Below the pieces are notes generated by a model that saw nothing but the letters and a program-made list of their open reading frames with translations, was not told the DNA's origin and did not search any database. Positions 1 through 30,609 of a stretch of 30,609 bases of DNA are shown piece by piece; position 1 is the stretch's first letter, and each line of letters opens with the position of its first letter. The position numbers and the translations under genes were made by a program. The stretch comes from a virus. The stretch spans positions 1 through 30,609 of the IMG/VR virus record IMGVR_UViG_3300008113_000281; one strand, given 5' to 3'.

Positions 1-116
1 TTTCTTTGGTCAATAACCATTGCACCGTTTATGATGCGATTCCGCATGACTGAACTAATGGGTGCTAGAACTCCACCGCTTGCATCGTTTATTCGGTTTA
101 CTTGTAACTGGCTCAT
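1..116 (-). CDS. Tail fibre-like protein, N-terminal fragment (runs off the window)
   Basis: Only the first 38 or so residues are inside the window. The start ATG is at 116-114 and overlaps the stop of the upstream gene as ATGA, which fixes the start. The translation begins MSQLQVNRINDASG and continues through RNRIINGAMVIDQRN. In my knowledge of phages, the RNxIINGxMxIDQRN pattern opens many tail-fibre or receptor-binding proteins that have a virion-attached N-terminus. It is the last gene visible in the leftward tail-protein cluster, after two small tail-associated proteins, which agrees with a distal tail part. The receptor-binding portion lies outside the window, so specificity cannot be judged. 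Confidence 0.7.
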   Translation of the reverse strand, partial: MSQLQVNRINDASGGVLAPISSVMRNRIINGAMVIDQR

Positions 117-268
117 GCTAATTCCTCGTCAGTTGGTTTAGCTAGTGTAGGATGATTCCACGCTTTTATGTAATCGCCTTTGCCGTCTGAATCGTTTTGT
201 AGTGTGATTACAGTTAAAAAATCCTGAGTTGTAAGGCTAGGATATAGAGCCATGATTTTGTCGTACAT
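113..268 (-). CDS. Small XkdW-like tail-associated protein (51 aa)
   Basis: A 51-residue protein starting MYDKIMALYPSLTTQDF, followed by ITLQNDSDGKGDYIKAW and a short tail ending EELA. This is the pattern I associate with the small XkdW-like family found next to phage tail-fibre genes, where it is often listed as a fibre-associated or chaperone-like protein of unknown mechanism. The start at 268 shares one base with the upstream stop (TAATG). The stop overlaps the next start (ATGA), so it is translationally coupled on both sides. No membrane segment or enzyme motif is visible. The call rests on remembered family resemblance; a role in fibre attachment or assembly is inferred from position only. 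Confidence 0.65.
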   Translation of the reverse strand: MYDKIMALYPSLTTQDFLTVITLQNDSDGKGDYIKAWNHPTLAKPTDEELA

Positions 269-816
269 TATGCGCTCCTTACCATTGAACCATTAAAATA
301 TGTATAAAAAGTTCCTGTACTTATTGTTGATGTTGAGCCACAATTTTGAAAAATATAAATTTCAACATAATCAGTAGAACCATTCATATACATTTGTGAA
401 GCAACTGTTGAACCAGCCCCTATTCCAGTTACAACTGAAACAAGTTGTCCTCTTTTAAATTCTGCGCCATTTTTATAAATAGATATAAGTTGACCACCAG
501 CCGCAATGGCAGGGGAAGCATTAACTCCCGAATTAAATTGGTAATATCCAGCTACCGTAGGAGTAAAACGATAGTTTGTGGTGCTATCAAAATTTGAATT
601 AGTATCGTAATCTTCAGTTTGAAATTGCACTTTTGTAAAAGTAGCATTTGCAATTGCAGTTTGTGCAATAGATTGATAAGCACTAAACGCTGGCATATTA
701 CCGCTAACCATTACTTCGCCTGTAGCGGCTGGCATGGTAGCCGTAAAGTTACTAGCCGTTGTTGGCTCTTGGATGGTGATTTGACCACCACCGCTGGATT
801 GTAAGACTAGGCTCAT
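268..816 (-). CDS. C1q-like jelly-roll tail protein (182 aa)
   Basis: The preferred start is ATG at 816 (MSLVLQSSGGG), because it overlaps the upstream stop as ATGA; a GTG 12 bases upstream is less likely. Residues 1-40 (SSGGGQITIQEPTTASNFTATMP) resemble the connector strand common at the start of phage virion proteins. Residues from about 42 onward (AFSAYQS, KVQFQTEDYDTNSNFD, YRFTPTVAGYYQFNSGV, ISIYKNG, DYVEIYIFQNCG, FNGSMVR) match the C1q/TNF-like beta-sandwich pattern, which forms trimers on phage tails and binds surface ligands. It lies between another adhesin-like gene and an XkdW-like gene, consistent with a host-recognition module. The ligand is not predictable. Confidence 0.75.
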   Translation of the reverse strand: MSLVLQSSGGGQITIQEPTTASNFTATMPAATGEVMVSGNMPAFSAYQSIAQTAIANATFTKVQFQTEDYDTNSNFDSTTNYRFTPTVAGYYQFNSGVNASPAIAAGGQLISIYKNGAEFKRGQLVSVVTGIGAGSTVASQMYMNGSTDYVEIYIFQNCGSTSTISTGTFYTYFNGSMVRSA

Positions 817-1388
817 AATATAACCCACCTTTGAGTTGAAGGAATTGTTACTGTTATCCCTGAGTTTACTGTAATTGGGCCAACAGATTCAGCATTTTTT
901 CCAGTAGAAAGCGTGTAATTTGTTGTTACCGTTACACCGTTTTCTACAAATACTTCATCAGGGCCACCACCTGTAGCACCACCGCCTAATTGACCCCATG
1001 CACCGCCTTGGTAGCCTTCAAACTGCGCTGTATCGGTGTTATAGCGGATTTCACCGTTTACAGGGCTTACAGGGCGTTGTGCTGTAGTTCCTTTTGGAAT
1101 CAGCATAAAGCCTGTGCCGCCAAATACAGGGTTTACAAAAGCAGCAGTAAATTGGGTGTATTCAATAGCATCACCAGCTACCGTACCTGCCACTAAATTA
1201 ACAACTTTATGGGTATTTAGGTCTAAATTACCCGTCATTGGGGTTTGACCGTCTGCCGCCACCGAATCAGTCATAGCAGCAGCTAGGTCATTCATGGTGT
1301 TATTTGCCCATGATGAACTAATCGTAGTTTGAGTTACTACGGGGTTTCCAGCAGGAAGGGAGTAAACCCCTGATCCGTTTCTTGACAT
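813..1388 (-). CDS. Tail fibre-like protein with RWVIL C-terminus (191 aa)
   Basis: Starts MSRNGSGVYSLPAGNPV, then TTISSSWANNTMNDLA, a phage-specific N-terminal module seen at the start of many fibre proteins. Residues about 45-60 read TPMTGNLDLNTHKVVNL, another common fibre motif. Residues 94-130 contain IPKGTTAQRP...GEIRYNTDTAQFEGYQGG, the short repeat often seen in phage virion proteins. The C-terminus (GPITVNSGITVTIPSTQRWVIL) closely parallels the C-terminus of the large fibre at 14439-16547. The start shares one base with the upstream stop (TAATG). The role is most likely a structural fibre or spike piece in the tail; no enzymatic motif is seen. Confidence 0.72.
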   Translation of the reverse strand: MSRNGSGVYSLPAGNPVVTQTTISSSWANNTMNDLAAAMTDSVAADGQTPMTGNLDLNTHKVVNLVAGTVAGDAIEYTQFTAAFVNPVFGGTGFMLIPKGTTAQRPVSPVNGEIRYNTDTAQFEGYQGGAWGQLGGGATGGGPDEVFVENGVTVTTNYTLSTGKNAESVGPITVNSGITVTIPSTQRWVIL

Positions 1389-2302
1389 TATTTTTTCCCT
1401 TTTCTTAACTCATCTGCTATTTTTTCAGGCGTATAGTTTAATGATTCTTGCACTTGTTTGGTTAGCTTTTGCTTTTCTAAGGCTTCTGATCCTACTTCAA
1501 CCATTGGGCCAACTAACGGAATTCTGTTTATTAGCTTGTTTAACACTTTGTCCATTGCACTAGCAGTATTAGACTGATTAATGCCTTTAACTGGGGAATT
1601 AATCGTTATTGCAGTATCTCTCAGGTTTCTAATTTCTTGTGCGCCTGACTTGCCAAACATATAGTCTAATTTTCCTGATTTATCCAAATTTTTAACGATT
1701 GTGTCAAATTGTTTAGGATTGAAATTGCGCTGACCTAAAGAATCTGTTTCAATGTTTTTGGTAATAGCATTTCTAATGCTTTCAATGGTTTGACCTTGCA
1801 ATTCTCTGAAAGCCTGTTGTCCATTAGGTGTCTTTTTCAGAGTTCTGCCTAACGCCATCAAGCTATCTAAGTCAGATTGCATTACTGAATGGTCAAATAC
1901 TTTTTCTAAAGCAACAACTCTATCATTAGAATTTGGCTTTTTGCTCAATAAATCATTAATTAACCCAATGTTTTCAAACTGATTAGCAAACTTAGTTCTT
2001 AACCGCCTTGCTTCTTTAAACAGATCACCGCCAGCGTTTTCTGTAACTACATCAATCATTTTCTTAATATCGCCACCAAACGCCATATTGCTAGGGCTAT
2101 CGCCTGATAGTCTATTAACCATCTTGCGCACTTCTTCTATCTCGTTAAGTGTCATTTCGCCATCTTTGGCTAATTGGCCTAACTTAATTTTTGCGCTATT
2201 GATAACTGGAGCATTAACGGCTTCTGCTTCCATATTGTCAAGTTGGTCAATAATTCCTTGCACATTAACTTTTTGCTGACCTTCTTCAGATGCTCTACTC
2301 AT
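1388..2302 (-). CDS. Ejection/internal virion-type protein, C-terminal half (304 aa)
   Basis: A mostly helical, charged protein with segments such as GGDIKKMIDVVTENAGGDLF, EARRLRTKFANQFENIG, DRVVALEKVFDHSVMQSDL, FRELQGQTIESIRNAITKN and KLDYMFGKSGAQEIRNL. This resembles the C-terminal half of a long phage protein that I remember as a single polypeptide, placed after the tail hub and thought to be an internal or ejected virion protein. Near residues 258-271 the stretch INRIPLVGPMVEVG is mildly hydrophobic. Its start overlaps the end of the 267-aa gene by 8 bases in a different frame. That, and the abrupt N-terminus, suggest a split gene. The function is inferred from position. Confidence 0.6.
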   Translation of the reverse strand: MSRASEEGQQKVNVQGIIDQLDNMEAEAVNAPVINSAKIKLGQLAKDGEMTLNEIEEVRKMVNRLSGDSPSNMAFGGDIKKMIDVVTENAGGDLFKEARRLRTKFANQFENIGLINDLLSKKPNSNDRVVALEKVFDHSVMQSDLDSLMALGRTLKKTPNGQQAFRELQGQTIESIRNAITKNIETDSLGQRNFNPKQFDTIVKNLDKSGKLDYMFGKSGAQEIRNLRDTAITINSPVKGINQSNTASAMDKVLNKLINRIPLVGPMVEVGSEALEKQKLTKQVQESLNYTPEKIADELRKGKK

Positions 2303-3098
2303 TGGCTACTCTAGCACCTGTAGCATCTACATAAGCATCTAAGTTTTGACCAATTTTAGTATTTCTTAATTCTTGGGCTGCAATCAATGGTCTGCCTACG
2401 CTTTCAGGATAGGTTTTCATTGTTTCAGCTTCAAACTGCTGATCTGCTAGGCTTCTAGTAGCTTGACCTTTGCTTAAATCAATAGGAACACGCAACTGTC
2501 TAGCCATTTCCACTCTTTGTGCGGCTAACGGAACTTCTGCTGCGCCTACGCCTGACATAGTAGAAGCAGGGGCAGGGGGTGGTGCAACTTGTCTAAGGGC
2601 TTGTGCAATTCTTGGGCCTGTTTCCTGTACCGTTTGTGCAGCTTGTCTTACCTGTGTAGGTGTACCACCCGCTGCTCTAGCATAACTAGGAAGCATACCA
2701 ACGCTAGGAATGACAGGGGGCAACTTGCTGGCTTCAAGCACATTACCAATGCCTTGCAGTATGTCTTGGCTTACAGGGCTAGTAGGCTGATATTGAAAAC
2801 GCTGCCCAAACTCAGGGCTATCAAGACGCTTGCTTGTGCCTTGTTTGATGTTTTCTATAGCACCTGCACCCATTCCTAAAAATGGTGCTGCTGCGCCTGA
2901 AACAATGGCTGCTGGAACTTCATACAACGCTTTTACCCGATCCATCATGGTAACGGGCGGCCCTTGTACTACAGGTGGATTTGGAACTGAGCCTACTACG
3001 GTAGGAACATCGCTGGTAATGATGTTTCCTTGATCCATAACAAATCCAGCGGGTAAACCGCTTGTTTGCTCTAGTACGAATCCTTTTGGAAGTGCCAT
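2295..3098 (-). CDS. Ejection/internal virion-type protein, N-terminal half (267 aa)
   Basis: Starts MALPKGFVLEQTSGLPAGFVMDQ, with a repeated PxGFVxxQ motif in residues 4-23. Residues 25-50 are proline- and valine-rich. The stretch VPAAIVSGAAAPFLGMGAGAIE (about 61-82) is hydrophobic and could insert in a membrane. The C-terminal part has VPIDLSKGQATRSLADQQFEAETMK and IGQNLDAYVDATGARVANE, which in related phages I recall leads straight on into the region encoded by the next gene. Here a TAG stop at 2297-2295 ends the frame. It follows two other low-complexity virion-type genes. A role in crossing the cell envelope during DNA ejection is inferred from position and composition, not from a catalytic motif. 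Confidence 0.6.
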   Translation of the reverse strand: MALPKGFVLEQTSGLPAGFVMDQGNIITSDVPTVVGSVPNPPVVQGPPVTMMDRVKALYEVPAAIVSGAAAPFLGMGAGAIENIKQGTSKRLDSPEFGQRFQYQPTSPVSQDILQGIGNVLEASKLPPVIPSVGMLPSYARAAGGTPTQVRQAAQTVQETGPRIAQALRQVAPPPAPASTMSGVGAAEVPLAAQRVEMARQLRVPIDLSKGQATRSLADQQFEAETMKTYPESVGRPLIAAQELRNTKIGQNLDAYVDATGARVANE

Positions 3099-4564
3099 TA
3101 CTTATTCCTCGCTGGTTTCCAATTAATACCGCCATCTGTAGACACTATGCGTTCACCAGTTGCTGGATTTCTAGCATATTGCGGTGCGCCAACAGATACT
3201 TTGCCAGCCGATCTAGCAGCTTCAGTTTTAACGTCACTTTTGGTTTTTGTACTAATGCTATCCCAATTACCTTCAGGGTAATATTTTTTCTGCAAATCAA
3301 TCATTTCCTCAATAGTTCCCAAGCGTGAAGCAATTGGAATGTTTGGATTGCCTAAATCACCAGCAAGTTTTTGGTACAAAATAACATCCATTACACCTTG
3401 TGGGCCTTCAAACCTTGGCTGCTTCATTGTCAAAGCACCTGACAACAGAGTTAATCTTGCATCAGCTTTAGATGCTTCGCCACCGCCACCAAAAAATTCT
3501 CTAGTGCCAGTCACAATATTAGACAATCTGCCTGAACTTGGTGCTTCTGAACTCAACAAGGTTGAAGCTGATTTCATTAAATCAAAACTATCTTTAGCGT
3601 TTCGTTGATTTTTAGCTAATTCATCGCTAAATTTAGCTGCTGCTTCTTGGTTGGCTTTTGGCGATATAGTCGGATTGTATTGATATTGCGGCTGTACGGC
3701 AGGAGTAAAGCTGTTTTTTGGTGGCTGTGGAGCATTGGCCATTGGCATAGCAGGTGCGTTACCCATTGGCATACCGCCAGCAGCAGAAACATTACCTGTA
3801 GGTGCTGCCATTGGCACTCCAGTAGGAGCGTTCATTGGTGCGCCAGCAGGGGCATTGCCCATTGGTGCGCCAGTAGGTACTCCACCGCCACCAGCACCCA
3901 TACCTGTGTTGTAGTAAAGGTTTGCTCTTGAAATAGCTTGATCGCCAGCTTTTAAGTTTAGACTTGCTCGCTCATAAGCAGACATTTCAGGCTTAACACC
4001 ACCAACTTGGAAAGTGCTAATTGGGTCAGGTGAATTAACATCAATAACACCTTCACGGGTTTTGCCTGTTTTCTCATCAGTAAAGCTGGCTTTTTCCCAT
4101 TTAGGCCCTTGCGTTAAATTTTTCATGCCAACAGCTTGCAATGCAGGGTTATATGCGTTTGCAGCAAACAAGTTAGCAGCTTGACGATCAGGCGCATTTG
4201 ACATTAATGGTGCGCCTGTAGGGGTAGGCCCTGCCATTTCCGTTTGTCTTGGATTGACTAAGTTTTGGTATTCGGTTAATTCATCACCGTAACGCTTACG
4301 CAATGCAGCGGCTAACTCTAGTGCTTGTTTATCGCCTTTTTCTGCAAGGCTTTTAGCTGTATATGTTTGAAATAAAGGCGCAGCATATTGAAAGAAGCTA
4401 GGCGCAACATAACGCCCACTAACCATCTGACCTGACGGCATTTGCTGACCTTGTTGCATAAGCAATTGCGCCATTTGTTGCTGGCGGTTTAATTGCTGTT
4501 GCTGCCCTAAGATTTCGGGTGGTAAATTGCTACCGCCAAGATTGATTGCTGGTAATGTAGCCAT
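3098..4564 (-). CDS. Pro/Met/Ala-rich virion-associated protein (488 aa)
   Basis: The start is placed at 4564 (MATLPAINLGGSNLPPEI), one base after the stop of the upstream gene; a start 48 bases upstream would read through that neighbour. Residues about 20-48 are glutamine-rich (QQQQLNRQQQMAQ). Residues about 224-283 form a low-complexity stretch of repeated GAPMGNAPAGAPM-type units. The C-terminal 180 residues are helical and charged, and end with QYARNPATGERIVSTDGG followed by a Trp-Lys-Pro segment, a short motif I have often seen at the end of phage virion proteins. It sits in the ejection-protein position. No enzymatic signature is visible, so the function is only inferred. Confidence 0.6.
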   Translation of the reverse strand: MATLPAINLGGSNLPPEILGQQQQLNRQQQMAQLLMQQGQQMPSGQMVSGRYVAPSFFQYAAPLFQTYTAKSLAEKGDKQALELAAALRKRYGDELTEYQNLVNPRQTEMAGPTPTGAPLMSNAPDRQAANLFAANAYNPALQAVGMKNLTQGPKWEKASFTDEKTGKTREGVIDVNSPDPISTFQVGGVKPEMSAYERASLNLKAGDQAISRANLYYNTGMGAGGGGVPTGAPMGNAPAGAPMNAPTGVPMAAPTGNVSAAGGMPMGNAPAMPMANAPQPPKNSFTPAVQPQYQYNPTISPKANQEAAAKFSDELAKNQRNAKDSFDLMKSASTLLSSEAPSSGRLSNIVTGTREFFGGGGEASKADARLTLLSGALTMKQPRFEGPQGVMDVILYQKLAGDLGNPNIPIASRLGTIEEMIDLQKKYYPEGNWDSISTKTKSDVKTEAARSAGKVSVGAPQYARNPATGERIVSTDGGINWKPARNK

Positions 4565-4565
4565 A

Positions 4566-4865
4566 TTAATATCCTGCGTATTGGTATGCTGGATCGGTAT
4601 ATGCAGGAGCATCAGGCATAGGTTGGCTGTAATCCGTTACAGTCGCAGGTCGGTCTTTTTTACGCAACGCATTAGCCATAGCAATTTGGTTATATCCAGC
4701 ACCAGCTTGCTTGCCATCAACCGTCATTCCTGCTTGATTGGTTAGGTTTAAACCTTGTTGCATAGCTTGTTGTTGCATGGCTTGTTGCTGTGCAATATTT
4801 TGAAAATATGGGCTTAAACCGCCAAGGTCTTGGGGTTGCTGCATTGGCATAATGTATGAGTTCAT
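4566..4865 (-). CDS. Small Gln-rich virion-associated protein (99 aa)
   Basis: The ATG at 4865 overlaps the upstream stop as ATGA. The protein opens MNSYIMPMQQPQDLGGLSPY, has a QQQAMQQQAMQQG run at residues 26-38, and ends with a tyrosine-rich PAYTDPAYQYAGY. Apart from the MQQ repeats it has no recognisable domain. The composition is shared with the first 50 residues of the next protein (also QQQ/QQM rich), which suggests the two were related or act together. It lies between an S74-domain protein and the Pro/Met-rich protein in the ejection-protein cluster. The function is unknown. Confidence 0.55.
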   Translation of the reverse strand: MNSYIMPMQQPQDLGGLSPYFQNIAQQQAMQQQAMQQGLNLTNQAGMTVDGKQAGAGYNQIAMANALRKKDRPATVTDYSQPMPDAPAYTDPAYQYAGY

Positions 4866-5911
4866 AATTGTCCGTAATCTACGGCTTTATAGCCGTTATC
4901 AAGGGTTATTACAGCATTAGGGTACATAACTTCTACTTCTTGTGCCATCACGCCTATGTGCGTTCCGTGACCTGCTAATGGGTGATCCTTAAATTCATCT
5001 TTGTATTCATATGTATATACGGGTAAACCATTAGGTAACCAAGCAATGTGTTTAATGTTTTCTTTAGTGCGAATGTCAGACATTAAAGCTGCACCGCCAA
5101 GGCTAAATATGCCTTGATTAAGGTTGGCTTGTGCAGCTTGTTTGGCATTAAAGTCACCCATTTGGGCGTTATATTGCATACCAGCAGCACCTAACAAATC
5201 AGGGCCAGCCGTTGTCGCTTGATTAAACGAATTAACAAATTGTGGGCCTGTTACCTGTGAACCAGTACGCACCGCAGAAAGGGTGTTAAGTGGTTCGTTA
5301 CGCAGATAGGCTTGTTCTTGCAAGGCTTGTTGACGGGCTTGCTGACCAACGCCAAAGCCTTGTGTAGTAGCGGCAGCTAGTAAATCGTTCTCACGCTGTG
5401 CTTGTGTCTGCATTGCACGGTCATACGCTACAGAGCCAATGTCAATGCCTTTGTTGGCTAATTGCTGTTGCAATGCTTCACGGTTTTGCGTAATTTGCGG
5501 CTGTAAACGCTGCATATACGCATCTTGATACGACTGGCTAGGGTTAAAACCAGTAGTAGGTAATGCTGCCGTATTAAACGGGGTGTTGAGCATATTCTCA
5601 ACATAACTTACGCCTTTAGTAGCTACATCGCCTAGACTGCCACTAATTCGATTTTGAGTTTCTAATAATCTTTGTTGATCGGGGCTTAATGCTTGTGTAG
5701 CAGTATAGGTAGGATTGCCGTAAGCGTCTGTACCTGACTGTGAATAAGTAAGGCTACCGTATGGCGTAACTTGATTTACACGGTTTGCAGCAGTAGCTAC
5801 ACGGGCAGCATCCACATTACCTGCTGCAGTTTCCCTAGCCGCTCCTGCATAGTCAGGCGCAGCAGGTGCGCTTGGCGCAGGCCCTAATCCTAAAAATCCA
5901 CCACCACCCAT
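4862..5911 (-). CDS. Virion protein with C-terminal S74 intramolecular chaperone-like domain (349 aa)
   Basis: The N-terminus MGGGGFLGLGPAPSAPAAPDYAGAA is glycine/proline-rich. Residues 50-255 are alanine/glutamine-rich, probably helical, with phrases such as RVNQVTPYGSLTYS and ALSPDQQRLLETQNR that recur in phage virion proteins. From about residue 278 to the end there is an S74/endosialidase-type chaperone motif: SDIRTKENIKHI, VYTYEYKDE, HIGVMAQEVE, YPNAVI and a final AVDYGQL. In that family the Ser-Asp at the domain start marks self-cleavage after trimer folding. Here the domain is only about 70 residues and stops where the usual C-terminal helix would begin. Whether it still cleaves is open. 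The gene lies between the acetyltransferase and ejection-type genes. Confidence 0.72.
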   Translation of the reverse strand: MGGGGFLGLGPAPSAPAAPDYAGAARETAAGNVDAARVATAANRVNQVTPYGSLTYSQSGTDAYGNPTYTATQALSPDQQRLLETQNRISGSLGDVATKGVSYVENMLNTPFNTAALPTTGFNPSQSYQDAYMQRLQPQITQNREALQQQLANKGIDIGSVAYDRAMQTQAQRENDLLAAATTQGFGVGQQARQQALQEQAYLRNEPLNTLSAVRTGSQVTGPQFVNSFNQATTAGPDLLGAAGMQYNAQMGDFNAKQAAQANLNQGIFSLGGAALMSDIRTKENIKHIAWLPNGLPVYTYEYKDEFKDHPLAGHGTHIGVMAQEVEVMYPNAVITLDNGYKAVDYGQL

Positions 5912-5912
5912 G

Positions 5913-6347
5913 TCATTCTCCCTTGTTTAGAGGGCATCGGATGTTAAGAAACCGACACTCCTCTTTTTTCATAGCCATAATTACTAAATCCCCATCCATA
6001 TGGGCATCAGGTATTTCAGCTACCACTTTAAAACCAAGGTGTCGGTTTAATTTTAAGGCATCTTCATTATCGCCACAAATTTGCCCTAGTATAACGCTAA
6101 CACCTAATTTATTAAAGGGGTAATCGAATACTGCCCACAAAAAATCCCGACTTGCCCAATTTTCGCCAACGCTGCCAATGTGTATTTCACAGGCTTTTGG
6201 CATAAAATTGGTATATCCTGCTACTGCTACTAAATTACCGTCTTTAAGTTGTCCTATACATTGCGTAGTTTCGGGTAATGGATGGTTCAAAATGCGTACC
6301 AGCCAATCGCCCATGTACTGTTGATTTTCAGTAGTAACTGATCGCAA
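5913..6347 (-). CDS. GNAT-family N-acetyltransferase (144 aa)
   Basis: Residues 90-107 read GQICGDNEDALKLNRHLGF plus K, the acetyl-CoA-binding GxxxxxNxxAxxLxxxLGF pattern of GNAT enzymes. Before it, AVAGYTNFM, CEIHIGSVGENW and FLWAVFDYPFN give the expected strand and motif order. The chosen start is TTG at 6347: it directly follows the upstream TAA at 6350-6348, and GGGGGA lies about 10 bases upstream as a ribosome site. An internal ATG at 6314 lacks one. GNAT genes are common within phage tail clusters, where they may acetylate virion or host proteins; the substrate here is unknown. The family call is strong, the role is not. Confidence 0.8.
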   Translation of the reverse strand: MRSVTTENQQYMGDWLVRILNHPLPETTQCIGQLKDGNLVAVAGYTNFMPKACEIHIGSVGENWASRDFLWAVFDYPFNKLGVSVILGQICGDNEDALKLNRHLGFKVVAEIPDAHMDGDLVIMAMKKEECRFLNIRCPLNKGE

Positions 6348-8117
6348 TTACAGGATTCCCCCACGCTCCATTACAAAATCGGTACTAGCCCAATGAAACT
6401 CAATGCGCTGAGATACCACATTCATACTAACTGAGCCAGCATAGCCTAATCCAGTCACGCCCTGCCATACCTTAGTTGTTACCAAACCACCGCCCCAATT
6501 GGCGTTATCCCATGTGTCTAAATCCCATTCACCTGTATTCAAGATTGACGGGTTAAACGATATTTGATTGGTTAAATTTACGGTATCAAAGTCGGTACTT
6601 ATACCGCAAAGCACGGTAGGTAAGCCGTTATCGGTCTGAAGGATTGGGCGAACCAAGGTAAAGCGTTTTTGCTGTCCACGACTGTCAAAATAGGAATACG
6701 CTTGCTGAACGAAAGCTGTAATATTTGTTCCTGAATCGGCAAAAGTGTCATAAAACTTACCTACAAAGCCTGTTCCACCAAAATACATATCATCACCACT
6801 TAATTCCCAGCAATTTGCGTTGATATTAGTGAATCTTGCCCAAGACTTTGTAATGTTGTGCATTACATACTGCTCTGAACCCCCTGTTACAGGGATATTA
6901 ACGATCAGCATATTAACTTTGGCAAAGTAATTGATTTGCCAGCCAAAATTATTGGCATATAAATCGGCAGCTTGGCTAATAGCAAAGAAAATCTTGTCTG
7001 TAATGTTGACACGGGGGTCTAAACGGGTAGATTGCAGACCTGCGGATAAGGGTACAAGACCATCTTCCGTCAAAAGTAGCAGATCGCCACCGTATTTAAA
7101 TAAACATTTACGGGCAAAAGTCTGTCCGATGTTCCAAATACCGATTAACGCCCAATCATTAGGGTCGGAAGGGTCTGATCCCTTGTAAATAGCGACTTCA
7201 CCGTTAGAAGTAACAAAAGCGGCTAGATCATCTACCCCGTAACCAGCATCAATAGTCCATGTTCCCATTGCTTGCAGGTAGCCGCCCTTTTTAAAGATAC
7301 CGCCAAGAGGGAACTCGGTTACTGCGCCATTGATTGAATCTACGGGTAAATACCAAAAACTAAGACTGTCTTTTTGCACAAAATACAGGCGTTCTTTGAA
7401 CAAATTAATGTTTGCAAACTGGTTGGAATTTAGCCCTGTTACAAAGTATTTAACGGTATAAGTGCCTACGGTAGACGCATTTCCGCTAGGTGCGGTTGTC
7501 ATTGTGTAGGTAAAAGTCGTTGCGTTTGTAACGGTAATTCTATAAGTTCCATTAAATTCGGCTGGTACTGCGCCAGCTACCGTAACCGTATTACCAGTTA
7601 CTAAACCATGCGCTACAGCCGTTGTAAGGGTCGCTGTCAGGTTTCCCGTGCCACCCCTTGTAATGGTACTAATTGTCTGTGCTGTGCTTGTGGTGGCTGA
7701 TCTTGACCATAGCGTACCGTCATATACGACCATAGGGTCTACACCGTTTACGGCTGGCATAAACGAGCCACCAGCCGTTGTAAGCATGGTGTGAATCCAC
7801 TTGCCATCCGTGTTGCCAGTAAGACTTGCGGTAGCCGTAGAAGTGCTTGCATCGTAAATAATGGTGGCATTTGAGGCAAACATCTTATTTACGGATGGGC
7901 TGCTGTAATTCATCAAGGCTAGAACTGCACCTGAAATGCCAGTTGAAGTCTTGGTATAGCCTTTTCTTAGCGTTACATCGGTAGGCGTAGGAAAGAAGTT
8001 GACCATCTGAACCGCATCAAGTGGGTTCATTTCAGCCAAAGAATCCCTAGCATTCCACCCCCCAATAGGGGCAGGTAAGCTAGTAGTTACGGCTGTGCGA
8101 CCTTTAGCGACTGCCAT
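6348..8117 (-). CDS. Tail hub/nozzle-like protein (589 aa)
   Basis: The long beta-rich protein starts MAVAKGRTAVTTSLPAPIGGWNARDSLAEM and continues DAVQMVNFFPTPTDVTLRKGY, a typical opening of short-tailed phage proteins placed directly after the adaptor. Throughout are WD-like blade signatures (NVWKLY-type variants such as ERLYFVQKDSLSFWYLP, GEVAIYKGSDPSDPNDWALIG, LTEDGLVPLS). This suggests a propeller-like body comparable in role to T7 gp12 or P22 gp10, although I cannot prove homology. Residues about 150-228 (VAHGLVTGNTVTVAGAV, ATTFTYT) look like an inserted small beta domain. It follows the adaptor at 8120-9022 with a two-base gap. It would close the tail tube. Confidence 0.68.
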   Translation of the reverse strand: MAVAKGRTAVTTSLPAPIGGWNARDSLAEMNPLDAVQMVNFFPTPTDVTLRKGYTKTSTGISGAVLALMNYSSPSVNKMFASNATIIYDASTSTATASLTGNTDGKWIHTMLTTAGGSFMPAVNGVDPMVVYDGTLWSRSATTSTAQTISTITRGGTGNLTATLTTAVAHGLVTGNTVTVAGAVPAEFNGTYRITVTNATTFTYTMTTAPSGNASTVGTYTVKYFVTGLNSNQFANINLFKERLYFVQKDSLSFWYLPVDSINGAVTEFPLGGIFKKGGYLQAMGTWTIDAGYGVDDLAAFVTSNGEVAIYKGSDPSDPNDWALIGIWNIGQTFARKCLFKYGGDLLLLTEDGLVPLSAGLQSTRLDPRVNITDKIFFAISQAADLYANNFGWQINYFAKVNMLIVNIPVTGGSEQYVMHNITKSWARFTNINANCWELSGDDMYFGGTGFVGKFYDTFADSGTNITAFVQQAYSYFDSRGQQKRFTLVRPILQTDNGLPTVLCGISTDFDTVNLTNQISFNPSILNTGEWDLDTWDNANWGGGLVTTKVWQGVTGLGYAGSVSMNVVSQRIEFHWASTDFVMERGGIL

Positions 8118-8119
8118 AA

Positions 8120-9022
8120 TTAACTGCCGTAGCCAGTATCAGGGATATTAGCCCAGCCAATAAGCACAGCACTTGGTTGCGGTGCAAAAGAAAGGGTAGC
8201 AGAGCCTTTATCGTTGGCTTTGGCAACGCTTAAATAACGCTGATAATCTTGCTGCAATGCAGTAGTGTCAAACGATTTAACTTGGAAATATTTTAATTTT
8301 GTCAACAATACAATGATTGAATCATCAAGTACGGTTGTGTCTGTATCTGCGGTAAAACTGTTTTTTACAGCATTGGTAGCACTTCTCGCCCATCCCTTAG
8401 AACGGTATTCAAAACCTAAGTATTCTAGGGTATTGTAGGGCGGCCATATTTCAAATTGATTGCCAAGAATACGCCAACGGACACGAGGCCCTGTTGAAAT
8501 ATAGCCTGATTTAAGCCATTGCCATTGCTGTGCGTCAACTGGCCCAAGCATTTGCCAATGTTTAGTTTTGTCCCAATGGGTATTGTCTGTGATTGTTTCG
8601 TAATCAGGCGGCAATGGGTAAATAGTCTTACTAAAGGTAACTGTACCGCCAACGCTTGTAGAAGATGCTAACTGACTAGCAGTTACCGTTGACCCTGCAA
8701 CAGATTCCACATAGGTATCTTGGGGAATAGCTGTGCCAACGATTGAATAAGTGTTATCCAAACCTGTGACATTGCCAACATTTAACAGATTGTAAGTATT
8801 GGCAATAGTGTCACAAGTCGTGGTTATTGCTGTGGTGTAAAACCGATATTCCAACTCCAATGCTTGCCAATTGTGTTCTTTAACAAGGTCGTACCCTGCA
8901 CGGTTCATCAAAGCCAAGACTTGTTGCACATCTTGGTTTGTGTTGCCTTGCACATAAGTAGGTACGGCTAAGTTAAGTTCAGCGGTGACTTGCTGTACTA
9001 ATTGGAGCATTGTTGATGACAT
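8120..9022 (-). CDS. Head-tail adaptor / tail tubular protein A-like (300 aa)
   Basis: Starts MSSTMLQLVQQVTAELNL, then VLALMNRAGYDLVKEHNWQALELEYRF. This helical opening followed by a tryptophan-containing strand is characteristic of adaptor proteins such as T7 gp11 and P22 gp4-like proteins. Residues 135-220 (IYPLPPDYETITDNTHWD, PRVRWRILGNQFEIWPPY, LGFEYRSKGW) match the conserved middle part. A segment at about 65-130 is threonine- and serine-rich and may be an extra small beta domain. It lies immediately before the hub-like gene, as expected. In the virion it would form a ring between portal and tail hub. Confidence 0.75.
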   Translation of the reverse strand: MSSTMLQLVQQVTAELNLAVPTYVQGNTNQDVQQVLALMNRAGYDLVKEHNWQALELEYRFYTTAITTTCDTIANTYNLLNVGNVTGLDNTYSIVGTAIPQDTYVESVAGSTVTASQLASSTSVGGTVTFSKTIYPLPPDYETITDNTHWDKTKHWQMLGPVDAQQWQWLKSGYISTGPRVRWRILGNQFEIWPPYNTLEYLGFEYRSKGWARSATNAVKNSFTADTDTTVLDDSIIVLLTKLKYFQVKSFDTTALQQDYQRYLSVAKANDKGSATLSFAPQPSAVLIGWANIPDTGYGS

Positions 9023-9023
9023 A

Positions 9024-9674
9024 TTAGGCTTCCTCTGTGGCTACCGTTTTCTGTTTACGGGGTTTCTTTTCACCAACAGCAGCAAGTATAGTAGCCATTT
9101 GCTCTTGCATTAGGGCTAACTTCGCATCTGTTTCTGCCTTTATTTTAGCAGTTTCTAGTTCCTTTTTGGCAAGTTCTTCTTTCAAAGCGTTAATTTCACT
9201 CTCACGCTTATCAGTTTCTGCCGCTGTTGTTGCTAGATTTAAAAATGCCTTTGCCTTGTCACGAAACGCATAAGGTGACATTCCTGCCATCATTCCCATG
9301 CGCTGTAACTGCTGATCTGAAGCATTTGCAATAGATTCTACCGTTTGGAACTTAATTGCCCTTAATTCTTCGGCTTGGCTTTTTGATACTAAAGGCCATT
9401 CCGATAAAGGCGTTCCAACCACTTCCTCGTCATGCGCTCCTTGTCTATTCATGTAATTAGCCCATTGAATAGGGAAACGCTGCTTATGGTTTTGAAGCGC
9501 ATAAGTGTCGATTTCAGTTAGGGTATCCCCAGCAACGCAGATGTGTACAAAATCAAAGTCTTTGTAAATTGGTCTGCCAGCGTCTATAGATTCCTGCTCT
9601 TGTTGTACGGATTTCTTGTAAAAGCGTACTTGTAAGCGTGAATCTGCTCCTTGTGTGTCTGAAGGTAAAGCCAT
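9024..9674 (-). CDS. Phage protein of unknown function with C-terminal coiled coil (216 aa)
   Basis: The N-terminal half (RLQVRFYKKSVQQEQESIDAGRPIYKDFDFVHICVAGD, then HKQRFPIQWANYM and GTPLSEWPLVSKSQAEEL) forms a compact domain. I have seen this as a conserved hypothetical protein beside phage capsid genes, but I know no assigned function. Residues about 100-140 (QTVESIANASDQQLQRMGMM) resemble a helix-hairpin-helix-like segment. Residues 145-205 are rich in Glu, Lys and Ala and should form a coiled coil; the tail KPRKQK is basic. It sits between the decoration-like gene, separated by a terminator, and the adaptor. A head-completion or minor capsid role is an inference. Confidence 0.6.
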   Translation of the reverse strand: MALPSDTQGADSRLQVRFYKKSVQQEQESIDAGRPIYKDFDFVHICVAGDTLTEIDTYALQNHKQRFPIQWANYMNRQGAHDEEVVGTPLSEWPLVSKSQAEELRAIKFQTVESIANASDQQLQRMGMMAGMSPYAFRDKAKAFLNLATTAAETDKRESEINALKEELAKKELETAKIKAETDAKLALMQEQMATILAAVGEKKPRKQKTVATEEA

Positions 9675-9715
9675 TTTTAAATCTCCTAAGTAGTTAGGTA
9701 AAGTTAAAGGTAAAA

Positions 9716-9747
9716 GGGGCTACCGATTAAGGTAACCCCCTGTTTTT
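9716..9747. terminator. Bidirectional intrinsic terminator between head and tail genes
   Basis: GGGG-C-TACC (9716-9724) pairs with GGTA-A-CCCC (9731-9739) around a six-base loop, eight pairs with one mismatch. On the plus strand it is followed by TTTTT at 9743-9747. On the minus strand it is followed by TTTT (9715-9712 is TTTA). It lies in the only sizeable gap of the morphogenesis block, just after the capsid and decoration-like genes in the direction of transcription. It probably lowers transcription into the tail genes so capsid mRNA is more abundant. Confidence 0.65.
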
Positions 9748-9761
9748 ACTACAAAATGCTA

Positions 9762-10058
9762 TTAAACACTAGCTTTGCTGAACCAAGCATAATCACCTGA
9801 AGCTAACGCAATTGCTGGGCTTAAATAAGTACCAGCAGAAGGAGAAGCTACAAATGTTGAAGCATTGATGGAGCAAGTTGCCGTAGAAGCTGTGATAGCT
9901 GCATTGGTAACTGCTAGTACATAACGCAAACCATCTGAACCAAACACTTGTGAACCAAGTGGGCCATTCGTTGGAATAGCTACGCCAGCAGAATTTGGAT
10001 TAGTTTCAACAGCATAATCCAAGTTAATACCAGCGGTTGGGGTAATGTTATATGACAT
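9762..10058 (-). CDS. Capsid decoration/head fibre-like protein (98 aa)
   Basis: A small alanine-, threonine- and serine-rich beta-type protein: MSYNITPTAGINLDYAVETN, then GVAIPTNGPLGSQVFGSDGLRYVLAVTN, TSA-rich strands and a final DYAWFSKASV. It follows the major capsid gene with a 27-base gap and is followed by a terminator, the usual place and level of expression for a capsid decoration or cement protein. I recognise the GSDGLRYVLA and ALASGDYAWF phrases from small proteins next to phage capsid genes, but the exact family name escapes me. No signal peptide or enzymatic motif is present. Confidence 0.6.
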   Translation of the reverse strand: MSYNITPTAGINLDYAVETNPNSAGVAIPTNGPLGSQVFGSDGLRYVLAVTNAAITASTATCSINASTFVASPSAGTYLSPAIALASGDYAWFSKASV

Positions 10059-10085
10059 GATATTTTCCTTTAATTAGTCAGTTGA

Positions 10086-11066
10086 TTAAGCACCAGTCAA
10101 GATACCTTGCAATGAAGCGTTAGAGCAGGTTAAGTTACCAGCCCAGCCATACAGCTTCACGATTGCATCTTGGTTGATCGACTGACGCTCGCCACCGATA
10201 GGAACGAAATTACGCTCTTTGTGTGGGCGGAAGAAGATGTAATCGGTGTTCAAGAGGTACATATACAATGCGTTCTCTTGTGCGCCAATACCACCACCTA
10301 ATACCACATCAGCAGACATACCGCCACCGTAGAACTTAAGGGATGCGAAACCTGCTGCACCTTCGTCTACACCAGCAATACGCTGAATCGCTTGCAAAGA
10401 AGCTACATAACGCTGATACAAAGTGTTACCAGCAATAATAAGGTCTACCTTATCATTACCACGAACAGATTTGATAGCAGCAGTAGTCATAGCAGCTTGG
10501 ATCAAAGCAGCGGAATCAGCCCCCGTGGTGGCTTGGTTTCTCCAGAACTCCCAGTTGGCTCGATTTATGCCTCCGTATGTGCCTGTGGATGGGGAAGTAG
10601 AAACAGCAGCGGCTAAACCTGTGATGTTCTTACCACCGTTACCAGTACCGTCACCATACAAGTCACCCGAAATGCGGTTGAGCAGACGAGCTTCAGAAAC
10701 TTGCATACGACCATCTAAAAGGTCGATGATTGCTTCTTTGCTGCTGTTTTGGAGCATTTCAAGACCACTCATGGTTACTGAGTCAGCATACTGAGTGATA
10801 GAGAACTGAGCAGCCGAGATTGGGCTATCAGGGGTGATGTTTAATACTTCGTAGCCACTATAGCTATTAGCATTATTTGATGCGGTATCGTTGTACATAA
10901 TTTCCTCGAGAATGACATTACCGCCTGAAAAAGGCCGTACATTCCCTTTGGAGTTAAGACGCTGAAGAATTGCGTTGTTTTGTGTTAAGTTGTCTGCCAA
11001 TACTCCGCTACGACTTTGAATGGTGGTAGCGATAATATCGGTGATTGCGCTATTTGCGAATGCCAT
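10086..11066 (-). CDS. Major capsid protein, HK97 fold (326 aa)
   Basis: Residues 1-20 (MAFANSAITDIIATTIQSRS) and the N-arm NNAILQRLNSKGNVRPFSGG lead into the axial body. SYSGYEVLNITPDSPISAAQFSITQYADSVTMSG is the extended-loop/peripheral-domain signature of HK97-fold coat proteins. The section about 190-290 (VRGNDKVDLIIAGNTLYQRYVASLQAIQR, FASLKFYGGGMSADVVLGGG, NALYMYLLNTDYIFFRPH) and the terminal MYGW-like strand KLYGWAGNLTCSN complete the pattern. It follows the scaffold gene directly and precedes the decoration-like gene. At 326 residues it is a typical length. Codon use in this gene is more biased to common codons than in its neighbours, in line with very high expression. Confidence 0.85.
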   Translation of the reverse strand: MAFANSAITDIIATTIQSRSGVLADNLTQNNAILQRLNSKGNVRPFSGGNVILEEIMYNDTASNNANSYSGYEVLNITPDSPISAAQFSITQYADSVTMSGLEMLQNSSKEAIIDLLDGRMQVSEARLLNRISGDLYGDGTGNGGKNITGLAAAVSTSPSTGTYGGINRANWEFWRNQATTGADSAALIQAAMTTAAIKSVRGNDKVDLIIAGNTLYQRYVASLQAIQRIAGVDEGAAGFASLKFYGGGMSADVVLGGGIGAQENALYMYLLNTDYIFFRPHKERNFVPIGGERQSINQDAIVKLYGWAGNLTCSNASLQGILTGA

Positions 11067-11089
11067 GATATTTCCTTTAATTGATTAAG

Positions 11090-12181
11090 TTAAACCCGAC
11101 CACCCTCTGCATCGGCTAAATTAGCCATCAGCAAGGATCGTCTATCCTTTGCATCTGTCTTAGACACTTGACCGCTAGGAGTAACGGATCGTGGACTAAC
11201 AGCAGTTGCTTTAGCTTTTGCTACTTGCTGTGCCTTAGACGCTTGGGTATTAACTGATTTCAGGAGTTTTTCCTGTTCCAGTTTGTACGCTTCGTCATTC
11301 ATACGCACCGCTTTGGCATAAGCCGTTTCTAGGTTTGGGGCTAAACCTCGCTCAAGTAATTGAGCCATATCTTCCCGTACCATCTCAAAGTGCGGAAACC
11401 GCTCTCTGTCACTACTTACCCGATTGATTTCTTGGGTCAACCGAGCATTTTCTTCTTGCTCCCGAATCGCTGACAGTTGCTGAACTTGTTGCTGTGTAGC
11501 TTGAAGTTGTTGCATTAACTGTTGTTGATACGGGTCTACATACGCCTGTTCAGGCATTTGTAAGCTATCTGAATTTAATTGTATTCCATAATCTGCTGCA
11601 AGTCTATGGAACATCTGCACCTTCTCTTGGTAGGGTGCTTTAGTCAAAATCATGTGCGCCCGACCTAGATTATTAATCCAAGCTACGGGGTGAATGTTTT
11701 GTGCCTGTAATTCAGGTGCAAATTGACCAATTGCTTCTGTAAGCTGCCGTGCGTTGTCGGCTTCGGCTTTATAGGCAGAAACGCCCTTTTTGTACTCGGA
11801 TTCACGCTGGTTGGCATATTCAGCAAACTTAGCAAACTCAGCTTTATCTAGCGGCTTGCCTTCCTGCATCTTGTTCCAAACATCGACATACTCTTTTTTC
11901 CAAGTAGTAGGGCGTTTTATTTCCTCGTCAGGAACATCATTAGTTTCTCCCACCATGTCAGGTTCTTCAGCGGAATCTTGGTCGGAACTGGCTTCTTGGG
12001 CTTTGAAACGACCCTTTTCATCACGGTTGTCGCTTTCTTCAACGCTGGTTTCTTCGCTGGCGTTTTCGGTTTGGATTGGATCGTCATTTACTTCAATCTC
12101 CTTTTCTACAGGGGTTTCAAGTGTGCCTTCTTCGGCTTGTTCTAAAGCTGCTTCAAGTAATTCTCTGCGGTCATCTGACAT
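11090..12181 (-). CDS. Scaffolding protein (363 aa)
   Basis: Highly charged and helical. The first 95 residues are acidic (EEGTLETPVEKEIEVNDD, EETSVEESDNRDEKGRFKAQ). The middle has RPTTWKKEYVDVWNKMQEGKPL and QRESEYKKGVSAYKAEADNARQL, which I recognise from scaffolds of short-tailed phages. Residues 200-255 are glutamine-rich coiled coil. The end carries basic and KDRRSLLMANLADAEGGRV segments, consistent with a C-terminal capsid-binding tail. It lies directly upstream of the capsid gene (23-base gap). It would guide assembly of the procapsid and leave before DNA packaging. No protease motif is seen. Confidence 0.78.
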   Translation of the reverse strand: MSDDRRELLEAALEQAEEGTLETPVEKEIEVNDDPIQTENASEETSVEESDNRDEKGRFKAQEASSDQDSAEEPDMVGETNDVPDEEIKRPTTWKKEYVDVWNKMQEGKPLDKAEFAKFAEYANQRESEYKKGVSAYKAEADNARQLTEAIGQFAPELQAQNIHPVAWINNLGRAHMILTKAPYQEKVQMFHRLAADYGIQLNSDSLQMPEQAYVDPYQQQLMQQLQATQQQVQQLSAIREQEENARLTQEINRVSSDRERFPHFEMVREDMAQLLERGLAPNLETAYAKAVRMNDEAYKLEQEKLLKSVNTQASKAQQVAKAKATAVSPRSVTPSGQVSKTDAKDRRSLLMANLADAEGGRV

Positions 12182-12189
12182 GGTTTGCC

Positions 12190-12567
12190 TTATCGGTAAG
12201 AAAGTTTGGAGTATGCAATTTCAGCAATCTGCCGTTTACGGGCTTCTTGATCTTTGCGGCTAATTTCAATAAGTTTATTCTGCATTGGCACAGCATCGCC
12301 TATTTCCACGCAGTTATTACGCTTTAGGTTCTCACGGTGGCTAGATCGGCTGCCTACCCATGTGCCATCAGCCATGCTAATGTGCCCTGCAATGTCAGGC
12401 ATCACCATTGGGGCTTCCCTAGACTTCATGGCTACCTTATCCTGCCATGACCGTTTGGCTTCTTCTAGTCCCAAAGTAGGTGTCCACCATTCTAGAAAGA
12501 ATTCCTCATCAGTTTGCTTAACTTCAACATGATTTCCTTCGGAATATCCACATTTCGGACACAACAT
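12190..12567 (-). CDS. Phage zinc-ribbon protein (125 aa)
   Basis: The N-terminus CPKCGYSEGNH (Cys3 and Cys6) is a half zinc knuckle. The rest (DEEFFLEWWTPTLGLEEAKRSWQDKV, ISMADGTWVGSRSSHRENLKRNNCVEIGD) includes the MADGTWVGSRSxHRExLKRxN element that I have repeatedly seen in conserved hypothetical phage proteins upstream of scaffold genes. Only two cysteines of the zinc site are in the N-terminal motif, so metal binding needs a partner or additional ligands. The start shares one base (TAATG) with the glycosyltransferase stop. The function is not known. The SxHRExLKxH element could contact DNA or capsid parts, which is speculation. Confidence 0.6.
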   Translation of the reverse strand: MLCPKCGYSEGNHVEVKQTDEEFFLEWWTPTLGLEEAKRSWQDKVAMKSREAPMVMPDIAGHISMADGTWVGSRSSHRENLKRNNCVEIGDAVPMQNKLIEISRKDQEARKRQIAEIAYSKLSYR

Positions 12568-13463
12568 TACATTCTCCTTAAAATTTCAGGTAATTGATCG
12601 TATTCATCAGGTCTTAACAGGCAAACGCTGTCATACCAACGGGCATTTTTCCATCTCCAGCATACAAATTCCTCTTTTGGCAGCAAAACTACGCATCTAA
12701 CGCCCAAAGCACCTGCCAAGTGCGCTGTTCCCGTGTCTACCGTAACCACGCCACGCATTGCTTTCATGTGTTTAGCGGTAATTGCCCAATCTTTCTTCCA
12801 GCCATCGTCAGGTAACGGTCTAAAGTTGGCATTGGTTTCAGGATTTAGGCTATAAACATCGTCACCAACTAGCTTTTCCATGTGTTCTGCGGAAATAGAC
12901 TTGATCCAATGCAATGTTCCCTTGCTGGCAGACCAATTTACGCCTATTTTCTTAGGAATATTGCTCGGTTCGGCTTCAAAATAGCCTTCTGAGCCTACTA
13001 CTTTCTTATTGCTAATAGGAAATAAGGCTTTTACATAGGGCATAGCGCAGTCAATGTAATACGGTAACGACATTGAGCCGATCCAGTAATCACATTCATG
13101 AGCAGGGCCTGATTCTGTCAGGTTGGTTAGCTGGTCAATACACTCCATTTGACCTAAAACACCAAATAAATTAGGTACGCATAGAATTACCACTTTTTTA
13201 GCACCCATGACTTTTAAGGCTGGCAAAAACCGTGCATATTGAAATACATCGCCAAAGCCTTGCTCCATCTGTACTGCGATAGTTTTGCCTAAAAGGGATT
13301 CGCCCTGCCATGTTTTAGGGGCTACAGGCAGTCTTGCATAGGGGATTGTTTGATTGGCAAGTATGTCTTTATGCCAGCGGTACTCAAATAACCTAAAGCC
13401 AGCAGCATATCTGCCAGCGTGTAAATTGTCGTAGGCTAACTTATATTGTGCGTGTGGGTTCAT
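12567..13463 (-). CDS. TPR-GT9-like glycosyltransferase (298 aa)
   Basis: Residues 7-31 (YKLAYDNLHAGRYAAGFRLFEYRWH) resemble a tetratricopeptide-like unit. EQGFGDVFQYARFLPALK at 67-84 and VDTGTAHLAGALG at 242-254 are the signature motifs of GT-B heptosyltransferase/OGT-like glycosyltransferases (family 9). Between them is the KIGVNWSASKG strand. The family transfers sugars from nucleotide-sugar donors. In phages it may modify virion proteins, DNA or host lipopolysaccharide, and the target here is unknown. The start overlaps the HNH gene stop by ATGA. It lies in the non-structural island between portal and scaffold, together with a fibre gene, so glycosylation of a virion component is plausible. 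Confidence 0.8.
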   Translation of the reverse strand: MNPHAQYKLAYDNLHAGRYAAGFRLFEYRWHKDILANQTIPYARLPVAPKTWQGESLLGKTIAVQMEQGFGDVFQYARFLPALKVMGAKKVVILCVPNLFGVLGQMECIDQLTNLTESGPAHECDYWIGSMSLPYYIDCAMPYVKALFPISNKKVVGSEGYFEAEPSNIPKKIGVNWSASKGTLHWIKSISAEHMEKLVGDDVYSLNPETNANFRPLPDDGWKKDWAITAKHMKAMRGVVTVDTGTAHLAGALGVRCVVLLPKEEFVCWRWKNARWYDSVCLLRPDEYDQLPEILRRM

Positions 13464-13948
13464 TTGTGCCTTGCAAAATCTTTGTGGTACAAATCCCTAG
13501 CTTCATGGGCTACTAAATCAGCAAGTTCCAAATCCACAAAACACCCAAGATTCTTGCGTTTGCCGCCAATTTTTATTGCAACAGACCATTTTTTTCTGTC
13601 TTTACGCCAACTTACATTCTTACAACCTGAAGAATTGTCTTTCCTAATTCTTGCATTTCTGTTGTTTTCAAGGTGAGTTGCAGGTCGCAAATTCTCTATG
13701 CGGTTATCTGTTTGTATGCCATTTATGTGATCCACCATAAACGGTAAATAGCCATTTTGATGTAAAAAAATAACCCTGCTTGCTGTGCATCGTTTTCCGT
13801 AAACAGAAACAGTTTTTCTGCCACCGCTGTTTAAGCAGTCACCACCAGCTTTAGAGCCTATTACCCTTTTGCCATCGGTGTTTTTTTTCCAATAAAGTTC
13901 ACCATCTTTGTAGTCAAACAATTCTAAGACTTGGGCCTGAGTAATCAT
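13460..13948 (-). CDS. HNH endonuclease with AP2-like DNA-binding domain (162 aa)
   Basis: Residues 72-93 contain VDHINGIQTDNRIENLRPAT, the HNH_3 core with the catalytic His74 and the usual Asn-rich helix DNRIENLR. Residues 1-20 (FDYKDGELYWKK) form the usual N-terminal strand. Residues about 107-160 (SGCKNVSWRKDRKKWSV, GGKRKNLGCFVDLELADLVAHEA) form an AP2-type DNA-binding domain. This is the architecture of free-standing mobile nucleases in phages (H-N-H homing). It overlaps the glycosyltransferase by ATGA and follows the coiled-coil gene after 8 bases, with no intron visible around it. It may spread itself and linked genes among related phages. Confidence 0.88.
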   Translation of the reverse strand: MITQAQVLELFDYKDGELYWKKNTDGKRVIGSKAGGDCLNSGGRKTVSVYGKRCTASRVIFLHQNGYLPFMVDHINGIQTDNRIENLRPATHLENNRNARIRKDNSSGCKNVSWRKDRKKWSVAIKIGGKRKNLGCFVDLELADLVAHEARDLYHKDFARHK

Positions 13949-13956
13949 GCCACTCC

Positions 13957-14442
13957 TTACAATAAAAGCATCAACGCCTGTTCATCATCGAGTTCCTCTA
14001 AGCGTTTGGCTTCCATTACTCGCAATTGCTCTTGAATGAGATATTGCTGATGTCTGTAAGCTACTGCCTCAAGGATGTTATCCCGTTGTCTTTCAAGGTA
14101 GCTTATAGACCGTTGTAAATCTTCTGTTTCAGCTAACGGTATATCAGCCTTAACCTCTTGTTTGGATTGTACTTTAGGTTGCTTAACTTTAGCAATAGGC
14201 GTTGGATCAATCTGTTCCTTGAACGCTTTCTTGCGATCTGCTTTTGCTTCTTTTGTGGCCTGTTCTAACTTGCGCTGCCGTTCAGCTATCTTTGCCGATA
14301 GCTTGCGTAAGCGTTTTAAATCATCTTCAGTCCATGTCGCATCATCGCCACCAGCCTTTGTATCTGTAGGCGTAGGCGGTATATAGATTTGGAACGCATT
14401 TACTTGAAACGCATTAGCCTGAAAAGCAGTTGAAAAACTCAC
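13957..14442 (-). CDS. Coiled-coil protein with FQANAFQ repeat at N-terminus (161 aa)
   Basis: The first 20 residues contain the repeat FQANAFQVNAFQI, a short asparagine/phenylalanine repeat that I have seen in several phage proteins. Residues 30-160 are strongly charged (Lys/Glu/Arg) and should be alpha-helical, with WTEDDLKRLRKLSAKIAERQ and SISYLERQRDNILEAVAYRH. It has no enzymatic motif. Start and stop connect to the fibre gene by ATGA, and it lies between fibre and HNH endonuclease. A structural or fibre-accessory role is possible but unsupported. I do not recognise a named family. Confidence 0.55.
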   Translation of the reverse strand: MSFSTAFQANAFQVNAFQIYIPPTPTDTKAGGDDATWTEDDLKRLRKLSAKIAERQRKLEQATKEAKADRKKAFKEQIDPTPIAKVKQPKVQSKQEVKADIPLAETEDLQRSISYLERQRDNILEAVAYRHQQYLIQEQLRVMEAKRLEELDDEQALMLLL

Positions 14443-16547
14443 AGAATTACCCAGCGTGACCCACTAGATACGGTAACTACTTGACCGCTTGCTACCGTCA
14501 TTGGCCCAGCACTCATTGCACTTGAACCGCTTGGTATTGTGTAACTTGCTGCTACCGTGTTGCTGTTTACAACTATGCCGTTTGTAGCCTGAATGACCGT
14601 GCCAGCTACCGTATTTGGTGCTGTATTGCCAATAGCAGGGGGGCTTGATAAGTCTAATGTACCGCCAAGCGTTAAGTTACCTGAAGAAGTAACCGTTCCG
14701 CTAAGACTAATACCTGAAACCGTACCCGTACCGCCTACGCTTGTAACAGTTCCCGAACCCTTGTTATTAAAGGTTGTCCAATCGGTGCTAGTCAGATAGC
14801 CGTTTGTTGAACCATTAGCGGCCGCCATACTAATTGCTGGGGTATTGCCGCCTGACGATACTACTGGAGCAGTACCCGTAACGCTAGTTACCGTACCACC
14901 TGAACTTGGACTTGTATTGGTAATAGTAAAGTTAGGGTATGTGCCGCTAGTGCTAATTCCTGTACCAGCAGTCAAAACAACCGTTTGATCAGGGGCAGTA
15001 TTGGTTACAGTTACCGCACCAGTAGAGCCTGATACGCTAATTCCTGTGCCAGCTACCGCAGAAGTAACGCCTGTATTAGTAACGCTTGTTCCAGTAGAAG
15101 TTTGCGATACAGAAATACCAGTTGAAGCTGTAATTCTTTGGGTTACCGACACCCTAATTGTTAATACACCGCCACCTGCGCTACCGCCATTTAATACTGC
15201 GGCAACAATAACAATTGGCCCACTAGCAGGGTAAGTTGTTGTAAAACCGCCAGTTACGGCTGAATTGTAATAAAGAATGTCCCCATCAGCAAAAGCTGAA
15301 GTATTGATATTTCGCAATTCTCCAAAAGTTTGAATTAAACCAAAACCGTTTAAAGCTATGTTTTCTGCGGCAACGCCAATAATTGTTTGCCCGTTTGTAA
15401 CTCCTGTTGATGGTGCTGCTGTTGCTACACCACTAGCACCGACTGCGCCAGTAAACATTACTACTTGACCCTTAGTAATTGCCGCACTAGCTTTTACATA
15501 AATATATGTATCTTCACCAATATGCTGAATTACATTGCCACCTATCATTCCAAGGGATAATGAATTGTATGTTCCATCCCACCCTAGCTGACCTTGCGTA
15601 ACTGGGGTTGTATAACCAGTATTAAAGTCTACAAAATTAGGGTCTGTTATGGATAAAACTCCAGCAATAGCCCCTGTATCACCTACTGTTACTACGCTGT
15701 TTTGCAGCAATTTGCCTGTAGTGGTGTCAAAACGGGCTACTGCATTGTCTGTGCTAGATGCAGGGCCAACTACATCACCACCTAAACTGGGGTTGCTGTT
15801 CGTAATTACGCCTGTCGTATTGTCATAACTAATACCTGTGCCAGCACTTACAGAAGTTCTAGCCCTAGCGGTTGTAAAGTATTGATTTGTGCCTTCAGCT
15901 ACATCCGTAGTAGTTAAAACGACTGTACCTGTGTATCCGTTGACAGAAGTTACGGCATCCGTGTTATCTACTTTTTGCCAAACCGTGCCATTAAAAATAG
16001 CCCAATCGCCCACATTCCACGAAGTAATGCCATCAAGATTAGTGTTGCCAGCCACGCTAACAACATAGTAATAGCCTTTAACACCAACTCCATTTGTGAG
16101 CGTAGGCGTGTTAGTCGATGCGTTCCATGTGCCTTGATAACTTACTCCCCCCTGAATGCTTGCAGGTATTTGTGAAAGTGGTACTGTGCCGCCAGCATCT
16201 AAGGTTGCTACACCAAGTGCGGCTGCTTTTTCTGTAGTAGGTATATACCCTGATACCGTTGTTCCGCTAATTGAGCCACCAGTAACAGATATGTTATTAC
16301 TGTTTTGGGTAGACATTGATCCCAAGCCAGTAATGTCCGTATTTGGAATAGTAGTGGCAGCAGTCATATTTGCTGTGCCGTTACCCTTTACATAACCAGT
16401 TAGGGTTGCTGCGCCTGTACCGCCATTAGCTACAGGGACAGTACCCGTTAGCGTATGGTCAGCGTTCCAATCCGATGGCTGAACTAAGGTTGCATCTCCA
16501 GCATCAGGAATTGCTGAAGTCTTTAAATGCTTGACTGTTATAGCCAT
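14439..16547 (-). CDS. Large beta-repeat tail fibre-like protein (702 aa)
   Basis: A long Gly/Thr/Ser-rich protein. The N-terminus MAITVKHLKTSAIPDAGDATLVQPSDWNADHTLTG is the recurrent opening of fibre-like proteins of aquatic phages. Then come repeats of GTG-IS and SVTG-type strands, two TARARxSVSAGTGISYDN-like fibre repeats, a compact domain around 355-440 (KGQVVMFTGAVGASGVATAAPS, GVAAENIALNGFGLIQTFGELR) and more TVTSVTGTAPV units. It ends with GPMTVASGQVVTVSSGSRW plus VIL, a C-terminus shared with the small fibre at 813-1388. Position is unusual: directly after the portal and far from the other fibres. It shares TAATG with the portal stop. The receptor is unknown. Confidence 0.72.
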   Translation of the reverse strand: MAITVKHLKTSAIPDAGDATLVQPSDWNADHTLTGTVPVANGGTGAATLTGYVKGNGTANMTAATTIPNTDITGLGSMSTQNSNNISVTGGSISGTTVSGYIPTTEKAAALGVATLDAGGTVPLSQIPASIQGGVSYQGTWNASTNTPTLTNGVGVKGYYYVVSVAGNTNLDGITSWNVGDWAIFNGTVWQKVDNTDAVTSVNGYTGTVVLTTTDVAEGTNQYFTTARARTSVSAGTGISYDNTTGVITNSNPSLGGDVVGPASSTDNAVARFDTTTGKLLQNSVVTVGDTGAIAGVLSITDPNFVDFNTGYTTPVTQGQLGWDGTYNSLSLGMIGGNVIQHIGEDTYIYVKASAAITKGQVVMFTGAVGASGVATAAPSTGVTNGQTIIGVAAENIALNGFGLIQTFGELRNINTSAFADGDILYYNSAVTGGFTTTYPASGPIVIVAAVLNGGSAGGGVLTIRVSVTQRITASTGISVSQTSTGTSVTNTGVTSAVAGTGISVSGSTGAVTVTNTAPDQTVVLTAGTGISTSGTYPNFTITNTSPSSGGTVTSVTGTAPVVSSGGNTPAISMAAANGSTNGYLTSTDWTTFNNKGSGTVTSVGGTGTVSGISLSGTVTSSGNLTLGGTLDLSSPPAIGNTAPNTVAGTVIQATNGIVVNSNTVAASYTIPSGSSAMSAGPMTVASGQVVTVSSGSRWVIL

Positions 16548-18844
16548 TATTGAACCCCAGCAATTTTACCGTCAGGGCCACGAATCACAGTCTTAGGTTG
16601 GTTAAGTTTATCCAGCAGCATAGATAGCATTTGTGCTAACTGCTGGTTGCTGTTGTACATATTCTCAATTGCAGGTTGTAATGGGTGGTTTTTCATGTCT
16701 GAATATCCTAATTGATCTTGCAAAATATTAGCCATCTGTACATTATCAGCATAAGCCGCTTCGCCAGTATCTAAACCTTGTGTGATGCGAGTGGTTTCAA
16801 TCTTGGCAGCATTGTTAAGGTAAGCAAGCAAGAGTTCTTTATTATTGCTGGAATCCATCTTGGTCTGCTCCAAGTCCATTTCCATCTGCATCTGCTCACG
16901 GTTACGCTGATCTTCCAACTGGAATTTAAGCTGATTCTCTTGCGCTTGGTACTCTTGTTTAGCCTTCTCAAGTTCCATTTGACCTTGTAACTTAGCTTGC
17001 TCAATTTGCTGCTGCATCTGCATTTTTTGTTGCTCTGCCTGTATTTTGGCTTGCTCAATTTGCATTTGCATCTGCATCTTCTGTTGTTCAGGTGATGGTG
17101 GCTTTGGTTGTCCTTCTTGGTCTTTAGCTTGTTGACGGAACTTATCTGCTGTTTCGTCAATCAAACCTTCCATGCCTTTACCAGCCTTAAATGCGGTTAC
17201 GCCAAACTTGAGCATCTCCATAAGCAATGGGGTAAGTTCAGGTGCGGCTTGCGCTGCTGGCAAGGCTGTTTGCATAAACTGGCTGACTGCGGTTAGGAAC
17301 TCTACACGATCCTGTTTTTCTTGTTGCTCATCCTGATAGATCATGGAATCGCTAGTGACTTCAATACGGAAGTTCTTAGCGGGTTCGTCTTTCAAAAGTT
17401 GCAATGCTTGTGGGATAAGTGCTTGATCTTGCGGGGATAATTGCATTGCACCGCTGATCTTAACAATAGTGTCATCGGTAAAGTGCTGGCAAATAATCTG
17501 CGCTTTGATCTGCAATAAGGCGGTAGCAAAGTTCACTACCTCATGTTGCATAGTCTTTAAACGCCCTGAAGCATTGTTTGACTTGATAATCTGTGCGCCA
17601 AGGGTTTCATTCGGATCGGTCTGACCACGCTGTATATCAGCAATGCCCATGATCTCGTAAATCTGACCTTTGACCTGCTCCATAGCCTGATAAGCCATGT
17701 TTAAGCCTTCAGCAATTGGGCGAATATCTACAAGGTTAATAGCCCCTTGTAATCCACCTTTTTCGCTAAATGCCGCATAGTTCTTAACTGGCAGCAATGC
17801 GTTGTTCTCGCCTTCGGTAAACAAACGGGCAAGGCTTGGCTCTGCCGCATCGTAAACACCCCGTACTTTAAGTGCTTGTATAAACCCGTCTATACGGTCT
17901 GCCAGCGTGTCTAGCTGTCTTGCTTGGTCTTGGTATAGAACATAGTCAGGAACAGGAATTAGGCTGTCTGTTGTAAGGGTAGAGAACATGGGTTTTGGGC
18001 AAGGCCAAAAGTTCTCAAGCTGTAATGGATCGTCACGGGTATCAAGAATCTTACCCATTGACTTGGATAGCCAAATCACTTGGCCTGTAGCTTTATCCCA
18101 AATCTCATAGATCAGGGCTTCCCGTGAACCTTCACCCATCTTTTCATTAAACGACTTGGATGTTTCAGGCTTGGTATCTAACGGTATCTTGCCGCCTAGT
18201 TCCTCGCCAAAGCGTTCTACAAGGGCTGCTCGCTCCATGTAAACTTTGCGCCATACTGCGGTGACTTCTTCCCATGTACGGGCAGTTGTCAATCCAAAGT
18301 CACGCCAGTAAACATAGTCAACAGGGGCGCACTCATACTCGATGCGCTCTTGATCTTCACGGTAAATGCCGCCTTCTGTTTCTGCTTCGTCTGTATCTTC
18401 AGTAACTTGAAATCCATCATCGGGCGCACCTTCTCCCATTCCAGCAGCTTGACCAACAATATGTGGCTCATAACGCACCCAAGCTGTACCACGCCCACCA
18501 AGTAAACGGTCTTGAACGCATTGCTTCATTGCGCTGGCATAGTCTTGATAATGCTCAATTTCGTACTCTAATGCCCGTTCAAGCATCATAGAAGCAACAC
18601 GACCAATTGGGTCGTTATCACGAAATCTACGGCTTACATCAGGTCTTGGCAGTCTTGCAAATACCGCTGGGGTAATGGTTTGTACATTGCTCCACAGAAT
18701 ATTGAACTTAGCCTGTGGGTTGTTGCGGCTACGGGATTCGTCACGGTAACGCTTAACGATCTTATCGGCACGACCTTCCCATTCTTTAAATGTACGCTCG
18801 TATTGAGCGATGCAGTTATACCAATCTTCGTAAGTGTGATCCAT
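16547..18844 (-). CDS. Portal protein, P22-type (765 aa)
   Basis: The large protein has features of podovirus portals: MDHTYEDWYNCIAQYERTFKEWEGRADK, VKRYRDESRSRNNPQAKFNILWSNVQTITPAVFARLPRPDVSRRF, LEYEIEHYQDYASAMKQCVQDRLLGGRGTAW, YEYAPVDYVYWRDFGLTTART-like segments, and PVPDYVLYQDQARQLDTLADRIDGFIQALKVRGVYDA. Residues about 605-700 form a long glutamine-rich helix (KMQMQMQIEQAKIQAEQQKMQ), comparable to the C-terminal barrel/coiled extension of P22-like portals. It follows the large terminase with a 2-base gap, the normal order. It forms the dodecameric ring through which DNA enters and leaves the head. Confidence 0.88.
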   Translation of the reverse strand: MDHTYEDWYNCIAQYERTFKEWEGRADKIVKRYRDESRSRNNPQAKFNILWSNVQTITPAVFARLPRPDVSRRFRDNDPIGRVASMMLERALEYEIEHYQDYASAMKQCVQDRLLGGRGTAWVRYEPHIVGQAAGMGEGAPDDGFQVTEDTDEAETEGGIYREDQERIEYECAPVDYVYWRDFGLTTARTWEEVTAVWRKVYMERAALVERFGEELGGKIPLDTKPETSKSFNEKMGEGSREALIYEIWDKATGQVIWLSKSMGKILDTRDDPLQLENFWPCPKPMFSTLTTDSLIPVPDYVLYQDQARQLDTLADRIDGFIQALKVRGVYDAAEPSLARLFTEGENNALLPVKNYAAFSEKGGLQGAINLVDIRPIAEGLNMAYQAMEQVKGQIYEIMGIADIQRGQTDPNETLGAQIIKSNNASGRLKTMQHEVVNFATALLQIKAQIICQHFTDDTIVKISGAMQLSPQDQALIPQALQLLKDEPAKNFRIEVTSDSMIYQDEQQEKQDRVEFLTAVSQFMQTALPAAQAAPELTPLLMEMLKFGVTAFKAGKGMEGLIDETADKFRQQAKDQEGQPKPPSPEQQKMQMQMQIEQAKIQAEQQKMQMQQQIEQAKLQGQMELEKAKQEYQAQENQLKFQLEDQRNREQMQMEMDLEQTKMDSSNNKELLLAYLNNAAKIETTRITQGLDTGEAAYADNVQMANILQDQLGYSDMKNHPLQPAIENMYNSNQQLAQMLSMLLDKLNQPKTVIRGPDGKIAGVQ

Positions 18845-18846
18845 GC

Positions 18847-20187
18847 TTATATCCTAGTATTCGTGATTTTGGGGGTAGATTTCCACATTTCGTTTAGGGT
18901 TACATCCGTTTGCCCGACATGAAGGCCTTTAACTCTTGAATCCGACAGGATAGGGCTATCCTCGTCTTTCCATACAATGCTGAGATAGCGGAACGCATCC
19001 GCTGAGTGGCTTGTCCAATCATGTTTAGGGCGATCCCTAAATACTTTTTTATCATCATCCCACTCTCGTTGATATTGACGCAAACATTCGATTCCTTCTT
19101 CACATCTATTATCAAACCAAGCACGAGTTAATGCAAGTCGTGTTGCTTGTATTCCGTCTTGTAATGACAGATTTGGTACGATTTTTAGATGTTTTATGTC
19201 AATTTTTGCAGAAATCTGCTCGATTATGCTCTTTCCACCGCTTGCTAGTGTTTTTGCTCTAGCGTCATGGGGCAGGTAATGGTAGCCATATTTGTACCCA
19301 AACTCATCCTCTTTTTGCTGCAATAGCATGGTGTAAAACGGTATGGCTTGACCGTTGCTGGAATGGTGATCGAGTACCCGTATCTCCCCATAAACCACCT
19401 GAAACCACCAAATACTTGTGCTGTCGTTAAAGCCTAAGTCCCAAGCAGTATGGCAAGGGAACATCGGGTCATAGTCTACGGTGGTAATGCGCTCAAGATC
19501 GGTAAGTCTACGCATTTCCTGACCATAAAACGCCCCAAGAATGGCAGCTTCAAAGCTACAAAGAAACTCTTGCTCGTACTGGTTATCTGACATAGAAGCC
19601 TTGGCATCGTCTAATTCTGACTGCGCCAGCAGGTTGGTTTGGTCTGCCCGTAGCACTTTTACATACCAATTGGGCTTTTTAGTGGCCTCGTTGTATATAT
19701 CGTAAAAGGCGTTATGCCCCTTTGGTGTCCCAATGAATGTGGCCCAGCCAAGGCGGTCTGCCAATAATGGCCTAATAATCTCACCCCATAACGATGGTTT
19801 CATATCAGCCATTTCGTCTAAAACTACGCCATCCAAGAAGTTTCCACGCAAAGAATCAGGGTTATCTGCGCCAAATAGCCTAATCCGTGCGCCATTGACC
19901 AGTTCAACCCATAACTCAGATTGGTTGGATTTTGCTAATACAGGCTCGGAAAAGCGTTCCAAGTACCGCCAAGCAACTGATTTAGCCTGACTGTAATACG
20001 GGGCAATGTAGGCGTATTGGGCGTGTGGCTTGTTTTCTAGCAGGGCTTTGACGATTAGGTCGTTAATACACGCTACGGTCTTGCCACAACGCCTGTGAGC
20101 CACGATTACTGCCCAGCGTTCTTTACGGCTGTGGTAGTCCTCAAAAACGCTTCTAGGGCGGTATTTTAGCTTTATGTCCTTACTCAT
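18847..20187 (-). CDS. Terminase large subunit (446 aa)
   Basis: The packaging motor. The ATPase domain has a Walker A-type AHRRCGKT (residues 30-37), Walker B VVLDE (121-125), and the coupling motif FIGTPKGHNAF at 151-161. The nuclease domain has acidic residues in AWDLGFND (D250), HDARAKT (D308) and SHSADAFRYL (D397), the usual RNase H-like triad. It overlaps the terminase small subunit by 8 bases and precedes the portal by 2 bases. It cuts concatemeric DNA and drives it into the procapsid through the portal. Whether packaging is headful or cohesive-end cannot be told from the sequence alone. Confidence 0.93.
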   Translation of the reverse strand: MSKDIKLKYRPRSVFEDYHSRKERWAVIVAHRRCGKTVACINDLIVKALLENKPHAQYAYIAPYYSQAKSVAWRYLERFSEPVLAKSNQSELWVELVNGARIRLFGADNPDSLRGNFLDGVVLDEMADMKPSLWGEIIRPLLADRLGWATFIGTPKGHNAFYDIYNEATKKPNWYVKVLRADQTNLLAQSELDDAKASMSDNQYEQEFLCSFEAAILGAFYGQEMRRLTDLERITTVDYDPMFPCHTAWDLGFNDSTSIWWFQVVYGEIRVLDHHSSNGQAIPFYTMLLQQKEDEFGYKYGYHYLPHDARAKTLASGGKSIIEQISAKIDIKHLKIVPNLSLQDGIQATRLALTRAWFDNRCEEGIECLRQYQREWDDDKKVFRDRPKHDWTSHSADAFRYLSIVWKDEDSPILSDSRVKGLHVGQTDVTLNEMWKSTPKITNTRI

Positions 20188-20515
20188 CTGCCCATGAGAT
20201 TCTTAGTTCACCACCGTTGCTGCCAGTAACCTCGTTCACTTGCGTTTCTTTCCATCTTGCCCGTGTCTTTAGCCAAAAGATAGCCGCAGCCGTATTGCCC
20301 TTTTTGGCTTGGCTAAACAATGTACCTGCAATGGCAGCGTTAGCGTCTATACGCCCTTCGTCTAATTCATCCTTGTAATACTTAACCAAGGTATCGGCAC
20401 TAATCTTTAGCCTTGTTGCAATGTCCTCATGGGGGCAGCCTAGGGCAGAAAGGCGTTTAACCTGCTCTTGGGTGTCTTTTGTAGGTTTGTGTGGGGGTCT
20501 GCCTTTTTCAGCCAT
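20180..20515 (-). CDS. Terminase small subunit (111 aa)
   Basis: The start is placed at ATG 20515 (MAEKGRPPHKPTKD), immediately after the methyltransferase stop at 20520-20518. Residues 18-45 (VKRLSALGCPHEDIATRLKISADTLVKYY) form a helix-turn-helix for binding the packaging site. The rest includes LFSQAKKGNTAAAIFWLKTRARWKE, very typical of small terminase subunits that oligomerise through this segment. It overlaps the large subunit by 8 bases. It would recognise the phage DNA and load the large subunit. A nearby methyltransferase is suggestive of coordination at the packaging site, but this is only an idea. Confidence 0.85.
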   Translation of the reverse strand: MAEKGRPPHKPTKDTQEQVKRLSALGCPHEDIATRLKISADTLVKYYKDELDEGRIDANAAIAGTLFSQAKKGNTAAAIFWLKTRARWKETQVNEVTGSNGGELRISWADE

Positions 20516-20517
20516 TT

Positions 20518-21729
20518 TTATAACTCCGCTAAAACAGCTTGTTTGCCTGTGAAATCTTCCCAACGCTTAACTATTACATCGCAGTATTTAGGGTCTAATT
20601 CCATAACTCTAGCGTGTCTGCCTATTTTTTCAGCAGCAAGCATAGTGCTACCGCTACCACCAAAAACATCCAAAATAACATCGCCTGCCTTACTACTGTT
20701 AATAATTGCTTTTTCTACAAGTTCAACGGGCTTTTGTGTAGGATGTACATATTTACCAGTAGCACCTCTACTCATGTACCAAATATCAGATTGAGCCTTA
20801 TCTCCATACCAAGAATCGCCTTTAGAGTAAAAAATAAACTCATGCTGTGGCCTGTAATTGGATAACCCTAGCCCAATTGATTTTTTATCCCAAACTATGC
20901 AAGCTGATGTTTTTAAGCCACATTGGTTCATAGCCGCTTCAAATTCGCTATATGTTCTCCACGGAAAACATACATAAAATGATGCGCCAGCCTTAGTAGT
21001 AGCAACGGCTGATGCCAAAGCATCCCTAATTAGCTGTATTAAATCATCGCCAGTTTTGTCATCATTTTTAATAACACCAAATTTTTTAACTGTTCCATCA
21101 TTACTGCCTATTGCCCCAGCCCTACCGCCACCATAACTCATTCCATATGGGGGGTCAGTAAACACCATATCTGCCTTTTGACCATCCATTAGGTTATCTA
21201 CCGCATCAATGCTGGTACTATCACCGCACATAAGTCTATGATTTCCAAGGATATATATATCGCCTAGCTTGGTTTTTGGTTCTTCAGGTACATCAGGCAC
21301 AGCATCTTCATCTGTTAAGCCATCTGTACCTTCGATTACATTTAGTAAAGCATCAAGTTCTTTATCATCAAAGCCTGTAAGCGTTAGATCAAAACCTTCA
21401 TCTTCTAGGTCTTTCATCTCAATCGATAGCATTGCTGTGTCCCACCCTGCATTCATAGCCAGCTTATTGTCAGCAATGATGTAAGCCTTCTTTTGGCTTT
21501 CAGTCATATCTGAGCAATCAATTGTGGGTACTTTGTCTAGCCCTAGCTTTTGGGCGGCCATTAATCTGCCATGCCCAGCAATAATGCCGACCCCGTCTAC
21601 CAATATAGGGTTTCTGAAACCAAATTCTTTAATGCTGGCGGCAATTTGCCCTACTTGTTCAGGGCTGTGGGTTCTGCTGTTCTTTGCGTAAGGAATTAGC
21701 TTATTTACAGCGACTTCTTTTATTTGCAT
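20518..21729 (-). CDS. ParB-like domain fused to N4/N6 DNA methyltransferase (403 aa)
   Basis: Residues 1-110 form a ParB/sulfiredoxin-like domain (EVAVNKLIPYAKNSRTH, QIAASIKEFGFRNPILVD, IAGHGRLMAAQKLGLDKVP). The catalytic part has TDPPYGMSYGGG with DPPY at 192-195, a target-recognition region, and VFGGSGSTMLAAEKIGR (FGGSGS at 356-361), which binds S-adenosylmethionine. DPPY before FGGSGS marks a beta-class amino-methyltransferase. The same fusion is common in phages; no partner restriction enzyme is seen, so it is an orphan. It may protect phage DNA or mark it for packaging, since it lies just upstream of the terminase genes. Confidence 0.88.
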   Translation of the reverse strand: MQIKEVAVNKLIPYAKNSRTHSPEQVGQIAASIKEFGFRNPILVDGVGIIAGHGRLMAAQKLGLDKVPTIDCSDMTESQKKAYIIADNKLAMNAGWDTAMLSIEMKDLEDEGFDLTLTGFDDKELDALLNVIEGTDGLTDEDAVPDVPEEPKTKLGDIYILGNHRLMCGDSTSIDAVDNLMDGQKADMVFTDPPYGMSYGGGRAGAIGSNDGTVKKFGVIKNDDKTGDDLIQLIRDALASAVATTKAGASFYVCFPWRTYSEFEAAMNQCGLKTSACIVWDKKSIGLGLSNYRPQHEFIFYSKGDSWYGDKAQSDIWYMSRGATGKYVHPTQKPVELVEKAIINSSKAGDVILDVFGGSGSTMLAAEKIGRHARVMELDPKYCDVIVKRWEDFTGKQAVLAEL

Positions 21730-21769
21730 ATTTAACCAAGTAGTTAGTTAATGATGCTTAATTCTACTA

Positions 21770-21928
21770 CTATTTGACCTCTTTATCTAGGTCTTTAAGT
21801 TTGTTGGCAATGGCGGCTCTGCGCTCTAAACGCAAACGCTGTTGCTTTTCAAGGGTAGATTCATGCTGTGGGCGCAGCATGGCATCTTCTTTTTTGTATT
21901 TGCGGCTCATAGGGGTAATTGGTGTCAT
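21770..21928 (-). CDS. Small basic protein of unknown function (52 aa)
   Basis: Reads MTPITPMSRKYKKEDAMLRP, then HESTLEKQQRLRLERRAAIAN and KLKDLDKEVK. The second half is rich in Arg, Lys, Glu and Leu and should form one long helix. The start shares one base with the upstream stop (TAATG), consistent with coupled translation. It belongs to a run of four short basic proteins between the ferritin-like gene and the methyltransferase. I know no function. Confidence 0.5.
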   Translation of the reverse strand: MTPITPMSRKYKKEDAMLRPQHESTLEKQQRLRLERRAAIANKLKDLDKEVK

Positions 21929-22113
21929 TACATATCCTTCATCTTGTCACGAATCATGTCTTTACGGCTTTGTGGTTTAGCAGTCTTAGCGGCATCTTTA
22001 AAGTCTTGTGCGCTGGGTCTGCCTTCTGCGCCTTTTTTAGCCATCTTTTCGCCCGAACCAGCCTTAATGCGTTCCCGTTTAGCGTGAATATTTGCGTATA
22101 GTCCGTTTTTCAT
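21928..22113 (-). CDS. Small conserved phage protein, MKNGLYANIHAKRE type (61 aa)
   Basis: The start is set at ATG 22113 (MKNGLYANIHAKRERIKAGS), because it shares one base with the stop of the upstream gene. A longer reading frame upstream overlaps that gene heavily. The motif NGLYANIHAKRERIKAGSGEKM and the following GRPSAQDFKDAAKTAK recur in small proteins of many phages and in plasmid-like contexts, but I know no function. It is strongly basic. It lies beside another basic conserved protein, suggesting a shared DNA- or virion-associated role; this is inferred only from composition and position. Confidence 0.7.
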   Translation of the reverse strand: MKNGLYANIHAKRERIKAGSGEKMAKKGAEGRPSAQDFKDAAKTAKPQSRKDMIRDKMKDM

Positions 22114-22379
22114 TAGCATTTCCACCTTGCTCTTGCTGCTTTTCCCCGTTCCCCAGTCCATCCTGCTGACCTTGCACAGAAGCTATCGTGTCTTGGGCCA
22201 CTAGACTGTGGTGCTTGTAAATTAGCGTTGTTCTTGGCGTTGTATGCTTTGCGCCCTGCTGCGGTCATACCTGCGCCTTCTTCTACTGATTGGTAATGAC
22301 GCCCTTTGCCTTTAGTTGTCTTGGCAATAGGCTTATCGTGCTTTTCTACTGCGGCACGAATGTCATCCCGTCTACTCAT
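22113..22379 (-). CDS. Small conserved phage protein with RWKC end (88 aa)
   Basis: The core SVEEGAGMTAAGRKAYNAKNN, followed by SFCARSAGWTGERGKAARARWKC, is a signature that I recognise from a short conserved phage protein (DUF6321-like; I am unsure of the number). It carries two cysteines in the C-terminal part. It has many basic residues and should bind nucleic acid or virion parts, which is an inference. Its start overlaps the previous stop as ATGA, and it belongs to the same run of small proteins. Confidence 0.65.
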   Translation of the reverse strand: MSRRDDIRAAVEKHDKPIAKTTKGKGRHYQSVEEGAGMTAAGRKAYNAKNNANLQAPQSSGPRHDSFCARSAGWTGERGKAARARWKC

Positions 22380-22561
22380 GCTTTTTCTTCGATGTACTTA
22401 GCGTAGGCATCTTCTAGCTTGGCTTTGCGGCTACCTTTGGCGTTTTCCCGTTGTACTGACAAGGCAATCGCTAGACTTTGTTTCTTAGATTTGCCTGATT
22501 GACGCTCTTTGTCGTAATTTTTACCGACTGCTTCTGCGCTACCTGATTTGACGAGTGGCAT
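22376..22561 (-). CDS. Small basic conserved phage protein (61 aa)
   Basis: Reads MPLVKSGSAEAVGKNYDKER and QSGKSKKQSLAIALSVQREN. The MPLxKSGSxxAVGxNxxxExxxGKxxKQAxAIALSVxR pattern is a small conserved phage family that I know (DUF6496-like). Its function is unknown. The C-terminal part (SRKAKLEDAYAKYIEEK) is helical and charged. It overlaps the downstream gene by ATGA and is preceded by AAGGA about 5 bases before the start. Confidence 0.65.
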   Translation of the reverse strand: MPLVKSGSAEAVGKNYDKERQSGKSKKQSLAIALSVQRENAKGSRKAKLEDAYAKYIEEKA

Positions 22562-22571
22562 AAATATCCTT

Positions 22572-22928
22572 TTATTTCAAGAACTTAAGTTTGTAAGTGG
22601 TGGTGTTGATAAGGTCTGCAATCTCATCAATGATGTTCTGTAGTTCGCTGTCTTGCGGCAGGTCTTGGCGGGCTTCTTTAACGAAACTTTGCAAAGATTC
22701 TAGGTAGCGGATTGGGTCTTTAGGCTGGTGGTACACGCTTGGGAAGCTGGTGAACTTGCCGTATTTGCCCATATAAGATTCAGCAAAGGTGTCGGTCAGA
22801 TCAACGATACTGTCGTAATACTCGGCTAAAGCAATATGTTTGGCGTAAGAATCAGTAGACCAATGGAAAAAATGGGTGTTAGTCGCTGAATGAAGCATTG
22901 TTGCTAGGAATAAAGCGCAATTTTCCAT
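22572..22928 (-). CDS. Ferritin/Dps-like fold protein, DUF5856-like (118 aa)
   Basis: LFLATMLHSATNTHFFHWSTDSYAKHIALAEYYDSIVDLTDTFAE recalls the family of short phage proteins that I know as DUF5856, with a ferritin-like four-helix pattern resembling Dps. The stretch includes His13, His19 and His22, Asp, Glu and His31 that would be in the metal-site position of Dps-like folds. Whether iron is bound is unknown. It ends with two further helices (LESLQSFVKEARQDLPQ, ELQNIIDEIADLINTTTYKL). At 118 residues it is smaller than true Dps. It may bind DNA or act in a scaffold role. The RusA gene is 9 bases upstream. Confidence 0.6.
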   Translation of the reverse strand: MENCALFLATMLHSATNTHFFHWSTDSYAKHIALAEYYDSIVDLTDTFAESYMGKYGKFTSFPSVYHQPKDPIRYLESLQSFVKEARQDLPQDSELQNIIDEIADLINTTTYKLKFLK

Positions 22929-22936
22929 ACAAATCC

Positions 22937-23314
22937 TTATGTTATGGGGGTAGTTTCCTCTATTTTATCAAGAATATCAATACATACCAAGCAACCGCCA
23001 CCTTTTTTTATTTCGCCACGCTCGATCAATAAAATGTCTATTTGTTCGTCATCGTCAAATACGCCTGCATCGCTTAGTGCATCCCATAGGGCCTTTATGC
23101 GATTGTCAATGTCTTGCTTCCTGCGGTCACGGGGGTATAGGACTACCTTCATCTCTAGCCGTGCATTACCTAGCTTGGGCACACGGTACTCAACCACATA
23201 ATCGCTAACCTGCGCTTTAAACTCCTTCCCAGCCTTGCTTATACCCATTCTGTTGCGGAAAATGGTGCGGTAGCTGTTTACGCTGGGCGGCAATGGCAGG
23301 TTAAGTACGATCAT
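22937..23314 (-). CDS. RusA-like Holliday-junction resolvase (125 aa)
   Basis: The whole protein follows the RusA family: LNLPLPPSVNSYRTIFRNRM at the start, KAGKEFKAQV, and the key motif QDIDNRIKALWDALSDAG (residues 67-84) with Asp68, Asp70 and Lys74, then VFDDDEQIDI with Asp residues 87-89. These acidic residues bind the metal that cuts four-way junctions. It is close to the typical length (about 120). It starts right after the PP-loop gene stop, sharing the transcript. In phages it resolves branched DNA before packaging. Confidence 0.9.
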   Translation of the reverse strand: MIVLNLPLPPSVNSYRTIFRNRMGISKAGKEFKAQVSDYVVEYRVPKLGNARLEMKVVLYPRDRRKQDIDNRIKALWDALSDAGVFDDDEQIDILLIERGEIKKGGGCLVCIDILDKIEETTPIT

Positions 23315-24139
23315 TTAATCTCCGCAAAAACAAGCAATTGTTTCTTCGTCTGTTTCAAACATATCAGCTTGGTCGGCAGCGTAATCCATCATTTTTTGAT
23401 AACTTGGCCTATCTTTTCTAAAACTTGCACCATCGCCTTGAAATTTGCCTGATGAGTGGATTCTAGCTTCTTGTTTAGCCCACCAAATCGCTCGTTCAGG
23501 CTTTTCTGCAATCAGGCTTAATGTTTGTGGGTAACCCTTTAAAAAGCACAAATCACAGTTACCGTGATAGGTCTTGCCGTTAAAATTTGGCAAACCAAGG
23601 TCAAATGATTGTTCTTTCCAAAATTGTCCTACATCTCCAGCCGTAATACCAGCGGTGTAAAGCGGCACTCGTTCCCTAGCCATTTTCATGGCTCGTCTAG
23701 GCTCATCAGCACGAATACCTACCCAATCCATATTTTCATTGTGTTTCCAGCCTAAATGTTTTAAATACCTGTGAATTGTGCGTATTTTCAGTTCTGCCGT
23801 GCAAAACCGTGTGACTGGGTTAGGTAAATAGCTTTTTTTAGTAATTAACGCTTCAAATGGCTCACCATTGCGGCTGGCTGTATCAAAATCAATTAACTTC
23901 CATTTTGGGTCATCAAAAGTATATTCAAGCCATGTAATTGGCACATTCCAGTTAGCTTGGCAATCTCGTACAAACTCTAAAGTTGCTTCTTCTTCCTTGC
24001 CAGTATTGGCAAAAGTAACAATAGCATCTTCAGGTAACCCGTTATTTGACTGTAATATGCGCCAAAGCATATAACCCGATGTACGACCACCGCTAAAGCT
24101 AATAACGGTTGGTTCTATTATTTTAAAGGGATCATTCAC
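23315..24139 (-). CDS. PP-loop ATPase, PAPS reductase-like (274 aa)
   Basis: The PP-loop SFSGGRTSG (residues 14-22) binds the pyrophosphate of ATP or PAPS. TFANTGKEEEATLEF at 42-56 and the cysteine-bearing TRFCTAELK (Cys113) belong to the CysH-like adenine-nucleotide hydrolase fold. Further cysteines (195, 198 and 270, 272) could form a metal or Fe-S site. The family includes PAPS reductases, tRNA thiolases and DndC-like DNA phosphorothioation enzymes, and the right member cannot be chosen by eye. It lies between Ref-like nuclease and RusA. No partner dnd or cys gene is in the window. It overlaps the Ref-like gene by 8 bases. Confidence 0.85.
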   Translation of the reverse strand: MNDPFKIIEPTVISFSGGRTSGYMLWRILQSNNGLPEDAIVTFANTGKEEEATLEFVRDCQANWNVPITWLEYTFDDPKWKLIDFDTASRNGEPFEALITKKSYLPNPVTRFCTAELKIRTIHRYLKHLGWKHNENMDWVGIRADEPRRAMKMARERVPLYTAGITAGDVGQFWKEQSFDLGLPNFNGKTYHGNCDLCFLKGYPQTLSLIAEKPERAIWWAKQEARIHSSGKFQGDGASFRKDRPSYQKMMDYAADQADMFETDEETIACFCGD

Positions 24140-24407
24140 CGATTAAATCCAAGGTTTGCTCAAGTAGCTGCTCTTCAGATATGCCATATTCCCGTTCAAA
24201 TCGCTTGCGGCCCATTTCGTGAATTGAGGTATTTGATCCTCTGTGATGATAGGTGCAGAGGGGGATAACAGGCGCATCGCTTCGTCTACCACCTCTTCTA
24301 ATGTGATGGAGTTCCGCTGGCGTTCCCTCAGAGCCGAGATGCCTACATAGTGAGCATCCCAGTTCAGCAATTTTTCGGTAGGTTTCTTTTTGGGCTTTTG
24401 TGGGCAT
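24132..24407 (-). CDS. Ref/DUF968-like HNH nuclease (91 aa)
   Basis: The key part is ELHHIRRGGRR (His34, His35), followed by VIPLCTYHHRGSNTSIHEMGRKRFEREYG (Cys51, His54, His55, His63), and an upstream CSLCRH (Cys18, Cys21). This is the zinc-bound HNH-like pattern of the P1 Ref / DUF968 family, DNA nucleases, some of which need RecA. The start at 24407 abuts the stop of the upstream gene (TAA-ATG). A competing frame from 24421 is not coding-like. It is followed by the PP-loop and RusA genes. A role in recombination or in cutting host DNA is plausible. Confidence 0.78.
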   Translation of the reverse strand: MPTKAQKETYRKIAELGCSLCRHLGSEGTPAELHHIRRGGRRSDAPVIPLCTYHHRGSNTSIHEMGRKRFEREYGISEEQLLEQTLDLIGE

Positions 24408-24572
24408 TTAGCTGTTGGCATTGTCTACGCTGCGTTGTTCTAGTTTTTCTGCTGATTCTGCAATATCTACTGCAATTTCCATAATAAGCACTTTGTCGTT
24501 TTGGGCAAGTGCTGTTTCGTACATTTTTACAAGTGATTTAAGTATAAGTAATTCTTCAGCTAGGTTAATCAT
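24408..24572 (-). CDS. Small helical protein (54 aa)
   Basis: MINLAEELLILKSLVKMYET, then LAQNDKVLIMEIAVDIAESA and a short hydrophilic tail ending DNANS. Leucine, isoleucine, valine and glutamate repeat in a helix-like pattern, suggesting two amphipathic helices and likely oligomerisation. The start overlaps the upstream stop as ATGA, and the stop abuts the Ref-like start. No domain is recognised. Confidence 0.5.
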   Translation of the reverse strand: MINLAEELLILKSLVKMYETALAQNDKVLIMEIAVDIAESAEKLEQRSVDNANS

Positions 24573-24898
24573 CGTGTCATCTTTTCTAAGTTACGGTTGC
24601 TGGCCTGTTCTGTGCGCCAAGCATCAAAGCGCATTGTAGCGGCTGTAATCTGCCATTTTAGGGTTTCTGCTTGCTCTGTGGCTGCTCCAATTGCAACGCA
24701 CAAGTCTTGATACTCTTGGCTTGAATAGGCTTCACGCTCCTGACCTCCAAGGCTTTGCTCATTAGACTTCTTCATCATAATGGACTTTAGGCTTGACTTG
24801 TAGGCTTCTAGCTGTGCCAGTTGCCCTTTAGCCTCTGCGTACTTTGGTGCGTGTGTGTATATGTAATTGATTGCTTCGTGTGGATCGTATTCTGTCAT
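24569..24898 (-). CDS. Phage protein, coiled-coil (109 aa)
   Basis: The sequence runs EAINYIYTHAPKYAEAKGQLAQLEAYKSSLKSIMMKKSN, then GGQEREAYSSQEYQDLCVAIGAATEQAETLKWQITAATMRFDAWRTEQASNR. The pattern QEREAYxxxEYxxLxxGxxxATExxExLxWxxxAAxxRxxxWRTEQA is a widely found short phage protein that I recognise without a functional name. It is almost all helical. It lies among recombination and replication-type genes and is linked to both neighbours by ATGA overlaps. Confidence 0.7.
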   Translation of the reverse strand: MTEYDPHEAINYIYTHAPKYAEAKGQLAQLEAYKSSLKSIMMKKSNEQSLGGQEREAYSSQEYQDLCVAIGAATEQAETLKWQITAATMRFDAWRTEQASNRNLEKMTR

Positions 24899-25053
24899 TT
24901 TCCTAATATTTCCTTTATTCGTTTTTTTACATCCGCTTCTGTATCTTTATTGCGTTCAATAAGTTCTTTAACCAGTTCCCAGTTGCGGTAACGCTTGGCA
25001 ATGGCTATGTAAGACTGGGCCAAATATTCAATACGATCTTTATGCTTGTTCAT
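24895..25053 (-). CDS. Small charged helical protein (52 aa)
   Basis: MNKHKDRIEYLAQSYIAIAK, RYRNWELVKELIERNK and DTEADVKKRIKEILGK: short, charged and helical. The start at 25053 lies within the last 14 bases of the DnaT-like gene. The end shares ATGA with the following gene. No domain is recognised. It could be a partner of the replication protein beside it. Confidence 0.5.
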   Translation of the reverse strand: MNKHKDRIEYLAQSYIAIAKRYRNWELVKELIERNKDTEADVKKRIKEILGK

Positions 25054-25423
25054 CTAACTGCTTAATTCTTTGGCTAATCCTAGCCCGTAACTGTTGCCAA
25101 CCTTCGCCAGCGTAAGGCGTAACGCCTACTTCTTGGGCCTTTTTTAAGGTCAATTCTTCAGTAGCGTAAAACGGAAGTTCGGGCTTTTTGCTAACAATAG
25201 GTTCAATGTCAAGTTCGTCAGTCCAGCGTTCTTGGTTTAAAAAGGTAGCAGGGTAGGGTATAAAGTCTTTAGCCGTTTCCTTCACCTTCCAATACTTAAT
25301 GTAATTAGGCATGGCTTCAAGGCATTCTTGCTGCTGTATAGGGGTTAGCCTATTCCAGCTTCGTTCTGCTTCCTTACGGCCCATTTTGCGAGGATATAGG
25401 GCATAAAAATCAGCAAAGTTCAT
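25040..25423 (-). CDS. DnaT/replication-protein-O-like C-terminal domain protein (127 aa)
   Basis: The sequence starts MNFADFYALYPRKMGRKEAERSWNRLTPIQQ and includes PNYIKYWKVKETAKDFIPYPATFLNQERWTDEL. The YPRKxGRxxAxxxWxxL...IPYPATFLNQERWxDE pattern is found at the C-terminus of many phage replication-initiation or DnaT-like helicase-loader proteins. The origin-binding winged helix that often precedes it is absent here, so this is a stand-alone domain. It probably works with a host helicase or another phage protein. It overlaps the upstream stop as ATGA. Confidence 0.68.
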   Translation of the reverse strand: MNFADFYALYPRKMGRKEAERSWNRLTPIQQQECLEAMPNYIKYWKVKETAKDFIPYPATFLNQERWTDELDIEPIVSKKPELPFYATEELTLKKAQEVGVTPYAGEGWQQLRARISQRIKQLDEQA

Positions 25424-25572
25424 TTGATCACCTTACTTTTGTATCTTGGTATGTTGATCCGTTCAAAACAAGCGGTGCATTTCCAGCGTGTTACCTTGCT
25501 TGTTTTAATCATCTTGCCGTAGTCTGCTGGGCGCATAACTTGACAGCTTGTACAGTAGCGTTTTTCAGTCAT
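25420..25572 (-). CDS. Small zinc-finger protein (50 aa)
   Basis: Contains CTSC (Cys7, Cys10) and CTAC (Cys32, Cys35), spaced as in a four-cysteine zinc finger, with basic residues between and after (GKMIKTSKVTRWK and RYKSKVIK). The length and composition suit a DNA- or RNA-binding regulator. The stop overlaps the DnaT-like start as ATGA. No named family is recognised. Confidence 0.6.
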   Translation of the reverse strand: MTEKRYCTSCQVMRPADYGKMIKTSKVTRWKCTACFERINIPRYKSKVIK

Positions 25573-25669
25573 TCCATATCCAAAAAAGTAGTATTCCAGC
25601 CATTAACATCAGGGTTGCAAATATAGAAAACACCCCGATAGAAAAAACAATAACTATGGTTTCTATCAT
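25565..25669 (-). CDS. Small single-pass membrane protein (34 aa)
   Basis: MIETIVIVFSIGVFSIFATL followed by MLMAGILLFWIWND: almost the entire protein is one hydrophobic segment of about 25 residues with a short charged N-terminus. The ATG at 25669 overlaps the stop of the secreted protein (ATGA), so it is co-translated. The next gene starts within its last 8 bases. It may be a small holin-like, toxin or membrane-modifying peptide; the sequence alone does not decide. Confidence 0.5.
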   Translation of the reverse strand: MIETIVIVFSIGVFSIFATLMLMAGILLFWIWND

Positions 25670-25965
25670 TGCATCACCCGTACACTTGGTGAGTTGGGGG
25701 GTGTCATTGGTACGGTGTATTGGGGAATACCAATAGCTGACCCTTGTGGTGTTACGATCTGTGTGGGGTAAACCGTCAATGGTTGACCTACCGTATTGCC
25801 TTGCGAGGTTAATACATTGACCGTATTGCCATTTTGTTGGATGTAGCCAGTAACCTGACCCTGTGGGTTTGTAATCACATAAGTTTGGGCGTGTGCAGGA
25901 ACGCCATAAGCAAACATCGCACCAATAATTGCACCTAATATGCAAGCACCTAATAAATCTTTCAT
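25666..25965 (-). CDS. Secreted/periplasmic protein with signal peptide (99 aa)
   Basis: The start is placed at ATG 25965 (MKDLLGACILGAIIGAMFAY), because the longer option begins inside a terminator. The first 25 residues are a signal peptide: Lys, a hydrophobic stretch, then an Ala-His-Ala-Gln site (VPAHAQ, cut likely after AHA). The mature part is beta-like and rich in Gln, Thr, Pro and Val: TYVITNPQGQVTGYIQQNGNTVNV, QPLTVYPTQIVTPQGSAIG. It has no enzymatic motif. It is exported to the periplasm or outer surface of infected cells. A role in superinfection exclusion or cell-envelope modification is speculative. Confidence 0.65.
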   Translation of the reverse strand: MKDLLGACILGAIIGAMFAYGVPAHAQTYVITNPQGQVTGYIQQNGNTVNVLTSQGNTVGQPLTVYPTQIVTPQGSAIGIPQYTVPMTPPNSPSVRVMQ

Positions 25966-25981
25966 GTCTATCTCACTTTTC

Positions 25982-26004
25982 AAAAAGTAGCCCCCCGTAG
26001 GGGC
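25982..26004 (-). terminator. Intrinsic terminator, leftward
   Basis: On the minus strand GCCCC pairs with GGGGC (5 bp, loop TACGG), then TAC and TTTTT. It lies 8 bases after the end of the DnaJ-zinc-finger gene at 26012. It would end or attenuate leftward transcription from the promoter near 26540. No room for a separate promoter remains before the next start, so read-through to the following 25 kb would require antitermination or a weak terminator. Confidence 0.6.
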
Positions 26005-26011
26005 GGGTTAA

Positions 26012-26485
26012 TTAATCTGCTTTTTTGCTAACTTTGCCCATTTTGGTTAATTTTGCTTGATATGCAAGGGCATCTGCAATTTGGGCCTGTTTTTCTTCAT
26101 TGGTAAAGCCAACACGGTACTGGCTTGCGCCTGCAAAACCTACAAAAGACATACCATTGCAGGTAATTTTTACTACTAAAGCATCAGGGTTGCTAATGTA
26201 ACCAGCATCACGGGCTGCCATTTGTTCTACTTTTTCTACACGGTGGAATTTAGACTTTTGGCTGTGTGAACCAGCATTAAAGCCTTGAAACAAAATTAAG
26301 TCACCAGCTTTAAATTCTTCAGCAGGGCGCATACGCATATTGTTAAGGTAAATTTGTGCAGCATAACCACGCTTTGTTAATTTAAAACCTGAGCCATTAC
26401 AGCCAAAGCAAGTGCCTATGCAATAAAAGCCTGAACCTAAACAACGGTTACATTCTGTGTGTTCAAAAACTGGTTTGTTTTTCAT
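26012..26485 (-). CDS. DnaJ-type zinc-finger protein (157 aa)
   Basis: CNRCLGSG (Cys12, Cys15) and CFGCNGSG (Cys26, Cys29) form one DnaJ cysteine-rich repeat pair (CxxCxGxG twice, enough for one zinc). No J domain is present. The C-terminal part (RMRPAEEFKAGDLILFQGFNAGSH, SKFHRVEKVEQMAARD, VVKITCNGMSFVGFAGAS) is beta-like and could be an SH3-like or PUA-like fold. It is the first gene of the leftward operon after the predicted promoter near 26540. It carries the AGAAAAGGAAAA ribosome-binding leader. Zinc-finger proteins at this place often bind nucleic acid. The exact function is unknown. Confidence 0.65.
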   Translation of the reverse strand: MKNKPVFEHTECNRCLGSGFYCIGTCFGCNGSGFKLTKRGYAAQIYLNNMRMRPAEEFKAGDLILFQGFNAGSHSQKSKFHRVEKVEQMAARDAGYISNPDALVVKITCNGMSFVGFAGASQYRVGFTNEEKQAQIADALAYQAKLTKMGKVSKKAD

Positions 26486-26490
26486 TTTGT

Positions 26491-26510
26491 TTTCCTTTTC
26501 TATCTCACTC
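26491..26510 (-). promoter_or_regulatory. Conserved leader with ribosome binding site
   Basis: The minus strand reads GAGTGAGATAGAAAAGGAAA, ending 5 bases before the ATG at 26485. The plus-strand leader at 29280-29298 differs at one of 19 bases. GTGAGATAGA also precedes the secreted-protein start at 25965. AAGGA is the ribosome site; the rest may be selected for an RNA or transcript function. Confidence 0.5.
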
Positions 26511-26526
26511 GTTATTAAGTAACACC

Positions 26527-26555
26527 AGTTTATTAAGATAACTTAACTATTGCAA
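26527..26555 (-). promoter_or_regulatory. Leftward promoter with operator
   Basis: On the minus strand TTGCAA (26555-26550) and TAAACT (26532-26527) are separated by 17 bases. The palindrome TTAAGTTATCTTAA (minus strand; plus 26533-26546) fills the spacer. It lies about 40 bases before the first gene of the leftward operon. The same operator occurs in the two divergent promoters at 27330-27400, so the same repressor probably controls this promoter. Confidence 0.6.
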
Positions 26556-26749
26556 GCACTATTTACTAAGTAGTTTCCCCTAGTGTCGCTAATTTGCAAC
26601 ATCTCAGACCGCCACCAAAATTCACTTGCAATAAAAGCCTTTAAATCGGGGCGTTTTGTGTAGTTGTAGGTTTCAAGCAGATTGTAGTTATTCCACCGAT
26701 CTAGGCTTTTAGGTAATGGGGTTTCTTGCAAATCTAGGTTTTCAAGCAT
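26543..26749 (-). CDS. Small protein of unknown function (68 aa)
   Basis: ATG at 26749 is chosen over a TTG 24 bases upstream, because GGAGAAATG-type sequence gives it a close purine-rich site. The protein reads MLENLDLQETPLPKSLDRWN and continues YNLLETYNYTKRPDLKAFIASEFWWRSEMLQISD, ending in Cys-Asn-Ser. It is aromatic-rich (four Trp, three Tyr in the sequence). No domain is recognised. Its stop lies inside the promoter/operator at 26527-26555. It follows a large noncoding structured region and would be transcribed from the repressor gene side or read-through. Confidence 0.45.
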   Translation of the reverse strand: MLENLDLQETPLPKSLDRWNNYNLLETYNYTKRPDLKAFIASEFWWRSEMLQISDTRGNYLVNSACNS

Positions 26750-26968
26750 TTCATTTCTCCATAGAACGACCAACCACCGATGTGGGTTTTATTCTAGTGA
26801 TGTATGCCGTTGCAAGGCTGTCCAAGTCGGCTAGAACCGATTACTTGGGGGTATCGCAGGTGTCGACCCTCGCTTCTGTTCATTCTCTAACAGACCTCTA
26901 CCCCATCTAGCCTATTTCGCTGGCATTTTGCGACACTCGGTAACCCGTTCGTTACGCCAGCACAAATG

Positions 26969-27056
26969 AAAAAAGCTCTATTCAACTGGGCTGGGGCGTG
27001 GAAGGATTGACAAAATACAACATAAATTGTGTCATTCCAGCCCATGTGAATAGAGC
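26969..27056 (-). terminator. Terminator-like hairpin after the repressor gene
   Basis: On the minus strand GCTCTATTCA-CA-TGGGCTGG pairs with CCAGCCCA-GT-TGAATAGAGC (10 and 8 bp with a 2-base internal loop), followed at once by TTTTTT at 26974-26969. The loop is long (42 bases) and contains a small hairpin. It lies 49 bases after the stop of the repressor gene, in the place of its transcript end. Confidence 0.5.
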
Positions 27057-27082
27057 CTTATATTTCGCCAAGTTTCCACGCC
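26969..27082 (-). ncRNA. Candidate pseudoknotted RNA element
   Basis: On the minus strand GGCGTGGAA (27082-27074) pairs perfectly with TTCCACGCC (27003-26995), and the 18-pair stem described for the terminator starts between the two halves. The order 5'-S1, S2, S1', S2'-3' is an H-type pseudoknot, ending in T6. A helix TGACA/TGTCA (27034-27030 with 27012-27008) lies inside. No family known to me fits. It may be a repressor-mRNA 3' element, a separate small RNA, or DNA structure used in replication. Confidence 0.35.
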
Positions 27083-27104
27083 TGACGAAACAAGTATAAC
27101 AAAA

Positions 27105-27326
27105 TTATTCCAACTCAGGCCAAATTAATTTATGGTTGTGTGGAAATAAGGTTTTACGGGTAATTAGCCCGTGTGATTCTTTTTCCAGCGTTGCAGCTAG
27201 GATCACCAGCTTATCTTGCGGAATATCCCCGTTCTGCCACATAGATACGGCAGGTACAGATACCCCGACCAGCTTGCTTATACGGGTTGGGCCACCAAGT
27301 AATTTGATAATTGCTGCTGCGTTCAT
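27105..27326 (-). CDS. Cro/CI-like helix-turn-helix repressor (73 aa)
   Basis: The sequence MNAAAIIKLLGGPTRISKLVGVSVPAVSMWQNGDIPQDKLVILAATLEKES fits the small Cro/YdaS-type regulators: an initial helix, then the helix-turn-helix RISKLVGVSVPAVSMWQ at about residues 15-31. The tail (TLFPHNHKLIWPELE) is typical of phage Cro-like proteins. Its divergent promoter contains two copies of a TTAAG-N4-CTTAA-like operator, and a third and fourth lie at other early promoters. It is the natural candidate for binding these sites. No long CI-type repressor or integrase gene is in the window, so lysogeny cannot be decided. Confidence 0.75.
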   Translation of the reverse strand: MNAAAIIKLLGGPTRISKLVGVSVPAVSMWQNGDIPQDKLVILAATLEKESHGLITRKTLFPHNHKLIWPELE

Positions 27327-27328
27327 AG

Positions 27329-27342
27329 TTTAGTTATCTTAA
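27329..27342. promoter_or_regulatory. Operator copy 1 (repressor promoter)
   Basis: TTTAG-TTAT-CTTAA, one mismatch from the palindrome. It overlaps the -10 of the repressor promoter (minus). Confidence 0.6.
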
Positions 27343-27364
27343 CTTATTTGTATCTTTTTTGCAA
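27336..27364 (-). promoter_or_regulatory. Promoter for the repressor gene
   Basis: On the minus strand TTGCAA (27364-27359), 17 bases, TAAGAT (27341-27336), 9 bases before the repressor ATG at 27326. The -10 lies inside operator copy 1, so binding there would stop transcription. The short distance from -10 to ATG leaves a very short or leaderless mRNA. Confidence 0.6.
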
Positions 27365-27371
27365 ATACCTG

Positions 27372-27400
27372 TTGACTTGTGGTTTAAGTTATCTTAATAT
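27372..27400 (+). promoter_or_regulatory. Rightward early promoter
   Basis: TTGACT (27372-27377), 17 bases, TAATAT (27395-27400). The operator TTAAGTTATCTTAA (27384-27397) covers the spacer and part of the -10. It drives the 27455-29047 genes. It is the best-matching promoter in the window. Confidence 0.72.
27384..27397. promoter_or_regulatory. Operator copy 2 (rightward promoter)
   Basis: A perfect TTAAG-TTAT-CTTAA palindrome with the same central TTAT as copies 1 and 3. It overlaps the -10 of the rightward promoter. Confidence 0.65.
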
Positions 27401-27454
27401 CTAAGTACGGTATGTGCCGTGATAACTACCCAAGCGGGTGAGAAAGAGTAAAAA

Positions 27455-27667
27455 ATGAGTGATTATGACCAGCAGTTAGCTGACCAAGTTCAAATGGAAT
27501 TTGAGTTAGATGAAGTATTTAAAGACTTGGAAGATGGTGTACTTCTTACCGAGCGTCAAGTAGACCTACTACGCCATTGCTGTGGCTTCCCTGTAAAACA
27601 CAAACCAAACCAAGTTCTCAAAGCTGTATTCGATGACTTCGGTACAACCTTTGGAGCAAACAAATGA
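27455..27667 (+). CDS. Small acidic early protein (70 aa)
   Basis: The first gene of the rightward operon. It reads MSDYDQQLADQVQMEFELDE and continues VFKDLEDGVLLTERQVDLLRHCCGF and a basic segment PVKHKPNQVLKAVFDDFGTT. It is acidic overall and probably helical. Its two adjacent cysteines (42 and 43) are not part of a clear motif. The last bases overlap the SSB-like start (ATGA). No family is recognised; a regulator or SSB-associated factor is an idea from position. Confidence 0.6.
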   Translation: MSDYDQQLADQVQMEFELDEVFKDLEDGVLLTERQVDLLRHCCGFPVKHKPNQVLKAVFDDFGTTFGANK

Positions 27668-28278
27668 TTATTACTGACACCCAAAAAGACTTTAAGATTG
27701 CCCCTGCTGGCTTACATATGGCCCGCCTTTACTCCATCATTGACTTGGGCCACCAAGCTACCGAATGGGCTGGCGAAACCAAGATCATGCACAAGGTTGT
27801 GTTTACTTGGGAATTGCATGGTGATGATGATGCTGGTCAGCCGCTAAAGACCGATGACGGTAAACCTTTGATTGTATCTAAGCGTTATACCGTTAGCCTT
27901 GGCGATCAAGCACGGCTTCGTCAAGACCTAGAAAGCTGGTCAAATAAAAAGATGACTGCGGAAGATCGCAAGAACTTTGACCTAAAAGGCTTACTGGGCA
28001 AGTTCTGCATGGTTAATATCACGCATAGTGAAGATGGCAAGTACGCTAACATCAGCGGTATCAGCCCAGTACCGTCTGCCCTGCGTAATGCCCAGCCTGA
28101 AGGCATCAACCCAACTAATCACTTTTGGCTGGCTGAGTTTGACCAAGCTAAGTACGACAGTTTGCCTAAGTATTACAAAGAAAAGATTGCAGAAAGTAGC
28201 GAATGGCGAGGTCAGAAACAGCGTGAAGCTGCTGCGCCTAAGATTGAAGACGATAACTTGAACGATATTCCGTTCTGA
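27664..28278 (+). CDS. Single-stranded DNA-binding-like protein (204 aa)
   Basis: The N-terminal two thirds fit a beta-barrel of the phage SSB type: FKIAPAGLHMARLYSIIDLGHQATEWAGE, IMHKVVFTWELHG, KPLIVSKRYTVSLGDQARLRQDLESWSNK, LLGKFCMVNITHSEDGKYANISGISPVP. The C-terminus ends in an acidic tail DDNLNDIPF, like the DDDIPF tails of SSB proteins that recruit partner enzymes. Position directly before a RecB-type exonuclease supports the assignment to recombination or replication. It lacks a known recombinase. Confidence 0.75.
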   Translation: MIITDTQKDFKIAPAGLHMARLYSIIDLGHQATEWAGETKIMHKVVFTWELHGDDDAGQPLKTDDGKPLIVSKRYTVSLGDQARLRQDLESWSNKKMTAEDRKNFDLKGLLGKFCMVNITHSEDGKYANISGISPVPSALRNAQPEGINPTNHFWLAEFDQAKYDSLPKYYKEKIAESSEWRGQKQREAAAPKIEDDNLNDIPF

Positions 28279-28285
28279 GGCCAAC

Positions 28286-29047
28286 ATGATAGTTAAAGAA
28301 AAGGTGACAGAAAATGGTCATTGGTACACCAAAGACGGCACTCCAGCCTATACAACCATCGGCAAGACTGGTGAACGGGCAACCACGCTTCGTGACGCAC
28401 GGAAACTCGGACTTCTGCCAAGTGTTACAACAATTAACGGAATGTTATCGAAAGCAGGGCTTGATACATGGAAACAGCAGCAAGTCCTTTTAGCCGCCCT
28501 AACTCTGCCTAGATTGCCTGACGAACCTGAAGCCGATTGGTTGGCTAGGGTAATGCAGGATTCCAAGGCTACGGGTCGTGAGGCTGCTGAACGGGGTACG
28601 GCTATTCATGCGGTAATTGAGGCGTATTTTGACCAAGTGTATATGCCTGAAAAGCCACCGTACTTGGATGCGATTGATAAAGCCTTGCAGGATGCGTTTG
28701 GAAGCCAGCTATGGCTCTCAGAGAAGTCGTTTGGGCATCCGCTAGGGTTTGGTGGCAAATGCGACCTGATGGCTAAACCAGTCAACGGTGAGGGTGGTGG
28801 ATTTATTGTTGATTTCAAGACTAAAGATACCGACCTTACCAAAGTCGATGTTTATTTTGAACATGAGATGCAATTGGCGGCTTACCGTGAGGGCCTAGGC
28901 GTTCCAGCAGCTAGATGCGCCATAGTGTTTGTCAATGCGCTTACCAATCAGGTAAAACTCATTGAAATCGAGCAGGATCGGCTTCAAAAAGGCTGGGAGT
29001 GCTTTGAACATTTGCTGCGTGTTTACCAAATCAAGAACGGAATATAA
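28286..29047 (+). CDS. RecB/Cas4-like PD-(D/E)XK exonuclease (253 aa)
   Basis: RGTAIHAVIEAYF with His108, GFGGKCDLMAK with Asp160, FIVDFKTK with Asp176 and Lys178, and QLAAYREG with Gln196 and Tyr200 are the five motifs of the RecB-family nuclease in proper order. An N-terminal region with LPSVTTINGMLSK (residues 44-56) is common in phage forms. This type of enzyme degrades or trims DNA ends in phage recombination and works with the SSB-like protein. GAGG at 28277-28280 gives a ribosome site. A strand-annealing partner was not found in the window. Confidence 0.85.
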   Translation: MIVKEKVTENGHWYTKDGTPAYTTIGKTGERATTLRDARKLGLLPSVTTINGMLSKAGLDTWKQQQVLLAALTLPRLPDEPEADWLARVMQDSKATGREAAERGTAIHAVIEAYFDQVYMPEKPPYLDAIDKALQDAFGSQLWLSEKSFGHPLGFGGKCDLMAKPVNGEGGGFIVDFKTKDTDLTKVDVYFEHEMQLAAYREGLGVPAARCAIVFVNALTNQVKLIEIEQDRLQKGWECFEHLLRVYQIKNGI

Positions 29048-29233
29048 TGGTAGTTCCTTCACGGGAACGGGGGAAAGCAGGTACGCTTCACATAAAGGGC
29101 TGTGAGTACCCCAACTATTCTTAGGGCGTTAAGCCGCCATAGTAGGATGCAGTAATTGGGTAGTTTTGCGGCTTTCTTGCCCATTGCTAGTAACTGCCAA
29201 ATACTGCCCTGTTGTTTTTATGCAAAATAATCC
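29048..29233 (+). other. Structured intergenic RNA region
   Basis: Three inverted repeats lie between two rightward transcripts. GTTCC/GGAAC at 29053-29068; GGTAC with bulge and TCACA pairing with TGTGA and GTACC (29080-29110); GGGC plus AAGCCGC (29124-29137) pairing with GCGGCTT plus GCCC (29168-29182), 11 pairs. The loop of the last contains TTGGG that can pair with CCCAA at 29110-29114. The last stem is followed by C and T residues. It could terminate the exonuclease operon or form a small RNA. One 25-codon frame here is discussed separately. Confidence 0.45.
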
Positions 29234-29262
29234 TTTACAAGTTAAGCAATCTTAATTATTCT
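29234..29262 (+). promoter_or_regulatory. Rightward promoter with operator copy 4
   Basis: TTTACA (29234-29239), 17 bases, TATTCT (29257-29262). The palindrome TTAAG-CAAT-CTTAA (29242-29255) fills the spacer. It starts the 29306-30058 genes. Confidence 0.6.
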
Positions 29263-29279
29263 GTCATTACTCCATTGGG

Positions 29280-29298
29280 GAGTGATATAGAAAAGGAA
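29280..29298 (+). promoter_or_regulatory. Conserved leader before the second rightward cluster
   Basis: GAGTGATATAGAAAAGGAA, 18 of 19 bases identical to the leader of the leftward DnaJ-zinc-finger gene. AAGGA is 9 bases before the ATG at 29306. Confidence 0.5.
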
Positions 29299-29305
29299 TA
29301 GAAAA

Positions 29306-29542
29306 ATGGCTAAGTTAAATAATTATGTAGTTTCCCTGTATTGCGGTGACACATACCTTGATGTGTACGGCAGCGTTGATAAAGACGAACCCAATGTAGG
29401 CTACATTGGCGGCATTGACATTGAAGATGTCTGCATTGCCGATACCGAAACCAGCGTACTAGAGATGATTCACGGATTAGGCGGCTGGGCTAAGTTTGAG
29501 AATAGCGTTCAAGAAGCCTATGTGTCGAGGAATGACGCATGA
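29306..29542 (+). CDS. Small protein of unknown function (78 aa)
   Basis: Begins MAKLNNYVVSLYCGDTYLDV and continues YGSVDKDEPNVGYIGGIDIEDVCIAD, ending HGLGGWAKFENSVQEAY. Acidic with alternating beta-like stretches. It is the first gene under the second rightward promoter, with a good AAGGA ribosome site. The stop overlaps the next start by ATGA. No family is recognised. Confidence 0.6.
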   Translation: MAKLNNYVVSLYCGDTYLDVYGSVDKDEPNVGYIGGIDIEDVCIADTETSVLEMIHGLGGWAKFENSVQEAYVSRNDA

Positions 29543-29619
29543 AAGACATTATCTTAGGTGCTTTGCTGGGTTTAGCCATGTCAATTTTTTTTTTCGTGGC
29601 TATCTATTTAACAGCGTGA
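29539..29619 (+). CDS. Micro membrane protein (26 aa)
   Basis: MKDIILGALLGLAMSIFFFV followed by AIYLTA: one charged start then a continuous hydrophobic segment of about 20 residues. It overlaps the upstream gene by ATGA and is followed by the next start after one base. Ten consecutive T residues within it (29585-29594) encode Ile-Phe-Phe-Phe and may be prone to slippage. Function unknown. Confidence 0.5.
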   Translation: MKDIILGALLGLAMSIFFFVAIYLTA

Positions 29620-29620
29620 A

Positions 29621-30058
29621 ATGAAGTACAAGCAATTTGACCAGCGGCTACATGATGCGTGTGATCCACCTGCTCGTAATGCGGTCGCTGGCTGGCTTAA
29701 AACGGTTCACCATGTTGATGCCTTACCCAACCCTGATAAATACGCTGTAGACCTCGTTTTGAGCCGTTACGGGCAGCATATTGGATATGGGGAAGTAGAA
29801 GTACGGGATTGGGGCATGGACTTCTGTCCTTACGAAACCATCCACATTGCCCAGCGCAAGGAAAAGCTGTTTACCAACCCTCGTACTACCATGTATGTTG
29901 TAACTCGTGGCTATACACACGCTTACTGGATGAGGGCATCCAAGATTAAAGACTGCCCGTTAATAGAAGTGCCAAATAAGGCAGTTGCCAAAGATGAATA
30001 TTTCTACGATGTACCTACAAAATTGTGGAAATTTGTAGATTTACGGGATGTGTTTTAA
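29621..30058 (+). CDS. Candidate PD-(D/E)XK-type nuclease (145 aa)
   Basis: Residues 41-60 (YAVDLVLSRYGQHIGYGEVE, Asp44, Glu58, Glu60) followed by HIAQRKEKLF (Arg79, Lys80) imitate the D...ExE...K spacing of small restriction-like nucleases. FCPYETIHIAQRK is a phrase that I recall from hypothetical proteins in short-tailed phages. The alignment is by eye only. It is the last gene of the rightward cluster and shares TTAA with the stop of the endolysin gene, so the two transcripts overlap by four bases. Confidence 0.5.
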   Translation: MKYKQFDQRLHDACDPPARNAVAGWLKTVHHVDALPNPDKYAVDLVLSRYGQHIGYGEVEVRDWGMDFCPYETIHIAQRKEKLFTNPRTTMYVVTRGYTHAYWMRASKIKDCPLIEVPNKAVAKDEYFYDVPTKLWKFVDLRDVF

Positions 30059-30483
30059 GCGTATGGCCGAGTACCCGTTTTATCAATAATCAAAGACTGT
30101 CTGCGAGGATTACCCCCAGCAATATTAGGCACAGAAATATGTGTCCAGCGGTCAAATTCTCGAATAATTTGGTCATATCCAATCCCCGATGCAATAACAG
30201 CCTTAACGACTTCATCGGGGGTCATGCTTGGTACTCTAATGTCTGCTGCACAACCAATCCGATGCTGGCTAGTGTCCTTTGATCCTACCGCATCATTTAC
30301 CTGTTTGCAACGGAATGCTGAATTAACCATGATTGGCTTGCCACCTAGTACCGTTTTAACTTCTTCTAGGAACGCAGCTAGGCGCACAAGGTTAGCCATT
30401 TCTAAGGCGTTTGGCGTATTGTCAAACTGGCGGTGATCCGTATGGGTTAGTTCGTCAAGGGTAAAATGTTCACTTAGATTCAT
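30055..30483 (-). CDS. Endolysin, M15-type peptidase (142 aa)
   Basis: MNLSEHFTLDELTHTDHRQ, VNSAFRCKQVNDAVGSKDTSQHRIGCAADI and DRWTHISV. The zinc ligands His74 (SQH), Asp81 (AAD) and His115 (WTHIS) are in the order of M15 D-Ala-D-Ala carboxypeptidase or L-Ala-D-Glu peptidase endolysins. It lacks a signal peptide, so release depends on a holin, whose end is seen just upstream. It would cut peptidoglycan peptide links. The start is ATG at 30483 with AAAAAAGATGAATC upstream and weak ribosome site. It is transcribed towards the rightward cluster. Confidence 0.88.
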   Translation of the reverse strand: MNLSEHFTLDELTHTDHRQFDNTPNALEMANLVRLAAFLEEVKTVLGGKPIMVNSAFRCKQVNDAVGSKDTSQHRIGCAADIRVPSMTPDEVVKAVIASGIGYDQIIREFDRWTHISVPNIAGGNPRRQSLIIDKTGTRPYA

Positions 30484-30609
30484 CTTTTTTAGCCCTCATA
30501 TCCATGATTTTTTCTAAGGTACGGCCACCGAAATACGCACTCATTATTAGCATACCCCATTGACCAAGCAGATTTACATACGATTCTTTGGCATCGTAGC
30601 CAAAAGCCG
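30470..30609 (-). CDS. Holin-like protein, C-terminal fragment (runs off the window)
   Basis: The translated end reads AFGYDAKESYVNLLGQWGML and then IMSAYFGGRTLEKIMDMRAK with a basic tail. The motif AYFGGRTLEKI is the typical C-terminus of a three-membrane-segment phage holin that I recognise from podoviruses. It overlaps the endolysin start by 14 bases, the standard lysis gene order. The first membrane segments are outside the window. Confidence 0.7.
   Translation of the reverse strand, partial: AFGYDAKESYVNLLGQWGMLIMSAYFGGRTLEKIMDMRAKKDESK

Follow-up and report, generated by a model that had tools for sequence, protein, structure and literature searches.

A structured RNA of one plan downstream of a Cro-like gene in viral metagenome contigs, with a possible role as a self-recognising transcription attenuator

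We describe here RNA1, an RNA of phage control regions which, judged from sequence comparison, is almost certainly a real class of structured RNA built on one plan, a 5′ hairpin followed by a long terminator hairpin whose 3′ bulge is complementary to the 5′ loop. Every family keeps the match between loop and partner in spite of its fast-changing letters, a pattern that suggests a self-recognising switch by which transcription may stop or continue. Our main reading, to which we assign a probability of roughly 40%, is that RNA1 would be a bistable terminator RNA, that is a transcription attenuator whose loop alleles serve as specificity labels. RNA1 is common in these viral metagenome contigs and absent from Rfam, and because one architecture extends across several sequence families it is hard to find by ordinary homology search.

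Results

RNA1 and its neighbourhood in the window

The window, the whole stretch of DNA analysed, is an IMG/VR virus contig of 30,609 nucleotides that carries portal, terminase and capsid genes. An earlier note had claimed that two perfect stems interleave in its control region ahead of a run of six T, and that such pairing has a low chance of arising. Both helices and the T run are present on the minus strand between 27082 and 26969. S1, GGCGTGGAA at 27082-27074, pairs with TTCCACGCC at 27003-26995 over 9 bp; S2, GCTCTATTCA at 27056-27047, pairs with TGAATAGAGC at 26984-26975 over 10 bp and has a further part of 8 bp between TGGGCTGG (27044-27037) and CCAGCCCA (26994-26987). The order on this strand is S1-S2-S1′-S2′, and T6 comes next at 26974-26969. 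None of 3000 dinucleotide shuffles contained two interleaved perfect stems of 9 bp or more, in agreement with the low chance claimed, and with lower thresholds there were 2 (at least 8 bp) and 27 (at least 7 bp). The MFE z-score is -5.0 for the minus strand (0 of 200 shuffles) and -2.9 for the plus strand. A structured RNA with a terminator tail on the minus strand of the phage control region, as had been proposed, is thereby supported.

Absent from the earlier note were a -10 box, a 5′ hairpin that has S1 as its loop (27090-27083 paired with 27071-27063) and a complementarity between 27071-27058 and 27020-27007 that lengthens S1:S1′ into a nested alternative hairpin. All elements lie on the minus strand. 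Hairpin I (P1; UUUCGUCA and UUGGCGAAA on either side of the loop, 27063-27090) is found in the MFE fold and belongs to the plan common to the relatives' families; its loop holds S1 (GGCGUGGAA, 27074-27082), which carries the U-turn motif UGG. The P1 3′ strand and S4 together make up the inner strand of the nested alternative hairpin (27058-27071), which in the nascent fold forms 14 pairs with its partner, S4′ and the P3 3′ strand (27007-27020). The 5′ arm of the terminator hairpin, P2, corresponds to the S2 of the earlier note (27037-27059) and was placed by fold, pairing and covariation. S1′ (UUCCACGCC, 26995-27003), assigned by its pairing and covariation with S1, is the 3′ bulge of this hairpin, and the P2 3′ arm with its U6 tract (26969-26994) is a predicted intrinsic terminator by sequence, fold and pairing.

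Directly upstream of RNA1 lies a gene for a Cro-like HTH protein of 73 aa (27105-27326, minus strand). This protein matches the transcriptional repressor family PHROG 35, shares 46% identity with the annotated Cro of Acinetobacter phage Ab1656-2, and scores 29.2 bits against P22_Cro, below the cut-off of 30.2. Since the protein is Cro-like and searches of the window record and 15 relatives (16 records, mostly fragments) gave no tyrosine integrase, a repressor with a lysogenic role, and with it a reading as prophage immunity, was dropped. The -10 box stands directly behind the cro stop codon in an extended form, TGT-TATACT (27093-27101, minus strand, with TATACT at 27098-27093), and is a putative RNA1 promoter, for which no good -35 box was found. 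In 58 of 61 distinct relatives the 32 nt before RNA1 contain a -10 hexamer that departs from TATAAT at one position at most, compared with 13% of random stretches. On the other side of RNA1, a second putative structured RNA, RNA2, occupies approximately 26775-26962 (minus strand) and forms a conserved cluster with L004, L010, L012 and L025; this region of the window has no Rfam match. The sequence TTAAGATAACTTAA at 26533-26546, to which no strand is assigned, is a putative Cro operator, and related sites lie at 27331-27345 and 27383-27399.

Relatives and sequence families

Cro and the divergent gene served as queries in the search for relatives. At least 155 loci with cro gave 80 distinct downstream sequences, and 68 of these 80 hold an RNA of the RNA1 plan in the same slot, counts that refer to the matches listed and are not population frequencies. 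With family borders and several segment limits set by hand, the 68 divide into families C (32), B (18, including the truncated L061), A (9; the family to which the window's RNA1 belongs), E (4), D (3) and F (2), while the remaining 12 mostly have protein-coding sequence in the slot. Wider searches added family G, further members of E, F and C, and at least 39 family A contigs. The families have little or no sequence similarity to each other. The statement of the earlier note that no known RNA family matches was borne out, as RNA1 in the window and 28 other loci scanned gave nothing above the curated score with C4, Betaproteobacteria-1 or the rest of Rfam.

RNA1 is present in two deposited Manatee Spring phage genomes (L193 in MW202674 and L194 in MW202520), the second of which contains cro, an RNA1 of family F, a DUF1376-like gene and 'replication protein P'. 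These were the only genomes recovered when phages were searched with RNA1 of families C, F and G; BLAST of the window region against phages and plasmids gave no match, and a search for prophages in bacterial genomes gave a single one, in a contig binned as Bacteroidetes, which was left out of the analysis. In eight named phages with DUF1376 homologues, an annotated short protein gene, not RNA1, precedes DUF1376. Five relatives (L239, L240, L248, L249 and L263) lack RNA1 though they keep cro and RNA2, and RNA1 is therefore dispensable.

Several natural variants were also seen. L061 is truncated from 3219 on, so that this family B member keeps hairpin I and has lost its 3′ half at a junction with other sequence. 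The P2 of the family A contigs L324, L326 and L331 ends in GGAGCTTGACC with no U-tract; these RNAs would lack the terminator and constitute a natural test of its role. In loci of the L016, L072 and L140 types, protein-coding sequence, in one type PAPS-reductase-like, replaces RNA1 directly behind cro, and in L022 and L032 a family E RNA1 is followed directly by an HNH-nuclease-like gene in place of the DUF1376 gene.

Covariation and S1 alleles

The stems were checked on homologues for uncompensated changes, as the earlier note had proposed, and compensated changes were found in families C and B. S1 and S1′ are complementary in seven sequence families, with a compensatory change wherever alleles differ. 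Over the whole structure, 97.7% of cells are paired in the 30 sequences of family C, shuffled controls reaching 86.6% and slid ones no more than 56%; S1:S1′ itself is paired in 99.5% of cells, with double changes in 6 of 7 pairs, and in the 14 sequences of family B in 100%, with double changes in 5 of 7. Double-changed cells over the whole structure number 136 in C (31.8 in shuffles) and 44 in B (16.0), 0 of 500 shuffles in each case, the shuffles taking no account of the relatedness of the sequences. The pairing is specific to each RNA: an S1 makes at least 7 bp with the S1′ of another allele in just 6% of the combinations in C and 10% of those in B, and always does so with its own.

Variation in S1 and S1′ is roughly double that in the stems (0.38 for S1/S1′ in family C, against 0.20 for P2 and 0.19 for P3). 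What remains fixed in S1 despite this variation is one U and a purine two positions on, and in a list of 41 alleles compiled by hand, in which family A members are shifted by one position, the U-N-R (U-turn) loop occurs in 41 of 41 (38 of 38 at the strict position). A U-turn presents the bases that follow it for fast RNA-RNA contact and speeds contact in antisense systems (PMC6562991).

Nested inside S1:S1′ is a second complementary pair, between S4 behind hairpin I and S4′ at the tip of the terminator hairpin. Own S4:S4′ partners were better than swapped ones in 33 distinct RNAs (0 of 2000 permutations), with the segments of families A, D, E and F picked by hand and the nested extension in D, E and F identified by eye. 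The inner helix is stronger with its own partner than across RNAs in families A (-12.7 vs -8.4 kcal/mol) and C (-15.3 vs -9.6 kcal/mol; 0 of 5000 permutations each). In family B it is not RNA-specific, 3902 of 5000 permutations being equally good.

Two competing folds

Before the P2 3′ arm is made, the MFE fold of the nascent window RNA is one long hairpin of S1:S1′ plus 14 pairs (-31.9 kcal/mol), and at full length it is hairpin I with the terminator (-50.3 kcal/mol), in which S1 and S1′ are open; kinetics and tertiary contacts do not enter these energies. In a comparison covering the window and nine other RNAs, in which the U-tract was complete and its last 12 nt were still inside RNAP, the two states lie at most 1.5 kcal/mol apart in the window, L113, L048, L062 and L024 and about 3 kcal/mol apart in L021, and the terminator is favoured by 7-11 kcal/mol in family B, in L034 of family C and in two G members. 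Pairing of S1 with S1′ in cis is possible in the nascent RNA of most families; in L034 and L054, both of family C, the nascent MFE fold retains P1 and P3, not S1:S1′. By rough geometry, P1 cannot reach S1′ once P2 is closed in the B and G members checked (23 of 23), whereas in A and C-F the linker is long enough. Terminator and antiterminator folds that exclude each other, as expected of an attenuator, were found, with covariation of both in C and an RNA-specific inner helix in A; for the inner helix, family B does not conform.

The earlier note had named the element an H-type pseudoknot. The interleaving of its stems stands, but modelling makes a simple H-type pseudoknot unlikely as the working fold. 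S1′ (at 26995) adjoins S2′ (at 26994), so no loop is left to span stem 1, and since a nested hairpin is moreover preferred in the nascent RNA and competes with S2, we take S1 and S2 to be competing helices. With a linker of sufficient length, S1:S1′ may form as a loop-bulge contact, a possible third state in some families. The idea of S4:S4′ as a second pseudoknot was dropped when folding revealed its nesting with S1:S1′.

The downstream gene

In families E and F, all 10 loci checked have a gene beginning 9-12 nt beyond the U-tract, and in most of them it encodes a DUF1376 protein, which resembles replication initiators. This leaves no room for a promoter, and the terminator would therefore have to be read through; as far as gene arrangement can indicate, the position of this gene is the clearest sign of attenuation. 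RNA2 follows RNA1 in most loci of families A-D and G, where a polymerase passing the terminator would go on into RNA2 and then into the next operon. When preceded by RNA2, that operon has a putative operator and promoter of its own, so that read-through need not be its main source of transcripts.

Discussion

It seems that the two folds of RNA1 could be steps of a single decision during transcription. The nested hairpin, as antiterminator, would be the earlier of the two to form, since every part of it is transcribed before the P2 3′ arm. On emergence of that arm, P2 would either displace it, so that transcription ends and leaves a stable RNA some 115 nt long, or come too late, in which case the polymerase would read through, into the replication-type gene in E and F and into RNA2 and its operon elsewhere. 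Since the S1 loop and the S1′ bulge are free in the terminated RNA, a finished RNA1 could pair with a copy of its own allele that is still being transcribed; the antiterminator would then be blocked and transcription made to stop. The resulting circuit would be self-limiting, and the allele-specific loop would act like a plasmid incompatibility group. Our preferred idea from these models is that competition from finished RNA1 of the same allele would set the decision; this would explain why the U-turn loop is free, why no other target was found and why the alleles are diverse. Cro proteins are 85-99% identical among phages with differing S1 alleles. The attenuator reading is not uniform across families, because B, G and part of C favour the terminator and B is without the specific inner helix. 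In its fullest form, the proposal would be that this widespread freshwater-phage RNA class regulates itself without an antisense gene, finished RNA recognising nascent copies and setting read-through into the replication gene, and that loop:bulge diversity creates compatibility or immunity groups among co-infecting phages with alike Cro; this we consider a long shot.

Other roles have to be weighed against the same evidence. The putative promoter box, the strong terminator and the U-turn loop left free in the full-length fold would all suit a stable small RNA whose transcription always ends at the terminator and whose loop acts in trans on RNAs of host or phage, with S1:S1′ as a lock in cis until a target competes. 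We regard this as unlikely, since the seed changes freely and only its own S1′ follows, whereas a host target would be expected to keep the seed constant, and no recurring covarying second site for S1 was found across 16 phage contigs. The longest match in the window, 12 nt at 19838, is about what chance would give. An antisense immunity RNA of the P4 CI or C4 type was rejected on the lack of such a second target in the same contigs. The free loop and bulge of the terminated fold would equally permit S1:S1′ and S4:S4′ to form between two RNA1 molecules, so that dimers or oligomers would serve some structural purpose, and the B and G linkers, too short for contact within one molecule once P2 is closed, point the same way. 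Homo-oligomers are known from natural RNAs of phage type, GOLLD among them (PMC12286853). Pairing in cis is, however, open to A and C-F and to the nascent RNA of most families, and we find such a complex improbable.

Equally doubtful to us is a knotted terminator that would only end cro transcription or protect the 3′ end of the cro mRNA, with S1:S1′ as a tertiary clamp and neutral variation in its letters. The position behind cro, the strength of the terminator and the long linkers in A and C-F, which permit a loop-bulge clamp, are consistent with it; an ordinary terminator, however, needs neither a covarying 5′ hairpin nor a constant U-N-R loop nor a promoter box of its own, and S1 is more variable than the stems. 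The resemblance to type III antitoxin RNAs suggested in the earlier note fared worst. Pseudoknot-like pairing and a terminator are shared, but there are no tandem repeats in 25900-28300 of the window, no such toxin family was recognised among the ten proteins scanned, and a ToxN search of the record gave no match, as it gave none in the control genomes; we therefore consider this identity to have hardly any chance. Genomic context argues against a prohead RNA of the phi29 type.

The attenuator reading gains from comparison with known systems. By analogy, RNA1 is most like the plasmid attenuators pT181 and pIP501 in its working and most like the I-complex plasmids in its loop logic. As in pT181 repC and pIP501 repR, the leader has two exclusive folds, one of them an intrinsic terminator, and in E and F it likewise stands upstream of a replication gene (PMC10724649 cites the pT181 attenuator); U-turn loops serve RNA-RNA contact in plasmid replication attenuators (PMC6562991). 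In these plasmids a separately transcribed countertranscript decides, whereas in RNA1 the complement lies within the same RNA. An unsystematic look found no antisense gene for RNA1, and any action in trans would come from the sense RNA. The RNAI and stem-loop I-repZ pseudoknot of the I-complex (IncI-alpha, IncB/O, IncK) resembles RNA1 in that a hairpin loop pairs with another segment; there, loop pairing controls the replication gene, and altered loops give rise to new compatibility groups (PMC10724649). The I-complex system, however, controls translation by an antisense RNA, whereas RNA1 ends in a terminator and the partner of its loop is a bulge of the terminator hairpin.

Among phages, the C4 and P4 CI antisense immunity RNAs are small control-region RNAs with exposed loops, from which RNA1 differs in having no covarying second target and no Rfam C4 match. 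The lambda order cro-tR1-O resembles the RNA1 locus, for instance in L194, in having a terminator between cro and the replication genes. Lambda employs N/nut antitermination, and its tR1 is not known to have a covarying loop-bulge pair; no nut-like element was noticed in the RNA1 loci. If the switch model is true, these phages would have an RNA attenuator where lambda has a protein-controlled terminator, with a built-in specificity code resembling plasmid incompatibility, and a testable RNA basis for exclusion between phages sharing nearly the same Cro.

The segments around RNA1 vary in their own right. L237 has a tRNA-Thr (TGT) gene at 1716-1791 between cro and RNA1, and L224-L228 and L245-L267 have other conserved stretches of about 85 nt there, for which ARAGORN makes no tRNA call. 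In several relatives the RNA2 slot directly downstream is Rfam RF02932 (Betaproteobacteria-1), which differs from RNA1 in structure and sequence. With or without a preceding RNA1, RF02932 lies between cro and the next operon at L048:3387-3509, L284:1883-2004, L239:1720-1838, L248:1756-1879, L256:1872-1997, L224:1981-2105, L245:1989-2114 and L263:1753-1873. Other phages have RNA2 types with no Rfam match, several of which end in AAAAARCAACA ahead of an operator-like promoter. In the window, the RNA2 region at 26820-26960 (minus strand) contains the inverted repeats GCTGGCG...TGCCAGC and CCAAGTAATCGGTTCTAGCCGACTTGG. The RNA2 of L008 and its relatives, the first RNA2 cluster, contains GGCGTGGAA...ACATGGGCTGG, the words and order of the window's S1 and P2 5′ arm, which could reflect mimicry, common origin or chance. 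RNA1 types are combined with RNA2 types in many ways, as if swapped by recombination.
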